A stretch of 64,000 nucleotides of DNA, from the NCBI RefSeq assembly GCF_002709775.1, contig NZ_PAQR01000058.1, positions 1 to 64,000 on the forward strand, read 5' to 3'. How positions within the stretch are numbered: the stretch's first letter is position 1; each line of letters opens with the position of its first letter. A program made the translations under genes and the position numbers. Under the pieces are notes generated by a model. It was not told the DNA's origin. It was given only the letters and a program-made list of their open reading frames with translations, and searched no databases. The DNA is from Thalassospira sp. (GTDB taxonomy: Bacteria; Pseudomonadota; Alphaproteobacteria; Rhodospirillales; Thalassospiraceae). This document shows positions 1 through 64,000 of the stretch, in pieces.

Positions 1-1385
1 CCACCGTCCCAGCAATTGACCCAGACAAGACCCGAACGCAGTTTCTTTGCGGTCAGATGTGCCTTGTTGATGTCACGCGTCCAGACGGCGGCTGCCAGAC
101 CATATGGCGTATCATTTGCGGTCTGAACAGCTTCTTTCCAATCCTTGACCGAAATAACCGACAGAACCGGGCCAAAGATTTCTTCCTTGGCAATCGTCAT
201 GTCGTTCTTGATGCCGTCAAAGACGGTCGGCTCGACATAATACCCACCAGATTCGGTGCGAACGCGTTTGCCACCGGTGCGCAGAACGCCACCTTCGCTG
301 GAACCCTTTTCGATATAACCCAGAACGCGGTTCATCTGGCTTTCATCGACAATCGCGCCCATCTGGCTTTGCGGATCAAGCGGATCGCCCGGCTGCATTT
401 TCGCACCAGCCGCGATGACTTTTTCGATGAATTCGTCCTTGATGCTTTCTTCGACAATCAGACGCGAACCAGCCGTGCAGACCTCACCCTGGTTATAGAA
501 GATACCACCCGCAGCAGCCGCTGCCGCAGCATCCATATCCGGGCAATCGGCCAGAACGATGTTCGGGCTTTTGCCACCGCATTCAAGCCAGACGCGCTTC
601 ATGTTCGACTGACCGGAATATTGCAAGAACAGCTTGCCGACTTCACCCGAGCCAGTGAATGTTACGCAATCAACATCTTCATGCAGGCCAAGCGCCTTGC
701 CCGCCGTCGGACCAAAGCCCGGAACAACGTTCAGAACACCTTCCGGCAAACCGGCCTCAACCGCGATTTCCGCGACACGAAGGGCGGTCAGCGGCGATTG
801 TTCGGCAGGCTTAAGGATGATCGAGTTGCCCATCGCCAGTGCCGGACCAAGCTTCCAGACCGCCATCATCAGCGGAAAGTTCCACGGTACGACAGCCGCC
901 ACCACACCAAGCGGCTCGCGGGTGATCATGCCAATTTCATTCGGACCAGCCGGGGAGATTTCGTCATAAATCTTGTCGATGGCCTCGGCGTACCAGCGAA
1001 TGCATTTGTAAGACAGCGGAATGTCATCGCGGGCCGCCAGCGTGATCGGCTTGCCCATATCAAGGCTTTCAAGCAGGGCCAGTTCAGCCGCATTCTTTTC
1101 AAGCAGGTCGGCAAAATGCAGCAGGATCGCCTTGCGTTTTGCAGGAGCGGCTTCCGACCAGCTGCCCTTTTCAAACACGGCGCGCGCAGAAGCCACCGCG
1201 CGGTTGACGTCTTCGACGTCGCATTCGGCAACCTTGGTCAGGATCGATCCGTCACGCGGGCTGATGCAATCAAATGTCTTGCCCGAGGCCGCATCAACAT
1301 AAGCACCGTTGATGAAGGCCTTGTTGCGGAAATCAAGGGCTTTGGCCTGTGCGGTCAACTGTTCAAAATTCATCGGATTGGTCAT
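1..1385 (-). CDS. puuC: Aldehyde dehydrogenase, PuuC-like (C-terminus cut by window edge)
   Basis: This is an NAD(P)-dependent aldehyde dehydrogenase, probably oxidising gamma-glutamyl-gamma-aminobutyraldehyde or aminobutyraldehyde in the cytoplasm. About 461 codons are present and the last 35 or so lie outside the window. Visible motifs are the PWNFP substrate and cofactor loop, FTGSGEVGK, the general-base motif LECGGKSPNIV and the nucleophile motif NQGEVCTAGSR. The visible end, LRSGLVWVNCWDGG, is what PuuC-type enzymes show before their PFGG motif. The ATG at 1385 follows a clear CAGGAGA ribosome site. It is the third gene after puuA and puuR on the same strand, which supports a role in putrescine breakdown. 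The exact aldehyde substrate is inferred from context. Confidence 0.9.
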   Translation of the reverse strand, partial: MTNPMNFEQLTAQAKALDFRNKAFINGAYVDAASGKTFDCISPRDGSILTKVAECDVEDVNRAVASARAVFEKGSWSEAAPAKRKAILLHFADLLEKNAAELALLESLDMGKPITLAARDDIPLSYKCIRWYAEAIDKIYDEISPAGPNEIGMITREPLGVVAAVVPWNFPLMMAVWKLGPALAMGNSIILKPAEQSPLTALRVAEIAVEAGLPEGVLNVVPGFGPTAGKALGLHEDVDCVTFTGSGEVGKLFLQYSGQSNMKRVWLECGGKSPNIVLADCPDMDAAAAAAAGGIFYNQGEVCTAGSRLIVEESIKDEFIEKVIAAGAKMQPGDPLDPQSQMGAIVDESQMNRVLGYIEKGSSEGGVLRTGGKRVRTESGGYYVEPTVFDGIKNDMTIAKEEIFGPVLSVISVKDWKEAVQTANDTPYGLAAAVWTRDINKAHLTAKKLRSGLVWVNCWDG

Positions 1386-1479
1386 CGCAAGTCTCCTGAC
1401 GGATGGCGCGTTTGGATATCTTCAAGAATGATTTTGGCGCGGGGCAGCCTTTCAGGCACCCTCACCTAACGATCTGTCA

Positions 1480-2028
1480 TCAATATGACGGAGGCGTCGC
1501 CGCACTGACGACTTCACATTCCCCGTCACCGACATTTCGAAAACGATGCGGAATTTCCGCATTGAAGTAATAGGCATCGCCGGGACCAAGCACCTTGACC
1601 CGTTCACCGACGGTGACTTCAAGTTTGCCGCGAACAACAACACCGGCTTCCTCGCCCTTCTGGACAATCAGGTTGTCACCGGTATCCCCGCCCGCGGGGT
1701 ATGTTTCATGCAGCACGCGCAGGTTACGGTCCTTGCGCGATGCCCCGACAAGACGCATCGACATCGTCCCATCAGAGAGTTCAACAAGGTCTTCTTTCCT
1801 GAAAAAGATTTCTTCACCGGTATCCAGATCGATGGTGAAGAAATCAATCAGGCTCATGGGAATGCCGGCCAGAACCTTGGCCAGACTATCAACAGACGGG
1901 CTGACCCGGTTCTGTTCAATCGTCGAGATCGTGCTGTTGGTCACACCGGCACGGCGTGCCAGTTCACGCTGCGACAGCCCGTACATGCTGCGCACCGCCT
2001 TCAGACGATCCCCTACCTTTTGCGACAT
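1480..2028 (-). CDS. puuR: PuuR-like XRE/cupin transcriptional regulator
   Basis: This 182-residue protein has an N-terminal XRE helix-turn-helix (about residues 6-60; GLSQRELARRAGVTNSTIS is the recognition region) and a C-terminal cupin domain (about 105-180). That architecture and length match PuuR, which in E. coli represses putrescine-utilisation genes and is relieved by putrescine. It lies 41 bases downstream of the glutamine synthetase-like gene and upstream of the aldehyde dehydrogenase, so it is probably co-transcribed and autoregulated. The ATG at 2028 follows a GGGA-rich stretch. Repression of the divergent promoter at 3459-3757 is inferred. Confidence 0.88.
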   Translation of the reverse strand: MSQKVGDRLKAVRSMYGLSQRELARRAGVTNSTISTIEQNRVSPSVDSLAKVLAGIPMSLIDFFTIDLDTGEEIFFRKEDLVELSDGTMSMRLVGASRKDRNLRVLHETYPAGGDTGDNLIVQKGEEAGVVVRGKLEVTVGERVKVLGPGDAYYFNAEIPHRFRNVGDGECEVVSAATPPSY

Positions 2029-2069
2029 TCCCGTCTTTTCCCTATTGAACTTATTATTGTTTTGTTTGG

Positions 2070-3458
2070 TTAGACCGCGTCGAGATACCAGCGATATTCA
2101 AGCTGGGTCACCTCGGCGAAGAATTCGTCATATTCAGCACGTCGGCAGATATCAAAGACCTCGACAAAGCGTTCGCCAAGATAGTCTTTAACGATATCGC
2201 CTTCGACAAACCGGTCGAGGGCCGAAATCATGCTGCGCGGGACGATCTTGCCACCATGCTGTTCATAGCCGTTACCAACCGTCGGCTCACCCGGATCAAG
2301 CTTGTTCTTAAGGCCGTAATGCATCCCGGCCAAAACGCACGCCAGAACAAGATACGGGTTGGCGTCCGCCCCTGATACGCGGTGTTCAACACGTGCAGCC
2401 TTCGGGCTGCCTGCCGGAATACGAAGGGCCACGGTACGGTTATTCAGCCCCCAGTTCGGCGACATCGGCGCATAGGCCTTGTTCTGGAACCGACGGAAAG
2501 AGTTCGGGTTCGGCGCAAAGATCGCCATGCTTTCAAACATGCTTTCCTGCAGGCCACCAATCGCAAAACGCAGATTGTCCGAGACTTCCTCGCCGCCAAC
2601 CGGTGACAGAACGTTATTGTCGTTCTCATCACGTAGCGACACATGGATATGCAGGCCATTGCCCGCCTGATCGGAATAAGGCTTTGCCATGAAGGTCGCG
2701 GTCACACCGTGATCCCAGGCAATGCCCTTGACCACGCGCTTGAGCTGCATGGCGTGATCAGCAGCCAGCATCGGATCAGTGACATGACCAAGGTTGATTT
2801 CAAACTGCCCCGGGCCCGCTTCGGCAACGATGGTGTCGGCCGGAATGCCCTGACGGTTAAGTTCGGCAACCGCATCATGCAGAACTTTTTCGAAATCCTC
2901 GATCTGTTGCAGGCCATAAACCTGCACACCATCGGATGCAATCCCCCCACCCAACGGCTGCGGCGGTAAGGGTTCGGCGGTTTTTTCGTTCTGATCGGCA
3001 AGATAGAATTCAAGCTCAAGGGCAACAGTCGGATAAAAACCGTCTGCGGCCATGCGATCAACGACGCCCTGCAAGACATTGCGCGGATCGGCAAAGAAGC
3101 GGGTGCCATCAAGGTTGTGCAGGTTCATCATCACCTGAGCCAGCGGCAATTCACCATACGGCACACGGCACAAGGTTCCCGGGATCGGTTTTGCCAGATT
3201 GTCCTGGTCACCGCTCGACCAAAGAAGGCCCGTACCTTCGGGGTTGTCACCGGTAATATCCACCAGGCACATGGAGCCCGGCAGGGTTACACCCTCGGTA
3301 AAGCTTTTAAGGAATTTCTGTTTGCTGATTCGCTTGCCGCGAAACACGCCGTTAATGTCGGGAATGAGCAACTCAACAAGTTCGACATCCGGATTTTCTT
3401 CAAAGAAACGTTGGGCAACTGCCCTACTGTCTTCGACGAACGACTTGTTCATCGTCAT
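2070..3458 (-). CDS. puuA: Gamma-glutamylputrescine synthetase (glutamine synthetase family)
   Basis: The enzyme should ligate glutamate to a polyamine using ATP, the first step of the glutamylated putrescine pathway. It has 462 residues. Glutamine-synthetase landmarks are the metal-site ELE (148-150), EAGPGQFEINLGH (213-225), GNGLHIHVSL (266-275) and the substrate-site segment RVEHRVSGADANPYL (356-370). The usual adenylylation tyrosine region of housekeeping GlnA is not apparent. ATG is possible at 3458 or 3452; the upstream GGGAG is better spaced for 3452. It heads the puuA-puuR-aldehyde dehydrogenase operon and is divergent from a polyamine aminotransferase. Other gamma-glutamyl-amine ligases of this family cannot be excluded. 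Confidence 0.9.
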   Translation of the reverse strand: MTMNKSFVEDSRAVAQRFFEENPDVELVELLIPDINGVFRGKRISKQKFLKSFTEGVTLPGSMCLVDITGDNPEGTGLLWSSGDQDNLAKPIPGTLCRVPYGELPLAQVMMNLHNLDGTRFFADPRNVLQGVVDRMAADGFYPTVALELEFYLADQNEKTAEPLPPQPLGGGIASDGVQVYGLQQIEDFEKVLHDAVAELNRQGIPADTIVAEAGPGQFEINLGHVTDPMLAADHAMQLKRVVKGIAWDHGVTATFMAKPYSDQAGNGLHIHVSLRDENDNNVLSPVGGEEVSDNLRFAIGGLQESMFESMAIFAPNPNSFRRFQNKAYAPMSPNWGLNNRTVALRIPAGSPKAARVEHRVSGADANPYLVLACVLAGMHYGLKNKLDPGEPTVGNGYEQHGGKIVPRSMISALDRFVEGDIVKDYLGERFVEVFDICRRAEYDEFFAEVTQLEYRWYLDAV

Positions 3459-3545
3459 ATACTCCCAGAAAAGGCCTATTCTTAATCAGCTGGCATCGTG
3501 CCGCGCCGGATTGCCCCGGTCAAGCCCCTTCGTTCGATATATCGT

Positions 3546-3570
3546 GCAAATCGTGCAACGCACAATTTGC
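3546..3570. promoter_or_regulatory. 25-bp near-perfect palindrome between puuA and the aminotransferase
   Basis: The arms GCAAATCGTGC and GCACAATTTGC flank a 3-bp centre; only one symmetric pair in the arms mismatches. It lies midway in the 299-bp divergent promoter region. It is a likely operator for the linked PuuR-like protein or another dimeric regulator. No regulator has been shown to bind it. Confidence 0.5.
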
Positions 3571-3677
3571 AGGAGCGCCGTCGGAACGTCCGCACAGAGC
3601 GATCCATATCAACCGCCAGATAACAAAAACCAACCTTGAACTCCTCAAAAAGATAGTCGAAGAATCCTCTTGCAAAG

Positions 3678-3713
3678 GTGTTCAAAAAAACGAACACTAA
3701 CGCCAGATGTTCA
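3678..3713. promoter_or_regulatory. GTGTTC-N8-GAACAC inverted repeat plus a second TGTTCA site
   Basis: A perfect 6-bp inverted repeat with an A-rich 8-bp spacer spans 3678-3697, and a further TGTTCA (TGAACA on the other strand) lies at 3708-3713. A TGAACA core is, from memory, part of the E. coli PuuR site. These lie 45-80 bp upstream of the aminotransferase start, where a repressor would cover the promoter. Assignment to PuuR is inference. Confidence 0.35.
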
Positions 3714-3757
3714 ACATATCGCACGAAAGCAGAGCAGCCCCGCTGCCAGGAGACGTT

Positions 3758-5128
3758 ATGAATAATTTCGACAAAACCGCCTATTGGCAGGACATTGATC
3801 AGGCCCACCACATCCACCCGTTCACCGATACGGCGGATCTGAACAATCGTGGGACCCGCGTCATCACACGTGCCGAAGGCGTCTTTATCGAGGATTCCAA
3901 CGGCAAGCGCTATCTCGATGGCATGGCTGGCCTTTGGTGCGTGAATATCGGCTATGGCCGTAAGGAACTGGCCGAAGCTGCCTATAAGCAGATGCTCGAA
4001 CTGCCCTATTACAACAACTTCTTCCAGTGCGCGAATACGCCGGCGATCGAGCTTTCCAAGGTTCTTGCCGAAATCACGCCAGAAGGCCTGAACCATGTGT
4101 TCTATGCCAACTCCGGCTCGGAAGCGAACGACACGGTTGTTCGTATGGTTCACCAGTACTGGAACCTTAAGGGCAAACCGGAACGCACCCATATCATCAG
4201 CCGCAAGAACGCCTATCACGGCTCCACCGTTGCCGGTGCGTCGCTTGGCGGCATGTCGGGCATGCATTCGCAGGGCGGTGCGCTGGTGCGCGACATCGTT
4301 CATATCGATCAGCCTTACTGGTACGGCGAAGGTGGCGATCATACCCCGGAAGAATTCGGTCTGATTGCAGCCCGCAAACTTGAAGAAAAGATCGAGGAAA
4401 TCGGTGCAGACCGCGTTGGTGCCTTTATCGGTGAACCGATCCAGGGTGCTGGTGGCGTGATCATTCCGCCGTCGACCTACTGGCCGGAAATTCAGCGTAT
4501 CTGCAAGAAATACGACATTCTGCTGATTGCTGATGAAGTCATTTGCGGCTTTGGCCGTACCGGCGAATGGTTCGGCAGCGACACCTTTGGCATCAAGCCG
4601 GACCTGATGCCGATGGCAAAGGGCATGTCATCGGGCTATCTGCCGATTTCAGCTGTGATGGTTGGCGATCGCGTGGCGGATGTCCTGATCAATGAATGCG
4701 GCGAATTCACCCACGGCTTCACCTATTCCGGTCATCCGGCATGCGCGGCTGTGGCCCTTGAAAACATTCGCATCATGCGCGAAGAAAAAATGGTCGAACG
4801 CGTCAAGGACGAGATCGCACCCTACTTCGCCAAGGCGCTTAAAACCCTTGAAGACCATCCGCTGGTCGGTGCGGTTGAAACGATCGGCCTAATTGCCGGC
4901 ATGCCGCTGGTCGATGACAAGAAAACCCGCAAAGGTTTCGACAAGCCGGGAACGGTTGGCACCATGTGCCGTGATGCCTGTGTTGCTAATGGCGTGATCA
5001 TGCGTGCATGTGGCGACCGCATGGTTCTGTCCCCGCCGCTTTGCATCACCAAGGAAGAAATCGACGAGCTGATCAAACGTGCGCGTGCTGCCTTTGACGA
5101 GACCGCGAAAAAACTCGGCAAAATGTAA
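3758..5128 (+). CDS. spuC: Class III aminotransferase, putrescine-pyruvate (SpuC-like) type
   Basis: A 456-residue PLP-dependent omega-aminotransferase, probably moving an amino group from putrescine or a related diamine to pyruvate. Class III features are SGSEAND near residue 120, the pyridine-nitrogen aspartate in ADEVICGFGRTG (D259) and the Schiff-base lysine in PMAKGMSSGYLP (K288). The ATG at 3758 has an AGGAGA site five bases upstream; an earlier ATG at 3707 lacks one. It is divergent from puuA, and a terminator-like hairpin follows at 5156. The family also contains beta-alanine and GABA transaminases, so the diamine substrate rests on context. Confidence 0.88.
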   Translation: MNNFDKTAYWQDIDQAHHIHPFTDTADLNNRGTRVITRAEGVFIEDSNGKRYLDGMAGLWCVNIGYGRKELAEAAYKQMLELPYYNNFFQCANTPAIELSKVLAEITPEGLNHVFYANSGSEANDTVVRMVHQYWNLKGKPERTHIISRKNAYHGSTVAGASLGGMSGMHSQGGALVRDIVHIDQPYWYGEGGDHTPEEFGLIAARKLEEKIEEIGADRVGAFIGEPIQGAGGVIIPPSTYWPEIQRICKKYDILLIADEVICGFGRTGEWFGSDTFGIKPDLMPMAKGMSSGYLPISAVMVGDRVADVLINECGEFTHGFTYSGHPACAAVALENIRIMREEKMVERVKDEIAPYFAKALKTLEDHPLVGAVETIGLIAGMPLVDDKKTRKGFDKPGTVGTMCRDACVANGVIMRACGDRMVLSPPLCITKEEIDELIKRARAAFDETAKKLGKM

Positions 5129-5155
5129 TCAACACCTGATTACAATCGCTTAACC

Positions 5156-5190
5156 AAATACCCGGCATGAGCTATCATCGCCGGGTATTT
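5156..5190 (+). terminator. Hairpin after the aminotransferase
   Basis: A perfect 11-bp stem (AAATACCCGGC / GCCGGGTATTT) with a 13-base loop starts 28 bases after the stop codon. The 3' arm ends in TTT but no long T-run follows, so termination may be partial and the FAD oxidase gene downstream may receive read-through. Confidence 0.6.
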
Positions 5191-5275
5191 CGGTTATAAA
5201 ACCCACTGAACGCCCCACATCATGCCTGCCCCACAGGCAACTTACATCAGCCCCAAACACCCAAAAGAGCCCACC

Positions 5276-6625
5276 ATGCTAAAACGCATTTATCAGCCCG
5301 CCGCCTATCGCACCGACACCCTGCCTGACAGCTATTGGGTCGAAAGCGCATCGCCCCTTCCCGCCTGTGAAACCCTGCCCGAAGAAGGTCAGCTTAAAAC
5401 CGACATCGCCATCATCGGCGGCGGCTATTGCGGCCTGTCGGCAGCATTGGAACTGGCAAAAAATGGTGCGGATGTTGCGGTGTTTGATGCCGGTCGATCC
5501 GGCTGGGGCGCATCCGGGCGCAATGGTGGTTTTTGCTGCATGGGTGGCAGCGGCAAGGGATTTGGCCAACTGGCAAAAACCTTTGGCGATGATGCGGTCA
5601 AACAGTTTGCCCGCCATCAGCGCGATGCCATCAACCTGGTTGAGCAACGCCTGAGCTCCTGGAACATTGACGCCGACCGCCATTCGAACGGCGAAGTGGT
5701 TCTGGCCCACAAACCCAACCGGGTGGCGGAGCTTAAGCACGAGGCCGAGGAACTCGCCCATTTCACCAACATCAAGACCGAGTTTCTGGATCGTGATGCA
5801 TTGCATGAACGCGGGCTGCATGCCGCCGAAACCTATGGTGGTTTGCATGTCAAAGCGGGCTTTGGCATCAACCCGATGAAATATGTCGCCGGCCTGCACG
5901 AACAGTGCGTGCGCGCCGGTGTTCGGATATTCGAACAGGCCACCATCGAGCGGTTTGAGGAAAATGGCGATATCTATTGTCTGCATGCCGGCAACACTCG
6001 GATCAGTGCCAACAAGATCGTCATCGCCACCAATGGCTATAGCGCGGAAAACCTGCCTGACTGGATTGGCGGGCGCTTGATGCCGGTCTTTTCCGGCATC
6101 CTGATTACCCGCCCACTCCGCGAAGAAGAACTGGCCAATCAGGGCTGGACGAGCGATCTGATGGCATTTGATAGCCGCATCCTGCTGCATTATTTCCGCA
6201 AGCTTCCCGATAATCGCTTCCTGTTTGGTGGACGCGGCGGCATTACCGCGACGCCCAAGGCCTTCGCGGCGGGCAAACGCGACCTTCTTGATAATTTCAA
6301 ACGCATGTTCCCGGCTTGGGCTGATGTCGCCTTTACCCATCACTGGAACGGGCTTGCCTGCCTGTCACAAAGCTGGCGACCCTATATCGGGCGGGTTCCG
6401 GGCCATCATGATGTCTGGACAGCCCTTGCCTGGCATGGCAACGGGGTTGCGATGGCAAGTCTGGGTGGCAAGCTTCTGGCGGAACGGATGCTGGGCATCA
6501 GCGATGACGAGGATATCGGCACCGTGATGACCACACCGATGGGCAAATTCCCGATGCCGGCATTGCGCCGCGTGGCACGTTCGATTGGCTATCGTTATTA
6601 CGGCCTGCACGACCGGTTTGCCTGA
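5276..6625 (+). CDS. puuB: FAD-dependent amine oxidoreductase, PuuB-like
   Basis: A 449-residue DAO-fold flavoprotein with the dinucleotide-binding motif IIGGGYCGLSAALELA near residues 46-61 and the family hallmark GWGASGRNGGF just after it. The C-terminal GLACLSQSWRPYIGRVPG and AWHGNGVAMA segments are typical of the gamma-glutamylputrescine oxidase and sarcosine-oxidase-like group. It would oxidise a glutamylated or free amine to the aldehyde used by the aldehyde dehydrogenase at the window start. I chose the ATG at 5276, preceded by AAAGAG, over the in-frame ATG at 5222, which lacks a ribosome site. A second paralogue lies at 8340-9656. Confidence 0.85.
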   Translation: MLKRIYQPAAYRTDTLPDSYWVESASPLPACETLPEEGQLKTDIAIIGGGYCGLSAALELAKNGADVAVFDAGRSGWGASGRNGGFCCMGGSGKGFGQLAKTFGDDAVKQFARHQRDAINLVEQRLSSWNIDADRHSNGEVVLAHKPNRVAELKHEAEELAHFTNIKTEFLDRDALHERGLHAAETYGGLHVKAGFGINPMKYVAGLHEQCVRAGVRIFEQATIERFEENGDIYCLHAGNTRISANKIVIATNGYSAENLPDWIGGRLMPVFSGILITRPLREEELANQGWTSDLMAFDSRILLHYFRKLPDNRFLFGGRGGITATPKAFAAGKRDLLDNFKRMFPAWADVAFTHHWNGLACLSQSWRPYIGRVPGHHDVWTALAWHGNGVAMASLGGKLLAERMLGISDDEDIGTVMTTPMGKFPMPALRRVARSIGYRYYGLHDRFA

Positions 6626-6670
6626 TCAGCCCGGTTCGTTTCGGCGATCTGTTTGCGTTCGGCGATAAAG

Positions 6671-6682
6671 TGACATATGTCA
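6671..6682. promoter_or_regulatory. 12-bp perfect palindrome upstream of the globin gene
   Basis: TGACATATGTCA is fully self-complementary, centred about 69 bp before the globin start. With its flanks it reads AGTGA-N6-TCATG, close to a CRP/FNR-type arrangement. A 9-bp direct repeat (TTCGGCGAT at 6640-6648 and 6658-6666) lies just upstream. Regulator identity is unknown. Confidence 0.4.
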
Positions 6683-6745
6683 TGTCCCGGGTTCGCTTTA
6701 TGAATTAAAGCAATTCCAGTTGATGCGCAGAACAGGCCAAAAATC

Positions 6746-7231
6746 ATGTCCGAAAAACAGCCAACCCTTGCCGAAATCAAGGAACGCCGTGAAATCGCCA
6801 CGCGCCGTATCAAGGAAGATACCGGCATTGATACGGACATGATCAAAAACATCGTGCATGGCTTTTACGCCAAGGTGCGTGATGACGAACTTCTTGGCCC
6901 GGTGTTTGAGGAAAAGGTTGAGAACTGGGACCATCATCTTGATCGCATGGTGATGTTCTGGTCATCGGTGGCGCTTGCCACCGGGCACTATGATGGCCGC
7001 CCGATGCAAAAGCATTTGCCGCTCAAGATCACGCGTCATCATTTTGATCGCTGGCTGCAACTGTTTGCCCAGACACTGTCAGAATATTGCGATGAACCAG
7101 CCGCCAAACATTTCATGGAACGTGCGCTTCGTATTGCGTCGAGCTTTGAAATCGGCATTGCCGCACATAATGGCGTGATCCTGTCCAAGGGCGAACGATA
7201 CGATCCGGTATCAAGCTGGGAACCAAACTGA
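6746..7231 (+). CDS. Group III truncated haemoglobin
   Basis: A 161-residue globin of the group III truncated family (domain about residues 25-145). Supporting features are HGFYAKVRDDELLGPVF (38-54), the conserved MFWSSVALATGHY block (70-82) and the haem-proximal histidine in RHHFDRWLQLF (H99). Such proteins bind O2 or NO in the cytoplasm; the physiological ligand cannot be told from sequence. The family is usually about 130-140 residues, so there is a short extra charged N-terminus. It sits between polyamine oxidase-type genes, and a palindromic site lies upstream. A role in oxygen supply or NO protection is inference. Confidence 0.88.
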   Translation: MSEKQPTLAEIKERREIATRRIKEDTGIDTDMIKNIVHGFYAKVRDDELLGPVFEEKVENWDHHLDRMVMFWSSVALATGHYDGRPMQKHLPLKITRHHFDRWLQLFAQTLSEYCDEPAAKHFMERALRIASSFEIGIAAHNGVILSKGERYDPVSSWEPN

Positions 7232-7575
7232 TCCCCGAACGTTACGTCATCAAGGCTATTTAACCACGCCGCCCGGATTAAGGGTTGCGAAGCCTTTTGT
7301 CAGTTACATTGACAAATTGAATCGATTGCGATTTCATTTGGTTATGGGGAATGCTGGAATACTGCGAAGATATAAATCTGATCGCGACGTCCGAAGGACG
7401 CGCCGCAATGCGGCACCCGGCATTCAAACAATCGGAGCTATCTGGCCAACCACCCCGACCCTTATCGGCTCGGGTGGTGCCGCGCGTGCGGCACGGTGCC
7501 AGCAATACGTTTTTCAGTCCGGTTGTTCCCGACATTTTCGACGAGACTTGAGACGACGAAACGGAGATACCGGAC
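7232..7575. other. 344-bp intergenic region upstream of the isochorismatase-like gene
   Basis: No convincing gene is seen here. A TTGACA hexamer at 7309-7314 could be a -35 element, but no good -10 follows at 17 bp. A short inverted repeat, CGTCC-GAA-GGACG, lies near 7388-7400. A 66-codon ORF at 7351-7551 has no recognisable similarity. The region probably carries the promoter and leader of the downstream gene. Confidence 0.3.
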
Positions 7576-8322
7576 ATGTGGTCAGTGATCACTCTTATTG
7601 TCATTTTGCTGATTGGCGTTATCGCCTACACGATTTATGGCCATCGCCATCATCTGACCCCAAGCAAGGGCAAAAAGATCAATCTTTCAGAACGCCCCAA
7701 TAGCGCGCTTCTGATTGTTGACCTGCAAGAGGATTTCACCAACGCGACCGGCAAAAATGCCTATGCCCCTGATATGGTCGAAAAGCTGATTGCAGCGATC
7801 AATGATCTTGTTCAAACCGCCAATGCCAACGGATCGCCGGTGATTTCGATCCGCCAGACCTTCCGTGGCTGGTATATGAACTTCCTGATGAAGCTTCTGA
7901 ACAAAGGCCGTGGCAACCCGAAATCCAAGGGGCTCGACCTTGATGCCCGCGTCAATGGTGATATCGACCATGATATCGTCAAATCCCGCGCCGACGGCTT
8001 TAGCGAGCCGGAGCTTGACCGTGTGCTGGATCGCCAGAAGGTCGGCAAGCTGATCATTGTTGGCCTGGATGGGGATTACTGTGTCAAGGCGACCATGCAG
8101 GCCGCCCTTAACCGTGGCTACGAGGTATCGTTTAGCGATGCCACGACGCTGGCACTCAAACCCAACAGCTGGAAGAAAACCAAATCCAAGCTGACCGCGG
8201 GCGGTGCGTCTGACGGTTTGGGTGTCTCGACACCGACAGCCGATAATGACGAAAACTCTGATCGCGCTGACGAACGCGAACGAGAGCGTGAGACCGAAAA
8301 TCGCAGCCGCGACACAGCGTAA
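7576..8322 (+). CDS. Membrane-anchored isochorismatase-family cysteine hydrolase
   Basis: A 248-residue protein. Residues 3-20 form one hydrophobic segment, followed by basic GHRHHL, so the catalytic domain (about 42-200) is probably tethered to the inner membrane. The triad of the isochorismatase-like fold is visible: D49 in LLIVDLQEDF, K136 in DIVKSRADGF and C169 in GLDGDYCVKATMQAALNRG. This fold includes nicotinamidases, N-carbamoyl hydrolases and others, so the substrate is not known. The last 45 or so residues are low-complexity and strongly charged (repeated D, E, R). ACGGAG lies ahead of the ATG. Membrane anchoring is unusual for this family. Confidence 0.8.
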   Translation: MWSVITLIVILLIGVIAYTIYGHRHHLTPSKGKKINLSERPNSALLIVDLQEDFTNATGKNAYAPDMVEKLIAAINDLVQTANANGSPVISIRQTFRGWYMNFLMKLLNKGRGNPKSKGLDLDARVNGDIDHDIVKSRADGFSEPELDRVLDRQKVGKLIIVGLDGDYCVKATMQAALNRGYEVSFSDATTLALKPNSWKKTKSKLTAGGASDGLGVSTPTADNDENSDRADERERERETENRSRDTA

Positions 8323-8334
8323 TTCGCGGCTGCG
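8302..8334. terminator. Bidirectional terminator hairpin between convergent genes
   Basis: A perfect 10-bp GC-rich stem (CGCAGCCGCG / CGCGGCTGCG) with a 13-base loop overlaps the stop codon of the isochorismatase-like gene and ends six bases before the stop of the convergent oxidase. There is no long T-run on either side. Confidence 0.55.
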
Positions 8335-8339
8335 GCGTC

Positions 8340-9656
8340 TTACAGCTTGTCGCGGATCGAATACCACAGCATGGCGGCGACCAGCATCGGGAAGCGCAAC
8401 ATCTTTCCACCCGGGAAGATCGGCGTTTTGATATTGGCCATGACGTCAAAGCGTTCCATCGTACCGACGACCGCATCGGCCATGATCTGCCCGGCAAGCG
8501 TCGCCATCGCCACCCCGTGACCGGAATAACCGGTCGCGGTGAAGATGTTGTCATCGACCTTGGCAAAGAACGGCATGCGGTTCATGGTGATCGCAAGCGT
8601 CCCGCCCCAGCCGTAATCAATCTTCACGTCTTTGAGCTGCGGATAGACTTCCAGCATATGCGGCGAAACAAACGCCTTGATGTCACGCGGGAAGGTATAG
8701 CCATAGGTCTCCCCGCCACCAAACAGCATGCGTTTATCGGCACTTAGCCGGTAATAGTTGATGACGAACTTTGAATCTGCGACCGCAACATCATCGCGGA
8801 TCAGCTCACGCGCCAGATCATCGCCCAGCGGTTCGGTGGCAATGACGAAATTATTGATCGGCATGACGCGTTTCGCCACCCGATCTTCCAGCGCATCCAA
8901 ATAGCCATTGCAGCCAAGGATCATCTTGTTGGCCGTTACCACCGCGCCATTTGCGGTCTTGACAGTGACCTTGCCGGCCTGATTTTCATAGCCGGTGACA
9001 ACCGCCTCTTCGAAAATGCGTGCGCCGGCACCGCGGGCCGCATCGGCCAAGCCAAGTGCGAAGTTCAGCGGATGCAAATGCCCTGCCCCCATATCAAGCG
9101 ATCCGCCGTGATAGAACTCGGTTCCGACCATCTCGCGCATTTCAGCGCGGTCAACCGAGCGGATATCTTCATAGCCATATTCGGTCTGAAGCTTTTCAGC
9201 GTAGGCATGGGTATGCTCGACAAAGCGCGCACGGTGATCGGCATGCAGGATACCCGGTTTCCAGTCGCATTTGATGTCATGCTTGGCAATCAGGGCCTTG
9301 ACGATGTCCTTGGACTCTTCGGCGATATTCCAGAGTTTGTGCGCATCATCGCGCCCGACCATCTTTTCAAGTTCATCCTGTTCGCGGCGCTGACCGGACC
9401 CGACCTGTCCACCATTACGGCCCGATGCGCCCCAGCCGACCCGATGGGCTTCAAGCAGGATGACGTCATAGCCGCGCTCTGCCAGATGAAGTGAAGATGA
9501 CAGCCCGGTAAAGCCGCCGCCGACAACGACAATGTCGCAGGCCTGATCCCCCTCAAGCTTGGCGAATGCATCGGTCACATTTGCCGTCGCGGCATAATAG
9601 GAATCAGGATAGCGGCCTGGCCGGTCATTGGCGGTCAGCAAGTTCGGGGTGAACAT
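8340..9656 (-). CDS. FAD-dependent amine oxidoreductase, second PuuB-like paralogue
   Basis: A 438-residue DAO-family flavoprotein with VVVGGGFTGLSSSLHLAE (43-60), then GWGASGRNGGQVGSGQR (74-90), the motif also seen in gamma-glutamylputrescine oxidase. The C-terminal GWGGTLAITMNRMPFF and YSGHGVAMATLAGQ segments fit the same group. It is similar in plan to the 5276-6625 protein but clearly diverged, so the two may handle different amines, such as putrescine versus a longer or glutamylated polyamine. A GAGGG ribosome site precedes the ATG at 9656. It is transcribed alone on the minus strand, convergent with the hydrolase gene. Confidence 0.85.
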   Translation of the reverse strand: MFTPNLLTANDRPGRYPDSYYAATANVTDAFAKLEGDQACDIVVVGGGFTGLSSSLHLAERGYDVILLEAHRVGWGASGRNGGQVGSGQRREQDELEKMVGRDDAHKLWNIAEESKDIVKALIAKHDIKCDWKPGILHADHRARFVEHTHAYAEKLQTEYGYEDIRSVDRAEMREMVGTEFYHGGSLDMGAGHLHPLNFALGLADAARGAGARIFEEAVVTGYENQAGKVTVKTANGAVVTANKMILGCNGYLDALEDRVAKRVMPINNFVIATEPLGDDLARELIRDDVAVADSKFVINYYRLSADKRMLFGGGETYGYTFPRDIKAFVSPHMLEVYPQLKDVKIDYGWGGTLAITMNRMPFFAKVDDNIFTATGYSGHGVAMATLAGQIMADAVVGTMERFDVMANIKTPIFPGGKMLRFPMLVAAMLWYSIRDKL

Positions 9657-9729
9657 GAGGAACCCTCATATTTGGTGATCAGTGGCAATTGGATGGGGGC
9701 TATCCTGCCCAATCCGGCTTGCCTATCAA

Positions 9730-9749
9730 GGAAAAACTGCCGTTTTTCC
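9730..9749. promoter_or_regulatory. Perfect 8-bp inverted repeat in the upstream region of the second oxidase
   Basis: GGAAAAAC-TGCC-GTTTTTCC is perfect and lies 74 bp upstream of the oxidase start, in the 235-bp gap after the serine dehydratase stop. It could be an operator, or a weak terminator of the serine dehydratase transcript, since the 3' arm is T-rich. Confidence 0.35.
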
Positions 9750-9891
9750 GGCCGTGAAACAGCTTTTCGCCGATTATGCCAAAACCATCCAAGCCAGAGC
9801 CAAAGGATTGCGTGAAGTCGTCGACAAAGCACGATACCTGCGGCGCTCATCTCCGGGCTTTTCGCACTACAGCACTTTTAAAATCAGAGTC

Positions 9892-11484
9892 TTATGGCTT
9901 TTGGCTGGCTGCTTCGACCATACGAAGGGCGGTTTTGGTCGCAGCACAGCCGCCACGTGCCGTACAGCGCAGGTCGGGATGCATCATGTTGCCGATCTTG
10001 ACGGTCTGATCGACCAGCTCGTCATATTCCAGCACCGCATCAAATCCGGCCAGTACCGCCATCGCCGATGAAAAGGCATGCGACACCCCCGCCACATTGC
10101 GCGCATGACACGGAATTTCAACATCCCCGCCCACCGGATCACAAACAAGCCCAAGGGTATTCATCAGACACATGCTGGCCGCATCAAAGCATTGCTTGGG
10201 CGTGCCACCATAAGCCTGCGCCACCCCGGCAGCCGCCATTGCGGCAGAGGCGCCTGTTTCCACCGAGCACCCACCGCATTCGGCCGCAAACGTCCCGCGT
10301 GCAGCAAACACCGCCCCGATCAGCGCCATGGTTTGCAGCGCATCCGTCGCACCATCAAGATCAATGCCATGACGGATCAGACCATACAGCGTGCCCGGCA
10401 CAACACCGGCACTGCCCGCGGTTGGGGCCGCGCACACAAGGCCCCGGTTGCTGTCACGTTCCATGGCAGACAATGCACCGGCCATCGCATCCTGCAATAC
10501 CGGGCCACCAAGACCTGCAGGCAGATTGGCGTCACGCACGTTGCGCGCACGCAGCGTCAGGAAGCGCATGACATTGTCTTCGGGCTTGGCATCAAAACCC
10601 TCGGCCACGACACGCAGCATCAATTCGCAGCGTTCGCGGAACAAAGCGCGGCTGGCATTGCGCGACAGGCCAAGGCGCTTTGCCTCCAACGCCAATGCGG
10701 CATTGGCAATCGATCCGCCTTCGGCGCCATCGGCAACGGCGATTACGTCGGCACTTTGCGAAAACAGATCATCGGTGGCGCAAACAGGATATTGCGATGC
10801 CTCGGCAAAACGCACGTCGGTGATCCCGGCGCGGTTACGAAGTGCAGCCAGAAGTTCGGCATTCGGCAAGGCCTGCAGCTCGATTTCGACCCGTCCATGA
10901 TCGGGTTCGACAGAGACACCAAGCAGGCTGTTTTCACCCGCGGCCAGCTCAGATGCCAACGCATCGGCATCTGCCACCGCTGCCGGCCCCCAGACAAAAA
11001 CGGTCGCAGTCTTGCCCGTCATAAACAGGCGTTCGCCATTGCGACTGTCGATGTAATACATCCCGCCGCCGACCGAGGCGCCTGTATACAGGTCCGTGCG
11101 ATCCGCGCCATCTGCTGTGACAACGCCGAGTTCCAGATCAACACGGTTGGGGTGGTTGTTGTTTTCAAGCTCGGTCACTTCGACCGCAAACTGGAAACCC
11201 TCCCCGCGTTCCACTCGGCCCAGAATTTCGCGATAATCCGCATCGGTCAGCTTCGCCCCCGCCAAACCGGCCGCAAAGTTTTCATCGGAGCTTTGTGCCG
11301 CATAAACCGGCGCGAACGAGCCGCGCGGGTCAAAGCGGATCACCGCATTTTTTAGGGTTTCGCCATTGGCACAGGAAAGCTCGCGCACGAGCTTTGCCAT
11401 CATATAAGGCGCAGCACAATGCGAACTGGACGGCCCGCGCATGACGGGACCAATGACGGAATTAAGCAGGCTGATTTCTTGCAT
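9892..11484 (-). CDS. sdaA: L-serine dehydratase, iron-sulfur type, fused beta and alpha domains
   Basis: Converts L-serine to pyruvate and ammonia using a [4Fe-4S] cluster. The 530-residue chain has the beta domain first (GPSSSHCAAP near residue 17) and then the alpha domain. Candidate cluster and active-site cysteines are C351 (VCAAPTAGSAG), C403/C406 (ECGGCS), C448 (GLVCDPVGG) and C459 (EIPCH). It is longer than E. coli SdaA (about 454). In the GPSSSH motif the next residue is Cys instead of the usual Thr, which is odd. The gene stands alone between the polyamine and betaine regions. Serine and glycine arise from betaine demethylation, which may explain the location; that is inference. Confidence 0.88.
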   Translation of the reverse strand: MQEISLLNSVIGPVMRGPSSSHCAAPYMMAKLVRELSCANGETLKNAVIRFDPRGSFAPVYAAQSSDENFAAGLAGAKLTDADYREILGRVERGEGFQFAVEVTELENNNHPNRVDLELGVVTADGADRTDLYTGASVGGGMYYIDSRNGERLFMTGKTATVFVWGPAAVADADALASELAAGENSLLGVSVEPDHGRVEIELQALPNAELLAALRNRAGITDVRFAEASQYPVCATDDLFSQSADVIAVADGAEGGSIANAALALEAKRLGLSRNASRALFRERCELMLRVVAEGFDAKPEDNVMRFLTLRARNVRDANLPAGLGGPVLQDAMAGALSAMERDSNRGLVCAAPTAGSAGVVPGTLYGLIRHGIDLDGATDALQTMALIGAVFAARGTFAAECGGCSVETGASAAMAAAGVAQAYGGTPKQCFDAASMCLMNTLGLVCDPVGGDVEIPCHARNVAGVSHAFSSAMAVLAGFDAVLEYDELVDQTVKIGNMMHPDLRCTARGGCAATKTALRMVEAASQKP

Positions 11485-11559
11485 GATACGGCTTCTTGCA
11501 TGGCGCTTCTGATCACTCGATCATCCCCTTCCCGTCGGTCGAATGCAATCATCAGAATC

Positions 11560-11594
11560 AAAAATCCCCGATCCATCAAAAGACAGACCGGGGA
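11560..11594 (-). terminator. Intrinsic terminator after betA
   Basis: Read on the minus strand, a 9-bp stem (TCCCCGGTC / GATCGGGGA, one G-T pair) with a 12-base loop is followed directly by five Ts, 30 bases past the betA stop. This closes the betIBA operon. Confidence 0.8.
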
Positions 11595-11623
11595 AATCAT
11601 CAGACTATTTGAAATAGATGGTC

Positions 11624-13309
11624 TTAGCGTTGCTTGGTTTCCCATTCGGGATGCACGAAATAAGGTGCGTTCGACGGGGCCAGCGGCGTTTTGCCACGAA
11701 TGATGTCAGCCGCCTTTTCACCGACCATGATGGTCGGCGCATTGAGGTTGCCGGTCACGATGGTCGGCATGATCGAACTGTCGACCACGCGCAGGCCCTC
11801 AACGCCATGCACACGGGTTTTCTCGTCAACCACCGACATCTCGTCACTGCCCATCTTGCACGAGCAGGACGGGTGATAGGCGCTTTCGGCGTGATCAGCG
11901 ACCCAGGCATCAATCTGCTCATCTGTCTGGATGTCCTTGCCCGGGGCAATTTCACCGCCACTGAGATCGGCAAAGGCTTCCTGACCAAAGATTTCACGGG
12001 TCAGACGGACCGACGCGCGCATTTCTTCCCAGTCGTCCGGGTGGCTCATATAGTTCGGATCAATGATCGGGCGATCCTTGGGATTGGCGGATGCCAGACG
12101 CACCGTGCCACGCGACTTGGAACGCATCGGGCCGACATGGGCCTGGAAGCCATCTTTTTCGGCCGCCTTGGAGCCATTGTAGTTAATCGCAGCCGGCATG
12201 AAGTGATATTGCAGATCGGGATGTTTCACGCCTGCCTTGGAACGGATAAAGCCACCGGCCTCGAAATGGTTGGTCGCACCCAGCCCGGTTTTGAACAGAT
12301 ACCATTCAACCCCGATCTTGAGCTTGTTCCACCAATCAAGCTTGCTATTGAGGCTGATCGGTTTGGTGCATTCCATCTGAACATAAAGTTCCAGATGGTC
12401 CTGAAGGTTCTCCCCAACACCGGGCAGATCATGGACAACATCAATGCCATGTTCGCGCAAGTGTGCTGCCGGACCAATCCCCGAAAGCATCAGGAGCTTC
12501 GGCGAGTTGATCGAACCGGCCGAGATAATGACTTCGCGATCAACGACGGCGCGCTTGTTTTCACCCTGATGGGTGAAGTCGAGACCAATGGCACGTTTTC
12601 CTTCGAAAACAACACGTTGCGCGAGAGCGTTATGATAAACAGTCAAGTTCGGACGCTTCATCGCCGGATGAAGGTAAGCACGCGCGGTTGACCAGCGACG
12701 GCCCTTATAGACCGTCATGTCCATGGTCCCGAGACCTTCCTGGCGATAGCCATTCTGGTCGGGGGTGAATTCATAGCCGGCCTGCTGGCCTGCCTTTATC
12801 CATGCCTTGTGCAGGTCGTTCTGACACGCCCCGGTGGTCACATGCAGCGGGCCATCCCCACCGTGATATTCATCCCCGTCGGTGTCTTCATTGCGGGTAT
12901 CGGCACGACGGAAATATGGCAGGCAGCGCGCATAGTCCCATTCCTTGAGTACTGCGTCTTCTTCGGCCCAGCGATTGTAATCAAGGGCGTGACCACGCAC
13001 GTAAGCCATGCCGTTGATCGAGCTTGAACCGCCGTAAACGCGCCCGCGCGGGGTTTCCATGCGGCGGTTATTGAGGTTGGGCTGCGGCGTTGTCCAATAA
13101 GCCCAGTTATAGGTTTCCGACTGCATCGGATAGGAAAGCGCGGTCGGCATATGGATACGCCAGTCCCACCAGTGATCCTTCGGTCCGGCTTCGACAACCA
13201 GTACCTTCACTTCCGGGTCTTCGGTCAGTCGGTTGGCAAGCACAGCCCCTGCCGAACCGGATCCGACAATCACGTAATCATATTTTTCAGTGGTCGTTGG
13301 GGTCGTCAT
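11624..13309 (-). CDS. betA: Choline dehydrogenase
   Basis: A GMC-family FAD enzyme of 561 residues that oxidises choline to betaine aldehyde, passing electrons to the membrane quinone pool. The N-terminal dinucleotide fold is [17 protein letters not shown] (12-28), followed by the GMC signature around [19 protein letters not shown]. The C-terminal active-site histidine is in [10 protein letters not shown], and the closing segment [19 protein letters not shown] is typical of BetA. It is the last gene of betI-betB-betA, 73 bases after betB, with a terminator downstream. Length and motifs agree with BetA, not with alcohol dehydrogenases of the same family. Confidence 0.95.
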
Positions 13310-13382
13310 TTCTGATCCCTTGTTTGGTCGTGCTGTGTGGGCAGCCGGTGAGTTTGTGGCGATGGTCTTTGGTCAAAACCCC

Positions 13383-14840
13383 TTAGTAAGGGGCCTCGAC
13401 ATCGCCGGTTTCGACATAAACGGATTTGATGCGGGTATAATATTCAATTGCCGCACGGCCGTTTTCGCGGCCAACGCCCGATTTCTTGACACCACCAAAC
13501 GGCATCTCGATCGGGGTAATGTTATAGGTGTTGATCCAGCAAGTGCCGGCCTCAAGCCGCGCAACAACGCGATGGCCACGCGACAGGTCCTTGGTGAAGA
13601 CACCCGCGGCCAGACCGTATTCGGTATCATTGGCGCGCTTGATAACTTCGTCTTCGTCGCCAAAGGTCAGAACCGACATCACCGGACCAAAGATTTCCTC
13701 GCGAACAATGGTCATGTCGTCAGAGCACCCGGTAAAGACGGTCGGGGCAACAAACAGCCCGCCTTCCGGCATGCCATCCGTCACAGCATGGCCGCCAAGA
13801 ACGCATTTCGCACCCTCTGCCTTGCCCTTTTCGATATAGGACATGACCTGTTCATACTGTGCCTTGGTCACGATCGGACCGACCTGGGTTTCAGGCTTTT
13901 CCGGATCGCCCAGAACCAGATCCTTGGAGCGCGCAATCAGTTTTTCGATGAAGGCATCGGCAACGCTTTCATGCACAAACAGACGCGTCCCGTTCGAGCA
14001 AATCTGACCTGATGAATAGAAGTTCGCCATCTGCGCACCCGAAACGGCGTTATCGAGATCGGCATCTTCAAACACGATCATCGGCGACTTGCCGCCAAGC
14101 TCCATGGTGACGGCCTTCATGCCACCTGCGGCAACGGATGCCACCTTGGCGCCGGTCGCGGCCGATCCGGTCAGCGAAACCTTGTCAACGCCCGGATGTT
14201 CGACCAGCGACGCACCACATTCGCGCGCACCCTGCACGACGTTGTAAACACCATCGGGAAGACCGGCTTCCTGAAGCGCCTCTGCCACTGCAATGGCGGA
14301 AAGCGGGGTCGTTTCGGACGGTTTGTAGACAACTGCGTTGCCGCATGCCAGCGCGGGTGCAGCCTTCCAGCAGGCGATCTGGATCGGGTAGTTCCAGGCA
14401 CCAATGGCGCCACAGACACCAACCGCTTCGCGGCGGGTATAGGCGAAGTTGCCGGCAAGATCGATATGCTCGCCCGCAAGGCTTCCGGCGACACCGGCGA
14501 AATATTCCAGGCATTCAACACCGGAAATCACATCGACAATTTCGGTTTCCTGAATGGCACGGCCCGTGTCGCGGGTTTCAACCAGTGCCAGTTCATCATT
14601 GCGATCCCGCAGGATCTGGGCGGCCTTGAACAACACCCGTGCGCGTTCGGCAGCCGGGGTATTTTTCCAGATTTCAAACCCTGCGCGCGCAGCCTTGACC
14701 GCGGCATCGACATCAGACGCCGTACTTTCATTGCCCTTGGCGAGAACCGTGTTGGTCGCGGGGTTCAGCGTTACCATTTCCGCGCCCGATCCTTGGGTCT
14801 TCTTGCCGTTGATGAAATTCTGGATTTGATAAAGGCTCAT
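13383..14840 (-). CDS. betB: Betaine aldehyde dehydrogenase
   Basis: NAD(P)-dependent oxidation of betaine aldehyde to glycine betaine, the second step of choline conversion. It has 485 residues. Catalytic features are N150 in GAWNYPIQ, E247 in MELGGKSPMIVFED and the nucleophile C281 in SSGQICSNGTR. The substrate loop CWINTYNITPIEMPFGGVKKSG near the C-terminus is the BetB form. A CAGGAG site precedes the ATG at 14840. It sits between betI and betA with short gaps, so one transcript from the betI promoter is expected. Confidence 0.95.
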   Translation of the reverse strand: MSLYQIQNFINGKKTQGSGAEMVTLNPATNTVLAKGNESTASDVDAAVKAARAGFEIWKNTPAAERARVLFKAAQILRDRNDELALVETRDTGRAIQETEIVDVISGVECLEYFAGVAGSLAGEHIDLAGNFAYTRREAVGVCGAIGAWNYPIQIACWKAAPALACGNAVVYKPSETTPLSAIAVAEALQEAGLPDGVYNVVQGARECGASLVEHPGVDKVSLTGSAATGAKVASVAAGGMKAVTMELGGKSPMIVFEDADLDNAVSGAQMANFYSSGQICSNGTRLFVHESVADAFIEKLIARSKDLVLGDPEKPETQVGPIVTKAQYEQVMSYIEKGKAEGAKCVLGGHAVTDGMPEGGLFVAPTVFTGCSDDMTIVREEIFGPVMSVLTFGDEDEVIKRANDTEYGLAAGVFTKDLSRGHRVVARLEAGTCWINTYNITPIEMPFGGVKKSGVGRENGRAAIEYYTRIKSVYVETGDVEAPY

Positions 14841-14905
14841 CTTAAAACTCCTGCTGGCTGCACGTTTGGTCGGCAGCCTTGAACGTTTTTATGGTTCGAT
14901 TGCAT

Positions 14906-15496
14906 TTAACGGGCTGGCGAGTTCGCCAGATACAGCCGCAAGGTGCCCAGCACCATTTTGCGCGCCCCGCCAATATCGGCTTTGCCGCGTGACAGGCCGG
15001 TGCGCACCCAGATCCCGTCAACCATGGCAGCAATCGCCGCCGAAATATCATCGGCGCATTCTTCGGTCGTCAGCTGGCGCAATTCATGGCGAAGGTTTGA
15101 AGCCAGTCGCTGAAAATAGATATTATTCAGGCGACGCAGTGCATCCGAAAACGGCACCTGTGCCCAGAAGGACAGCCAGGCCACCGTCACCTGCGGGGTA
15201 AACTGTTCTTCGTTGAAGTTGGTATTGATGATGGCTTCAAGACGATCAATCGGCGTTTTGGCAGTAGCCAGACGCACCAGATAATCGTTGCGCAAATCCT
15301 GCATAAGCGAGCGCATGGTTGCTTCGAGCAACGCGTTCTTGCCACCAAAATAATGGGAGATAATCCCAGACGACATCCCTGCGGTTTTCGAGATACGGGC
15401 GATTGTCGTATCGGCGAATCCGTGGCTATGAATGGTTTCAATGGTCGCGTCGATCAACTGCCTGCGGCGTACAGGCTGCATACCAACTTTGGGCAT
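14906..15496 (-). CDS. betI: BetI, choline-responsive TetR-family repressor
   Basis: A TetR-type repressor of about 196 residues with the helix-turn-helix in the first 50 (TTIARISKTAGMSSGIISHYF). BetI proteins conventionally start MPK.GMQ..RRRQLIDAT, so I place the start at the ATG at 15496, although an in-frame ATG lies at 15508. BetI represses its own operon and is relieved by choline. A BetI-like palindrome lies at 15612-15627 in the divergent promoter shared with choX. It is the first gene of the betIBA operon. Confidence 0.93.
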   Translation of the reverse strand: MPKVGMQPVRRRQLIDATIETIHSHGFADTTIARISKTAGMSSGIISHYFGGKNALLEATMRSLMQDLRNDYLVRLATAKTPIDRLEAIINTNFNEEQFTPQVTVAWLSFWAQVPFSDALRRLNNIYFQRLASNLRHELRQLTTEECADDISAAIAAMVDGIWVRTGLSRGKADIGGARKMVLGTLRLYLANSPAR

Positions 15497-15611
15497 TAAC
15501 TCATCCAATCCTCTGCGTTGCGAAGGCTTTAGAAGGGTTTAACGCCGGAGCAACAGCATAAGACGCAGTTTTTAGTCCTTCGCAATTGACGTAACCAGAA
15601 TATGCTGTAAT

Positions 15612-15627
15612 TTAATTGAACAATCAA
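15612..15627. promoter_or_regulatory. Candidate BetI operator
   Basis: TTAATTGAACAATCAA is a 16-bp imperfect palindrome (symmetric core TT.ATTG..CAAT.AA) about 116 bp upstream of betI and 257 bp upstream of choX. ATTGAA/TTCAAT half-sites are characteristic of BetI operators. Direct binding is inferred from this and from position. Confidence 0.55.
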
Positions 15628-15634
15628 TCAATAA

Positions 15635-15661
15635 AAACACGCCGACATGAGCGGCGCGTTT
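15635..15661. other. Hairpin next to the BetI site
   Basis: AAACACGCCG and CGGCGCGTTT can form a 10-bp stem with one A-C mismatch and a 7-base loop. It lies between the BetI-like palindrome and choX and could be part of the choX leader RNA or an upstream terminator-like barrier. The rest of the 15662-15821 stretch shows nothing recognisable. Confidence 0.35.
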
Positions 15662-15821
15662 CTCAGGGCTAAGAACCTTTGCTGCGCGGCCATTCGGCTG
15701 TTTTTGTGATTATTCCGGCCCATTCATCACGTTCGGGGGAACGTGGTTGATGGCTCTGGGCGAGTGTTGGCGACATGTTTGTTGCGTTGATGTTCGTCTG
15801 GCCTCCGGAACCGAGCGTATT

Positions 15822-15849
15822 CTGCTGACCGGCGCAATCCGGTCAGCAG
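15822..15849 (+). promoter_or_regulatory. Strong leader hairpin just upstream of choX
   Basis: A perfect 11-bp stem, CTGCTGACCGG / CCGGTCAGCAG, with a six-base CGCAAT loop ends 34 bases before the choX ATG and just upstream of its ribosome site. No T-run follows, so a simple terminator is unlikely. It may stabilise or modulate the choX message. Confidence 0.5.
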
Positions 15850-15883
15850 TCACATTAGGTTTATACAAGGGAGAACCAGAAGC

Positions 15884-16843
15884 ATGACCAATCTTTCCAC
15901 GTTCGGCCGCCTTCTTGGCAGCACCATCATTGCAACCACCCTTCTGGGTGCAGCAGGTGCCAAAGCAGCCGATAGCGATGCCTGCAAAACCGTGACCTTC
16001 TCTGATGTTGGCTGGACCGACATCACGGCCACCACGGCAACCGCATCGGTGATCCTTGAATCACTCGGCTACACGGCTAAAACCGAACTTCTGTCGGTTC
16101 CGGTCACCTATACCAGCCTTGCCAATGGCGACGTTGACGTCTTCCTGGGCAACTGGATGCCGACCATGGCTGCCGACATTCAGCCCTATCTCGACAAGGG
16201 CACGGTTGTTTCAACCGGTGCAAACCTTGAAGGTGCGAAATACACCCTGGCTGTGACCAAGGCTGCATTTGACGCGGGCCTCAAGGACTTTGCTGATATC
16301 GCCAAATTCAAGGACGAACTTGATGGCGAGATCTATGGCATTGAGCCGGGCAACGATGGCAACCGTCTGATCCAGGACATGATCGATGGCAACCAGTTCA
16401 GCCTTGGCGAGTTTGAACTCGTTGAGTCCTCCGAACAGGGCATGCTGGCCGAGGTAAAGCGCAAATCCTCGCGCGATCAGTTCATCGTCTTCCTGGGTTG
16501 GGAACCGCACCCGATGAACGCGAAATACGACATGGCCTATCTTGATGGTGGCGATGACGTGTTTGGCCGGAACTTTGGCGGTGCCACGGTTCATACCAAC
16601 CTGCGTGCCGGTTACACCGACGAATGCCCGAATGCCGGCAAATTCGTCACCAACCTTGAATTCAGCCTCGCCATGGAAAACGAAATCATGGACGCGATCC
16701 TGAACGAGGGTACCGACCCGGCCGAAGCAGCAACTGCATGGCTGAAAGCCAACCCGGATGCAGCTTACGCATGGCTTGATGGCGTGACCACCTTTGACGG
16801 TGGCGATGCCAAGGCAGCGCTGAAATCCGGTCTTGGTCTTTAA
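15884..16843 (+). CDS. choX: Choline-binding periplasmic protein of the ChoXWV ABC importer
   Basis: A 319-residue solute-binding protein with a Sec signal peptide (basic start, hydrophobic 11-22, cleavage after AKA near residue 28). The aromatic box that holds the quaternary ammonium group in ChoX proteins can be read: W44 (VGWTDI), W91 (GNWMP), Y120 (AKYTLAV) and W206 (LGWEPHPMN), in register within one residue with the residues I recall for Sinorhizobium ChoX. It feeds choline to ChoW/ChoV and hence to the betIBA enzymes encoded divergently. A strong hairpin precedes and another follows the gene. Confidence 0.95.
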   Translation: MTNLSTFGRLLGSTIIATTLLGAAGAKAADSDACKTVTFSDVGWTDITATTATASVILESLGYTAKTELLSVPVTYTSLANGDVDVFLGNWMPTMAADIQPYLDKGTVVSTGANLEGAKYTLAVTKAAFDAGLKDFADIAKFKDELDGEIYGIEPGNDGNRLIQDMIDGNQFSLGEFELVESSEQGMLAEVKRKSSRDQFIVFLGWEPHPMNAKYDMAYLDGGDDVFGRNFGGATVHTNLRAGYTDECPNAGKFVTNLEFSLAMENEIMDAILNEGTDPAEAATAWLKANPDAAYAWLDGVTTFDGGDAKAALKSGLGL

Positions 16844-16866
16844 GCACCGCGATTGATTTTACCGAT

Positions 16867-16900
16867 GCGCCCGCAGTTGGCTTTTGGCCGGTGCGGGCGC
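16867..16900 (+). other. Intercistronic hairpin between choX and choW
   Basis: A perfect 9-bp stem (GCGCCCGCA / TGCGGGCGC) with a 16-base loop lies 23 bases after the choX stop and 44 before choW. Such hairpins commonly protect the binding-protein message from 3' decay and lower expression of the membrane genes; that role is inferred. Confidence 0.6.
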
Positions 16901-16944
16901 GTTGGATGTATTTTTCTTAATTCTCATTGAACGGATATTTTCGC

Positions 16945-17793
16945 ATGGAATGGCTCACGGAAACGAAGATTCCGCTGGGACAGTGGATATCGTCCCTGAT
17001 GGATGCGCTGAACGAACATGCCGATTTCGTTTTCTATACCGTTTCGGATGTTCTTGAATTCATTATCGAAAACACCATCGATTTTCTGGTGTGGCTGCCT
17101 GCCCTTCTGATTATTGCTGTCTTCGGGGTACTTGCTGCTGTTTTGCACAAATCATGGAAACTGACGGCCTTTACGGTCCTGTCGCTTTTGCTGGTGGTCA
17201 ACCTTGGCTACTGGGAAGAAACCATGGAAACGCTGGCACTTGTCCTTTATGCGACGCTGTTTTGCATGTTGATCGGTGTACCGCTTGGCGTGGCATCGGC
17301 CCACCGCCCGTGGCTGCATCAGGCGATGCGTCCAATCCTTGATCTGATGCAGACGATCCCGACTTTCGTGTATCTGATCCCGACCCTGATCCTGTTTGGT
17401 CTTGGTGTGGTGCCCGGTCTTATTTCGACCATGATCTTTGCCATCGCAGCCCCGATCCGCCTGACCCATCTTGGTATTTCCAACACGCCCAAGGCACTTC
17501 TGGAAGCCGGTGAAAGCTTTGGCTGCACGCCGCGCCAACTGCTTTTCAAGGTTGAGCTGCCATCGGCCATGCCATCGATCATGGCGGGGCTGACCCAATG
17601 CATCATGCTGTCGCTGTCGATGGTGGTGATTGCGGCCCTCGTCGGGGCGGATGGCCTTGGCAAGCCGGTTGTGCGCGCGCTTAATACCGTGAATGTCGCG
17701 CAAGGGTTCGAAGCCGGTCTTGCGATTGTGATTCTGGCCATCGTGCTTGATCGCATTTGCCGTCGTGACCACAAAGAAAAGTCGGGGCAGTGA
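16945..17793 (+). CDS. choW: Choline ABC importer permease
   Basis: An inner-membrane permease of 282 residues, the usual ChoW length, related to ProW/OpuAB. Several hydrophobic segments are evident, starting around residues 45-70. The ABC-contacting loop appears as EAGESFGCTPRQLLFKVELPSAMPSIMAGL. I start at the ATG at 16945; an in-frame TTG at 16927 is less likely. The stop codon is separated from the choV ATG by two bases, so translational coupling is likely. Confidence 0.92.
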   Translation: MEWLTETKIPLGQWISSLMDALNEHADFVFYTVSDVLEFIIENTIDFLVWLPALLIIAVFGVLAAVLHKSWKLTAFTVLSLLLVVNLGYWEETMETLALVLYATLFCMLIGVPLGVASAHRPWLHQAMRPILDLMQTIPTFVYLIPTLILFGLGVVPGLISTMIFAIAAPIRLTHLGISNTPKALLEAGESFGCTPRQLLFKVELPSAMPSIMAGLTQCIMLSLSMVVIAALVGADGLGKPVVRALNTVNVAQGFEAGLAIVILAIVLDRICRRDHKEKSGQ

Positions 17794-17795
17794 TC

Positions 17796-18992
17796 ATGAG
17801 CAATGCTGTTGAATTCGATAATATCGACGTGATCTTTGGCAACCGTCAGGCAGAATCCTTAAAACTGCTCGACGCTGGCAAAACCCGCGAAGAAATCGCG
17901 GCTGCCACCAACAATGTCCTTGGCGTTGCCGATGTCAGCTTTAACGTCCCGGAAGGCGAGATTTGCGTCCTGATGGGGCTTTCGGGATCGGGCAAGTCGT
18001 CGCTTCTGCGCTGTGTAAATGGCCTTAATGCCGTTTCGCGCGGATCGCTTCGCGTGCGCGATGGCGAGGACATGGTCGATGTCACGAGCTGTGATTCCGC
18101 AACCCTTCGCAACCTGCGTCGCAAAAGTGTCGCCATGGTCTTCCAGCAATTTGGCCTGTTCCCCTGGCGCACGGTTGAAGACAATGTCGGCTTTGGACTT
18201 GAGCTTGGCGGTATGGGCCCGACGGAACGCCGCGAGATTGTGCGTGAAAAGCTGGCACTTGTCGGCCTTGATCAATGGGCGACGAAATATGCCCATGAAC
18301 TTTCGGGCGGCATGCAGCAGCGCGTCGGCCTGGCGCGTGCCTTTGCCACCGATGCGCCGATCCTTCTGATGGATGAGCCGTTCTCGGCCCTTGATCCGTT
18401 GATCCGTAACCGTCTGCAGGACGAGCTGCTTGACCTTCAGGAGAAGCTCAACAAAACCATCCTGTTTGTCAGCCATGACCTTGATGAGGCGATGAAGCTT
18501 GGCAATTCGATTGCCATCATGGAAGGCGGTTATGTCGTGCAGCACGGCACGCCTGAAGACATCGCGCTGCGTCCGGCCAATGATTATGTTGCCGACTTTG
18601 TCGCCCATATGAACCCGGTCAACATCCTGCGCGGCCGGGCGATCATGCATCGCTTGGACAGCAGCCAGAAATCCGGCACCACCGAGTTCCTGATGGAAGA
18701 TGCAAATATCCGCGTGACACTTCTGGATGGGGTTGTGCAGTCGGCCAATAATGGCGAACGCGGCGAGCTTAAGCTGATCAATTATGACGGCACCCTGCCC
18801 GACGCGCTGGGTGCAACCGATAACTCGATCGTCTTTGTTGCACAGGATGATGTGCTGCTGAAGGATCTGATTGAAATGCGCTCTGTCACGCAGAACCCGG
18901 TGATCCTGACCCGTGATGGCAAGGTTTCCGGCACACTGGGCCGCAAGGAGTTCTTTGACAGCCTGACCCAAACGTCTTCGGCAGCGGATTGA
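17796..18992 (+). CDS. choV: Choline ABC importer ATP-binding protein
   Basis: The 398-residue ATPase of the ProV/OpuAA type. Motifs in order are Walker A GLSGSGKSSLLRC, Q-loop FQQFGLFPWRTVEDN, signature LSGGMQQRVGLARA, Walker B ILLMDEPFSALDP and switch histidine FVSHDLDEAM. The C-terminal 120 residues form the regulatory extension found in this group. Start is at the ATG at 17796; a GTG at 17790 overlaps the choW stop. A strong terminator follows. With ChoX and ChoW it forms the choline importer. Confidence 0.93.
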   Translation: MSNAVEFDNIDVIFGNRQAESLKLLDAGKTREEIAAATNNVLGVADVSFNVPEGEICVLMGLSGSGKSSLLRCVNGLNAVSRGSLRVRDGEDMVDVTSCDSATLRNLRRKSVAMVFQQFGLFPWRTVEDNVGFGLELGGMGPTERREIVREKLALVGLDQWATKYAHELSGGMQQRVGLARAFATDAPILLMDEPFSALDPLIRNRLQDELLDLQEKLNKTILFVSHDLDEAMKLGNSIAIMEGGYVVQHGTPEDIALRPANDYVADFVAHMNPVNILRGRAIMHRLDSSQKSGTTEFLMEDANIRVTLLDGVVQSANNGERGELKLINYDGTLPDALGATDNSIVFVAQDDVLLKDLIEMRSVTQNPVILTRDGKVSGTLGRKEFFDSLTQTSSAAD

Positions 18993-19019
18993 TTGTCAGG
19001 CAATCGAGATCGACAATAA

Positions 19020-19047
19020 AAAGGCGGCCCTGATCGGGGCCGCCTTT
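19020..19047. terminator. Bidirectional terminator between choV and moaD
   Basis: A perfect 11-bp stem (AAAGGCGGCCC / GGGCCGCCTTT) with loop TGATCG is flanked by A-rich and T-rich runs on both sides, so it can stop both the choV transcript and the convergent moaD transcript. Confidence 0.9.
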
Positions 19048-19072
19048 GTTTTATCTGCTAACAAAGCCCGGA

Positions 19073-19324
19073 TTAGCCACCGGTGACCGGCGGAAACAGG
19101 GCAATTTCGGCGGCCTTGGTCACGTCTGTTTCGGGGGTGGCGTATTCCTGATCCACCGCAACACGAATGATTGCGGGATCGGCGAGCGCGTTGGCGAAGT
19201 TTTCGCCACGGCCGGGCAGCCATGCCAGCAGATCGGCAACCGTTTTAACAGATTCCGGCAACTCAACGGTTTCTTCCGCCATTCCGATGCGGTCCTTGAC
19301 CCACGAAAAATAGATCAGCTTCAT
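19073..19324 (-). CDS. moaD: MoaD, molybdopterin synthase sulfur-carrier subunit
   Basis: An 83-residue beta-grasp protein that ends in PPVTGG. The C-terminal Gly-Gly is the thiocarboxylation site used to carry sulfur into molybdopterin. The sequence MKLIYFSWVKDRIG and the helix TVADLLAWL match MoaD. I start at the ATG at 19324, which has AGGA eight bases upstream; an earlier in-frame ATG at 19342 lacks one. No moaE or other molybdenum cofactor gene is nearby in the window, so this is an isolated copy. Other small ThiS/MoaD-like carriers are possible. Confidence 0.85.
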   Translation of the reverse strand: MKLIYFSWVKDRIGMAEETVELPESVKTVADLLAWLPGRGENFANALADPAIIRVAVDQEYATPETDVTKAAEIALFPPVTGG

Positions 19325-19409
19325 CTCAAATCCTGACAGCAAACTTCAATTTGCCCGCATGCTTGCGCAGACGCGCTCAGCAGGCAAGTCTCAATCGTGT
19401 GAACGCACA

Positions 19410-20354
19410 TTATGGATAAACAAAATAACCATCCGGCGCCGCATCAAGGCGCGCGGTCAGGTTTTCAATAAAGAACCGTTCCGCCCGGCTGAGCGACATG
19501 CGCGGGTTGGTAACAAGGTAGATATCAATCGCTGGTGGTTCGATATAGGGCGGCAAACGCCAGAGTTGCCCACGATCGGTCGCACTTTGCACGACATGGA
19601 TCGGCAGCGGCCCGATGCCAAGCCCGGCATTGATCAGACGCCGGACTTCTTCAAGGTGCGGACTGACGGCAACGACCTTGCCCTTCATGCCTTCCTGCGC
19701 GCGCAGGACTGCAACCGGGGCGAGTGCGTCGGTGAGCTGGTCGGTTGCGAACGAAACAAAGGCTTCGCTGCGCAAATCGGCCAGGGTCAGGTCCTTTTTG
19801 CCAAACAGATGATGGGTCGGGCCGCAGAAGAAACCGAAATGTTCGCGATACAGACGGCGGTATTCCAGCCGTGGATGGCGTTCCTTGACCAGACAGATGC
19901 CAAAACTTGCCTGTTGCGACAGGACCTGATCCACCACATTGACCGAGGTCGCGACATCGATTTCATAGGTGACTTCCGGGTGGGATCGATTGAATTCAAA
20001 AAGCGCATCATCAAGTGGCGGAAAGACAACATGACTGGCCAGCCACATGTGCAAATGCCCGGTCAACTGATTACCGCTATCTGACATCACATCGGACAAG
20101 CGCCGGATGGCACCGCATATTTCGCGGCATTCGTGATAAAGCGCCAACCCCTGTTCAGTGACTTCAAACCGGCCGCGTTCGCGGTCAATCAGACGCGCGC
20201 CAATCTGATCTTCGAGCCGTTTAAGCGCGTTACTGACGCTGGGTTGACGCAGTAACAAGCGGTTTGCTGCCCCGGTGATCGAACGTTCCTCGACAATAAC
20301 GGTGAAGGTATGCAGCAAGTTCCAGTCGAACTGCCGGCGCATTAACTCGTTCAT
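19410..20354 (-). CDS. LysR-family transcriptional regulator
   Basis: A LysR-type regulator of about 314 residues with an N-terminal winged helix (NLLHTFTVIVEERSITGAANRLLLRQPSVSNALKRLE) and a C-terminal effector-binding domain. I start at the ATG at 20354, preceded by AAGGTAAGGGGA; in-frame starts at 20390 and 20342 are alternatives, and 20390 would lie inside a candidate operator. It is divergent from the ABC transporter and catabolic operon at 20527-31024, so it probably activates that operon in response to a pathway metabolite. The effector is not known. Confidence 0.88.
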   Translation of the reverse strand: MNELMRRQFDWNLLHTFTVIVEERSITGAANRLLLRQPSVSNALKRLEDQIGARLIDRERGRFEVTEQGLALYHECREICGAIRRLSDVMSDSGNQLTGHLHMWLASHVVFPPLDDALFEFNRSHPEVTYEIDVATSVNVVDQVLSQQASFGICLVKERHPRLEYRRLYREHFGFFCGPTHHLFGKKDLTLADLRSEAFVSFATDQLTDALAPVAVLRAQEGMKGKVVAVSPHLEEVRRLINAGLGIGPLPIHVVQSATDRGQLWRLPPYIEPPAIDIYLVTNPRMSLSRAERFFIENLTARLDAAPDGYFVYP

Positions 20355-20387
20355 TCCCCTTACCTTTCCGCCATTTCCGACAACACA

Positions 20388-20404
20388 CATAGTTATTGGC
20401 TATG
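20388..20404. promoter_or_regulatory. Candidate LysR operator
   Basis: CATAG-N7-CTATG is a perfect interrupted palindrome with the T-N11-A layout typical of LysR-type sites. It lies about 34 bp upstream of the LysR start and 123 bp upstream of the ABC permease. A further CTATG lies at 20431. Binding by the adjacent regulator is inferred. Confidence 0.5.
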
Positions 20405-20526
20405 GGATCTATTCTACTTATCTATTTGCGCTATGTGCAAGTCTGGGTTGGAATGCCTCCAACAAATTTCTCAACGGCCAAATAACCGGGTGCGGCAATG
20501 ACCGCAGATAATAACGGGAGGCATAA

Positions 20527-21399
20527 ATGGCCGCAGATGTCGCCGGAGCCCGAAGGACTCCGTGGGTACTGCTATCACCATCACTGGCAACCATCAGCCT
20601 GCTGCTGATTGTGCCAATGCTGTTCATTGTCGTTTATTCGTTCTGGTTGCGTACCGCGACCGGTGCGGATCAGGTCGGCTTTTATCTTGATAACTGGATT
20701 GAGGTGCTTGGCGATCGTTTTTATCGCGACATCCTGTTCCAGACCTTCCTGATTGCCTTTTACACCACGGTTATTTGCGCGCTGGTCGGCTATATCCCGG
20801 CCTATTTCGTGGCCAATACGCGCATGAAGTCCAAGGCATTTTTGCTACTGTTGCTGATGCTGCCGTTCTGGATCAGCTACATCATCCGCACCATGTCCTG
20901 GATCAACATTCTGGGCACATCAGGTGCGCTCAATACGCTTCTGATTTCCATGGGCATCATCGATGACCCGATCCAGATGCTTTATAACCAGCAGACCGTG
21001 GTTCTGGGCCTTGTGCATTATCTGCTGCCCTTCATGATCCTGAATGTCTATGTCAGCCTTGATGGCATCGACAAGAACCTGACCGAAGCGGCCCAAAGTC
21101 TTGGCTGCACGGGATTTCAGGCCTTCCGCGAAGTCACCCTGCCGCTTTCCCTTCCAGGTCTGGCAGCCGGGTCGTTGCTGTGCTTTGTGCTGGCGGCGGG
21201 CACCTATATCACCCCGATTGTTCTCGGTGGGCCGCGGGATGCGATGTTTGCCAACCTCGTGTTTGAAGCCATCGTCACCCAGCTCAACTGGCCGCTTGGC
21301 TCGGCACTCTCGCTCGTCCTGCTGGCCCTTCTGGGCGCACTGGTCGTCATCTACACCCGCTATCTCGGCATCGATCAGATCGCCAAGAGCTTCAAGTAA
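20527..21399 (+). CDS. ABC permease, spermidine/putrescine type (PotB-like)
   Basis: A 290-residue inner-membrane permease with about six hydrophobic segments. The conserved cytoplasmic loop is EAAQSLGCTGFQAFREVTLPLSLPG. A GGGAGG site precedes the ATG. It is the first gene of an operon encoding a second permease, a binding protein and an ATPase, all of the polyamine-uptake class. Polyamines are the usual cargo, but the downstream enzymes suggest a modified polyamine or amino acid. Confidence 0.9.
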   Translation: MAADVAGARRTPWVLLSPSLATISLLLIVPMLFIVVYSFWLRTATGADQVGFYLDNWIEVLGDRFYRDILFQTFLIAFYTTVICALVGYIPAYFVANTRMKSKAFLLLLLMLPFWISYIIRTMSWINILGTSGALNTLLISMGIIDDPIQMLYNQQTVVLGLVHYLLPFMILNVYVSLDGIDKNLTEAAQSLGCTGFQAFREVTLPLSLPGLAAGSLLCFVLAAGTYITPIVLGGPRDAMFANLVFEAIVTQLNWPLGSALSLVLLALLGALVVIYTRYLGIDQIAKSFK

Positions 21400-21408
21400 G
21401 GGAGGTAT

Positions 21409-22212
21409 ATGATGATGTCTGGTTGGTCAGTGATCCGAATTGCCACGATCCTTGTTTATCTGTTCCTTTTTGCGCCGGTTGCGGTTGTCATTCTGTTGGC
21501 ATTCAACGCCAATCAGTTCGGCAGCTTCCCGATCGAGGGGTTTTCATTCCGCTGGTTTGAAGCGCTTTGGAACAATGATGCGATTGTGCGGGCTTTCAAG
21601 ACGTCGCTGTTGCTGGGAGTACTCACCGCAGCGATTTCGACGACGCTTGGGACCCTCGCAGCACTTGCCATGGTCAGATACGATTTCCCGGGAAAACGGA
21701 CTATTTCAACCCTTTTGGTTGCCCCAATCCTGATCCCGGAAGTCGTTCTGGCCGTGGCACTCCTGCTGTTTTTGCAGTTTCTTGCCATGCCCAAAAGCTT
21801 TGGGCTTCTTTTGATGGGCCATGTGGTCTTTACCCTGCCCTTTGTTGTGCTGGTGGTTCAGGCGCGGCTTGTCTCCATCCGCCGCGACGTCGAAGAAGCC
21901 GCCATGAGCCTTGGCGCAACACCGGTGCAGACCTTCTTTGAAGTGACCCTGCCGCTCATGTTACCTGCCGTCATGGCCGGGATGCTGTTTGCCTTTACCA
22001 TTTCATTTGATGACATCACCGGAACCCTGTTCTGGAAGCCCGGCGGTGTTGAAACCGTTCCCACACAGATCTTTGCCATGCTGCGCAATTCCATCAGCCC
22101 GGAAATCAACGCCCTTGGTGCTGTGATGGTGATCTTCACCATTGCCTTGCCGCTGGTTGCGGCATCGATTGCGCGCGTCATGGCGATGCGCAAGGCCGGG
22201 GCATCAAAATAG
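21409..22212 (+). CDS. ABC permease, spermidine/putrescine type (PotC-like)
   Basis: A 267-residue partner permease with about six membrane segments and the ATPase-contact loop EEAAMSLGATPVQTFFEVTLPLMLP. Three consecutive ATGs occur at 21409, 21412 and 21415. The GGAGGT at 21401-21406 is best spaced for the second or third, so the true protein may be one or two residues shorter. It lies nine bases after the first permease and is certainly co-transcribed with it. Confidence 0.9.
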   Translation: MMMSGWSVIRIATILVYLFLFAPVAVVILLAFNANQFGSFPIEGFSFRWFEALWNNDAIVRAFKTSLLLGVLTAAISTTLGTLAALAMVRYDFPGKRTISTLLVAPILIPEVVLAVALLLFLQFLAMPKSFGLLLMGHVVFTLPFVVLVVQARLVSIRRDVEEAAMSLGATPVQTFFEVTLPLMLPAVMAGMLFAFTISFDDITGTLFWKPGGVETVPTQIFAMLRNSISPEINALGAVMVIFTIALPLVAASIARVMAMRKAGASK

Positions 22213-22340
22213 ACCGAGCACGCCACGAAGACTTTTTGCAAAACGCGGTTCGCCGCCAAAACCAATAACAAGAACACCACGAATTCAACGACCAAGAACA
22301 AGACCGATCAACGGATAATCGTATTATCAGGAGGCCTTAA

Positions 22341-23495
22341 ATGGACGATACCAAACGTTATGAACGCCTACTTACCCGTTTCCGCGATGGCGACATCAGC
22401 CGCCGCACTTTCCTGACCGCACTGGGTGCGGCTGGTGTCACTGCCGGCATCACCGGCGGCCCGATGGGCATGCTGGCCCGCAAAGCGATGGCAGCAACCC
22501 CGGAGCAGGTCCGCTTTGATGGCTGGGGCGGCGTTGTTTCCGAGGCATTTGAAAAATATGCCTTCGCGCCCTACACCAAGAAAACCGGTATTGATGTGGT
22601 TTCGGGCACCTTTGGCGGTGCGGACGAATATATCGCCCGCGTCAAAGCCAGCCAGCCGGGTGAGTTTAACCTTGCCCACCTTTCGGGCGTGTTTGACTAT
22701 GCGCGCTATCATGGTCTGGAGCTGACCTCGGAACTGAACGAAGCAAACATCCCGAACCTTGCAAACGTCATCCCGACCCTTGTCGAGCCGCTGCGCAAGA
22801 TCACCGGCGGCACGATTTCGGCAGTTCCGTATGACTATGGCACCACCGGCATTGCCTATAACCGCAAATATATCAGCGATGACGAAGCCAAGGCCAAGGG
22901 TGCCAAGCTGATGGTCGATGAAGCCTATAAAGGCAAAATCGGCGGCTGGGGCGAATGGAAAACCCGTATCTGGTATGGCGCGCTTCAGTCCGATCAGGAT
23001 CCGAACAACATCAAGGACATTGATGCGGTTTGGGACATGATCCGTTCGCACCGTGACCTGGCGCTGAAATACTGGTCTTCGGGTGCGGAACTGATGAGCC
23101 TTCTGGCCGAAGAAGAAATCTATGTCACCGAAGGCTGGTCGGGCCGCATCAAGGCGCTGCAGGATCAGGGTCATGACATCGGTTATCTTGATCCGGCTGG
23201 CGGTCTTGGTTGGCAGGAATGCCTGTTTGTGCTGCGTGGCAGCCCAATGGCCGCGTGTGAAGAGCTTCTGAACTTCATGCTTGAGCCGGAAGTGGCGATT
23301 GCCGTTGCCGAAGGTCAGAGCTATCCGCCGGCACTGGATCCGCAGAAGATCGATCTGGGTGAAATCATCCCGACGCTTCCGGCATTCGATCCGAGTGGCA
23401 CGCTTTCCTCGCTCAGCTTCTTTGATCCGGCTTACTGGAACGAAAACGAAGCCGACTGGTCGAAGACCTTCTCGCGTGTGCAGCGCGGCTACTAA
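22341..23495 (+). CDS. ABC solute-binding protein, polyamine (PotD/PotF) class
   Basis: A 384-residue periplasmic binding protein. The N-terminus carries a twin-arginine-like motif, SRRTFLT (20-26), then a hydrophobic stretch and a probable cleavage site after KAMA near residue 51, so export may be through Tat. The mature part has features of spermidine/putrescine-binding proteins (YDYGTTGIAYNRK, GWSGRIKALQDQGHDIGYLDPAGG). A CAGGAGG site precedes the ATG. The 128-bp gap upstream is A-rich with no clear signal. Ligand identity should reveal what the downstream enzymes degrade. Confidence 0.9.
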   Translation: MDDTKRYERLLTRFRDGDISRRTFLTALGAAGVTAGITGGPMGMLARKAMAATPEQVRFDGWGGVVSEAFEKYAFAPYTKKTGIDVVSGTFGGADEYIARVKASQPGEFNLAHLSGVFDYARYHGLELTSELNEANIPNLANVIPTLVEPLRKITGGTISAVPYDYGTTGIAYNRKYISDDEAKAKGAKLMVDEAYKGKIGGWGEWKTRIWYGALQSDQDPNNIKDIDAVWDMIRSHRDLALKYWSSGAELMSLLAEEEIYVTEGWSGRIKALQDQGHDIGYLDPAGGLGWQECLFVLRGSPMAACEELLNFMLEPEVAIAVAEGQSYPPALDPQKIDLGEIIPTLPAFDPSGTLSSLSFFDPAYWNENEADWSKTFSRVQRGY

Positions 23496-23518
23496 GCCCC
23501 GCCTGCATATCGGAACCT

Positions 23519-23550
23519 GTGTCCTGGCCGCGCACAACCGGCCAGGACAC
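23519..23550 (+). other. Intercistronic hairpin after the ABC binding-protein gene
   Basis: A perfect 11-bp stem, GTGTCCTGGCC / GGCCAGGACAC, with a 10-base loop lies 24 bases after the stop. It is placed as in other transport operons where it stabilises the abundant binding-protein mRNA. There is no T-run, so it is not a full terminator. Confidence 0.65.
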
Positions 23551-23600
23551 CTTTGCCGCCAATCGTCGGGTGCGGCCCAATTCAGACAGGGACTTTAACA

Positions 23601-24698
23601 ATGGCAGACACGAAAAACGCCGTTGAACTGCAAAATGTTGTCAAACGGTATGGTGAATTCACCGCAGTGAAACGCATGGATTTGACCGTGCCGGACAACA
23701 GCTTTGTGACTTTCCTTGGTCCGTCGGGCTGTGGCAAGACGACGACGCTGCGCATGATTGCGGGCCTGACCGACATCACCGAGGGTGATCTGATGATCCG
23801 TGGCAAACGGGTCAACAGCCTGCCGATCCACAAGCGCAATCTGGGCCTTGTGTTTCAGAACTATGCCCTGTTCCCGCACAAGACGATTTTCGACAACATC
23901 GCCTTTGGCCTGAAATACCGCAAGGTGTCCAAGGCCGACATAAAGGACAAGGTCAACAAGGCGCTTGATCTGGTCCAGTTGCCCCATGTCGCAGACCGTT
24001 ATCCCAATCAGCTTTCCGGTGGCCAGCAGCAGCGTATTGCGCTGGCGCGCGCGATTGTGATTGAGCCTGATGTTTTGCTGCTTGATGAGCCGCTTTCGGC
24101 CCTTGATGCCAATCTGCGCGAAGAAATGCGTGTGGAGCTCAAACGTATTCAGCGCGAGCTTGGTGTTGCCACGGTCTTTGTCACCCATGACCAGTCCGAA
24201 GCCCTTGCCATGTCTGACAAGCTGGTTGTGATGAATAATGGCTTTGTCGAACAGGAAGGCGCGCCCGAGGAGGTTTACAATAATCCGGCATCGGCCTTTG
24301 TTGCGGATTTCCTTGGACATTCCAATATCATTGCTGCCAACCTTGGCAGCCCGGATGCCGCCTTTACCCAAGTGGCACTTGAAAGCGGTGAAACCTTGCT
24401 GACCACTGACGAGCAGACCGTGAAAGCCAAGGGATCAAAAGACGTACGTGCCGTGATCCGGGCCGAGAAAATTGGCCTTTCCGAACAGAACGGCGCCACC
24501 GACGGTGTGATCGCCATCCCCGGCAAGGTCAAAACCGTTGACTATCTGGGCCAACAGGCCCGTTACTTTGTCGAGGCCAATGGCCGCGACTGGCAGGTCA
24601 TCAATCCGATTGATGCCCACCCCCATCAGGAAGGGGCCGATATCTTCATGCATATCGCCGCCCGAAATTGTGTGTTGTTGCCCGGCCATCAGGACTGA
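23601..24698 (+). CDS. ABC ATPase, spermidine/putrescine type (PotA-like)
   Basis: A 365-residue ATPase with Walker A GPSGCGKTTTLRM, Q-loop FQNYALFPHKTIFDN, signature LSGGQQQRIALARA, Walker B VLLLDEPLSALDA and FVTHDQSEAL, then a C-terminal TOBE domain (about 275-360). The start at 23601 follows AGGGAC; an in-frame ATG at 23553 would overlap the upstream hairpin region. It completes the four-gene importer with the two permeases and the binding protein. Confidence 0.92.
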   Translation: MADTKNAVELQNVVKRYGEFTAVKRMDLTVPDNSFVTFLGPSGCGKTTTLRMIAGLTDITEGDLMIRGKRVNSLPIHKRNLGLVFQNYALFPHKTIFDNIAFGLKYRKVSKADIKDKVNKALDLVQLPHVADRYPNQLSGGQQQRIALARAIVIEPDVLLLDEPLSALDANLREEMRVELKRIQRELGVATVFVTHDQSEALAMSDKLVVMNNGFVEQEGAPEEVYNNPASAFVADFLGHSNIIAANLGSPDAAFTQVALESGETLLTTDEQTVKAKGSKDVRAVIRAEKIGLSEQNGATDGVIAIPGKVKTVDYLGQQARYFVEANGRDWQVINPIDAHPHQEGADIFMHIAARNCVLLPGHQD

Positions 24699-24735
24699 AC
24701 GTCCAATTTGCAGCCGGTTCAGGAGAGCCACCAGA

Positions 24736-26112
24736 ATGACGCTTGATCCCAAAAGCTCCGTCGGACACAACCGGGAGTCCCGCCTGTTTTATCAAAGCCG
24801 GTCCCGCCGCCCGCTGATCGACCGATCCGAAGGCGTTTATATGTGGGATGTTGACGGCAAACGCTATATCGATGCGTCGAGCGGTGCGATGGTCAGCAAT
24901 ATCGGCCATAGCGACCCGCGCGTGGTTGCGGCCATGATGAAGCAGCTTGAAAAGGCAAGCTTCGCCTATCGCCTGCATTTCGAAAATGATGCGGCCGAAG
25001 ACCTGGCCATGCGCCTTGCCGAACGTGCGCCAGGTGATCTTGAGCGCGTCTTCTTTGTTTCCGGTGGGTCCGAGGCGGTTGAAAGCTGCATCAAGCTTGC
25101 GCGGCAATATGCGCTGGCCAATGGCGAAGCGCAGCGCACGAAAATCATTTCACGCTTTCCGAGCTACCATGGCGCAACACTGGGCGCGCTTGCCATCACC
25201 GGCTATACGCCGATGCATGCGCCGTTCGCGCCGATGATGGTGGATCAGCCGAAAATTCCTGCCCCGACCTGTTACCTTGATCGTGATGATTTGAGTGATC
25301 ATGAGCGTGGCATCAAATATGCCAACATGCTTGAAGCCGAAATCATCAAGCAGGGCCCGGAAACCGTTCTTGGTTTCATCATGGAACCGGTTGGCGGGGC
25401 GGCTACCGGCGCACTCGTTGCCCCGGACAGCTATTATGGCCGCATTCGCGAGATTTGCGATCAGTACGGTATTCTTCTGATCTATGATGAGGTCATGACA
25501 GGTGCCGGTCGTACCGGTAAATATTTCGCAGCAGAACATTGGGGCATCGTGCCCGATATCCTTGCTGTTTCCAAAGGTCTGGCCGCGGGTTACGCACCGC
25601 TGGGTGCGATGATTGCCCCGGATCGTATCGTTGGTCCGGTTCTCGATCATGGCGGGTTTATTCACGGTTATACCTATGCCGGGAACCCGTTGGCGTGCGC
25701 TGCGGGCAATGCCGTTCTTGATGTGATTGACGAAGACAATCTGCTTGAAAATGCCGCGACCAATGGTGCGGCACTCAAGGATGAACTGACCAAGCTTGCC
25801 GAAGAGTTCCCGATGATCGGTGATGTGCGCGGCAAGGGATTGTTGCTGGCGATGGAACTGGTCAAGGATCGCAACAGCATGGAGCCGCTTGAGCCCAAAC
25901 ACATGGCGGCCGCGCGCCTTGTTGATATCGCCTATGACCTGGGCCTGATCATTTATTGGCGCCGCACGCGTGGCGGTTATCGTGGCGATCATGTCATGAT
26001 CTGCCCGCCAATGATCATCACCAAGGAACAGTTTGCCGATATTCTGGTGCCACTGCGCCAGGCACTGACGGAACTGCAAGACGAACTCGTGATCGCAGGA
26101 GCCTTCGCATGA
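24736..26112 (+). CDS. Class III aminotransferase of the ABC-linked catabolic operon
   Basis: A PLP-dependent omega-aminotransferase of 458 residues. Visible motifs are SGGSEAVESC, the cofactor aspartate in IYDEVMTGAGRTGKYF and the Schiff-base lysine in LAVSKGLAAGYAPLGA. An AGGAGA site lies nine bases before the ATG at 24736. It overlaps the next gene by ATGA, and that gene encodes a beta-keto acid cleavage enzyme. This suggests that the aminotransferase makes a beta-keto acid from a beta-amino acid or diamine derivative. The substrate is inference; the family is broad. Confidence 0.88.
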   Translation: MTLDPKSSVGHNRESRLFYQSRSRRPLIDRSEGVYMWDVDGKRYIDASSGAMVSNIGHSDPRVVAAMMKQLEKASFAYRLHFENDAAEDLAMRLAERAPGDLERVFFVSGGSEAVESCIKLARQYALANGEAQRTKIISRFPSYHGATLGALAITGYTPMHAPFAPMMVDQPKIPAPTCYLDRDDLSDHERGIKYANMLEAEIIKQGPETVLGFIMEPVGGAATGALVAPDSYYGRIREICDQYGILLIYDEVMTGAGRTGKYFAAEHWGIVPDILAVSKGLAAGYAPLGAMIAPDRIVGPVLDHGGFIHGYTYAGNPLACAAGNAVLDVIDEDNLLENAATNGAALKDELTKLAEEFPMIGDVRGKGLLLAMELVKDRNSMEPLEPKHMAAARLVDIAYDLGLIIYWRRTRGGYRGDHVMICPPMIITKEQFADILVPLRQALTELQDELVIAGAFA

Positions 26113-27038
26113 GCCGCAAAGTCATCATCACCTGTGCGATTACAGGATCGGTTCATACCCCGTCCATGAGCCCGAACCTGCCCGTCACACCTGATGAAAT
26201 CGCCCAGCAGGCGATTGATGCCGCCAATGCCGGGGCATCGATCCTGCATCTGCATGCGCGCGATCCCAAAACCGGCTTTCCAAGCCCGGATCCGGATGTG
26301 TTCATGCAGTTCCTGCCAAAGATCAAGGCAGCGACCAATGCCGTGATCAACATTTCGACTGGCGGCGGCATGAACATGAATGTCCGTGACCGCATCCGGG
26401 CCGCGCGCGAAGCCGCACCGGAGATGGCGTCGCTGAATATGGGCACGATGAATTTTGGCCTGTTCCCGGCCCTTGCCGGGCGCACCGAATGGAAACATGA
26501 CTGGGAACCGGAATTCCTTGAAAGCAGCCGTGACTTTGTTTTCAAGAACACGTTTTCAGACATCGAAACCATTCTGGCCGATCTGGGCGAAGCCAACGGC
26601 ACCCGGTTCGAGTTCGAATGCTATGACGTCGGGCATCTTTATACCCTGGCGCATTTCGTTGATCGCGGCCTGATCAAGGGCCCGATTTTCATTCAATTCG
26701 TGCTGGGTGTTCTGGGCGGCATCGGGGCCGATCCCGACAACCTTGCCCATCTGAAACGCACCGCAGACAAGCTGTTTGGCGATCAGTACCAGTTTTCTGT
26801 TCTGGGTGCCGGGCGCCATCAGATGCCACTTGGCAGCATGTCTGCCGCCATGGGTGGCAATGTGCGGGTCGGGCTTGAGGACAACCTTTATATCAAAAAG
26901 GGCGAACTCGCGCCGGACAACGCATCGCAAGTGCGCAAAATCCGCGAGGTGCTTGACGGGTTGTCGCTTGAAATCGCAACCCCGGACGAAGCACGCGCAA
27001 TTCTCGGTCTGAAAGGCGGCGACAAGGTCGCCTTCTAG
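26109..27038 (+). CDS. Beta-keto acid cleavage enzyme (BKACE, DUF849 family)
   Basis: A 310-residue zinc-dependent TIM-barrel enzyme of the BKACE family, which condenses a beta-keto acid with acetyl-CoA to give acetoacetate and a new acyl-CoA. Family motifs are ITGSVHTPSMSPNLPVTPDEI at the start, the metal-binding ILHLHARDP (HLH near residue 47), STGGGMNM and SLNMGTMNFG. The ATG at 26109 overlaps the aminotransferase stop by four bases, implying coupled translation. Members include Kce of lysine fermentation and carnitine-pathway enzymes. Which beta-keto acid is used here is unknown; the operon suggests a nitrogen-bearing one. Confidence 0.88.
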   Translation: MSRKVIITCAITGSVHTPSMSPNLPVTPDEIAQQAIDAANAGASILHLHARDPKTGFPSPDPDVFMQFLPKIKAATNAVINISTGGGMNMNVRDRIRAAREAAPEMASLNMGTMNFGLFPALAGRTEWKHDWEPEFLESSRDFVFKNTFSDIETILADLGEANGTRFEFECYDVGHLYTLAHFVDRGLIKGPIFIQFVLGVLGGIGADPDNLAHLKRTADKLFGDQYQFSVLGAGRHQMPLGSMSAAMGGNVRVGLEDNLYIKKGELAPDNASQVRKIREVLDGLSLEIATPDEARAILGLKGGDKVAF

Positions 27039-27106
27039 GATCGGGATCAGACAACCGAACGACAACGCCACCACCGTTTGACCACATGATGTGAAAGGCG
27101 GCAGCG

Positions 27107-28150
27107 ATGATGCATGCCTATTTCTCAGACGATCAGCTTCGCCATCACGGCAAGACCTTCATTGTCGCGGGCGAGAAAAAGCCGATCCCCGAAGTCCCCG
27201 AACGTGCGGAAATTCTGCGCGGTGCGGTCGCGCGCCTCGGTCTTGATCTTCATGCCCCGAATGATGCCGGATTGGCCCCGATTGCCGCCATTCACGATGC
27301 GCAATATCTGAACTTCCTGCAGACCATCCATGATGAATGGAAGGATGTCGGCGGTGCGCAGCAGGTCATCCCAAACATCCACCCGTTTGATCGCACCGGC
27401 CCCTACCCGCGCCATCCTGCGGGCAAGGCTGGCTTTCATCTTGGCGATACATCCTGTCCGGTGTCTGTCACCACATGGCATTCCGCCTATGCCAGTGCGC
27501 AAACAGCAATTGCTGCGGCCCGCCATGTACGTGATCAGGGTGCCAACACCGCCTATGCGCTGTGCCGTCCGCCCGGACACCATGCAAGTGGTAACATCGC
27601 AGGCGGCTTTTGCTATCTGAACAACAGTGCGATTGCCGCCGAGGAGCTCCGCCGCAAATATGACCGGGTCGCGATCCTTGATGTCGATCTGCATCATGGC
27701 AACGGCACCCAGCATATTTTCTATGACCGATCTGATGTCATGACCCTGTCAATCCATGCCGATCCCATGGATTTCTATCCGTTTTATTGGGGGCATGCTG
27801 GGGAATCCGGCGAAAAGGAAGGGCTTGGCTTTAACCATAACCAGCCCCTGCCCCTTGGCAGCGGTGATGATGTGTTCCTTGATGCGCTTGACCGGTCATT
27901 GGCAAAGATTGACGATTTCGGTGCGGATGCGGTTGTCATTGCGCTTGGCCTTGATGCATCGCGCGATGATCCGTTTGGCGGGCTGACCGTCAGTCCCGAT
28001 GGTTTTGCCCGGATCGGAGAAAAAATCGGCACCCTTTCCTGCCCCACCGTTCTCGTGCAGGAAGGTGGTTATGTTAGTGAAACGCTTGCAGAAAACCTTT
28101 ATCAATTTATCAGCGGCTTTGACGCGACCACCAAGACCAACACGATTTAA
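27107..28150 (+). CDS. aphA: Acetylpolyamine amidohydrolase-like deacetylase (histone deacetylase superfamily)
   Basis: A 347-residue zinc amidohydrolase. It keeps the deacetylase signature RPPGHHASGNIAGGFCYLNN (H158/H159 as the catalytic pair), zinc ligands D194 and H196 in ILDVDLHHGNGTQ, and D283 in GLDASRDDPFGG. Numbering and sequence track closely with the Mycoplana acetylpolyamine amidohydrolase, as I recall it. It would remove acetyl groups from N-acetylputrescine, N-acetylcadaverine or similar amides in the cytoplasm. ATGs lie at 27107 and 27110. Its place after an importer and before a flavin oxidase suggests that the imported compound is N-acylated. Confidence 0.9.
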   Translation: MMHAYFSDDQLRHHGKTFIVAGEKKPIPEVPERAEILRGAVARLGLDLHAPNDAGLAPIAAIHDAQYLNFLQTIHDEWKDVGGAQQVIPNIHPFDRTGPYPRHPAGKAGFHLGDTSCPVSVTTWHSAYASAQTAIAAARHVRDQGANTAYALCRPPGHHASGNIAGGFCYLNNSAIAAEELRRKYDRVAILDVDLHHGNGTQHIFYDRSDVMTLSIHADPMDFYPFYWGHAGESGEKEGLGFNHNQPLPLGSGDDVFLDALDRSLAKIDDFGADAVVIALGLDASRDDPFGGLTVSPDGFARIGEKIGTLSCPTVLVQEGGYVSETLAENLYQFISGFDATTKTNTI

Positions 28151-28161
28151 GAAGGCCCCAC

Positions 28162-29307
28162 ATGACCCATTCAGACATCCTGATCATCGGCGGCGGTATC
28201 GCCGGAATGTCAGCAGCATTCTTTTTGGCCAAGGCGGGTAAATCCGTCACGGTTTTGGAGCGCGAAGACCAGCCGGGCTATCACAGCACCGGCCGGTCTG
28301 CCGCCCTTTATAGCGAGACCTATGGCCCTAAAATCATCCGCAAGATGTCAACGGCCAGCCGGGCTTTCTTCATCACCCCACCGGACGGCTTTACCGAAAA
28401 CCCGATCTTGACCCCGCGTGGCATCATCATGACCGCAGCCCCGGGCGAAGAAGCCGAACTTGACGCCATCCTGACCGAGGGGCGCGCCAATGGTGCGAAC
28501 TTTGTTGAACTCACCCCGGATGCGCTCAAGGAAATCGTGCCGGTCATTCATACCGATCGGGTTGCCAAGGCCGCCTATGAGACGGATGCCATGGACATTG
28601 ATGTGCATGCGCTTCACTGGGGCTTTATTCGCCAGTTCAAGGCACTTGGCGGTACGGTCATCACCAAGGCCGATGTCAGCGCGATTGGCAAAGCCGACGG
28701 GAAATGGCAGGTCACGCTGAGCAAAGGCGATGTTTATAGCGCTGATATCGTTGTCAATGCGGCGGGGGCCTGGGCCGATGACATTGCTACCAAGGCCGGT
28801 ATCAAGCCGCTTGGCATCGTGCCCAAACGCCGCACCGCAGTGATGGTTGATGTGCCAGCAGACGTCAAACCGCATGGCTGGCCGCTGGTCGCAAGCCTTG
28901 ATGAGACGCTTTATTTCAAGGAAGATGCCGGTCGTTTGCTGGTATCCCCGGCCGATACCACGCCGACCGAGCCGCATGATGTGCAGCCCGAAGAACTGGA
29001 TATCGCGATTACGATTGATCGCCTGATGACGGCGACCAGCATCGAAGTCCGCCGCCCGGGTGAAAGCTGGGCCGGGTTGCGCAGCTTCTTTGCCGATGGT
29101 GATCCGGTTTCAAGCTTTGATCCGGCAGATGACAATTTCTATTGGTTGGCGGGCCAAGGTGGCTACGGTATTCAGACCGCACCGGCCATGGGCGAATATG
29201 CCGCAAGCATCATCACCGGCAAAGGTGTGCCGCCGCAGATGGAAAAGCTTGGCATTAGCGAAGATGCGCTTTCCGCCACCCGCCCCACCCTTGTGAGCGG
29301 CAAGTAA
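28162..29307 (+). CDS. FAD-dependent oxidoreductase, DAO/glycine-oxidase type
   Basis: A 381-residue flavoprotein of the D-amino-acid-oxidase fold: ILIIGGGIAGMSAAFFLAKAGKSVTVLE (6-33), then GYHSTGRSAALYSE, and at the C-terminus YWLAGQGGYGIQTAPAMGEYAA. It likely oxidises a primary or secondary amine or amino acid to the imine and keto product. It follows the deacetylase by 11 bases with an AAGAAGG site. Adjacent RidA would clear the reactive imine or enamine, which supports an amine-oxidising role. The exact substrate is not determinable. Confidence 0.82.
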   Translation: MTHSDILIIGGGIAGMSAAFFLAKAGKSVTVLEREDQPGYHSTGRSAALYSETYGPKIIRKMSTASRAFFITPPDGFTENPILTPRGIIMTAAPGEEAELDAILTEGRANGANFVELTPDALKEIVPVIHTDRVAKAAYETDAMDIDVHALHWGFIRQFKALGGTVITKADVSAIGKADGKWQVTLSKGDVYSADIVVNAAGAWADDIATKAGIKPLGIVPKRRTAVMVDVPADVKPHGWPLVASLDETLYFKEDAGRLLVSPADTTPTEPHDVQPEELDIAITIDRLMTATSIEVRRPGESWAGLRSFFADGDPVSSFDPADDNFYWLAGQGGYGIQTAPAMGEYAASIITGKGVPPQMEKLGISEDALSATRPTLVSGK

Positions 29308-29339
29308 CGCTTGGCATTGACCGATCAGGAGAAAGACCA

Positions 29340-30626
29340 ATGAGCCAGTTTGATCGTAAAGCCTTGCGCGAAGCGGTTTCAAAGCGCACCCAAAGTGCGA
29401 TTGATGATTTGTGCGCGCTTGTGCGCCATGATAGCCAGCTTGGCAACGAAGCATCCGCGCAAGACTGGATTTCAGACAAGTTTGCTGCGATGGGGCTCGA
29501 TGTCGAACGGGTCAAGATCGACATCAATGCGTTGCGTGATCAGCCGGGTTTTTCCCCGCCGGTGATTGATGGCTATGACGGGCGTGAAAACGTTGTCGGC
29601 CTGCATCGCCCGCAAAACCCGACGGGGCGCAGCCTGATCCTGAATGGTCATATGGATGTCGTTCCGACCGGACCGGCCGAACAATGGCGCCACGGGCCAT
29701 TCACCCCGCATGTCGAGGATGACTGGATTTACGGCCGTGGTGCCGGTGATATGAAGGCCGGGATCATTGCCTATTGCCAGGCACTTCAGGCACTGCACGA
29801 TATCGGGCTTGAACCGGCAGCCCCCGTTATCTTGCAATCGGTGATCGAGGAAGAATGTACCGGCAACGGCGCACTCGCCTGCCTGCATGCGGGCTACAAG
29901 GCCGATTGCGCCATCATTCCCGAACCGTTTAACCAGACCCTGATGACGGCCCAGCTTGGTGTCATGTGGTTCCAGATCCATGTATCGGGCAGCCCGGCGC
30001 ATGTTCTCGATACGTCGGCTGGCAGCAACGCGATTGAATCTGCCTTTGGTTTCTTTGAGACCTTGAAGGAAGTCGAGGAAATCTGGAACCATCCGACCCA
30101 TCGTCACGCAGCGTTTGGTGCGCATGTCCATCCGGTGAACTTCAATCTGGGCAAGATTGAAGGCGGCGAATGGGCATCTACCGTGCCGCCGGTTTGCACG
30201 GCGGATATCCGGGTTGGTTTCTATCCGGGTATGGAACTTGAAAAGGTTCGCGAAACCATCGAGGCTGTCAAACAAAGCGCGCTTGATAACCACCCGGCCT
30301 GCAAGGGTGCGAAGATCGAGATCACCTATCGCGGTTTCCAGGCCGAAGGCTGCGAGATGGATATCAATCATCCGATGATGTCGATGATTGGCGATATCCA
30401 TCAGGAAGTGACGGGCAAGGAGATCAAAAATCTTGCCTCGACCGCGACGACCGATGCGCGCTTCTTCCAGATTTATGGCAATATCCCGGCCACCTGTTAC
30501 GGCCCAAAGGCCGAACGCATTCACGGGATTGATGAACGGGTTTCGATTGCATCGATGATGGAAGTCACCGAGGTATTGGCCCTGTTCATTGCCGACTGGT
30601 GCGGCGTGCAAAAGCGTGCTAGCTAA
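29340..30626 (+). CDS. M20-family deacylase (ArgE/DapE-like)
   Basis: A 428-residue dizinc amidohydrolase. Metal and catalytic motifs are LNGHMDVVPTG (H104, D106), YGRGAGDMKAG (D137), the general-base pair EEECTGNG (E170/E171) and TTDARFF near residue 370. Family members remove acetyl, succinyl or formyl groups from amino acids. A CAGGAGA site precedes the ATG. Having both this enzyme and the amidohydrolase at 27107 in one operon suggests two acyl groups, or one acylated amine and one acylated amino acid, along the pathway. Confidence 0.88.
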   Translation: MSQFDRKALREAVSKRTQSAIDDLCALVRHDSQLGNEASAQDWISDKFAAMGLDVERVKIDINALRDQPGFSPPVIDGYDGRENVVGLHRPQNPTGRSLILNGHMDVVPTGPAEQWRHGPFTPHVEDDWIYGRGAGDMKAGIIAYCQALQALHDIGLEPAAPVILQSVIEEECTGNGALACLHAGYKADCAIIPEPFNQTLMTAQLGVMWFQIHVSGSPAHVLDTSAGSNAIESAFGFFETLKEVEEIWNHPTHRHAAFGAHVHPVNFNLGKIEGGEWASTVPPVCTADIRVGFYPGMELEKVRETIEAVKQSALDNHPACKGAKIEITYRGFQAEGCEMDINHPMMSMIGDIHQEVTGKEIKNLASTATTDARFFQIYGNIPATCYGPKAERIHGIDERVSIASMMEVTEVLALFIADWCGVQKRAS

Positions 30627-30676
30627 AAACCAATTCGAATAATTTATTCAAGCCGATTGATACCAAGGAGAGTTTC

Positions 30677-31024
30677 ATGAGCATTCAGCGTCTTCACACC
30701 GGCCCGCGTATGAGCCAGGCCGTTGTCCATGGCAACACCATCTATCTGGCCGGTCAGGTTGGTAATCCCGACAGCGACATCACCAACCAGACCAAGGAAT
30801 GCCTTGAAAAGGTTGATACCCTTCTGGCCGAATGCGGTTCGAGCAAGGAAAACATCCTGTCGACCACCGTCTGGCTTGCCGACATGAAAGACTTTGCTGC
30901 GATGAACGCGGTTTGGGATGCATGGGTCCCGCAGGGTCACACCCCGGGTCGCGCATGTGGCGAAGCAAAGCTCGCTACCCCGGATTATCTGGTTGAGTTC
31001 ATCGTGATTGCGGCCAAGCCGTAA
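30677..31024 (+). CDS. RidA-family enamine/imine deaminase
   Basis: A 115-residue protein of the YjgF/RidA family, which hydrolyses reactive enamine and imine intermediates. The catalytic-site arginine is present (R92 in TPGRACGEAKLATPDYLVEF), matching the position of RidA R105. An AAGGAGAG site precedes the ATG. It is the last gene of the ABC-linked operon, before a strong terminator, and follows a flavin oxidase and an aminotransferase whose products could be imines. Confidence 0.9.
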   Translation: MSIQRLHTGPRMSQAVVHGNTIYLAGQVGNPDSDITNQTKECLEKVDTLLAECGSSKENILSTTVWLADMKDFAAMNAVWDAWVPQGHTPGRACGEAKLATPDYLVEFIVIAAKP

Positions 31025-31043
31025 GTCACTTTGACGCATCAGA

Positions 31044-31080
31044 AAAAACGCCTGGCGCGGGAAACCGGTCAGGCGTTTTT
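31044..31080. terminator. Strong bidirectional terminator after the RidA gene
   Basis: A perfect 11-bp stem (AAAAACGCCTG / CAGGCGTTTTT) with a 15-base loop, flanked by A and T runs on both sides, separates the ten-gene plus-strand operon from the convergent gene at 31103. Confidence 0.9.
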
Positions 31081-31102
31081 CATTTGTGCAGTACCCTGCA
31101 AA

Positions 31103-32335
31103 CTATGCCCGATCCTCGCGGGTGACGATCAGTGATGTCGCCTCAAGCGTTCTGTGCACCGGGCATTTATCGGCAATCTCGACCAAACGTTGCCGCGTGG
31201 CGTCGTCCAGATCACCAGTAAAGCGAATGATGCGTTCGAACCGGTCGATCTTGCCACCTTTGGCGGCATGTTGTTCGCCGCATTCCGCGCAATCATCGGC
31301 GTGAACTTTCTGATGCAGGACTTCGGCCCGGATGGAATCAATATCGATCCCCTTATGATCGGCATACATCCGGATCGTCATCACCGTGCAACTGCCAAGG
31401 GCCGTCGAAAGATAATCATAGGGCGACGGCCCGCTATCCAGCCCGCCGACTTTTTCCGGTTCATCCGCCAGCAGACGATGTTTACCCGCCAGCACCATCG
31501 ACTGGAACTTGCCAAGGCCGGTTTCACGCACAATGACACCTTCGCTAAGCTCCGGCGTTGTTTCCTTGGCATCGGGCAGATAGCGTTTCGCCCAGGCAGC
31601 AATCACGGATGCGGCGTAGGCCGCATCCGCTGGATCGCGCAGCAAATGATCGGCCTGATCAAGCGAGACAAAGCTTTTGGGATGCTTGGCAGCATCAAAA
31701 ATCTTACCGGCATTTTCAATCCCGACCGTCTGATCAAGCGGTGCATGCATGACCAGAAGCGCCTTTTTCATCTTGACGACCTGGGCCGCCAGATCATAAC
31801 CGCCAAGGTCATCAACGAACTGCTTGCGGATGACGAACGGCCGCCCGCCAAGGCAGACTTCGGCCTCGCCCTTTTCACGGATATCATCAAGATGATCGGC
31901 GAAATTATGGGTGACATGCGTTACATCCGATGGCGCGCCGATGGTCGCAACCGCGGTTGCTTCCTTGATGCGATCGGCCACGGCCAACACCGCAGCCCCG
32001 CCCAATGAATGCCCGATCAGGAGTTTGGGGGCTTCGAACTCATCGCGCAGGAAGTCGGCCGCGCGTTCGAGATCATCAAGGTTTGAGGTGAAGTTGGTCG
32101 AGGCGAAATCACCGCCCGAACCACCCAAGCCAGTAAAATCAAAGCGCAGCACACCGATGCCTTCGACTGTCAGCGCCTCGGCAATTTTGCGGGCCGCGAT
32201 CAGATCCTTGGTACAGGTAAAGCAATGGGCAAACAGGGCATAGGCCTTGACCGGTCCGGTCGGCAAATCAAGCCGTGCGGCCAGTTCGGCGCCATGCGCC
32301 CCTTCAAATGTCAGCTTTATCGGTTTTCCGGGCAT
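31103..32335 (-). CDS. Alpha/beta-hydrolase fused to an OsmC-like domain
   Basis: A 410-residue two-domain protein. Residues about 1-255 are an alpha/beta hydrolase with the nucleophile elbow GHSLGG (S110). Residues about 265-410 are an OsmC/Ohr-like domain with its two conserved cysteines in LGSCTVMTIRM and ADKCPVHRTL, plus an extra CAEC pair between them. OsmC proteins reduce organic hydroperoxides through this cysteine pair. The fusion occurs in other proteobacteria, but its substrate is not known to me; a hydroperoxide ester cleaved and then reduced is a reasonable guess. An AGGAGG site precedes the ATG. Confidence 0.85.
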   Translation of the reverse strand: MPGKPIKLTFEGAHGAELAARLDLPTGPVKAYALFAHCFTCTKDLIAARKIAEALTVEGIGVLRFDFTGLGGSGGDFASTNFTSNLDDLERAADFLRDEFEAPKLLIGHSLGGAAVLAVADRIKEATAVATIGAPSDVTHVTHNFADHLDDIREKGEAEVCLGGRPFVIRKQFVDDLGGYDLAAQVVKMKKALLVMHAPLDQTVGIENAGKIFDAAKHPKSFVSLDQADHLLRDPADAAYAASVIAAWAKRYLPDAKETTPELSEGVIVRETGLGKFQSMVLAGKHRLLADEPEKVGGLDSGPSPYDYLSTALGSCTVMTIRMYADHKGIDIDSIRAEVLHQKVHADDCAECGEQHAAKGGKIDRFERIIRFTGDLDDATRQRLVEIADKCPVHRTLEATSLIVTREDRA

Positions 32336-32437
32336 CTTAATCCTCCTGACCTTTGCGGGGTAAAATCATACTGCTATTTCAAATCACTGCCGATAGGATC
32401 GCATGCAGGGTCGCACAGTAACACGGACAGTTCAGTG

Positions 32438-32947
32438 ATGATTGTTCAAACCGAACGCACAATTTTGCGAGAAGCAAATCATGATGACGCGCCGTTCATT
32501 CTGCAATTGCTGAATGAACCGGGCTGGCTTCGGTTTATTGGCGATCGTGATGTTCATGATCTTGCGGCCGCGCGCAATTATATCGATCAGCGTTTTCGCG
32601 AGAATTATCAAAAACTCGGTTTCGGGATGTGTGTGGCGATTGAAAAATACAGCCAAAGCCCGATTGGCCTGATTGGCTTTGTGAAGCGCGATACGTTGGA
32701 CGCGCCGGATATCGGCTACTCCGTAAGCGAGGTCCATCAGGGCAAAGGTTATGCCTTTGAAGTTGGCTCTGCACTGATCAAACACGGCTGGAACGCATAC
32801 GGGTTTGAGAAGATTTATGGTTACTGCCTGCCGGACAATGTGGCTTCCGTGCGCATGCTTGAAAAGCTTGGCCTGACCTATCTGCGTGATCAGGATGTCA
32901 ATCAAACCGGTGAGATGTGCAGGGTTTATGTGGCGACCCGGCCTTGA
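32438..32947 (+). CDS. GNAT acetyltransferase, RimJ/RimL-like
   Basis: A 169-residue GNAT protein with the N-terminal TERTILREANHDDAPFILQLLNEP typical of the RimJ/RimL group, the acetyl-CoA loop around VHQGKGYAFEVGSAL, and the closing NVASVRMLEKLGL. It probably acetylates a small amine or protein N-terminus; no substrate can be named. The ATG at 32438 is preferred, as the longer upstream reading frame overlaps the divergent gene. It stands alone, followed by a strong terminator. Confidence 0.85.
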   Translation: MIVQTERTILREANHDDAPFILQLLNEPGWLRFIGDRDVHDLAAARNYIDQRFRENYQKLGFGMCVAIEKYSQSPIGLIGFVKRDTLDAPDIGYSVSEVHQGKGYAFEVGSALIKHGWNAYGFEKIYGYCLPDNVASVRMLEKLGLTYLRDQDVNQTGEMCRVYVATRP

Positions 32948-32968
32948 GACACATCGCAAAGACCAAAA

Positions 32969-33001
32969 CAAAACCCCGCAATCTGATGATGCGGGGTTTT
33001 G
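32969..33001. terminator. Bidirectional terminator after the GNAT gene
   Basis: A perfect 12-bp stem (CAAAACCCCGCA / TGCGGGGTTTTG) with a nine-base loop and A/T-rich flanks lies 21 bases past the GNAT stop and ends five bases before the end of the convergent thioesterase. Confidence 0.9.
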
Positions 33002-33006
33002 TGTCA

Positions 33007-33504
33007 CTACTTGCGTCGAATGCCGATCTTGCGCCCGACCCCGGACGGGATGGGCAAACCTGCATGGGCTTGCTTGATCTTGTTGAGCGTTTCCATGATG
33101 TCATCGGGGAACGGGGCAGATCGCCGTTCCTGCATGTTGATATGCATGGTGATGATTTCATTGGTCGAGGCCAGCCAGCCCTCAGTGCCATGACGCATTT
33201 CGTGATACATGTGAATGCGCTTCTGATCGCAATCCAGCACCCGGGTATGGATCACAAACGGATCACCCTGATGGATTTCGCGATCATAGGTCACATGCAT
33301 TTCAAGTCCGAAAGTCGATCCGCCGCGCCGTTCGGGATAGGTATATCCCATCCCCACCGCATCAAGAAACGCCATCGATCCCAGATCAAATGCGACCACG
33401 TAATAGCCAACATTCATATGGCCGTTGAAATCAATCCATTCGGGTTTGATGTGCCCGCGAAAGGCTTCTAGCGGTTCGGGCGCAAACAGATCGGTGCTGA
33501 TCAT
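33007..33504 (-). CDS. Hot-dog-fold acyl-CoA thioesterase
   Basis: A 165-residue 4HBT-type thioesterase. The active-site region is WIDFNGHMNVGYYVVAFD (23-40), with the conserved D-x-N-G-H-M-N pattern. It resembles the thioesterases found beside carnitine dehydrogenase, which act on betainyl-CoA, but no such dehydrogenase is present here. Its start overlaps the stop of the upstream ornithine-cyclodeaminase-like gene by ATGA, so the two are translationally coupled. The substrate is unknown. Confidence 0.82.
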   Translation of the reverse strand: MISTDLFAPEPLEAFRGHIKPEWIDFNGHMNVGYYVVAFDLGSMAFLDAVGMGYTYPERRGGSTFGLEMHVTYDREIHQGDPFVIHTRVLDCDQKRIHMYHEMRHGTEGWLASTNEIITMHINMQERRSAPFPDDIMETLNKIKQAHAGLPIPSGVGRKIGIRRK

Positions 33505-34442
33505 TTTTCGACGGCCTTTACCACCGCGACGGCGGCAACAAAATCTTCAAGCGAATGCCCGACAGATTTGAATACGGTGCATTCCGCATCAGTTTCACGG
33601 CCTTTGACCTGCCTGCGGGTCAGGCCAAACAGATCACCAATGATGTCGGATTTGGAAATCGCGCCGCTGTCGATGGCTTGCACAACGTCACCACCTTCGG
33701 CACTGGCCCCTTCGAAACTGTCGACATAGATGCGGCACTTAGCCATGACCGCATCATCGGTTTCGCGCATGGTCGGCTTGAACGCGCCAACCAGATCAAC
33801 GTGGGTGCCTTCACGCAGCCAGTCGCCCCTTACCAACGGTTCGGTCGAAAGCGTTGCGCAGGAAATCAGATCGGCGGATTTGCATGCGCCTTCAAGATCG
33901 TCTGTACCCTTGGCGTTAAAGCCAAGCTCGGCAATTTCGGCGGCGAGTTTGGCGGCCTTGTCGGCATTGCGATTCCAGATCGTGACATTCTTGATCGGGC
34001 GAACCGATGCATGGGCCTTGATCAATTGCGGCGCCATTGCGCCTGATCCAACCATCACCATCTCGCTGGCATCCTTGCGCGCCAGATAGTCACATGCCAG
34101 TGCGGATGCGGCAGCGGTACGGCGCGTGGTCAGTTTGGTGCCATCAATTACCGCTGACGGCTGCCCGGTCACGGCATCAAGCAAAACATAGGTTCCGGAA
34201 ACGGCCGGCAGATTGCGCGCCGAGTTGCCCGGCACGACAGCGGCGATTTTCACACCGGCTGCGCCATCCTTTTGCCAGGCCGGCATAATCAGGAAGGTTG
34301 CGTCATCCTCGTTACTGCGTTCCATGTTGAAATGGCTGCGCAGCGGTGCCTCACAGCCTTGTTCAAACCCGTCACGAAGGGCTTCGACCAGATCGCGGGG
34401 CGAGACAAATTTTTCGATATCGTCGGCGGTAATGAAACGCAT
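33501..34442 (-). CDS. Ornithine cyclodeaminase/mu-crystallin family protein
   Basis: A 313-residue NAD(P)-binding protein with the family core GTKLTTRRTAAASALACDYLAR and the Rossmann segment MVMVGSGAMAPQLIKAHASVRP. Members deaminate ornithine, reduce cyclic ketimines or act on other amino acids. The ATG at 34442 follows AGGAAGG; an upstream in-frame ATG at 34469 lacks a site. It is coupled to the thioesterase downstream. Whether it makes proline from ornithine or reduces an imine from the polyamine pathways is not decidable from sequence. Confidence 0.85.
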   Translation of the reverse strand: MRFITADDIEKFVSPRDLVEALRDGFEQGCEAPLRSHFNMERSNEDDATFLIMPAWQKDGAAGVKIAAVVPGNSARNLPAVSGTYVLLDAVTGQPSAVIDGTKLTTRRTAAASALACDYLARKDASEMVMVGSGAMAPQLIKAHASVRPIKNVTIWNRNADKAAKLAAEIAELGFNAKGTDDLEGACKSADLISCATLSTEPLVRGDWLREGTHVDLVGAFKPTMRETDDAVMAKCRIYVDSFEGASAEGGDVVQAIDSGAISKSDIIGDLFGLTRRQVKGRETDAECTVFKSVGHSLEDFVAAVAVVKAVEK

Positions 34443-34569
34443 GGGCCTTCCTGTAGAACTGTTTTTCATTTCAGTGCGGTAGCAGGCATGTTTTATACCA
34501 CGTCGCAGCCCGCACGTCACAGGAAGACCAGTAGATTTTTATGCTGTTTTGAAGGGAAATCAGCGCGAT

Positions 34570-35421
34570 TTACGGCAGCAAAAACCGTTTGAGCGTGCCA
34601 AACAGCGATCCGGTGCCCAGAAACAGTTCTTCAAGCACGGTAAAGTGGTTCGCACCCCACGCCTTATAGACCGAAACCTTAAGCCCGGCACTGCCGCAAT
34701 AGGCACCATAAGCATCACTTTGGCGCACAAATTCCGGGCTTTCATTGCCGCCCACAACCACCATCAGGCGGGCGTCCAGCGGCACGGCATCGAGCATCGG
34801 CGAATTATCCGCCGCCGATGCTTCATCAAGGCGGATATCCTCATTGAGCGTCGTATGGCGTACCGGTTCAAGGTCAAAGACACCTGAAATCGGCACGATC
34901 GCCTCAAACGGCATTTCATCACCGATGGTTTCCAGCCAGTCATGGGTGGCAAGGCGCGCAACGATCTGGCCACCGGCAGAATGGCCGGAAATCGAAATGC
35001 GGTCACGGTCGCCGTTAAATTCTTCGATATGCTGATAGATATAGGTGATGGCGCGTACGGCTTCTTCGGTGATGTCGGCCACCGTCACATCCGGGCACAG
35101 ATCATAGTTCGGGCAGATCACTGTGAACCCTGCCGCCACGAGATCACGCGCGACAAAGGCATAATCCTTTTTGTCCTGGCTGCGCCAATAGCCGCCATGG
35201 AAAAACACATGCACCGGTGCACCCGGATCGGATGCCATGAAGACATCCATGGTTTCCTTTGGCCCCTTGCCATAGCGGACATCAAGCTTGCCGCCATACT
35301 GGGCACGGGTTTCGTCAGACAATTTAACGAACCGTTCGAAATGGGTCATGAAGTCCGGCACGGTTTCGCGCGGATTATATTGCCATTCAAGCTCTGCTGC
35401 TGTGAAACCGCCCCAAGTCAT
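34570..35421 (-). CDS. Alpha/beta-hydrolase, kynurenine-formamidase-like
   Basis: A 283-residue hydrolase of the HSL/formamidase-like group. The oxyanion motif is HGGYW (75-79), as in arylformamidases, the nucleophile elbow is GHSAGG (146-151, S148), and the C-terminal histidine is probably H254 region NHFTVLEEL. It may cleave N-formyl or ester bonds; no kynurenine-pathway genes are nearby. It has its own promoter region, since a terminator lies at 35549-35588 upstream on the same strand. Confidence 0.8.
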   Translation of the reverse strand: MTWGGFTAAELEWQYNPRETVPDFMTHFERFVKLSDETRAQYGGKLDVRYGKGPKETMDVFMASDPGAPVHVFFHGGYWRSQDKKDYAFVARDLVAAGFTVICPNYDLCPDVTVADITEEAVRAITYIYQHIEEFNGDRDRISISGHSAGGQIVARLATHDWLETIGDEMPFEAIVPISGVFDLEPVRHTTLNEDIRLDEASAADNSPMLDAVPLDARLMVVVGGNESPEFVRQSDAYGAYCGSAGLKVSVYKAWGANHFTVLEELFLGTGSLFGTLKRFLLP

Positions 35422-35548
35422 GGGAACCTCATTCTTACCGGTGAAAACGACCTCGCCCTCAATGATCTTTCTTTAATTTTGGACTGTTTGCAAACACTTC
35501 CAAACAGGCGGTGCTTTTAATCAGAAACACAATAGAAGCTGCAGACAT

Positions 35549-35588
35549 AAAAAAAGAGCCACGACCGGACGCAAAGTCCAATCGTGGC
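35549..35588 (-). terminator. Intrinsic terminator after the M81 gene
   Basis: On the minus strand, a 13-bp stem (GCCACGA through GGAC, two G-T pairs, then GTCC to TCGTGGC) with a five-base loop is followed by a C and then a T-rich run ending in seven Ts. It lies about 90 bases beyond the stop. The stretch between holds a 6-bp inverted repeat, CGGTTC (35625) / GAACCG (35645). Confidence 0.85.
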
Positions 35589-35676
35589 CCAATCCTTGAC
35601 CAGTCATTCGCAGGGAGACTTCGACGGTTCGAATGTGTGGCTTTGAACCGCTTGTAACTGGTGCAAGGTAAACGGT

Positions 35677-37146
35677 TTAACCGGCCTTCTTGCCAAACGG
35701 ATCTTCGACAATCGGCCACAAGTCACGGGTCAAATAGCGATATCCGTTGGTTTTCGGATCGGACGGGTACGGCCCGTGCACATCGACATAAATGATCTCG
35801 CCCGCGATTTTGGCGAAGGCGTCATAAAAGTGGTTTGTTGATTTGATAAACAGATACTTCTTTGATTTCGGATCGATGCCCATGTTCGAAAACAGGCTGG
35901 GATCAAAGCTTTGCGAACGGTTGGTGTTGAGGATGACTTCGCCACCACCGGGCAATTCAATGACGGCACAATCGCCAAGCGGCACGATGCTTTCACCGAA
36001 ATACTGCCAGGCATTGCGTTCAAGCTTTTTGACCCGAACTTCGGCATCAATCGGGCTTCCGGCGCGTGATCCGGTCTTGCCACCAAAACGAAGCGGCAAT
36101 GTCGCCCCCTCACCCGCGGAAAAGCACGTACGAACCGCCATTGGATCCCAAAGGGTGCCAACCGCAAAATCGGCCAAGCCACGTTCGATCACGGTGCGCA
36201 GCAATATGGTGCTGTCGCCCGGCACACCGCCGCCCGGATTGTCCCAGACATCGGTCAGAACAATCGGTTTGGCGTCCGATGCCAAGGCCTGATCAAGGGC
36301 CTCGTCCGGTGTTACGAATGTCGGGCGGGTGGCCCCACGGAAGCCAAACAACTCAACCCCCAGGTTTCGTGCTATCTGTTCGGCTTCCGCAGGGTTATCG
36401 TTGGTGGTGACAATCACCTTGGCCCCGAGATCGGGCACGTCACCAGCCATAAATCCGTGAATGAAGGATACCGACAGGATATCACCGGTTCCTTCCATAT
36501 CCTTGGCACGATCAATGAAAGAACGCATCGGTTCGCGCGATGTCGGCAGCACCTCGATCATATGGCAGTCAAAGACTGCCTTGGTCGGCTTGATCTCGCC
36601 GCGCAAAGTGCGCAGCACAAGATCAACAACTGCCCGTCCGGTTTCAACAAAATCGGTATGCGGAAATTCCTTGAACGCGACGATGATGTCGGCACTGTCG
36701 ACGCGAAGAGCCGTCAGATGGCTGTGCGGATCAAAACTTGTGCCGATCACGACATCCGGGCCAACCAGTTCACGAATGCGCGCAAGAAGATCGCCTTCGC
36801 AATCAAGATAATCCTGGGCGACCATCGCGCCATGCAGACCCAGGATCACACCATCCACCGGCATGGCCGCGCGCAACTGCCCCAGAACTTCATCACGCAG
36901 CTGTTCATAAGTCGCGCGGTTGACGAGCCCACCCGGCTCGGCCCAGGTGGCGGTACCTTCGATCAGATCCCAGCCTTCCTTGGCGGCGCGCAGGCGGCCT
37001 TCGGTAAAGACGGCACTGCAAAGCGTCGGGGTGACGGGATGCTGACCCGGCGGTGCGTAAAAGCTTTCCTGAAAATCGGAAAAATCAGTGCGCAAAGGTG
37101 AAAAAGTATTGGTCTCGGTTGCAATCGAGGCGCAAAAAATCCGCAT
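35677..37146 (-). CDS. M81-family metallopeptidase (microcystinase MlrC-like)
   Basis: A 489-residue zinc hydrolase of the M81/MlrC family. Motifs include TETNTFSPLRTDF at the start (metal-site E), GLHGAMVAQDYLDCEGDLL, TSFDPHSHLTALRVDSADIIVAFKEFPHTDFVETG, and at the C-terminus KSTNHFYDAFAKIAGEIIYVDVHGPYP. Family members are common in non-toxic bacteria beside peptide or amino-acid transporters, where they may cut small modified peptides. It lies directly downstream of a TRAP transporter operon on the same strand, so the transported compound may be its substrate. Confidence 0.88.
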   Translation of the reverse strand: MRIFCASIATETNTFSPLRTDFSDFQESFYAPPGQHPVTPTLCSAVFTEGRLRAAKEGWDLIEGTATWAEPGGLVNRATYEQLRDEVLGQLRAAMPVDGVILGLHGAMVAQDYLDCEGDLLARIRELVGPDVVIGTSFDPHSHLTALRVDSADIIVAFKEFPHTDFVETGRAVVDLVLRTLRGEIKPTKAVFDCHMIEVLPTSREPMRSFIDRAKDMEGTGDILSVSFIHGFMAGDVPDLGAKVIVTTNDNPAEAEQIARNLGVELFGFRGATRPTFVTPDEALDQALASDAKPIVLTDVWDNPGGGVPGDSTILLRTVIERGLADFAVGTLWDPMAVRTCFSAGEGATLPLRFGGKTGSRAGSPIDAEVRVKKLERNAWQYFGESIVPLGDCAVIELPGGGEVILNTNRSQSFDPSLFSNMGIDPKSKKYLFIKSTNHFYDAFAKIAGEIIYVDVHGPYPSDPKTNGYRYLTRDLWPIVEDPFGKKAG

Positions 37147-37191
37147 GGCCCGTGCCTTTGTTATTGGTCTTTTGATATCAGCTAATGAATT

Positions 37192-37220
37192 CCGAAGGGG
37201 CGAGATCCCCGCCCCTTCGG
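37192..37220 (-). other. Hairpin after the TRAP binding-protein gene
   Basis: A perfect 11-bp stem (CCGAAGGGGCG / CGCCCCTTCGG) with a seven-base loop sits 14 bases past the binding-protein stop, on the way to the M81 gene. No U-run follows on the minus strand, so partial read-through into the peptidase gene is likely. Confidence 0.65.
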
Positions 37221-37233
37221 CAGTTGGAATGGC

Positions 37234-38289
37234 TTATTCCATGTAGCGGTTGGCGTTGGCCTTCTCGACTTCTTCTTTAAACAGGTTCAGAAGTTTCACG
37301 CCTTCATCGCCAAGGCTTTCCTGAACGTGCTGGACCACGACCGGCTGGGTTGCCTCTTTGAACTTTTCACGGTCTTCAGCCGACAGGGCGGTGATTTCCA
37401 TTTTGTCCTTAAGACCGGCCAGACCACGATCAGAAGCCTCGATCACGCGCGACACACCGCGGCTGGCAACCACACAAGACTGGGCAGCATAGCGGATGAT
37501 TTTCTGCTGTTCGGCGGTCAGGTCATCCCAGAATGCCTTCGAAAGCATCATGGTATATGGCGAGAACAGGTGGTTGGTAAGCGTCAGATACCCCTGCACT
37601 TCGTTGAACTTGGCAAAAGTCACGGTCGGAACCGGGTTCATCTGGCCATCGATTACGCCGGTCTGAAGGCCAGCATAAACTTCGCCCCATGCCATCGGAT
37701 ATGCTTCGGCGCCAAGGGCCTGCATGATTTTCTGATGCGACGGCAGCGACATGGTACGAATGCGGATGCCTTCGAAATCTTCAAGGGTTGCAATCGAATG
37801 CTGCGAGTTGGTCACAGCAAAGAACCCGCCGGTATCAGGGAAGCCAAGCACCTTCACATCGCCAAGCTCGCTTTCGATGTCGCTTGCAAGGGTCTCGCCA
37901 AACGGACCGTCAAACACATCATAGGTCGACGCGTTGCTATCGAATGCAAAAGCAAGGTTCAGAACGTCAATGCGCGGATAATAAGATGCCAACGCACCGG
38001 TCGAGGTCAGCGTGCCCTGGATCAAACCATCGCGCACCATCTGAACATGTTCGGCCGCCGAACCAAGCTGGTTGGACGGATAGACTTCAACTTCGATTTC
38101 ACCATTGGTGTCGGCTTCGACAATGTTGGCGAACACCGCAGTGCACGCATGTGCCGGGTTTTCAAACGGGTCGGTCTTGTTGTCGTGCGCGAATTTGAGA
38201 ACCTTGGTCTCGGCAAACGCCATGGACGTGCTGCCCATCAGCATCGCGGTTGCAAGGGCGGCTGCGCCCAAACGCTTTACGGTTTTCAT
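37234..38289 (-). CDS. TRAP transporter solute-binding protein (DctP type)
   Basis: A 351-residue periplasmic protein with a Sec signal peptide (MKTVKRL, hydrophobic core, cleavage after AFA near residue 26). The DctP core is visible: GIRIRTMSLPSHQKIMQALGAEAYPMAWGEVYAGLQTGVIDGQMNP, in which the arginine normally binds a substrate carboxylate. GGAGAGG precedes the ATG at 38289. It is the third gene of the dctQ-dctM-dctP operon, controlled in all likelihood by the divergent RpiR-type regulator. The ligand is probably an organic or sugar acid. Confidence 0.92.
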   Translation of the reverse strand: MKTVKRLGAAALATAMLMGSTSMAFAETKVLKFAHDNKTDPFENPAHACTAVFANIVEADTNGEIEVEVYPSNQLGSAAEHVQMVRDGLIQGTLTSTGALASYYPRIDVLNLAFAFDSNASTYDVFDGPFGETLASDIESELGDVKVLGFPDTGGFFAVTNSQHSIATLEDFEGIRIRTMSLPSHQKIMQALGAEAYPMAWGEVYAGLQTGVIDGQMNPVPTVTFAKFNEVQGYLTLTNHLFSPYTMMLSKAFWDDLTAEQQKIIRYAAQSCVVASRGVSRVIEASDRGLAGLKDKMEITALSAEDREKFKEATQPVVVQHVQESLGDEGVKLLNLFKEEVEKANANRYME

Positions 38290-38344
38290 TGATACCTCTC
38301 CTTGATGTAACGACTTTATGGTGTCCGGCATTGTTGTGATGTGT

Positions 38345-38368
38345 GCCCCGGCCCGGACTGACCGGGGC
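38345..38368 (-). other. Intercistronic hairpin between TRAP dctM and dctP
   Basis: GCCCCGG / CCGGGGC form a perfect 7-bp GC stem with a 10-base loop in the 98-base gap, where the dctP message may be processed or separately started. Confidence 0.45.
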
Positions 38369-38387
38369 TGTCTTTCATCCCGCCGGC

Positions 38388-39668
38388 CTAGCGGAAGCCA
38401 AGCAATCGCGGGATCACGAGTGCAAGGTCCGACCAGAAGGCAAACAGGAACAGCACGCCCAGTTCGGCCAGAAGAAACGGCCAAAGTTGTGCGGCAATCT
38501 TTTCAAGTTTTTCACCGGTGACTGATGACAGAACAAACAGACAGGCCCCGACAGGCGGCGTCATCAGCGAGATGTTGAGCGCAAGAATAAAGATGATCCC
38601 GGCATGGATCGGGTCCATCCCGATCTGGATGGTCAGCGGCACCAGAACCGGGGCCAGAATGATCAGGATGGCGTTGATATCCATCACCATACCGATCATC
38701 AGAAGCAGCCCAACAATCATGAAGATCACGATATAGGGGTTTTCCGAAACGCCCAGCACCATGGTCGCGACTTCTTGCGGGATGCGATTGAAGCTCAGCC
38801 ACCAACCAAGGATCGAGGCAAAGGCAATGATGACAAAGATCACCCCGGTCACACGTGCTGTACGCACCAGCATCCTGAAGAAATCAGCAAAGCTCAGCGC
38901 ACGATAGACAAACACGCCAATAAACAGGGCATAGGCAACCGCGACCGATGCGGCTTCTGTCGGGGTAACAATACCGCCAAGAATCCCGCCCAGAATGATC
39001 AATGGCATGATCAGTGCTGTGATCGATGATTTGAAAATCTTCCAGACTTCCAGAAGCGATGCGCGGCGTTCGTTTTTCGGCAGGTTCTTGGAACGTGCGG
39101 TCACGGCAATAACCGTCATGCAGATCAGACAAATCATGAGACCGGGCAAAATACCCGCGGCAAACAGCCCGCCGATCGAAACGCCCATCAGCGATCCATA
39201 GACAACCATCAAACCGGATGGCGGGATGGTCGGGCCGATGATCGACCCCGCCGCTGTCACGGCACAGGCATAATCACGACGATAACCACGTTCGACCATG
39301 GCCGGCACAAGCGTCTTGCCAAATGCGGCGGCATCTGCGGTCGCCGCACCAGTCAGACCGGCAAAGAAGACGGACGCCAGCATATTGGTGTGCGCCAACC
39401 CGCCGCGCATATGCCCGACAAGGGCTTGCGCGAATTTCACCAACCGGCTGGTAATGCCGATATGGTTCATGATTTCGCCCGCCAGAATAAAGAACGGCAT
39501 GGCAAGGAAGGGAAACACATTCAGCCCGTTAAAGACCTTGCTTGGGCCCTGGGACAGGAACATCCCTCCGCCCATGTCAAACAGGCCGACAACACCGGCA
39601 ACACCAAGGGCAAAGCCGATCGGCATGCCCAGCACCATCAGGACGACAAAGATAATGGCGACGATCAT
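38388..39668 (-). CDS. TRAP transporter large permease (DctM type)
   Basis: A 426-residue inner-membrane protein with around 12 hydrophobic segments. Family landmarks are FFILAGEIMNHIGITSRLVKFAQALVGHMRGGLAHTNMLASVFFAGLTGAATADAAAFG near the N-terminus and ALNISLMTPPVGACLFVLSSVTG near the C-terminus. It couples sodium flow to solute import with DctQ and DctP. Its start overlaps the dctQ stop by ATGA. Confidence 0.93.
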   Translation of the reverse strand: MIVAIIFVVLMVLGMPIGFALGVAGVVGLFDMGGGMFLSQGPSKVFNGLNVFPFLAMPFFILAGEIMNHIGITSRLVKFAQALVGHMRGGLAHTNMLASVFFAGLTGAATADAAAFGKTLVPAMVERGYRRDYACAVTAAGSIIGPTIPPSGLMVVYGSLMGVSIGGLFAAGILPGLMICLICMTVIAVTARSKNLPKNERRASLLEVWKIFKSSITALIMPLIILGGILGGIVTPTEAASVAVAYALFIGVFVYRALSFADFFRMLVRTARVTGVIFVIIAFASILGWWLSFNRIPQEVATMVLGVSENPYIVIFMIVGLLLMIGMVMDINAILIILAPVLVPLTIQIGMDPIHAGIIFILALNISLMTPPVGACLFVLSSVTGEKLEKIAAQLWPFLLAELGVLFLFAFWSDLALVIPRLLGFR

Positions 39669-40186
39669 TCTGCGCCCTCCGCAAGATCAACCGGAACGAA
39701 ACGGCCCTGATCACGCAAGGCAACAAGAAGAAGCTGAATAGCGGCAAGCAATGCCGATACCGGGACTGCCGCATAAGGCAGCGCAAGCGACATACCAAAG
39801 ATCATCGCCTGACGGCGCATACCGCCTTCGGCAAAATCAAATCCGTAAATTGCAAGATACAGGAAGGCCGCAAGTGCGATCAGATCGACAAGAAACAGGA
39901 CGGTGCGCTGGATCGGCATCGGCAGGGACAGAACAAACATGCCAATACCGATATGTTCGCGCCGCGCGATCCCGGCCGAAATCGCCAGAAGGGCAGCCCA
40001 GATCATCAGGTAACGCGCCAGTTCTTCTGGCCAGGGTAACTGCCAATGAAAGATGTATCGATCAACAACGCCCAGCCAGACATCAAGGACCAGAACAAGC
40101 ATCAACACGGCAATGATGCGTTCCACGCCCCAGTTCAGGGACCGGCTCAGGGTTGCTGCAATGGTTTCAACACGGCGTAATGCCAT
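39665..40186 (-). CDS. TRAP transporter small permease (DctQ type)
   Basis: A 173-residue inner-membrane protein with four hydrophobic segments (about residues 24-42, 55-70, 88-110 and 128-150). The DctQ motif is RYIFHWQLPWPEELARYLMIWAALLA. The ATG at 40186 is ten bases after GGAGAG; a TTG three codons earlier is less likely. It is the first gene of the operon, with the regulated promoter region upstream. Confidence 0.9.
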   Translation of the reverse strand: MALRRVETIAATLSRSLNWGVERIIAVLMLVLVLDVWLGVVDRYIFHWQLPWPEELARYLMIWAALLAISAGIARREHIGIGMFVLSLPMPIQRTVLFLVDLIALAAFLYLAIYGFDFAEGGMRRQAMIFGMSLALPYAAVPVSALLAAIQLLLVALRDQGRFVPVDLAEGAE

Positions 40187-40248
40187 CTTCGCCAAACTCT
40201 CCGCTGATGAATCTTTTATGTAATTTTTCTACATACTGATGCTCATTT

Positions 40249-40335
40249 TGTAGTTTGTCTACATGATTTACCTCCTTAGTTTCATTTTTCGCATGCATTT
40301 GCGTTATTATCGATGCTATAAGTAGCTTAACTACA
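40249..40335. promoter_or_regulatory. Two TGTAG-N5-CTAC palindromes upstream of the TRAP operon
   Basis: TGTAG-TTTGT-CTACA (40249-40263) and GTAG-CTTAA-CTAC (40322-40334, followed by A) share the same half-site, with centres 72 bp apart, and a further TCTACA half-site lies near 40228-40233. They lie in an AT-rich gap between the TRAP operon and the divergent RpiR-type gene, so they are good candidate operators for that regulator. A CTACAT also occurs near 40478. Confidence 0.55.
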
Positions 40336-40395
40336 TTTTGCACTATCGAAATCAACACCGAAATCGGCCACCTTCAACCAGAGAGATTTTTCAAT

Positions 40396-40620
40396 TTATT
40401 CAAGGCCAAAGCCGCCATTCCCGATCAACTCCAATTGGCGCTCAATAGCGTAAACACCGACCGTCGCCGCCAATAACTACATGGTCAATTTCGGTCGGGT
40501 TAATATCGAAGGACGTGATCGTCATTTGTTGCGTGCACAGGACGATTTCAATCGAATGCAATCGTTGGGCTTGAAACAGAAGTGATCGCCTGCAATCGGA
40601 AATAAGGCTATTTATCAATC
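40396..40620 (-). pseudogene. Frameshifted remnant of a DsrE-like gene
   Basis: Read on the minus strand, one frame gives LLFQAQRLHSIEIVLCTQQM and then TITSFDINPTEID, the pattern of a DsrE/DsrF-type C-terminal half (hydrophobic strand, conserved Cys, I-x-P-x-E-I-D turn). It soon meets a stop in that frame. Shifting by one base at about 40470 extends it with AATVGVYAIERQLELIG to a stop at 40396, where DsrE proteins have A-x-T-x-L-x-x-x-Q-x-x-G-Y. No N-terminal half or start is found; the RpiR gene begins immediately beyond. I read it as a decayed fragment; the match is from memory. Confidence 0.4.
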
Positions 40621-40660
40621 GGGTGTCGTTCCTGCATCCGCAACCAGAGAGACGAAACGG

Positions 40661-41554
40661 ATGGATTCCATGCAACAAACTGCCGACATCATCAGCCTTT
40701 TACGGAATCAGTCCGGCAAGTTCCCGAACCGCGAACAGCTCGTTGCCGACTATGTCAGTTCGCATCTGGAAGATGTCACGACCATTGCCCTGTCTGATCT
40801 TGCAAAGAACGTCGGGGTCAGTGAACCGACGGTCATCCGTTTTTGCCGGACACTCGGCTGCGACGGGTTTCGCGATTTTAAAATTCGTCTGGCGCAAAAC
40901 CTTGCCGTCAGTATTCAGTATCTGACATCCGAAGATATTTCGGATGACACCACGGCCGCAGACGTTCTTTCAAGCCATGTTCTGGGCGTTATCATTGATA
41001 ACTTGCGCCTGTTAAGGGATCAGATTGCGTCTGCCGAAATCGATCAGGCGGCAGACATCCTGGTCAAAGCACGACAGGTTGCATTTTTGGGTGTCGGGGG
41101 TGGTTCGACCACGGTGGCATTTGATGCCGCAAACCGTTTCTTCAGGCTGGGCATCCCGGCGCAATCACAAAGTGACGGCTATTTGCAGCGCATGCTGGCC
41201 TCAACGCTTGGCGCTGATGACGTTGTCTTTGCCATTTCCACCAGTGGCCGCCCAACGGAACTCATCCATTCTGCGGCAATCGCCCGCCAATATGGTGCAA
41301 CAGTCATTTCCCTGACCAATCCGGACAGCCCGCTTGCAGCCGAAAGCGATCTTGTTGTCTCGATCAATATGCCTGAGAACCCGGATATCTATAAACCGAC
41401 CGCGACACGCCATGCCTTTCTGGCAACGATTGACGTGATTGCAACTGCGGTCGCACGACGCATGCCCGATCAGGCCAAGGAAAAGCTGAGACGCATTCGT
41501 TCGTCCCTGCTGACCCTTAATCCCCCGACCGGACGCCAGCCGATTGGCGACTAA
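40661..41554 (+). CDS. RpiR/MurR-family transcriptional regulator
   Basis: A 297-residue regulator with an N-terminal RpiR helix-turn-helix (about 1-80; TIALSDLAKNVGVSEPTVIRFCRTLGCDGFRDFKIRLA) and a C-terminal SIS domain (about 125-260; FLGVGGGSTTVAFDAANRFFRLG and FAISTSGRPTELIHSAAIAR). SIS domains bind phosphosugars, so the TRAP operon it faces may import a sugar acid. ATG codons at 40661 and 40670 are both possible. TGTAG-type palindromes in the gap are candidate targets. Confidence 0.9.
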   Translation: MDSMQQTADIISLLRNQSGKFPNREQLVADYVSSHLEDVTTIALSDLAKNVGVSEPTVIRFCRTLGCDGFRDFKIRLAQNLAVSIQYLTSEDISDDTTAADVLSSHVLGVIIDNLRLLRDQIASAEIDQAADILVKARQVAFLGVGGGSTTVAFDAANRFFRLGIPAQSQSDGYLQRMLASTLGADDVVFAISTSGRPTELIHSAAIARQYGATVISLTNPDSPLAAESDLVVSINMPENPDIYKPTATRHAFLATIDVIATAVARRMPDQAKEKLRRIRSSLLTLNPPTGRQPIGD

Positions 41555-41567
41555 GGGACTTCTGCAT

Positions 41568-44500
41568 CTAGTAATCAAGCCTGTACTGAACGCCAGCCTT
41601 GCTGTCGATTTCGGTACTTTCGCTGGTCACGCTGATATTCGGCGTGACTTCGATTTCGACTTCAACACCGCTTGATCCCGGGGTGGAGCCGGCCTTGGTG
41701 CCGACATAGACACCTTCAGTCAGGTATTTACCAACCTTGACCTCCGGCCCGTTTTCACCGCCACCGACGCGCAGAACGTCCGCCCCGATGAAACGTCGGA
41801 TACTGCCGACGACATCAAGACCACTCCCACCGCCTGACAGCTCATTGACGGCGCTGGCCAGTTGAACGGCCTCGACCGCAGACAGGCTGCCCTGCGATTT
41901 CCCAAACAGGACCTGCGACAGAATTTCGTCTTCCGGCAGTGACGGGTTGGACGTCAACACCAGTTCCGGATCACTTGACGGGCCTTGAAAACCGGCGGTC
42001 ACGACGAGGTCTTCGGTGGTGTAAACCCCCTTGATATCAAGCATCGGATCGGGTGGCGATGCCCCTGCAAAGGTGATTTGGGAATCCCGAATAACAAAGG
42101 TCTTGCCGATCACATCCAATTGCCCACGGAGTGCAGACAACTGCCCAGTAATGCGCGGATCATCGGTCGTGCCGGCAATTTCAAGCCGCCCGCCCCATTC
42201 GGAATCAAGTCCCTTGCCACGGACAAACAGGCGGCCGGGAATATCGACCGTGACATCAAGATTGCCGCTAAAGCCGTTATCGGCTTCCTCAGCCTCTTGC
42301 TGGCTTTCGGTTTGTGACGCGTCAGGCAGGTTCTCGATCTCAATCGTTGGAACAGATTCCGGCAACGCCAAGGTCAGATCGACCTCGCCACGCTGAACGG
42401 TAACTGTACTTTGAATGTCGGCTTCGGATTGCGAACCGGTGACGCTGGTTTGGACATCGGCCCAGAATTGCAATTCATCCTTGCGTGACAGGGCGACATT
42501 GCGCAAATCCGCCTCGACGTCATAGCGCACTTCCCCACCATCAAGCAGATCAAGATCAACCGACGCATCAAGCGTGCCATTACCGCCATCGGTTGCCGTG
42601 ATGGACGGAATGGAAAGGCCTGCCTGATCAAACGTGCCCTGCAGCGTTATCTGATCAAGGATCGTGCCGTATTCAAGGTTTTCATAGCGTCCATCAGATA
42701 GCGCCATATCACCGTTCCAGCGAATGTCATCCAGCGTACCATCGACATCAACCGCAAGCTTGATCTTGCCCGACATCTGGTGATCCGGCGCCGGGACATA
42801 AGGCCAGAATTCGGCAATCTGTCCATTTAGCCGTACGCGTCCTGCCACTGGTGCGCCAAGATCCGGGCTGAATTCCTGTTCAAGCACGGAAATCGCAAGC
42901 GGTACATTCCCCTCGGCTGACAGGGCCTCGATATCACCATTGCCAAGCGATGCCTGACCGGCAAGTTTTCCTTCGGCAAGCGCGATATCAAGAAGCATCT
43001 CAAACGGCTTAAGGTCGGCGACCGCCTTTGCCGTAATGCCGGAAATGCGCCCACGCACCTCGGCATTTGGCAAGGTCCCGCGCGTTTCGCGCAGGTTCGC
43101 ATCAAGATTTGCCGTACCACTCAACCCGTCAAAGCCGGATATCCGCCCCCAAGGGCCAAGCTCAACATCATTGAGGTGCAGTTCGCCGGAAATCGATCTT
43201 TGCGCTGCTTCCTGATCAAGGGTTGCAACCAGATGCCCTGTCCCGACAGTAAGGTCGGCATCAAGTTGCTGCCGGCCATTTTGGCGCAGGGTGAATTCCA
43301 ACGGTTTGCGCAGGCCAATTGTCTGATCACCGATCACGGCATCCAGACGGCTGGCGGTAACCACGATATCATTGCCAAGCGACAGATCCGCAACCAGATC
43401 AGTTTCAAGCGGCACATTGCCCTGATAGAGCCCGGTGCTGTTCATGGTAATGCCAAGCGCATCCAGCCCGCCGTCGACCTCAAGCGCCACCTTACTAATC
43501 GCAACCGTGCCCGCCGTGATATCGCGCCCTTCAAGATCGGCGGTGATTTCCGGGGTTTCAAACGCATTGCCAATTGTTGCGGTCAGTTCGACATCTTCGA
43601 TCATTGTCGGATTGGCATCATCACCGCCAGCCATGCGCAAGCCCCGGGCCGATGCGTTTGCCGTGATGCTTTGACGGCCGTTTTCCGGGCGCAGCGCAAT
43701 ATCAGCGGCGAGAGTTCCGTTGATAAAGCTAGCCCCGAACTGATCGAGCCATTCGGCATCCAGATTGGAAAGCGCAAAATCACCACGCATCGGAATGCTG
43801 TAATCGGGCAAGGAAAGATCGCCATTTAGCGCGATATGTTCGCCCTTAAGCGAGATCGCCTCGACCCGCAAAGCATCGTCGGGCAGGACAATATTCGCGC
43901 TGACCTGATACGGGCGATTGCCAAAGGTGAACTTGCCGGTATTGCCGATCGACAGGACGGCCTGATCCGACCAGCTCATGCGACTGGCAAGGACGACATC
44001 GGAAAATGACTGGCCTGAAACGTCAACGCTTGGCACCCGCAACTCGATCATTCCCGCCGGTGCGGCAAGGTCCCCGTCAAGATTGGCCGTCAGCTTCGCC
44101 GGTGCCATTTCCATGCCGAGATCCGGCGGCACAACGTTTGGTGCAATATCAAGCGTGCTTTCAAGGGCGAGTTTCTCGAACGCCTCGGTGATGCGAAGGG
44201 TCAATGGGCCGTTAATCATCGCAGTTTCAAGCGCGCTGACATCAACAGTCAGATCAAGATCAGGTGCCAGCGTGACAGTGCCGGTAATTCTTGGATCCGT
44301 CCCGACAATGCGATCAAGATCGGCAATGCCAAAGCCTGACTGTGTGGCTGAAATCTCGACCCCGGTTTCAAGGCCGTTTGCTTCGGACCAGGTCAGATCG
44401 GGCAATGCCACCTGCCCCTGCCCACGCAGATCAAGCCCCGAAATAGGGGCAAAAATCGCGAGATCGCGGATATCGGCAACGAGGTCAGAGGTGGTAACAA

Positions 44501-46004
44501 CCAAATCCTCGCTGATATCCGCCTGCCCGCGCAGCGTCATTTCCGGCACATTCAGCGCCAGATTGCGGATCGCGATATCGGCAAAGTCCGGTGACATCTG
44601 CACATCAAGCGACAGATCCTGATTGGCGCCCAAGAACGCGCCGAGGCCGGCATCATCCCAATCCGTACCAGACGTCGAAAGCGCAAGCACTGCGTCAAGC
44701 GGATCATCAGGATCATCGGGTGCTGCCATATCAGCCTGCAAGGCGACATCGGCAATGCGTGAAACCGGCGTTTTCACATCCCGGCCATTCACGCGCACTG
44801 ACACGGCTGGCATCGCAAGATCGCCATTGGCCTGAAGCGATAGCCCAAGTTCTTCCCACGACACGGCATCATCCAGAAGTGCAGACATTTCGGGATCAAC
44901 ATCGGCAGCCAAATCGGCCGTGATCAGGCTTTCATCAAGATCAAGTTCGGTTGAGCCAGATAGTGACAGCACATCTGCCATCGCAATCGATAGGCGATCA
45001 AATGCAAGGGTCTGGGCCGATTGATCAAACGCCCCGCCAATGCCAAGGGTGATGTCCTTGCGCAAGGACGCAGGCAGCTGTTCACGCACGCGTTCCTGTG
45101 GCGCAACCGCACCATCAAGACCAAATGCCAGAACATCCGATGACAGTTGCACGGCGATATCGCTTTGAAGTGCGGCATAGCCCGCAGCCGAGAGGTCAAG
45201 CGTGCCTTTCCAGTCATCGGCCGGGCCATCACCGCGCAGGGCAATATTGATATCGGTTGCCGTTGCCGGATCAACACCGGCCAGTGTCATGACAAGCCCG
45301 TCATGACCCAACGCGCCATCTACCTCGGCTGCCAGTTGTTGCCTTGGTCCATCAAAGGAAAGATCAAGCTTAACCTTATCGGTGCCACCGTCGCGCGGCT
45401 GCAAATCAAGGAAGGCCGTCGCAGACAGGTTCGTTCCGACCTTTGCCCGACCGCTTAGGCTGTAAAGGAAACTCTTGCCAGTCAGTTGGTCAACAATGGC
45501 AATTTCGCCGAGTTCAAGCGCATCGAGCGACACAGCAAGCGGCATCGCAAAACCACCGCCTTCGGTCTCTTCTTCCGGGGCGGGTTCGGAACCCGTGCCA
45601 TCTGGCAATATGATATTGGCCGTCGCCAAACTGACGCGATCAATTTGCAAGCGCCCGGTCAGAAGTGCCGACGGCGACCAGTCAAAGGCGATATCACTGA
45701 GATCAAGATGAAGACCGTCTGTGTCCCGATCCATGGTGAGCTGATCAAGGCTCAACCCGGTCCAGAGACTGCCTTCAATCCGACCGAGCGCGAATTCGCT
45801 GTCGGTTGCCACAGACACGGTTTCATTGATCATGGGCGTCGCCATGCGCAAAACCGGTCCTGTGCCAGCCACCGCAATCACGCCAGCCAGTCCAAGCACG
45901 GTTCCACCAACACCATAGGCGGTATAACGCAGCCATTTCCGGTTTTGACGGCGCGGCGTGGCAGGTTTGGGGTCAATCGGTGGTGAAGTATCAGACCCGG
46001 TCAA
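41568..46004 (-). CDS. tamB: TamB, translocation and assembly module inner-membrane subunit
   Basis: A 1478-residue AsmA-like bridge protein. It has a basic N-terminus and one transmembrane anchor (about residues 28-48), then a very long repetitive beta-rich periplasmic region and a C-terminal DUF490/TamB domain ending VQYRLDY (DPMLDIKGVYTTEDLVVTAGF, SNPSLPEDEILSQVLFGKS). It spans the periplasm and works with TamA in outer-membrane protein insertion and probably lipid transport. The frame opens at a TTG (46004) overlapping the tamA stop as TTGA; no in-frame ATG upstream of the anchor is seen. Length is above the 1259 residues of E. coli TamB. Confidence 0.92.
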   Translation of the reverse strand: MTGSDTSPPIDPKPATPRRQNRKWLRYTAYGVGGTVLGLAGVIAVAGTGPVLRMATPMINETVSVATDSEFALGRIEGSLWTGLSLDQLTMDRDTDGLHLDLSDIAFDWSPSALLTGRLQIDRVSLATANIILPDGTGSEPAPEEETEGGGFAMPLAVSLDALELGEIAIVDQLTGKSFLYSLSGRAKVGTNLSATAFLDLQPRDGGTDKVKLDLSFDGPRQQLAAEVDGALGHDGLVMTLAGVDPATATDINIALRGDGPADDWKGTLDLSAAGYAALQSDIAVQLSSDVLAFGLDGAVAPQERVREQLPASLRKDITLGIGGAFDQSAQTLAFDRLSIAMADVLSLSGSTELDLDESLITADLAADVDPEMSALLDDAVSWEELGLSLQANGDLAMPAVSVRVNGRDVKTPVSRIADVALQADMAAPDDPDDPLDAVLALSTSGTDWDDAGLGAFLGANQDLSLDVQMSPDFADIAIRNLALNVPEMTLRGQADISEDLVVTTSDLVADIRDLAIFAPISGLDLRGQGQVALPDLTWSEANGLETGVEISATQSGFGIADLDRIVGTDPRITGTVTLAPDLDLTVDVSALETAMINGPLTLRITEAFEKLALESTLDIAPNVVPPDLGMEMAPAKLTANLDGDLAAPAGMIELRVPSVDVSGQSFSDVVLASRMSWSDQAVLSIGNTGKFTFGNRPYQVSANIVLPDDALRVEAISLKGEHIALNGDLSLPDYSIPMRGDFALSNLDAEWLDQFGASFINGTLAADIALRPENGRQSITANASARGLRMAGGDDANPTMIEDVELTATIGNAFETPEITADLEGRDITAGTVAISKVALEVDGGLDALGITMNSTGLYQGNVPLETDLVADLSLGNDIVVTASRLDAVIGDQTIGLRKPLEFTLRQNGRQQLDADLTVGTGHLVATLDQEAAQRSISGELHLNDVELGPWGRISGFDGLSGTANLDANLRETRGTLPNAEVRGRISGITAKAVADLKPFEMLLDIALAEGKLAGQASLGNGDIEALSAEGNVPLAISVLEQEFSPDLGAPVAGRVRLNGQIAEFWPYVPAPDHQMSGKIKLAVDVDGTLDDIRWNGDMALSDGRYENLEYGTILDQITLQGTFDQAGLSIPSITATDGGNGTLDASVDLDLLDGGEVRYDVEADLRNVALSRKDELQFWADVQTSVTGSQSEADIQSTVTVQRGEVDLTLALPESVPTIEIENLPDASQTESQQEAEEADNGFSGNLDVTVDIPGRLFVRGKGLDSEWGGRLEIAGTTDDPRITGQLSALRGQLDVIGKTFVIRDSQITFAGASPPDPMLDIKGVYTTEDLVVTAGFQGPSSDPELVLTSNPSLPEDEILSQVLFGKSQGSLSAVEAVQLASAVNELSGGGSGLDVVGSIRRFIGADVLRVGGGENGPEVKVGKYLTEGVYVGTKAGSTPGSSGVEVEIEVTPNISVTSESTEIDSKAGVQYRLDY

Positions 46005-48007
46005 AATGCCTGCCCCAGACTGATATAGAACTGATAGTCGTCATCAACATTGTCACGTTTATCAAGCGGCACGGCGACATCAAATCGCAACGGTCCGACC
46101 GCCGTGTAATAGCGGAAGCCAAGACCAGCCGCCCACAAAAGATCAATGTCTTCCGGCTCGGATCGGGCGTAGACGTTGCCGCCTTCGATGAACGGCACGA
46201 CACCAAAACTTTCAGTGACGCGGGCGCGGAATTCGGCACCGAGCTCAAGCACCGCACGCCCACCCAACGGATCATGTTCGTCATCAAGCGGCCCGACCTT
46301 TTGGTATTCATAGCCACGGATCGATCCGCCACCGCCGGAATAGAACCGCTTGTTCGATGGCAAGCTGCCACGTTCCTCGCCAATGATGGTCCCGGTGCGT
46401 GCACGGGCCGCGAAAACGTAGTCGCCATCATCATCGACCGACAGATATTGCGACCCGGCGAGTGACACCGTGGTGAAATTGGTGTCCTTGTCCGTCAGGC
46501 CCATATAGGGCGAGACATTGACTTCAAACCGGTTGCCTCGGGTCGGGTCAAGCGGGTTGTCGGTATTGTCATGACGCAGGATCCCGCGCAGACCGGCAAG
46601 GTAGAATTCCTCGTTCGGGGAGTCTGATCCGGTCAGGTCGGAATATTCAGCGGTCACACCAAACGTTCCCGTCCAGTTTTCCCAAAGCGGCCGTTCGATA
46701 CCGGCAAAGCTGTCGAGGGTTGAGCCGCTATAGGCGTCGGTATCGTTATTCTTGGCATTGGCCTCGGCAACGAATGACTGACGGCGTTCAAGGAATTGCG
46801 GTTTTTTGAATTCGGCCGACAGGCCCTGCTCAAGGCTTGATACATCAATGCCGAGCCGCAGGCGTTCCCCTGCCCCAAACAGGTTGCGGTGTTCCCAGAA
46901 CGCATTGGCGCCGGGGCCTTCGGCGGTTGAGAAATCGACCCCGCCACCGATGGAGCGCATCTTGCGTTCAACAACATCAATCTCGACCGGGACTTCGCCG
47001 TTTTCCTTGACGGGCCCTGCGACCTTGACGATCACACTGTCAAACAGGTTGGTTTGTGCAAGATCACGACGCGTGGTGCGCACCTGATCGGGGTGATATT
47101 GCTCGCCCGGTTCCCAGCTGTGATAACCCGCGATGAAGTCGGCATCGACATCCTGCGCACCGTTCACCGTGATATCGCCAAACTTGGCCAATGGTCCGGT
47201 ATTTAAGGCGTAATTGATGGTGATCGTCTTTTGCGCAGTATCGGCCATGACGGTGCGTTTTCCAGCTTCGACCAGCGGATATCCCTGTTCGCGCAAAATG
47301 TCGACGGCGTATTGCTCGCCCAGAATGATCGGCTCAGCGGTGGCGCGCTGCCCGATTTCAAGATTGGTCTTTTTAAGCTCTTCGTCTGTCGCGTGACGTT
47401 CCACCACCCGGTCGGGGCGCGTGATCACAAGATTGACCGCAGCGATCAGATAAGGCGTACCGACATCAATGTTATAGGTCAGCACCAACGGGGTGGGCTG
47501 ATCTGATTGTGGCTGATCGGTTGTTGGCTCCAGCACATCATTACCGGACTGACCATCAACCGGATCGGACCCCGGCTCGGAGTTGGCATCGGGCGCGGGG
47601 CTTTCGGTTGCCTTTTCCTTGATATCAAAGGTGATCTGACCGTCATAAAAGCCGTTTGACCGAAGGACCGCCTGAAAACGTTCGACATCATCCTCTGCCC
47701 GGCGCTGCAGGCCTGCGCGCGATGCGGTCGGGCGCGATTGCAGTCTGCGTGCGGTACTCACCGCTTCCAGGGCAGCAATCAGGTTTTCTTCCTGTGGATC
47801 AATGCCGGTGATTTCGACTTCATAGGGGATGGTTGATTGCAGATCATCTTGCACAATCTGGTTGTCAGACCCGCTTCCGAACCCGAGCACACCGTTCAAG
47901 CCTTCGTCTGAAGCGCATGCCGACAGCATCGTTCCCGCCAACAAAAGCGGAACGACTGCAATCCGGCGCCCGGCGAACGGGACTTTTTGTTGGATGCGCT
48001 TATTCAA
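46001..48007 (-). CDS. tamA: TamA-like Omp85 outer-membrane protein with a lipobox
   Basis: A 668-residue BamA/TamA-family protein: signal region 1-31, POTRA domains (about 60-330) and a C-terminal 16-strand-type barrel (about 340-668) ending in an aromatic residue (FYISLGQAF). The signal ends LLLAGTMLSACAS, a good lipobox with cysteine at residue 31, which would make it a lipoprotein; E. coli TamA is not. An acidic, Pro/Ser-rich insert (about 115-150) interrupts the first POTRA region. Translation appears to start at TTG (48007) after AAGGG, as no in-frame ATG precedes the signal peptide. Confidence 0.9.
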   Translation of the reverse strand: MNKRIQQKVPFAGRRIAVVPLLLAGTMLSACASDEGLNGVLGFGSGSDNQIVQDDLQSTIPYEVEITGIDPQEENLIAALEAVSTARRLQSRPTASRAGLQRRAEDDVERFQAVLRSNGFYDGQITFDIKEKATESPAPDANSEPGSDPVDGQSGNDVLEPTTDQPQSDQPTPLVLTYNIDVGTPYLIAAVNLVITRPDRVVERHATDEELKKTNLEIGQRATAEPIILGEQYAVDILREQGYPLVEAGKRTVMADTAQKTITINYALNTGPLAKFGDITVNGAQDVDADFIAGYHSWEPGEQYHPDQVRTTRRDLAQTNLFDSVIVKVAGPVKENGEVPVEIDVVERKMRSIGGGVDFSTAEGPGANAFWEHRNLFGAGERLRLGIDVSSLEQGLSAEFKKPQFLERRQSFVAEANAKNNDTDAYSGSTLDSFAGIERPLWENWTGTFGVTAEYSDLTGSDSPNEEFYLAGLRGILRHDNTDNPLDPTRGNRFEVNVSPYMGLTDKDTNFTTVSLAGSQYLSVDDDGDYVFAARARTGTIIGEERGSLPSNKRFYSGGGGSIRGYEYQKVGPLDDEHDPLGGRAVLELGAEFRARVTESFGVVPFIEGGNVYARSEPEDIDLLWAAGLGFRYYTAVGPLRFDVAVPLDKRDNVDDDYQFYISLGQAF

Positions 48008-48020
48008 ACCATCGTGCCCT

Positions 48021-48098
48021 TGAACGGTTCACTTCCCCAGGATGATACGTGTGAACCTGATTTTTTGATCGTCTTTTCCATATAGGTTCAAACGATCA
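48021..48098. promoter_or_regulatory. Repeated TGAAC/GTTCA sites and interleaved inverted repeats upstream of tamA
   Basis: TGAAC-G-GTTCA (48021-48031) is a perfect palindrome; TGAACCT (48052-48058) and AGGTTCA (48084-48090) repeat the half-site at about 30-bp spacing. TGATCGT (48066-48072) pairs with ACGATCA (48092-48098), interleaved with the previous pair, so the RNA could form a pseudoknot. The rest of the 291-bp gap to the next gene shows nothing clear. Confidence 0.4.
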
Positions 48099-48298
48099 GG
48101 ATCATTAAATGTTTCACAGCAGTCTTTTGAAAACACCATATTTTCATTCGTCGCGCTGGTCGAGTGTGACCTGTGCCATCATCCATGAAAAAATGGCATG
48201 GCTATGAACGATAAATGCGCTTGTGACATTTTATCTTTGAGCGTACCGGGAGTTGAGCGCAACATGTTTGCCACACCCCATCGCACGAGAGCCGCACA

Positions 48299-50269
48299 GT
48301 GACTTCGAGCCAGACCAATACTGTCATTATCCGTGCCGCCGTTCGCGCCGACCTTGATGGGCTTTGCGCCCTTGAGACTGGCAATTTCGAAAGTGACCTG
48401 ATCTCGCGCGCATCTTTCTCGCGCTTCCTGCGTCAGGCCAGTGCGCGCCTCCTTGTTGCGGATGCCGGCGATGCCGATCATCCCGAGATTGTCGGCTATG
48501 GCTTGCTGTTGCTGCGCACCAATACGGTGACGGCGCGGATTTACTCGCTGGCAATAGCAAAAGACTGGCGCGGCAAGGGCTTGGGCACACAACTTCTGGC
48601 CGGGCTTGAAAACCTTGCGATGGATGCGGGATGCACGCGCATGCGCCTTGAAGTGCGCATTTCCAACGAAACCGCGCGCAATCTTTATGAACGTCATGGC
48701 TATGTCCAGATTGCCGAACTTCCGGGCTATTACGAAGATGGTGGTGATGGCATCAGGCTTGAACATGCGCTTTATGACGGCGAAGGCACTGTCACCCCGG
48801 CTGTTGCCACCGGTGCGCCACTGATTCTGGTTGATCGTCTGTCGGATCAACGCTTTGCCGTGTCGGGTGCACGTGTGATGCGGGTCCGCGATTATCTTGC
48901 CCTTGATCACGGGGTGCGCAACCGGCGTGTCATCAACCTTTGCCAGTCCTATGAATATCTGTCGCGCGGGTATTATTGCAGCTTGCTGGCCGCAGCCCGG
49001 GCAGAACGTGTCATTCCCGAGGCCGATGTTCTTTTGGACCTGAACTGGAAACGCTTGCAGAAAACCGCACGTTCCGAGCTCAGCCCGCAAATCATTGAGG
49101 CACTGGAAAAATCGGGCCAGACACCGGAACAGGCCCCGGATCATATCGATGTCTATTTCGGGCGCACGGCAAACAAGAAATTCCGGCAGATCGGCGAACG
49201 CGCCTTTGATCAGTTCCGCTGCCCGATCCTGCGCCTGCATCTTAATCGGCAAGACCGCAAGATCCTGCGCGAAATCGAAGCCCCATCGCTCAATCAGCTT
49301 GATGACAGCAACCTTGCCGAGTTCGAAGCCGCCTTGCGTGCCTATCTACGCGGGCGTGTGCGCAAACAGGGCAACGTCACCCCGCCGACCGCCCTTGTCG
49401 CGATCCTGCATGACCCGGATGAAGTCCTGCCCCCGTCAGACAAGGAGGCGCTGGCCAATTTCGTGCAGGCCGCATCCGACCTTGGGGCGAAGGCCGAGTT
49501 GATTACGGCAAAGGATTTTCATCATCTTTCGGAATTTGATGCCCTTTTGATCCGAGAAACCACGGCCCTTGATCACCATACCTATCGCTTTGCCAAGCGT
49601 GCGGTGAAGGAAGGCATGCCGGTGATTGATGATCCGGACTCGATGCTGCGTTGTACCAACAAAGTCTACTTGGCCGAGTTGCTGCGCACCCACCGTATCC
49701 CGGCCCCAAAAAGTGCGATCTTTGACAAACGCCGCATTGCCGAGATCGGCCAGCAGTTCAGCTTCCCATCGGTTCTGAAGGTGCCGGATGGTTGTTTCTC
49801 GCGCGGGGTGCGCAAGGTGAAATCACCAGAGCACCTTAATGAAGTTGCGACCGAGATGTTCAAAAACTCCGAACTTCTCGTCATTCAGGAATATGTCGAA
49901 ACCACCTTTGACTGGCGTATTGGTGTTCTGGGTGGTGAGGCTATTTTTGCCAGCCGCTATTTCATGGCGCCGGGCCACTGGCAGATCGTCAAACATGAAG
50001 ATGACGGCAAAAGCTTTGAGGAAGGCGGATTTGAAACCTTGCCCGTCGAACAGGCCCCGGCCGACATCGTCGCTACGGCCCTTGCGTCTGCCCGCCTGAT
50101 GGGTGATGGCCTTTATGGTGTGGACGTCAAGGAAACACCGCACGGCCCGATGGTGATCGAGGTGAATGACAACCCGAATATCGATGCCGGTGTCGAAGAC
50201 GTAGTGCTGGGCATGGATCTGTATCGCCGGATCATTGCCCATCTTCTGGGCAAGATCGCGCGGCCATAA
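48299..50269 (+). CDS. GNAT acetyltransferase fused to a RimK-type ATP-grasp ligase
   Basis: A 656-residue fusion. Residues 8-158 are a GNAT domain with the acetyl-CoA loop RGKGLG (91-96). Residues about 178-365 form the region that precedes ATP-grasp in a RimK-like subgroup (LCQSYEYLSRGYYCSLLAAARA). Residues about 365-650 are the ATP-grasp fold: nucleotide lysine K494 (VLKVPDG), hinge IQEYVE (529-534), metal ligands D609 (GVDVKE) and E621/N623 (IEVNDNPN). Such ligases form amide bonds between a carboxylate and an amine via acyl phosphate. The GTG at 48299 follows GAGAG; no better start is in frame. The convergent gene encodes a GNAT-peptidase fusion, likely its partner. Confidence 0.88.
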   Translation: MTSSQTNTVIIRAAVRADLDGLCALETGNFESDLISRASFSRFLRQASARLLVADAGDADHPEIVGYGLLLLRTNTVTARIYSLAIAKDWRGKGLGTQLLAGLENLAMDAGCTRMRLEVRISNETARNLYERHGYVQIAELPGYYEDGGDGIRLEHALYDGEGTVTPAVATGAPLILVDRLSDQRFAVSGARVMRVRDYLALDHGVRNRRVINLCQSYEYLSRGYYCSLLAAARAERVIPEADVLLDLNWKRLQKTARSELSPQIIEALEKSGQTPEQAPDHIDVYFGRTANKKFRQIGERAFDQFRCPILRLHLNRQDRKILREIEAPSLNQLDDSNLAEFEAALRAYLRGRVRKQGNVTPPTALVAILHDPDEVLPPSDKEALANFVQAASDLGAKAELITAKDFHHLSEFDALLIRETTALDHHTYRFAKRAVKEGMPVIDDPDSMLRCTNKVYLAELLRTHRIPAPKSAIFDKRRIAEIGQQFSFPSVLKVPDGCFSRGVRKVKSPEHLNEVATEMFKNSELLVIQEYVETTFDWRIGVLGGEAIFASRYFMAPGHWQIVKHEDDGKSFEEGGFETLPVEQAPADIVATALASARLMGDGLYGVDVKETPHGPMVIEVNDNPNIDAGVEDVVLGMDLYRRIIAHLLGKIARP

Positions 50270-50301
50270 GCGGATTGCAGTGGATTGCAGACACATAAAA
50301 T

Positions 50302-50325
50302 GGCCGGGTTTTACCCGGCCTTTTT
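50302..50325. terminator. Shared terminator of the convergent fusion genes
   Basis: A perfect 8-bp stem (GGCCGGGT / ACCCGGCC) with a three-base loop is followed by TTTTT for the plus-strand gene. The 3' arm contains the stop codon of the minus-strand gene, whose own side has an ATTTT run. Confidence 0.88.
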
Positions 50326-51447
50326 GTCAATGAAGACAGCGGCTTGCAGCTTGTCGCGACCATAGCGCGCCATCAGATCGAATTCCTGGCGCAGGATGGG
50401 GACGGACAGGCAATCGCTTCCGGTAAAGGGCTCATGGTCCTCGCCAATGTCGGGATCGCTGATATAGACGAACCGGTCATCAAAGCCCGACACCACCACC
50501 CAATGCGGGATCTTGTCACCGTAAATGCGGTACTGGCTGATCAGAACCAGTGCCATCTTGCCTTGTTTGGTGCGCTCTTCGATCTCGGCCACACCAAACG
50601 GGCCGGTCGTCACCGGAATACCAGCGTCAGCTGCCTGACGGGCAAAGTCGTAATGCACCAGTTCGACCACTTCACGGTTTTTCGGCTTTCGAACGGTATC
50701 GACAAATAAGGGCCCATCGCGGCTACTGAGGACCTCGGCGTCAAAGCCGCGTTTGTGTGCCGCAAGCGCCAACCCAAGCGGGCCACAGCCACCATGCCCG
50801 GATGTCATAAATATCGTGGTCGCTTCACGCCACAGCGCGATTTCAAGATTGCGATCAAGTTCGATGTCCTGATCCAGCGCATTCATCGCCATCATCAGGG
50901 CCGCCGGACCACAGGTGAATGGCAAGGTCTGGTGATAGAAATGGATCGGCGATGGCAGACGCATGGCGTTTGGCACCAGCACCTTTTCCATGCGAAGGGC
51001 GTTGCTATGATCGGGATAGTAATCGGGATAAAGGGCGAACTCGCGGTAGCCGTTTGCAGCAAACAAGCCGATCGCATGCGGGTTTTTCTGACTGACTTCA
51101 AGACGCAGGATCGGCGCACCGAAATCAAGGCTGAGTTCCTCGGCCTGAGCGATCAGGGCGCGACCAATCCCCTGCCCGCGTTGATCGAGTGACACCGCCA
51201 TGGAATAAAGCCGCGCAAGCGCGACATTGCGGCGAAAGATCACCAGCGCATAGCCGACAACGGTCCCTTCACCGGTTTCGGCCACAGTCAAACGTGCGGT
51301 TTCACTGCCGATAAAGCGTTTGAAGGCACGCCGGTTCAGTCGGTCAACGTCAAAGGACCGGTTTTCAATTTCGCACAGCGCATCAAGATCATCGCTCTTG
51401 GCCGGTCGAAATCGGATGTCTGGGAGTTGGTCTGCGTTTGACGTCAT
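50311..51447 (-). CDS. GNAT acetyltransferase fused to a C39-like cysteine peptidase
   Basis: A 378-residue fusion. Residues 11-158 are a GNAT domain (acetyl-CoA loop RGQGIG, 90-95), and residues about 165-375 are a papain-like C39-type peptidase: Q173 and C179 in HQTLPFTCGPAALMMAMNAL, H315 in IPHWVVVSGFD and D331 in YISDPDIGE. Unlike bacteriocin exporters, there is no ABC or membrane part, so it should act in the cytoplasm. I choose the ATG at 51447, just before the GNAT domain; upstream in-frame starts (51471, 51495, TTG 51528) add unmatched sequence. Its GNAT domain resembles that of the convergent ATP-grasp protein along its length. Confidence 0.87.
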   Translation of the reverse strand: MTSNADQLPDIRFRPAKSDDLDALCEIENRSFDVDRLNRRAFKRFIGSETARLTVAETGEGTVVGYALVIFRRNVALARLYSMAVSLDQRGQGIGRALIAQAEELSLDFGAPILRLEVSQKNPHAIGLFAANGYREFALYPDYYPDHSNALRMEKVLVPNAMRLPSPIHFYHQTLPFTCGPAALMMAMNALDQDIELDRNLEIALWREATTIFMTSGHGGCGPLGLALAAHKRGFDAEVLSSRDGPLFVDTVRKPKNREVVELVHYDFARQAADAGIPVTTGPFGVAEIEERTKQGKMALVLISQYRIYGDKIPHWVVVSGFDDRFVYISDPDIGEDHEPFTGSDCLSVPILRQEFDLMARYGRDKLQAAVFIDKKAG

Positions 51448-51593
51448 ACCGGTATCACTTGATAAAACCATGCCAAAGACAGCATGCGCGGACATATCGT
51501 CATGAAACGCACCAAAGGTATAGTGCAATTTATGCGATGCTCACTGCGTTTTTTGCACAGCAACGCACCGCATAACCTGCACATTCAAACGGC

Positions 51594-52007
51594 TTAGCCG
51601 CGTGCTGCAATCCGTGGGGCGAGCGGGGCCATATCATAGCCGGCATCAGCCGCAGCCTTGATGATGTCACCTGCCGGCATTTGCCCGGCATTGGCCAGCG
51701 ACCAAAGAATGGTGCAACGCGTGCCACTGCGGCAATAGGCGAAGACGGGCTTCTCGGCGGCTGCCAGATTGGCGCCAAAGGCGTCTGCATCCGCATCGGA
51801 AACATTGCCACTCGCAACCGGCTGGAAAATCGCCTTCATACCGGCGGCTTCGGCCTTGGCAGCAATTTCAGAAAAAGAAGGCTGTCCCGGATCTTCGCCG
51901 TCCGGACGATTGCAGATGATGGTTTTGAACCCGGCCGCAGCGATTTGGTCAATCGCCTCAAGCGGCATTTGCGGGGATACAGTCAGTTCATCACTCAGGC
52001 GTTTCAT
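51594..52007 (-). CDS. TIGR01244-type sulfurtransferase/phosphatase-like protein
   Basis: A 137-residue protein of the DUF442/Blh-like family, related to tyrosine phosphatases and rhodaneses. The start TVSPQMPLEAIDQIAAAGFKTIICNRPDGEDPGQPSF is diagnostic, and the active loop is YCRSGTRC with C92. The loop has rhodanese length (C-R-S-G-x-R), not the CX5R of phosphatases, so sulfur transfer is more likely. I start at the ATG at 52007. In other bacteria such proteins occur with sulfide-detoxification genes; here a small YgaP-like membrane protein follows on the same strand. Confidence 0.82.
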   Translation of the reverse strand: MKRLSDELTVSPQMPLEAIDQIAAAGFKTIICNRPDGEDPGQPSFSEIAAKAEAAGMKAIFQPVASGNVSDADADAFGANLAAAEKPVFAYCRSGTRCTILWSLANAGQMPAGDIIKAAADAGYDMAPLAPRIAARG

Positions 52008-52166
52008 TTTTATATTCCGTTCGTCGTTGCTGGTCGCCGCGCCCGATTGGTCAGGCATCAACAGCACATATACGCAGCATACCGTACAAAGGTACGGATG
52101 CCAGCATAACGTTCACACAACAACAGATCGAACGGAATATTCCGGTCTCAAACGCCGTTTATCGCG

Positions 52167-52391
52167 CTATTTCGAAAGCGGGCAGGTCCGCAGACCAAAC
52201 AGCATGTAAAGCGGGCAGAAGCGCAAAGCCGCCGTCACCAGCATGACAACGCCAGCAGCAATCATCACCCAACCATATACGCCATAGGCCATGCCACCAT
52301 CTTCGGGGCCTGCTGAAACAAACGGCAGAGCCAGCAAAACAACACCGGCAATTGCACGTACGAGGCGGTCCAGAGTTCCAACATTTGCCAT
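52167..52391 (-). CDS. Small DUF2892/YgaP-like inner-membrane protein
   Basis: A 74-residue protein with two hydrophobic segments (about 10-26 and 36-56) and the closing motif RFCPLYMLFGLRTCPL. This matches the transmembrane domain of YgaP-type sulfurtransferases, here encoded without a rhodanese domain. An AAGGAGG site precedes the ATG. It lies upstream of the TIGR01244 protein on the same strand. A joint role in membrane sulfur handling is inferred. Confidence 0.85.
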   Translation of the reverse strand: MANVGTLDRLVRAIAGVVLLALPFVSAGPEDGGMAYGVYGWVMIAAGVVMLVTAALRFCPLYMLFGLRTCPLSK

Positions 52392-52712
52392 ATATTCCTC
52401 CTTGGGAAAGGTTATTGCTTGTCCTCATTACATAACATTATGAACTATTGTTCTTCATTGATAAGAATCAATGCGCCTAACCGTTGGTGCGTAAATTATC
52501 CAAACGAATAGAAGAAGCCTTGCCTTTGCGATTTGACCGTGCAAAAAGCGATCAAAATCAAAAACATCAGGGAAATCGTTCGTGTCTTTTCACGTCTTCA
52601 CCAGCTTGCGTTCAACCGCGAGATACAATGATTTGTCCAAGCAGATCACGGGGCAATTCACGCGATAAAAGATCGTTGCGTTTCAACCTGTTAAAGCACA
52701 GGATGGCATATC
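52392..52712. promoter_or_regulatory. 321-bp divergent promoter region with a 7-bp inverted repeat
   Basis: CATTGAT-AAGA-ATCAATG (52456-52473) is a perfect 18-bp interrupted palindrome, 65 bp upstream of the small membrane protein. It may be an operator for that gene. The region is AT-rich; an ORF inside 52484-52741 looks spurious. The promoter of the GNAT at 52713 should also lie here. Confidence 0.4.
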
Positions 52713-53195
52713 GTGATCACCATCCGACCTTTTCAAGATAGCGACGCCCCTGCCCTGATTGCGGTTTTCCATCGCGCAGTTCACGAACTGGCAACGCGTG
52801 CCTATGGCCCGGAACAGATTGCCGTCTGGTCCGAACTCTGCCCGACGCCAGAACAACTGTGCGAAATCATGAATGATGGCCGCGTCACTTTTGTTGCGAC
52901 CAACGAAAATGACGAACCGGTCGGCTTTACCGATGTTGAAGCCGATGGCCATATCCGGTTTCTGTATGCCAGCCCGGACATTGCGGGCACCGGCCAGGTT
53001 CAGACACTTTATGACGCGCTCGAAACCAAGGCCATGGAACTTGGCATCGGCAAGCTTTACTGCGAGGCCAGCGAGCTGGCGAAGTCGTTTATGCTGAAAC
53101 AGGGTTTTTCCGTCGTCGAACGGCGTGACTTCGAACTGCGCGGTGTACCGATCCATAACTATGCCGTTGAAAAACGTTTGCGGCCCCGGACCTGA
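52713..53195 (+). CDS. GNAT acetyltransferase
   Basis: A 160-residue GNAT protein with ITIRPFQDSDAPALIAVFHRAVHELATRAYGPEQIAVW at the start and a C-terminal EASELAKSFMLKQGFSVVERRDFELRGVPIHNYAVEK, as in the YafP-like group. The acetyl-CoA loop is atypical (IAGTGQVQTLYDALE). It starts at GTG with AGGA about ten bases upstream. It stands alone, with a strong terminator after it. The substrate is unknown. Confidence 0.85.
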   Translation: MITIRPFQDSDAPALIAVFHRAVHELATRAYGPEQIAVWSELCPTPEQLCEIMNDGRVTFVATNENDEPVGFTDVEADGHIRFLYASPDIAGTGQVQTLYDALETKAMELGIGKLYCEASELAKSFMLKQGFSVVERRDFELRGVPIHNYAVEKRLRPRT

Positions 53196-53231
53196 CGCCC
53201 ATCCTTACCCCAACGCGCAACACCGTAATAA

Positions 53232-53257
53232 AAAAGGCTGCCCGTCGGCAGCCTTTT
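53232..53257. terminator. Bidirectional terminator between the GNAT gene and pcaB
   Basis: A perfect 11-bp stem (AAAAGGCTGCC / GGCAGCCTTTT) with a CGTC loop and A/T flanks lies between two convergent genes. Confidence 0.9.
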
Positions 53258-53263
53258 CTTTGC

Positions 53264-54601
53264 TTAATCGCGCAATCCACGCCGTGCGGAACTCAGCACC
53301 CGATCAATAAACAGATCGGCCTGACCGATATAGTTCACCGGATCGCGAACCTGATCCCAATCGACCGGCGCGTCAGTCAGTTTCGGCAGTTCGTCAAACA
53401 GATTGCTCTGATTGGCCGCCGAATTGGCAACGGCTTCCTTGACCAGCTTGTCCGCCGCATCCCGACCAATGTGATCAGCAAGGGAAAATGTTGCGGCCTC
53501 TGCCAGCATGGCACCACGCGATAGCTCAAGGTTTTCGGCCATCCGTTCCGTATTGATTTTAAGGTCCGGCGCCATCTCAACCGCTTGTGCCAAGGCCGTA
53601 CCAGTCGCCATCATGATTTGTGGCAGGGTCAACCATTCCAGAAGCCAGCTTGCCCCGCAGCGTTCATGATCATGCAGTTGCGACTGGGCAAAGGTGCCAA
53701 GCTGCCCGGCATTGAAACGCGCAAGAGTAACCAGCATTTCTGCCTGCACCGGGTTGGACTTGTGCGGCATGGTCGATGATCCACCGCCCTTGCCCGGCTG
53801 GACTTCGGCAATTTCGGACTGTGCCAGCAGGACCAGATCCTGCCCCATTTTACCAAGCGCACCGGTCAGGGATGTCAGTTGGCTGGCGAAATCGACAAGT
53901 CCATCGCGCTGGGCATGCCAGGGCATATCGGCCAGCGGAAGATCAAGTTCCTCGGCGAGATTGCTTTCGACTTCCGGGGCCTTGTCCCCGATGGAGGCCA
54001 GTGTTCCCGCCGCCCCGCCAAACGAAACGCGAAGCAAATCGGAAGCCAGGCTTTCGATCCGGCGATCAATGCGCACAAGTGGTGCCAGCCACCCGGCAGC
54101 CTTAAGACCAAATGTTGTCGGCACAGCCTGTTGCGAACGGGTGCGCCCGATCATCACCGTTTTGCGATGGGCATCGGCATGGGCCGAAAGCGCCTTGGCG
54201 AGCTTGCGAATACGGCGGCGAATGATCGCAATCGCATCGCGCAGCTGCAAAACAAGGGCGGTATCAACCACATCCTGACTGGTGGCACCGAAATGAACAT
54301 ATCGTGCATCTTCACCGCCAATTTCGGCCTTAAGCGCCTTTACAAGGGCTGGCACAGGCACACCAGCACTTGCAGTTCCGGCCGCAAGAGTGGCTGGGTC
54401 CGGGGTAAAATCGCGGCAGACTTCGGCGATGCGCGTGGCACTTTCCTTGGGGATCAGGCCTGCGCGTGCCTCGGCCGCGGCAAGGGCCGATTCAAAAAGC
54501 AGCATCGATGAAATCTGTGCCCGGTCTTCAAACAGGGCGGCAATTTCCGGATCGGAAAACAGATTTCCAAGCAAGGCCGAGTCAAAAGGCGAAACGCTCA
54601 T
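53264..54601 (-). CDS. pcaB: 3-carboxy-cis,cis-muconate cycloisomerase
   Basis: A fumarase/aspartase-superfamily enzyme of 445 residues that turns 3-carboxymuconate into 4-carboxymuconolactone in protocatechuate breakdown. The superfamily signature is GGGSSTMPHKSNPVQAEM, and the N-terminal half has GATSQDVVDTALVLQLRD and GRTRSQQAVPTTFGLKAAGW, both typical of PcaB. It lies downstream of pcaF on the same strand, but a terminator with a T-run separates them, so it may have its own promoter in the 144-base gap. Confidence 0.92.
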   Translation of the reverse strand: MSVSPFDSALLGNLFSDPEIAALFEDRAQISSMLLFESALAAAEARAGLIPKESATRIAEVCRDFTPDPATLAAGTASAGVPVPALVKALKAEIGGEDARYVHFGATSQDVVDTALVLQLRDAIAIIRRRIRKLAKALSAHADAHRKTVMIGRTRSQQAVPTTFGLKAAGWLAPLVRIDRRIESLASDLLRVSFGGAAGTLASIGDKAPEVESNLAEELDLPLADMPWHAQRDGLVDFASQLTSLTGALGKMGQDLVLLAQSEIAEVQPGKGGGSSTMPHKSNPVQAEMLVTLARFNAGQLGTFAQSQLHDHERCGASWLLEWLTLPQIMMATGTALAQAVEMAPDLKINTERMAENLELSRGAMLAEAATFSLADHIGRDAADKLVKEAVANSAANQSNLFDELPKLTDAPVDWDQVRDPVNYIGQADLFIDRVLSSARRGLRD

Positions 54602-54681
54602 CAGGGGTCATCCACCGTTCAAACAGGTGTAAATTCAATATGGTCCAGTCTCGCGCCAGCAACCATATTGGTCAATAACGC

Positions 54682-54717
54682 AAAAAGAAGCCCCTGCCCG
54701 TTAACCGGTACAGGGGC
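54682..54717 (-). terminator. Terminator between pcaF and pcaB
   Basis: On the minus strand GCCCCTG and CAGGGGC form a 7-bp stem, with further ACCGG/CGGG pairing inside, followed by TTCTTTTT. It should end the pcaIJF message before pcaB. Confidence 0.75.
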
Positions 54718-54745
54718 ACCTTTCAAAAATCAATCGCCATCAGGC

Positions 54746-55951
54746 TCAGACAGCTTCAAGCGCAATCGCGATGCCCTGGCCAACGCCAATGCACATGGTC
54801 GCCAGCGCACGCTTGCCACCGCTGCGTTTCATCTGAAGGGCTGCGGTGCCGGTGATACGTGCACCAGACATGCCGAGCGGATGTCCAAGCGCAATCGCGC
54901 CACCATTCGGGTTCACACGTGCATCATCATCGGCAATGCCAAGATCACGAAGCGTCGCCAACCCTTGGGATGCAAAGGCCTCGTTCAGTTCGATCACGTC
55001 GAGCTGATCGGTCGACCAGCCAAGGCGTGCGAGAAGCTTTTTGCTTGCCGGGGCCGGGCCAAAGCCCATGATGCGCGGCGCGACACCGGCGGTCGCACCT
55101 CCAACAACGCGTGCAATCGGGGTCAGGCCATATTTCTTGACCGCGGCTTCTGATGCGACGATCAGCGCTGCGGCACCGTCATTCACACCTGATGCATTGC
55201 CTGCCGTGACCGAGCCGCCTTCGCGGAACGGGGTCGGCAATTTGGCAAGTTTTTCGGCCGTGGTACCCGGGCGCGGATGTTCATCCTTGTCCACGACAAT
55301 AGCATCGCCTTTACGCTGCGGTATGGTGACCGGGGTGATTTCCTCGCCCAAGTTGCCATTTTCCTGTGCGGCGACCGCCTTATCCTGCGAACGAGCAGCA
55401 AAGGCATCCTGATCTTCGCGCGAGATGTTGAAATCCTCGGCAACGTTTTCGCCGGTTTCGGGCATGGAATCCACGCCGTACTGTTTCTTCATCACCGGGT
55501 TCACGAACCGCCAGCCAATGGTGGTGTCATAGATTTCCGCATTGCGCGAAAAGGCCGAAGACGCCTTTGGCATGACAAACGGCGCACGTGACATGCTTTC
55601 AACGCCGCCAGCAATCATCAGTTCGGCTTCGCCCGACTTGATCGCGCGCGCCGCCATAATGATCGCATCCATGCCCGAACCGCACAGACGGTTGACCGTG
55701 GTGCCAGTCACAGTTTCCGGCAGACCAGCCAGAAGTGCGGACATACGCGCAACGTTGCGGTTATCTTCACCAGCCTGGTTGGCACAGCCAAAGACGATGT
55801 CGTCAACAGCGGCAAAATCCAGATCCGGGTTACGATCCATCAGCGCTTTTAGCGGAATGGCACCAAGATCATCGGCACGCACCTGCGACAGGCTGCCACC
55901 AAAGCGGCCAATCGGGGTGCGGATGTAATCGCAAATATATGCGTCAGCCAT
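54746..55951 (-). CDS. pcaF: 3-oxoadipyl-CoA thiolase
   Basis: A thiolase of 401 residues that splits 3-oxoadipyl-CoA into succinyl-CoA and acetyl-CoA, the last step of the beta-ketoadipate pathway. The nucleophile is C90 ([11 protein letters not shown]); [23 protein letters not shown] (His) and MCIGVGQG (second Cys) complete the site. The [30 protein letters not shown] segment is characteristic of PcaF, as opposed to acetoacetyl-CoA thiolases. It follows pcaI and pcaJ with short gaps. Confidence 0.93.
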
Positions 55952-55974
55952 TTCTAAGATCCTTTTTATTGCTC

Positions 55975-56748
55975 TTACTGCTGGTCCCCATGGGCCTTAG
56001 CAGTACGAGCATGCAGTTCACGCAGAACCTGCAATTCTTTCTCGGACGGGATCGCAGTTTCGGCGACTTCGTCGGCGAACTCAACATCCCAACCGGTATT
56101 TTCGATGATTTCTTCGCGGGTTACGCCCGGATGGATCGACGTCACAACGAATTGCTTGCCGACCGGATGCGGTTCCATGATGCAAAGATCGGTAATCAGA
56201 CGCGACGGACCTTTCGTATCAACGCCGTAAGATGCGCGGTCATCACCACCCTTGCCATGACCAAGCGATGTCACGAAATCGATCTTGTTCACGAAGCCGC
56301 GTTTGCTTTGCTTCATGACGAGGAAGACTTCACCACAGCTGGTCGCAATTTCCGGCGCACCGCCACCGCCCGGCAGACGGACCTTGGGGTTGTCGTAATC
56401 ACCGATGACGGTGGTGTTGATGTTGCCATACTTGTCGAGCTGGGCCGCACCAAGGAAGCCAACCGAAATCTTGCCGCCCTGCAGCCAGTAGCGGAACATT
56501 TCCGGCACGGCGACGGTGTTCACAGCGGTTTCGCAAAGCTCGCCATCACCGATCGACAGCGGCAGGACATCCGGCTTTGTACCGATCGTGCCACTTTCAT
56601 AGATCAGGGTAATGTCGGGCGCATGGGTCAGGCGCGCAAGGTTACACGCAGCTGACGGCATACCGATGCCAACAAAGCACACATCGTCGTTCTTAAGCGC
56701 GCGTGCGGCGGATACCGTCATCATTTCAGTCGGGGTATATTCAACCAT
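55975..56748 (-). CDS. pcaJ: 3-oxoadipate CoA-transferase subunit B
   Basis: The 257-residue beta subunit of the heterodimeric CoA-transferase that activates 3-oxoadipate with succinyl-CoA. The active-site segment is LIYESGTIGTKP (Glu as CoA-accepting residue), and LPGGGGAPEIA forms the CoA loop. GGAGG lies ahead of the ATG. It is 14 bases after pcaI and 23 before pcaF. The CatJ-type homologue of the catechol branch is similar, but the protocatechuate genes around it favour PcaJ. Confidence 0.92.
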   Translation of the reverse strand: MVEYTPTEMMTVSAARALKNDDVCFVGIGMPSAACNLARLTHAPDITLIYESGTIGTKPDVLPLSIGDGELCETAVNTVAVPEMFRYWLQGGKISVGFLGAAQLDKYGNINTTVIGDYDNPKVRLPGGGGAPEIATSCGEVFLVMKQSKRGFVNKIDFVTSLGHGKGGDDRASYGVDTKGPSRLITDLCIMEPHPVGKQFVVTSIHPGVTREEIIENTGWDVEFADEVAETAIPSEKELQVLRELHARTAKAHGDQQ

Positions 56749-56762
56749 GATTTTTCCTCCGC

Positions 56763-57617
56763 TTAGCCTTTGTTTGCTTCACGCTTGGCCGCGAAATCTT
56801 CGGGACCGCCGTTAATGACATGCTCTTCGATCCAGGCCTGGAACGCTTCGCGATCACGGGCAATCGGATCCCATGCCTTATAGAACGCGTTGTCGCGCTT
56901 GTAGTAGCCTTGGGCATAAGACGGATGCGCCCCGCCCGGCACTTCGACAATTGCGGTCACCGCCCAGTTCGGCAGCATGACAGCATTGGGCGAGATATCG
57001 CCGAAATCATCGACAATCTCTTCGACGGTGATGATCGATTTCTTTGCTGCCAGAACGGCTTCTTTCTGAACACCGACAATGCCTTCAAACAGAACGTCGC
57101 CCTTTTTGTTGGCTTTCTGTGCGTGCACCACGGTGACATCCGGGCGGATCGCCGGAACAGCCGCCAGGCTTTCACCGGTGAACGGGCATTCGATGAACTT
57201 GATGTTCGGGTTTACGCGCGGCAATTCCGCCCCGCGATAGCCCTTGAACACTGCGCAAGGCAGGCCAGCAGCACCCGCGTCATAGGCATTTGCCATCGCA
57301 GCGTGGCTGTGTTCTTCGATCTCGAGCTTGGTCGGCCATTCCTTCTCATAGGCATCGCGCAGACGGTGCAGCGAGCCGACGCCGGGGTTACCACCCCAGG
57401 AAAAGATCAGTTTTTTGGCACAACCGGCACCGATCAGCTGATCATAGATCATATCGGGCGTCATGCGGATCAGGGTCAGGTCCTTGATGCCCTGACGAAT
57501 GATTTCGTGTCCGGCAGCATGCGGGATCAGATGGGTGAAGCCTTCCATCGAAATGGTGTCGCCATCCTTGACGCAGGATGCGACCGCCTCTTTAAGCGAC
57601 ATGAAACGTGCAACCAC
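56763..57617 (-). CDS. pcaI: 3-oxoadipate CoA-transferase subunit A
   Basis: The 284-residue alpha subunit, with the family I motif DGDTISMEGFTHLIPHAAGHEIIRQ near the N-terminus, then SWGGNPGVGSLHRLRDA. The GTG at 57617 is seven bases after AGGAG, so it is preferred to the ATG at 57602. It forms the transferase with PcaJ. A long hairpin lies upstream, between pcaG and this gene, and could set the ratio of the dioxygenase and thiolase segments. Confidence 0.92.
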   Translation of the reverse strand: MVARFMSLKEAVASCVKDGDTISMEGFTHLIPHAAGHEIIRQGIKDLTLIRMTPDMIYDQLIGAGCAKKLIFSWGGNPGVGSLHRLRDAYEKEWPTKLEIEEHSHAAMANAYDAGAAGLPCAVFKGYRGAELPRVNPNIKFIECPFTGESLAAVPAIRPDVTVVHAQKANKKGDVLFEGIVGVQKEAVLAAKKSIITVEEIVDDFGDISPNAVMLPNWAVTAIVEVPGGAHPSYAQGYYKRDNAFYKAWDPIARDREAFQAWIEEHVINGGPEDFAAKREANKG

Positions 57618-57692
57618 GGCAAAACTCCTGTGGTATCAATCCAAAACAATACGAATGCTGGGCAACTGCCGCAGCTTTGCAGGAAATTTGGT

Positions 57693-57741
57693 CGATGGCT
57701 GCGACCGCCGGCTTTCCCCAAAGCAGCGGACGCAGCCATCG
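57693..57741 (-). other. Long near-continuous RNA hairpin between pcaG and pcaI
   Basis: On the minus strand, 13 bases past pcaG, the outer arms CGATGGCTGCG / CGCAGCCATCG are perfect. Inside, CCGC pairs with GCGG and GCTTT with AAAGC, closing a GGGG loop, so 49 bases fold with only one- or two-base interruptions. No T-run follows, so RNA stabilisation or processing is more likely than termination. Confidence 0.7.
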
Positions 57742-57753
57742 CGCCAGACCGAC

Positions 57754-58341
57754 TTACACGTCGAAGAACACGGTTTCCGCGTCCCCCTGCATGTGGATAT
57801 CGATCCGGTATTCAATCCCCGTCGGGGTTTCGACACGCTTGGCAATCAGGGTGTCGCGACGATCTGCCGGGACTGACTGCAAGACAGGATCCTTTGCATT
57901 CAGTTCCGCTTCATCGTCAAAATAGAAACGGGTAAAGGCGTGAACCAGCATGCCGCGCATAAACACGATCACGTTGACAAACGGCGCACCTGCGTCTTCG
58001 ACGACACCTGGCTTTACTGTATCAAACCAGAAGCGCAGCTTGGCATCCGTGCCCGTGCCGCAACGGCCAAGACCACGGAAACCGGTTTCGGAAACATCAA
58101 CCGGCTTTTCGCTGTAAACGCCATTGGCGTCAGCCTGCCAGATTTCGATCATCGCATCATTGACCGGATTGCCTTCGCCATCAAAGACGGTGCCGGTGAT
58201 GCGGATATGTTCACCGGCTGCATCCGGACCGGCAACGGTCGGATCAGCGATATCGGTGAAGTCGTATGCGTATTGTCCTGCGGTCAAGCCATAGGCGAAA
58301 TACGGGCCAACCGTCTGTGAGGGGGTTTCACCATAAGCCAT
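57754..58341 (-). CDS. pcaG: Protocatechuate 3,4-dioxygenase alpha subunit
   Basis: A 195-residue intradiol dioxygenase subunit. It starts with ETPSQTVGPYFAYGL and contains IRITGTVFDGEGNPVNDAMIEIWQADANGVY and FVNVIVFMRGMLVHAFTRFYFDDE. The alpha subunit lacks the full iron ligand set and supports the active site formed by PcaH. It starts four bases after the pcaH stop, so expression of the two is coupled. Confidence 0.94.
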   Translation of the reverse strand: MAYGETPSQTVGPYFAYGLTAGQYAYDFTDIADPTVAGPDAAGEHIRITGTVFDGEGNPVNDAMIEIWQADANGVYSEKPVDVSETGFRGLGRCGTGTDAKLRFWFDTVKPGVVEDAGAPFVNVIVFMRGMLVHAFTRFYFDDEAELNAKDPVLQSVPADRRDTLIAKRVETPTGIEYRIDIHMQGDAETVFFDV

Positions 58342-58344
58342 GAC

Positions 58345-59046
58345 TTAATTCTCCATCGGGGTGCCGTTGCGTCCACGCAGGACAATGTCGAACTGATAAC
58401 CAAGGGCAAAGCCTTCCTCGGTCTTGTCGATCGAGAATTTGGCAATCAGGCGTTCGCGGGCTGCCGCGTCCTCGGTGCCGAGGAAAATCGGATCAAGATC
58501 AAGCAGCGGATCACCCGGGAAATACATCTGGGTAACAAGGCGGGTGGCAAAGCCCGGACCAAACAGCGAGATGTGGATATGGTTCGGACGCCACGCGTTG
58601 AAGTGGTTGCCCCACGGATAGGCGCCCGGCTTGATGGTATAGAATTTGTAATTGCCCTGATCGTCGGTAAAGCAACGACCCGACCCGCGGAAGTTCGGAT
58701 CGAGCGGCGCATCATGTTGATCGACCTTGTGCACATAGCGACCAGCAGCATTCGCCTGCCAAATTTCAACAAGGATGTTGGGCTGCGGACGGCCATCGGT
58801 ATCCATCACACGACCATGCACGACAATGCGTTCGCCAAGCGGCTCGCCATTAACGACGCCATTTTTGGTCAGATCGAAATCCAGTTCGCGCACGCTTGCC
58901 GGGGCAAAGCGCGGACCGGTGCCTTCGGTCAGGCCCGATTTGATCGCAAGCGGTGCCTGGGTCGGACCACGCAGGATGGTGGACTTGTAACCGGGTGCGA
59001 TATAGGGGGCGTGGGAACCCCAGTCACGCGGTTTGAAGGTGGACAT
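58345..59046 (-). CDS. pcaH: Protocatechuate 3,4-dioxygenase beta subunit
   Basis: The 233-residue iron-bearing subunit that opens the protocatechuate ring between the hydroxyls to give 3-carboxymuconate. All four non-haem Fe(III) ligands are in place: Y104 (GRYVHKVD), Y143 (GAYPWGNH), H156 and H158 (RPNHIHISLFG). It is five bases after pcaC and just before pcaG in the pcaDCHG operon. Confidence 0.95.
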   Translation of the reverse strand: MSTFKPRDWGSHAPYIAPGYKSTILRGPTQAPLAIKSGLTEGTGPRFAPASVRELDFDLTKNGVVNGEPLGERIVVHGRVMDTDGRPQPNILVEIWQANAAGRYVHKVDQHDAPLDPNFRGSGRCFTDDQGNYKFYTIKPGAYPWGNHFNAWRPNHIHISLFGPGFATRLVTQMYFPGDPLLDLDPIFLGTEDAAARERLIAKFSIDKTEEGFALGYQFDIVLRGRNGTPMEN

Positions 59047-59051
59047 GTGAC

Positions 59052-59444
59052 TTACTCTCCCTTGGATGCCGCGTCGATCTCGGCATAGGCTTGTTTGGCG
59101 ATGCGGAAGGCCGTATTGGCGGCGGGAACGCCGGCATAAACCGCAACATGCATCAGGGTTTCACGGATATCATCGCGTGTCGCCCCGGTATTCAAGGTCG
59201 CCCGGATATGCATGGCGAGTTCTTCTTCGTGACCCAACCCTGCAAGCAGCGCGATGGTCACGATCGAACGTTCACGCTTGGTGAACGCGTCACTCGTCCA
59301 GACACCATTCCAGACATTCTCGGTGATATAGCGCTGAAAACCTTCGTCGATTTCCGTGATGTTCTTGGATGCGCGATCCACATGTGCATCGCCCAGAACG
59401 GAACGGCGGGTTTTCATGCCAACGTCATACCGGCTCTCAGACAA
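59052..59444 (-). CDS. pcaC: 4-carboxymuconolactone decarboxylase
   Basis: A 130-residue AhpD-fold enzyme that decarboxylates 4-carboxymuconolactone to the enol-lactone. Family segments are GMKTRRSVLGDAHVDRA, TKRERSIVTIALLAGLGHEEELAMHIRATLNTG and HVAVYAGVPAANTAF. The start appears to be TTG at 59444, seven bases after AAGGAG inside the end of pcaD, giving an 8-base overlap; the ATG at 59417 is an alternative. It is not fused to PcaD, unlike PcaL proteins. Confidence 0.93.
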   Translation of the reverse strand: MSESRYDVGMKTRRSVLGDAHVDRASKNITEIDEGFQRYITENVWNGVWTSDAFTKRERSIVTIALLAGLGHEEELAMHIRATLNTGATRDDIRETLMHVAVYAGVPAANTAFRIAKQAYAEIDAASKGE

Positions 59445-60237
59445 GGTTCTTCTCCTTGGTAAATCGGTCGATCAACCGGGTCAGCAATTCCGGGGTTTCG
59501 ATGCATGGCAGATGCCCGACCCCGTCAATCAATTCGAATTCGGCACCGGGGATCGCGGCTGCCATGGCGCGCACCACATCGGGCGGCGTTGCCAGGTCTT
59601 CCGATCCACAGATACATAGGGTCGGAACAGCGATTTTACCCGCCGCATCGCGCAGATCACCATCGCGCAGCGCAATACAGGTCCCGACATAGCCTTCAAC
59701 CGTGGTACGAACCAGCATGTCGCGATACATCGCGGTTTCAAGAACCCGTTCCTTGCGGAAAGTCGGCGACAGCCAGCGTTCGATGATCGCATCACCCATC
59801 GACGCAATCCCGTCGGCCTTGATGGCCTCAATCCGGGTGTTCCAGCTGTCATAATCGCCAAGCTTGGAGGCCGTATCACACAGGATCAGGCCGCGCACAC
59901 GACCGGGCACCAGTTCGATGACTTTCTGGGCGATCAGACCACCGACCGACAGGCCGCAAATGATCACCTGATCCAGACCAAGATGATCAAGCAACCCGAT
60001 CAGATCATTGGCATGCAGCGACACGTCATAAGGCGCATCGCCAATACCGGAAAGACCATGGCCACGCTTGTCATAGGTGACGATGTTAAAGCGTTCGGAC
60101 AACGTATCAACAACATCGTCCCAGATGCGCAGATCCGTACCCAGAGAATTTGCAAAGACCAGCGCCGGACCGTCTTTGGGCCCCGACTGGCTATAATGAA
60201 TGTGTGTCCCGTTGACCGGGGCGACTTGCAGACTCAT
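59437..60237 (-). CDS. pcaD: 3-oxoadipate enol-lactonase
   Basis: An alpha/beta hydrolase of 266 residues that opens 3-oxoadipate enol-lactone. The nucleophile is S97 in CGLSVGG, the oxyanion region is FANSLGTDLRIWDDVV, and the C-terminal His is in GVGHLPCIETPE. I start at the ATG at 60237, with GGTGG eight bases upstream; GTG 60249 and ATG 60243 are in frame. It is the first gene of pcaDCHG, divergent from pcaQ. Confidence 0.92.
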   Translation of the reverse strand: MSLQVAPVNGTHIHYSQSGPKDGPALVFANSLGTDLRIWDDVVDTLSERFNIVTYDKRGHGLSGIGDAPYDVSLHANDLIGLLDHLGLDQVIICGLSVGGLIAQKVIELVPGRVRGLILCDTASKLGDYDSWNTRIEAIKADGIASMGDAIIERWLSPTFRKERVLETAMYRDMLVRTTVEGYVGTCIALRDGDLRDAAGKIAVPTLCICGSEDLATPPDVVRAMAAAIPGAEFELIDGVGHLPCIETPELLTRLIDRFTKEKNLV

Positions 60238-60316
60238 TATCATTTCCACCCTGCTTGTTTGCCCTCACATTCGCAGATGGTTTTGGTTATGTAAAATGAG
60301 GAATTGCGTATTTTGC

Positions 60317-60332
60317 ATAACTATATAATTAT
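60317..60332. promoter_or_regulatory. Candidate PcaQ operator between pcaD and pcaQ
   Basis: ATAACTATATAATTAT is palindromic at 14 of 16 positions and fits the ATAACC-N4-GGTTA layout that I recall for PcaQ sites in rhizobia, with two changes. A GGTTAT half-site (ATAACC on the other strand) also lies near 60284-60289. Position in the divergent promoter supports the assignment. Confidence 0.55.
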
Positions 60333-60381
60333 GAATCAGATACCCATAAGCACATTCTAAACTGCTGACATATAGGGCTCC

Positions 60382-61323
60382 ATGCTAGATCAACGCATCA
60401 AATTCCGTCATTTGACCTGCTTTCTGGAGGTCGCGCGCCAACGCAGTGTGGTTAAGGCCGCCGATACGCTGTCCATTACCCAGCCGGCTGTGTCAAAGAC
60501 CATTCGCGAGCTGGAAGAACATCTTGATGCGCGTTTGTTTGACCGATCAAAGCGTGGCGTAACCCTGACCGATTTCGGCAAGGTTTTCCTGCGCTATGCC
60601 GGGGCCAGTGTCACCGCCCTTCGTCAGGGTGTCGACAGCATCAGCCAGGTGCGCATGCAAGGCGGTCTTTCGATCAATCTGGGCGTATTGCCGACGGTTG
60701 CGGCAAGTGTCATGCCCAATGCCATTCGCCATTTCAAAACCCTTAGCCCTGATACAACGGTCAAGGTCGTGGCGGGGCCGAACGTGATGTTGATGGGGCA
60801 ATTGCGCGTCGGCGAGCTTGACCTTGTGGTCGGGCGACTGGCGGAGCCCGATCAGATGTCGGGCCTGTCATTCATTCATCTCTATTCGGAACATATTTCG
60901 CTGGTCGCACGGCCGGGGCATCCATTACTCGCCGATAAGAACCCGGACATTACCCGCATTCGCGAATTCACCGTTCTGGTGCCGCCGAAACACGCCATTA
61001 TTCACCCGACCGTCGACAAGATGCTGATTGCGCACGGCATTGGCGCCCTGCCCGACCGTATCGAAACCGTTTCGACATCTTTCGGCCGTGCTTTCACGCG
61101 TGAAACCGATGCGATCTGGATCATCTCGAACGGGGCGGTGGCGTCCGATATTGCCGAAGGGCATCTGGTCGAATTGCCGATCGATACCAGCGACACCTTT
61201 GGTCCCGTAGGGCTGACGACGCGAATTGATTCGCCGATTTCCCCGCCGGTTGAAATGCTGATCAATGCCGTACGCGAAGAAGCGTCCCGTCATCACAGCG
61301 AACAGGCAGCGACAAAAACATAA
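60382..61323 (+). CDS. pcaQ: PcaQ, LysR-family activator of protocatechuate genes
   Basis: A 313-residue LysR regulator. The helix-turn-helix is in FLEVARQRSVVKAADTLSITQPAVSKTIRELEEHLDARLFDRSKRG, and the effector domain includes INLGVLPTVAASVMPNAI and VVGRLAEPDQM, characteristic of PcaQ. PcaQ activates pcaD and neighbours in response to carboxymuconate-type intermediates. It is divergent from pcaD. The next operon downstream, a TRAP transporter, carries similar ATAACC sites, so it is probably part of the regulon. Confidence 0.9.
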   Translation: MLDQRIKFRHLTCFLEVARQRSVVKAADTLSITQPAVSKTIRELEEHLDARLFDRSKRGVTLTDFGKVFLRYAGASVTALRQGVDSISQVRMQGGLSINLGVLPTVAASVMPNAIRHFKTLSPDTTVKVVAGPNVMLMGQLRVGELDLVVGRLAEPDQMSGLSFIHLYSEHISLVARPGHPLLADKNPDITRIREFTVLVPPKHAIIHPTVDKMLIAHGIGALPDRIETVSTSFGRAFTRETDAIWIISNGAVASDIAEGHLVELPIDTSDTFGPVGLTTRIDSPISPPVEMLINAVREEASRHHSEQAATKT

Positions 61324-61368
61324 TCATTTGGTTATGGATATGTGCCTACATATCATTATACATAACCA
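61320..61368. promoter_or_regulatory. Nested PcaQ-like sites upstream of the TRAP operon
   Basis: The minus strand of 61320-61335 reads ATAACC-AAAT-GATTAT. TGGTTATG (61329-61336) and CATAACCA (61361-61368) are perfect 8-bp arms, and between them ATATGT-GCCT-ACATAT (61338-61353) forms another palindrome. It begins at the pcaQ stop and lies about 200 bp upstream of the binding-protein gene. Confidence 0.55.
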
Positions 61369-61566
61369 TCACGTACCTATTAGATTGCTCATAAATCGGC
61401 ATGGCTGAATTGCGCCAGACGCAGGTCATGTGACAAAAAGAACAATAAAAACAACAAGAAAAACAAGAACAATAAATCTTGGAAAACTTCGTACGCTAGA
61501 TGCGCATCGTGGCTGAAACGTTTGTCGGCGCAATGAACGCGACAAGACGTTCAAAGGAGGAAGAGA

Positions 61567-62598
61567 ATGAAACAGATCACCAAATTGCTTGCCGGTGCTG
61601 CTGTCGCGACCATGGTGTCGTTTGGCGCACACGCACAGGAAGTTACCCTGACCGTCCACCATTTCCTGGGCCCGAAAGCACCGGCCCAGTCGAAGATGAT
61701 TGAACCGTGGGCGCAGAAAATCGAAGAAGAATCAAACGGCCGCATCAAGTTTGAAATCTTCCCGTCCATGTCGCTGGGCGGCAACCCGCCGGAACTGTAT
61801 CGTCAGGTCCGTGATGGCGTGGCCGACATCGTCTGGACCCTGCCGGGTTATACCCCGGGCGTTTTCCCGCACCTTGAAGTGTTTGAGCTGCCGGGTGTTC
61901 ACCTTGGTGATGCACGCGCAACCAACCTTGCAATGTGGGACCTTAAAGACGAATACGCCGAAGACCTTACCGACGTTCACACCCTTGCGGTTCACGTCCA
62001 TGCCGGTCAGGCGATCCATCTGACCGAAAAAGACGTCCGCACCGTTGATGACGTCAAGGGTCTCAAACTGCGTACCCCGACCCGTACTGGTTCCTGGGTG
62101 ATTGAATCCTGGGGTGCAGAACCGGTTGGCATGCCGGTCCCGGCCCTGCCGCAGGCATTGTCGCTTGGCGTGGTTGACGGCGGCATGGTGCCGTTCGAAG
62201 TTGTTCCGCCGCTGAAGCTTGCTGAAATGATTTCCTATTCCGTTGAAGGCGAAGGCGTGAACTCACGCTTTGGCACCTCGACCTTCCTGTTTGCGATGAA
62301 CAAGGATCGTTACGAGAGCCTGCCTGATGACCTGAAAGAAATCATCGACCGTAACTCCGGTCGCGATTTTGCTGCTGAAATCGGCACCATCTGGAATGAT
62401 GTCGAGGAAGTCGGCAAACGCATGATCAACGAAGGCAAAGGCCAGGTTGTTCAGCTGACCGCAGAACAGAAAGCAACCTTTGATGCCCCGGCAGCAACGG
62501 TTGTTGATCGCTGGATCGAAGAGTCCAAATCTGCTGGCTTCGACGGCGCCGCACTGGTTGAAAAAGCCAAAGCCGCCGTCCAGGCCCATACCGAGTAA
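61567..62598 (+). CDS. TRAP transporter solute-binding protein, probably for an aromatic acid
   Basis: A 343-residue periplasmic protein with a Sec signal (cleavage after AHA near residue 23) and the DctP pattern GLKLRTPTRTGSWVIESWGAEPVGMPVPALPQALSLGVVDGGMVPFE. The arginine in KLRTPT normally binds the ligand carboxylate. An AAAGGAGG site precedes the ATG. Location after pcaQ and the PcaQ-like promoter sites suggest uptake of protocatechuate or a related benzoate; that ligand is inferred. Confidence 0.9.
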   Translation: MKQITKLLAGAAVATMVSFGAHAQEVTLTVHHFLGPKAPAQSKMIEPWAQKIEEESNGRIKFEIFPSMSLGGNPPELYRQVRDGVADIVWTLPGYTPGVFPHLEVFELPGVHLGDARATNLAMWDLKDEYAEDLTDVHTLAVHVHAGQAIHLTEKDVRTVDDVKGLKLRTPTRTGSWVIESWGAEPVGMPVPALPQALSLGVVDGGMVPFEVVPPLKLAEMISYSVEGEGVNSRFGTSTFLFAMNKDRYESLPDDLKEIIDRNSGRDFAAEIGTIWNDVEEVGKRMINEGKGQVVQLTAEQKATFDAPAATVVDRWIEESKSAGFDGAALVEKAKAAVQAHTE

Positions 62599-62625
62599 CA
62601 TCCGAACGTTGCTGGTAAATCTTGT

Positions 62626-62656
62626 AGGGTCACGTATCATATTGATGCGTGACCCT
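62626..62656 (+). other. Hairpin between the TRAP binding-protein and small-permease genes
   Basis: AGGGTCACG / CGTGACCCT is a perfect 9-bp stem that continues through a T-G pair and ATCA/TGAT to a three-base loop, 14 pairs in all, then GTTTT. It starts 28 bases after the stop and may act as a partial terminator that lowers permease expression. Confidence 0.7.
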
Positions 62657-62681
62657 GTTTTCCCGCGAGAATGTTAGAGAT

Positions 62682-63179
62682 ATGAAAAACGTGCTCTACA
62701 AGGCCGCTTCGTGGCTTGCCGTTGCTGGTGGCATGCTTGCTTTGCTGATCGCGATTGTGACGATTGTCAACGTCACCGCCTTTGGTCTGGACAAGCTCGC
62801 CCGACTGTTCGATGCCAACGTCCCTGCCATCATTGGTTATGAGGACTTTGTCAGCATGATCGTCAGTTCGGCCGCCCTGATGTTTTTCCCTTATTGTCAG
62901 GCACATCGCGGTCATGTCGCGGTTGATGTCTTCATCAAAATGTTTCCTGCCTGGTTCTCGCGCGTTGTTGATGCGATTTCCGGCATATTGATGACCTGTC
63001 TGGCGCTGTTCCTTGGTTACATGATGGTCAATGGCCTGATCGAGGTTCGTAGCGACAACACCCTTTCCGCAATTCTGGGCTGGCCGATCTGGCCGTTCTA
63101 TGTGCCGGGCATCATTTCGATGTTCCTGTGGGCCGCAATTGCCGGAAACCAGATTTTCGAGAGAGAGGCCGATGTCTGA
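62682..63179 (+). CDS. TRAP transporter small permease (DctQ type)
   Basis: A 165-residue membrane protein with four hydrophobic segments (about 8-30, 48-66, 85-110 and 125-150) and the DctQ core VPAIIGYEDFVSMIVSSAALMFFPYCQAHRGHVAVDVF. I start at the ATG at 62682; an upstream in-frame ATG at 62649 would lie within the hairpin. Its stop overlaps the next start by eight bases. Confidence 0.88.
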   Translation: MKNVLYKAASWLAVAGGMLALLIAIVTIVNVTAFGLDKLARLFDANVPAIIGYEDFVSMIVSSAALMFFPYCQAHRGHVAVDVFIKMFPAWFSRVVDAISGILMTCLALFLGYMMVNGLIEVRSDNTLSAILGWPIWPFYVPGIISMFLWAAIAGNQIFEREADV

Positions 63180-64000
63180 ACGTGAATTGATCGGCCTTGG
63201 TGGCCTTGCCGTTCTCTTTTTCATTTTGGCACTTCGCGTTCCGGTCGGCCTAGCCATGGTCGGTGTCGGGATTGGCGGCAACTATGTGCTGAGCCTGTTT
63301 TTCCCGTTCATGCGCTTTGACCCTTACCTGCAGCAGTTCAAATCCCTGCTGTACGGGATTGTGTCGAACTATGAACTTTCGGTCGTGCCGCTGTTTGTTC
63401 TGATGGGCTATCTCGCAAGCCAGGCCAACCTGTCACGCGATCTGTTTCAGGGTGTCAATGCGATGCTGGGCCGCTTCCGTGGTGGTGTTGCCATGGCCGC
63501 CATCGGGGCCTGTGCGGGCTTTGGCGCAGTGTGCGGATCGTCGCTTGCGACCGCATCGACCATGGGTAAGGTCGCCCTACCAGAACTCGATCGTTTGAAG
63601 TACTCACCGCGTCTGGCCACCGGTACGCTGGCGGCTGGCGGAACGCTGGGTATCCTGATCCCGCCATCGGTCGCGCTTGTGATCTATGCAGTGACGGTTG
63701 AAGCCTCCATCATTCAGATGTTCCAGGCGGCCATCATTCCGGGGCTGATTGCCGTTCTGTTCTTTATGGCGGTAATTGCCATTCAGGTCCGCCTGAACCC
63801 GTCACTGGCCCCGAAACCTGAACCGATGCCCGCCGCCGAGCGCAAGGAAGCCTTGCTGCGCCTGATCCCGGTGATGGTGATCTTTGGTTCGATCATTCTG
63901 GGTCTTGGTGCCGGTCTGTTTACCCCGACGCCTGCGGCCGGTGTGGGTGTGTTCGCCATTCTGGTTTACGGCGCCTATATGCGCTGGAAAGGCAAAGGCG
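63172..64000 (+). CDS. TRAP transporter large permease (DctM type), cut by window edge
   Basis: The first 276 codons of a DctM-type permease. Visible family blocks are FILALRVPVGLAMVGVG, PLFVLMGYLASQANLSRDLFQGV, and GACAGFGAVCGSSLATASTMGKVALPEL, then GTLGILIPPSVALVIYAV. The ATG at 63172 overlaps the end of dctQ, with GAGAGAGG upstream. The remaining 150 or so residues lie beyond the window. It completes the PcaQ-linked importer. Confidence 0.92.
   Translation, partial: MSERELIGLGGLAVLFFILALRVPVGLAMVGVGIGGNYVLSLFFPFMRFDPYLQQFKSLLYGIVSNYELSVVPLFVLMGYLASQANLSRDLFQGVNAMLGRFRGGVAMAAIGACAGFGAVCGSSLATASTMGKVALPELDRLKYSPRLATGTLAAGGTLGILIPPSVALVIYAVTVEASIIQMFQAAIIPGLIAVLFFMAVIAIQVRLNPSLAPKPEPMPAAERKEALLRLIPVMVIFGSIILGLGAGLFTPTPAAGVGVFAILVYGAYMRWKGKG

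Follow-up and report, generated by a model that had tools for sequence, protein, structure and literature searches.

A conserved RLAN ligase and GNAT acetyltransferase pair with an accessory C39-like domain: a candidate amide-bond module in Thalassospira and other Pseudomonadota

A ligase of the ATP-grasp type carrying an RLAN domain and a GNAT acetyltransferase form a steady pair in the Pseudomonadota genomes sampled here, to which a C39-like (DUF3335) papain-fold domain is added in some genomes as an accessory, on the same chain as the GNAT. The case that we describe is found in a 64,000-nucleotide stretch of a Thalassospira sp. contig (NZ_PAQR01000058.1, the window), in which both enzymes carry a GNAT domain. 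We give a probability of about one half to the reading that these genes are a conserved non-ribosomal amide-bond module, in which the ATP-grasp domain would form an amide, the GNAT would cap the same compound and the C39-like domain would act on it. In this widespread module the ligase is nearly always accompanied by one kind of GNAT, which often carries the peptidase-like domain; its probable task is to build and cap a small peptide or the tail of a protein. The domains, their conserved catalytic residues, the linkage of the genes, the accessory status of C39 and the similarity of the GNATs were all observed directly.

The two genes are convergent (Table 1), and their domains score above the Pfam cut-offs (25 bits for PF14401, 21 for PF08443 and 25 for PF11814), which makes the first an RLAN-containing ATP-grasp ligase and the second a GNAT-DUF3335 protein. 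An earlier note, made from the sequence of the window, had described just such a pair of convergent GNAT fusions at this place, although two details needed amendment. The GNAT and RimK-type ATP-grasp domains of the ligase were correctly named, but the RLAN domain between them had been overlooked, and the peptidase gene does end at 50311, but the start proposed for it, 51447, is an internal ATG of a longest open reading frame that begins at a TTG. RLAN and DUF3335 are each present in one copy in the genome by profile search. Between the genes there is a possible shared bidirectional terminator, with a fold z-score of -2.64; the consensus scan found eight terminator-like sites in the region, where shuffling gave 4.0 on average (sd 2.4). 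The ligase is convergent with the GNAT-C39 gene in 22 of 22 Thalassospira-type loci, and the GNAT-ligase fusion itself was seen in 21 of them, the remaining one (L026) being cut by the contig end.

Table 1. Features of the gene pair, in window coordinates
Feature	Position	Strand	Details
Ligase gene, GNAT-RLAN-ATP-grasp fusion	48299..50269	+	656 aa, GTG start, stop ends at 50269
GNAT domain of ligase (PF00583), RimI/NatA-like	48425..48703	+	Pfam 65.2 bits
RLAN domain of ligase (PF14401)	48887..49330	+	Pfam 127.4 bits
RimK-type ATP-grasp domain of ligase (PF08443)	49658..50239	+	Pfam 34.4 bits
Inverted repeat of 8 pairs, GC-rich, with a T-rich tail on each strand; may be a bidirectional terminator common to the two genes	50302..50320		Consensus scan
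GNAT-DUF3335 gene	50311..51528	-	405 aa from TTG 51528; 378 aa from ATG 51447
DUF3335 / C39-like papain-fold domain (PF11814)	50329..50943	-	Pfam 276.6 bits
GNAT domain of peptidase gene (PF00583)	51046..51384	-	Pfam 51.7 bits

In the ligase, K494, D609, E621 and N623, which we take to have the ATP-grasp catalytic roles, are invariant in an alignment of 66 rows (that of the window and those of 65 relatives, after dereplication at 80%), so that the site K494, D609 and E621 is intact, as first suggested. Within RLAN, N213, Y225 and R234 are conserved. The protein shares the ATP-grasp fold with RimK, LysX and ArgX and keeps the catalytic residues expected of the RimK family (TIGR00768), but its score of 76.5 bits is under the cut-off of that family (143.4), and it differs from these ligases in having RLAN and GNAT domains. 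Among the best 50 Foldseek matches listed, the nearest solved folds were LysX, ArgX and RimK, with D-Ala-D-Ala ligases also in the top ranks; one of the ArgX entries contains the carrier protein LysW and one RimK entry contains RpsF. These 50 matches were all ATP-grasp rows, and a profile search with RLAN gave no solved relative at E up to 5. In the peptidase gene, the Cys and His of the putative triad are present in 100% and the Asp in 92% of 49 rows (the window plus 48), and all three are invariant across 22 aligned GNAT-C39 proteins, in agreement with the triad C179/H315/D331 of the earlier note (numbered from the ATG; C206/H342/D358 from the TTG). A Gln six residues ahead of the Cys (Q200 from the TTG) is also found in 100% of the 49 rows. 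This papain-type set of Cys, His, Asp and Gln would also fit an acyl- or peptidyl-transferase of the kind of BtrH and phytochelatin synthase. Such an enzyme would act in the ligase's own direction, with nothing cut back, and the GNAT on the same chain would suit the transfer of a capped compound. Among the weak profile matches of DUF3335 to solved structures are a leader peptidase of the C39 type (E 0.0025) and BtrH N-terminal-like proteins (E 0.0068), and there is a Pfam match to phytochelatin synthase below its cut-off (E 0.046). However, none of the solved-structure matches is below E 0.001, and the best 50 Foldseek matches listed for the GNAT-C39 protein were acetyltransferases only, hence fold neighbours of DUF3335 were not displayed. 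We regard the transferase reading as unlikely, but the C39-like domain could be a transferase instead of a hydrolase, and the make-and-cut scheme of the earlier note is a conjecture.

The genes were also followed across genomes. In the phylum sample (398 Pseudomonadota genomes), RLAN was found in 72 and DUF3335 in 58, and both in 57, vs 10.5 expected, so that 57 of the 58 DUF3335 genomes also have RLAN. The two lie within 5 kb of each other in 55 of the 57, in four orientations, and the co-occurrence proposed as a check on the pair is borne out. The class sample includes five DUF3335 genomes (of 26) with no RLAN match, whose DUF3335 frames, only 222 to 253 amino acids long, are too short for a GNAT. 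DUF3335 is missing from 12 of the 33 RLAN genomes of the class sample and from 15 of the 72 of the phylum sample, and all 25 distinct genomes of this kind (G028 and G183 are common to both samples) keep a stand-alone GNAT at 1.5 kb or less from the ligase. Among the fetched loci, 127 of the 129 ligase genes have a system-type GNAT, fused or at 3 kb or less. The pairing persists through four orders of the genes and several kinds of fusion, and ligase and GNAT probably share a substrate worth keeping. The two exceptions are a ligase 186 bp from a contig end (L067) and one whose GNAT-C39 gene is on another contig (L117 and L118, respectively). The presence of the C39 domain, on the other hand, changes 13 times along the ligase tree, and the two-gene form that lacks it is the core that narrows the question of function. 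Acetylation, initially proposed as a third step, looks like a core step. Outside Thalassospira there is mostly one GNAT, C39-fused or alone, beside an unfused ligase; that each enzyme has a GNAT of its own is peculiar to Thalassospira and no general rule. The Pseudomonas aeruginosa RLAN protein met in the comparison is PA1345, a ligase with no annotated GNAT within 4 kb in the one record examined.

The ligase GNAT and the peptidase GNAT, aligned by eye in the earlier note, match at 114-117 bits, with 157-160 residues aligned and 38-39% of them identical. No other GNAT compared from the same genome (30 of the 41 GNAT places found in it, plus 6 overlapping loci) comes as near to either of them, the next best being RimI, with 47.0 and 37.4 bits by BLAST, and the pair thus passes the second check proposed in the note as well. 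The idea of one duplicated recognition module on two opposing enzymes does not hold as a general design, with mostly one GNAT per locus elsewhere. The best tree does not place the two Thalassospira GNATs as sisters and is against a recent duplication inside the genus, while the AU test is compatible with one: a single clade had a log-likelihood 24.4 lower and was not rejected (p-AU 0.163, with six outgroup and six long-branch rows removed). Stand-alone GNATs from six loci (L090, L093, L097, L098, L029 and L121) were on long branches, and the tree did not separate all the system GNATs as one group from six own-genome outgroup rows. RimI, the best own-genome match to both outside the pair, shares the LEV and YY motifs with the system GNATs; nevertheless, both GNATs of the pair fall under the RimI cut-off (TIGR01575; 78.8 and 68.1 bits vs 86.4), and the genome has a separate RimI that exceeds it (91.2 bits). 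The best solved relatives of the peptidase GNAT are of the NatA/Ard1 and RimI kinds, and those of the ligase GNAT of the archaeal Ard1 and human NAA30 kinds. Enzymes of the RimI/NatA kind acetylate protein N-termini. When system GNATs of all three contexts (on the ligase, on C39 and stand-alone) are pooled and dereplicated to 98, a Glu (98/98), a Ser (98/98), an Arg (97/98) and a Tyr (96/98) are kept, all of them different in the genome's own RimI, which suggests that the system GNATs act on one acceptor. There is some circularity in the scores of the GNAT profile, which was built from matches in the loci that it was used on. That the GNAT is always linked, and is fused to either partner, would also fit self-modification, i.e., a GNAT that regulates the ligase or peptidase by acetylating its lysines or N-terminus, with a metabolic reaction that needs the ligase alone. 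This seems very unlikely to us, given the resemblance to N-terminal alpha-acetyltransferases and the retention of the same residues in three contexts, the stand-alone protein included.

We infer the reactions, the shared substrate and the order of the steps of the amide-bond module as follows. The RLAN-bearing RimK/LysX-type ligase would convert a carboxylate to an acyl phosphate and join it to an amine, and the GNAT, related to N-terminal alpha-acetyltransferases, would acylate the free alpha-amine of the same compound. The product would most likely be a short N-acylated peptide or a small molecule extended by a peptide, by analogy with N-acetylglutaminylglutamine synthetase. Where present, the C39-like domain, mostly GNAT-fused, may trim, transfer or recycle the compound of the ligase and GNAT; the Thalassospira version has convergent genes and a ligase with a GNAT on its own chain. 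The DUF3335 genomes that lack RLAN, the PA1345 record, the long-branch GNATs in a tree that leaves the system GNATs ungrouped, and the co-occurrence of RLAN with N-acetylglutaminylglutamine synthetase weigh against the module reading. It is improbable, in our opinion, that the three activities form a cycle on one acceptor, in which GNATs sharing an acceptor signature would dock on both the ligase and a cysteine hydrolase, acetylation would license or protect the amide that the first makes and the second removes, and Thalassospira would have fixed one GNAT per enzyme. The RimI-like GNAT could point equally to a protein substrate, and reversible protein tagging, in which the ligase would add C-terminal amino acids to a ribosomal or other protein as RimK does, C39 would remove them as RimB does for RimK, and the GNAT would acetylate protein or tag, is a tentative possibility that we doubt. 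The fold neighbours of the ligase (LysX/ArgX and RimK) and the RimI/NatA-like GNATs would agree with it, as would the finding of no small precursor gene conserved beyond Thalassospira in the three stretches searched beside the pair, and RimK/RimB is a described write-and-erase precedent (PMC12239564). However, a needed eraser would not be expected to be absent from so many RLAN genomes in both samples, the ligase is under the RimK-family cut-off, and no target protein was recognised nearby.

N-acetylglutaminylglutamine synthetase (Ngg, TIGR03103) combines a GNAT with an ATP-grasp domain. A published passage describes this single enzyme as N-acetylating and forming a peptide bond, in an operon with AsnO and a peptidase gene (PMC8070244), a precedent for the chemistry proposed for our module. 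The differences are RLAN, present here, and the peptidase, C39-like here vs a glutamyl aminopeptidase in the passage on the Ngg operon. The best TIGR03103 match in this genome, at another locus, has 27.2 bits (cut-off, 569). In the class sample, TIGR03103 is found in 17 genomes, eight of which also have RLAN, vs 1.9 expected, so the module is not simply a replacement of the N-acetylglutaminylglutamine pathway, and we rejected this candidate. RloABC of Pseudomonas likewise has ATP-grasp and peptidase in one operon, but according to the published description it has a retropepsin and an inactive transglutaminase (PMC12239564) instead of C39 and GNAT. The DUF3335-GNAT fusion of the peptidase gene (PF11814) is already in print: a passage citing Iyer 2009 says that such fusions are often found and may have to do with ligating or acetylating peptides (PMC10318531), and gives neither a function nor a ligase-GNAT fusion. 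In the literature searched, no product was named for the ligase-GNAT module and no function assigned to DUF3335-GNAT fusions.

Apart from GNAT and C39, the recurring neighbour families examined were all lineage-bound or general, giving no clue to the substrate, and were not accepted as functional partners. An anti-phage role had no support, as there was no PADLOC match at E 0.01, and the RLAN protein of L183, the only query run against phages, gave no match to a phage record. A ribosomal peptide precursor beside the pair was also unsupported: 20 small open reading frames from 47950-48420, 50200-50340 and 51380-51720 were searched against 19 loci, and all matches were in Thalassospira loci, several of them pieces of known genes. 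One of these small frames, 48109-48207, is intergenic and alike in three of eight Thalassospira loci. GGDEF proteins gave 11 rows including the query, the other 10 matching in the GGDEF domain region only and coming from scattered places, and LysR regulators were found in eight loci. An M20 family was met in the neighbourhood of 12 loci, of which 10 are named Chromatiaceae and the others L034 and L133, and its one classified member (L053) is an acetylornithine deacetylase.

The ligase and GNAT-C39 peptidase genes are convergent, with a gap of 41 bases, and RLAN and DUF3335 each occur as a single copy in the window genome, where GNAT places number 41. That genome is of the Thalassospira kind, its nearest relative being the fetched locus L005 (98% identity). 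When the region was scanned, terminator-like sites such as the inverted repeat, which overlaps the peptidase gene's end, outnumbered those in shuffled sequence only about twofold. As for the surroundings, the end of the PF04273 gene, which adjoins the GNAT-C39 gene, was present at varying distance in all eight Thalassospira loci searched, and a third, separate GNAT gene lies near the pair. The 32-codon frame upstream of the ligase, alike in three of these eight loci, may be only a marker of a conserved promoter region.

Coordinates of features in the window and in other fetched loci (L handles)
Feature	Location	Strand	Description
Ligase gene	window 48299-50269	+	656 aa; order GNAT, RLAN (PF14401), RimK-type ATP-grasp (Pfam)
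Peptidase gene	window 50311-51528	-	GNAT and DUF3335, C39-like papain-fold family (Pfam)
Inverted repeat	window 50302-50320		GC-rich, 8 pairs, T-rich tails on both strands; overlaps peptidase gene end
PF04273 gene	window 51594-52067	-	phosphatase-like domain
Third GNAT gene	window 52713-53195	+	best Pfam PF13673
32-codon frame	window 48109-48207	+	intergenic
PA1345	L183:3899-5572		RLAN ligase, P. aeruginosa
GNAT-C39 gene	L077:1873-2996		split across two frames
DUF3335 protein	L100:5728-7722		665 aa, two DUF3335 stretches
DUF3335 protein	L128:13189-14394
DUF3335 protein	L128:4136-5194
DUF3335 protein	L129:5748-6839

An earlier note had proposed a possible make-and-cut amide system with two related GNATs and had named co-occurrence of the two genes as a check; they co-occur in both genome samples. 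RLAN was found in 33 and DUF3335 in 26 of the 289 genomes of the class sample, with both in 21 (3.0 expected); the corresponding figures among the 398 genomes of the phylum sample were 72, 58 and 57 (10.5 expected; Fisher p 1e-53, a value that ignores common ancestry and repeated genera). The two genes lay at most 5 kb apart in 20 of the 21 class genomes with both, the exception being genome G180, and in 55 of the 57 from the phylum sample; they are 2.1 Mb apart in genome G293 and on different contigs in G461. In the five class genomes with DUF3335 and no RLAN, the DUF3335 frames are short (222-253 aa). Among the 55 close pairs, GNAT-C39 precedes the ligase in tandem in 28 and follows it in tandem in 5; a further 18 are divergent and 4 convergent, the convergent ones all from the window's genus. 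A linkage that survives four gene orders argues for joint function more strongly than co-occurrence would by itself.

We collected 129 ligase genes from the fetched loci (22 Thalassospira-type, 57 others from the genome-contig search and 50 from sample genomes, hand-picked), and a GNAT of the system type was fused or within 3 kb for 127 of them. In the two samples together, 25 distinct genomes have RLAN but lack DUF3335, and every one of them has a stand-alone GNAT no more than 1.5 kb from its ligase, as detected with a profile built partly from these same loci. When C39 presence is mapped as a label onto a 65-ligase tree (for loci from the genome-contig search the label reflects locus content and not the whole genome), 13 changes are needed, at least 9 of them forced by well supported branches. 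Together, these patterns make GNAT and RLAN ligase the core, and C39 an accessory part, mostly fused to GNAT. Fusion of the GNAT to the ligase was observed in Thalassospira and also in Salaquimonas (L039, on a long branch); the best tree needs two changes of this label, and one origin is possible. The Thalassospira ligase (L008) groups with those of Marivibrio, Pacificispira and two MAGs (support 94/85), in which the pair is tandem and the ligase unfused. Genomes G607 and G293 have an unfused two-GNAT state, in which one GNAT stands alone and the other is part of a separate GNAT-C39 gene.

The split GNAT-C39 gene of L077, in an otherwise ordinary locus, is perhaps an assembly error or decay, and the protein with two DUF3335 stretches in L100 has no GNAT match. 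The additional DUF3335 proteins of L128 and L129, encoded on different contigs from the ligase, approach GNAT-C39 in length (353-402 aa), and their N-terminal halves gave no GNAT match above the Pfam cut-off (one weak, 17.8 bits). An M20-family gene lies near the pair in 12 loci (L030-L032, L034, L036, L041, L043, L045, L049, L051, L053 and L133) and is an acetylornithine deacetylase in the single classified member (L053); since 10 of these loci belong to named Chromatiaceae, this is probably synteny.

The proposed kinship of the two GNATs also held: they share 38-39% identity (114-117 bits), against 47.0 and 37.4 bits for the next best, the genome's own RimI, with 30 of the 41 GNAT places compared. 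Solved-structure searches group both with N-terminal acetyltransferases, namely NatA/Ard1, NAA30 and RimI. Both score below the RimI cut-off, and the genome has another GNAT, RimI, above it. Residues that differ in RimI are retained by 98 dereplicated system GNATs (Glu 98/98, Ser 98/98, Arg 97/98, Tyr 96/98). A point against kinship is that system GNATs, several stand-alone ones on long branches, did not form one resolved group relative to six own-genome outgroup rows. The best tree (bootstrap not converged) groups the GNATs of the Thalassospira ligases with Saccharospirillum GNAT-C39 and a stand-alone GNAT from G293 (support 94/87), separately from the C39-fused GNATs of Thalassospira; a single clade of both Thalassospira sets was not rejected (p-AU 0.163).

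Ligase residues K494, D609, E621 and N623 are invariant in 66 aligned rows. The peptidase Cys, His and one Gln are invariant in 49 rows, with Asp in 92%, and Cys, His and Asp are all invariant in 22 aligned GNAT-C39 proteins. The C39-like domain had no close relative among solved structures, and its weak profile matches take in a C39 leader peptidase as well as BtrH-like proteins, so hydrolysis is only a possible activity. A profile search of solved structures returned no relative of the RLAN domain. The predicted ligase model (mean pLDDT 87.1, pTM 0.55) is closest to LysX, ArgX and RimK, which ligate an amino acid onto a carboxyl group. Given such a ligase, and an N-alpha-acetyltransferase-like GNAT at almost all loci, the most parsimonious interpretation would be that the ATP-grasp enzyme forms an amide and the GNAT N-acylates the same compound. 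N-acetylglutaminylglutamine synthetase offers a precedent for this combination (PMC8070244). The ligase is not itself that synthetase, by a profile search of the window genome, nor a replacement for it, as the two systems co-occur more often than expected.

Iyer 2009 is said to cover ATP-grasp, GNAT and peptidase gene neighborhoods in general. Citing that work, another paper describes frequent fusions of DUF3335 proteins to GNAT-family domains, which it regards as possible peptide ligases or acetylases (PMC10318531). The parts are thus already known and the class of system is predicted in print; the literature searched on both families gave no functional assignment. This analysis adds the linkage figures, the division into core and accessory parts, and the Thalassospira form with two GNATs.

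One RLAN ligase is PA1345 of P. aeruginosa, identified as such because the CpxR-like site published for it begins 84 bases before the annotated RLAN start on L183. That source lists the site in its Table 1 from the motif only, not DAP-Seq, and the part of Table 2 covered here does not include PA1345 in its selected regulated genes (PMC12802237). Three second-copy RLAN genes from family f182 (L124, L125 and L126) are preceded by a similar direct repeat, where 0.68 would be expected among the 266 genes tested; the three genes are close relatives. This is a hint of envelope-stress control, confined to that lineage. PA1345 is without an annotated GNAT neighbor on the L183 record, and its neighbors are an SDR gene and one of the Orn/Lys/Arg decarboxylase type.
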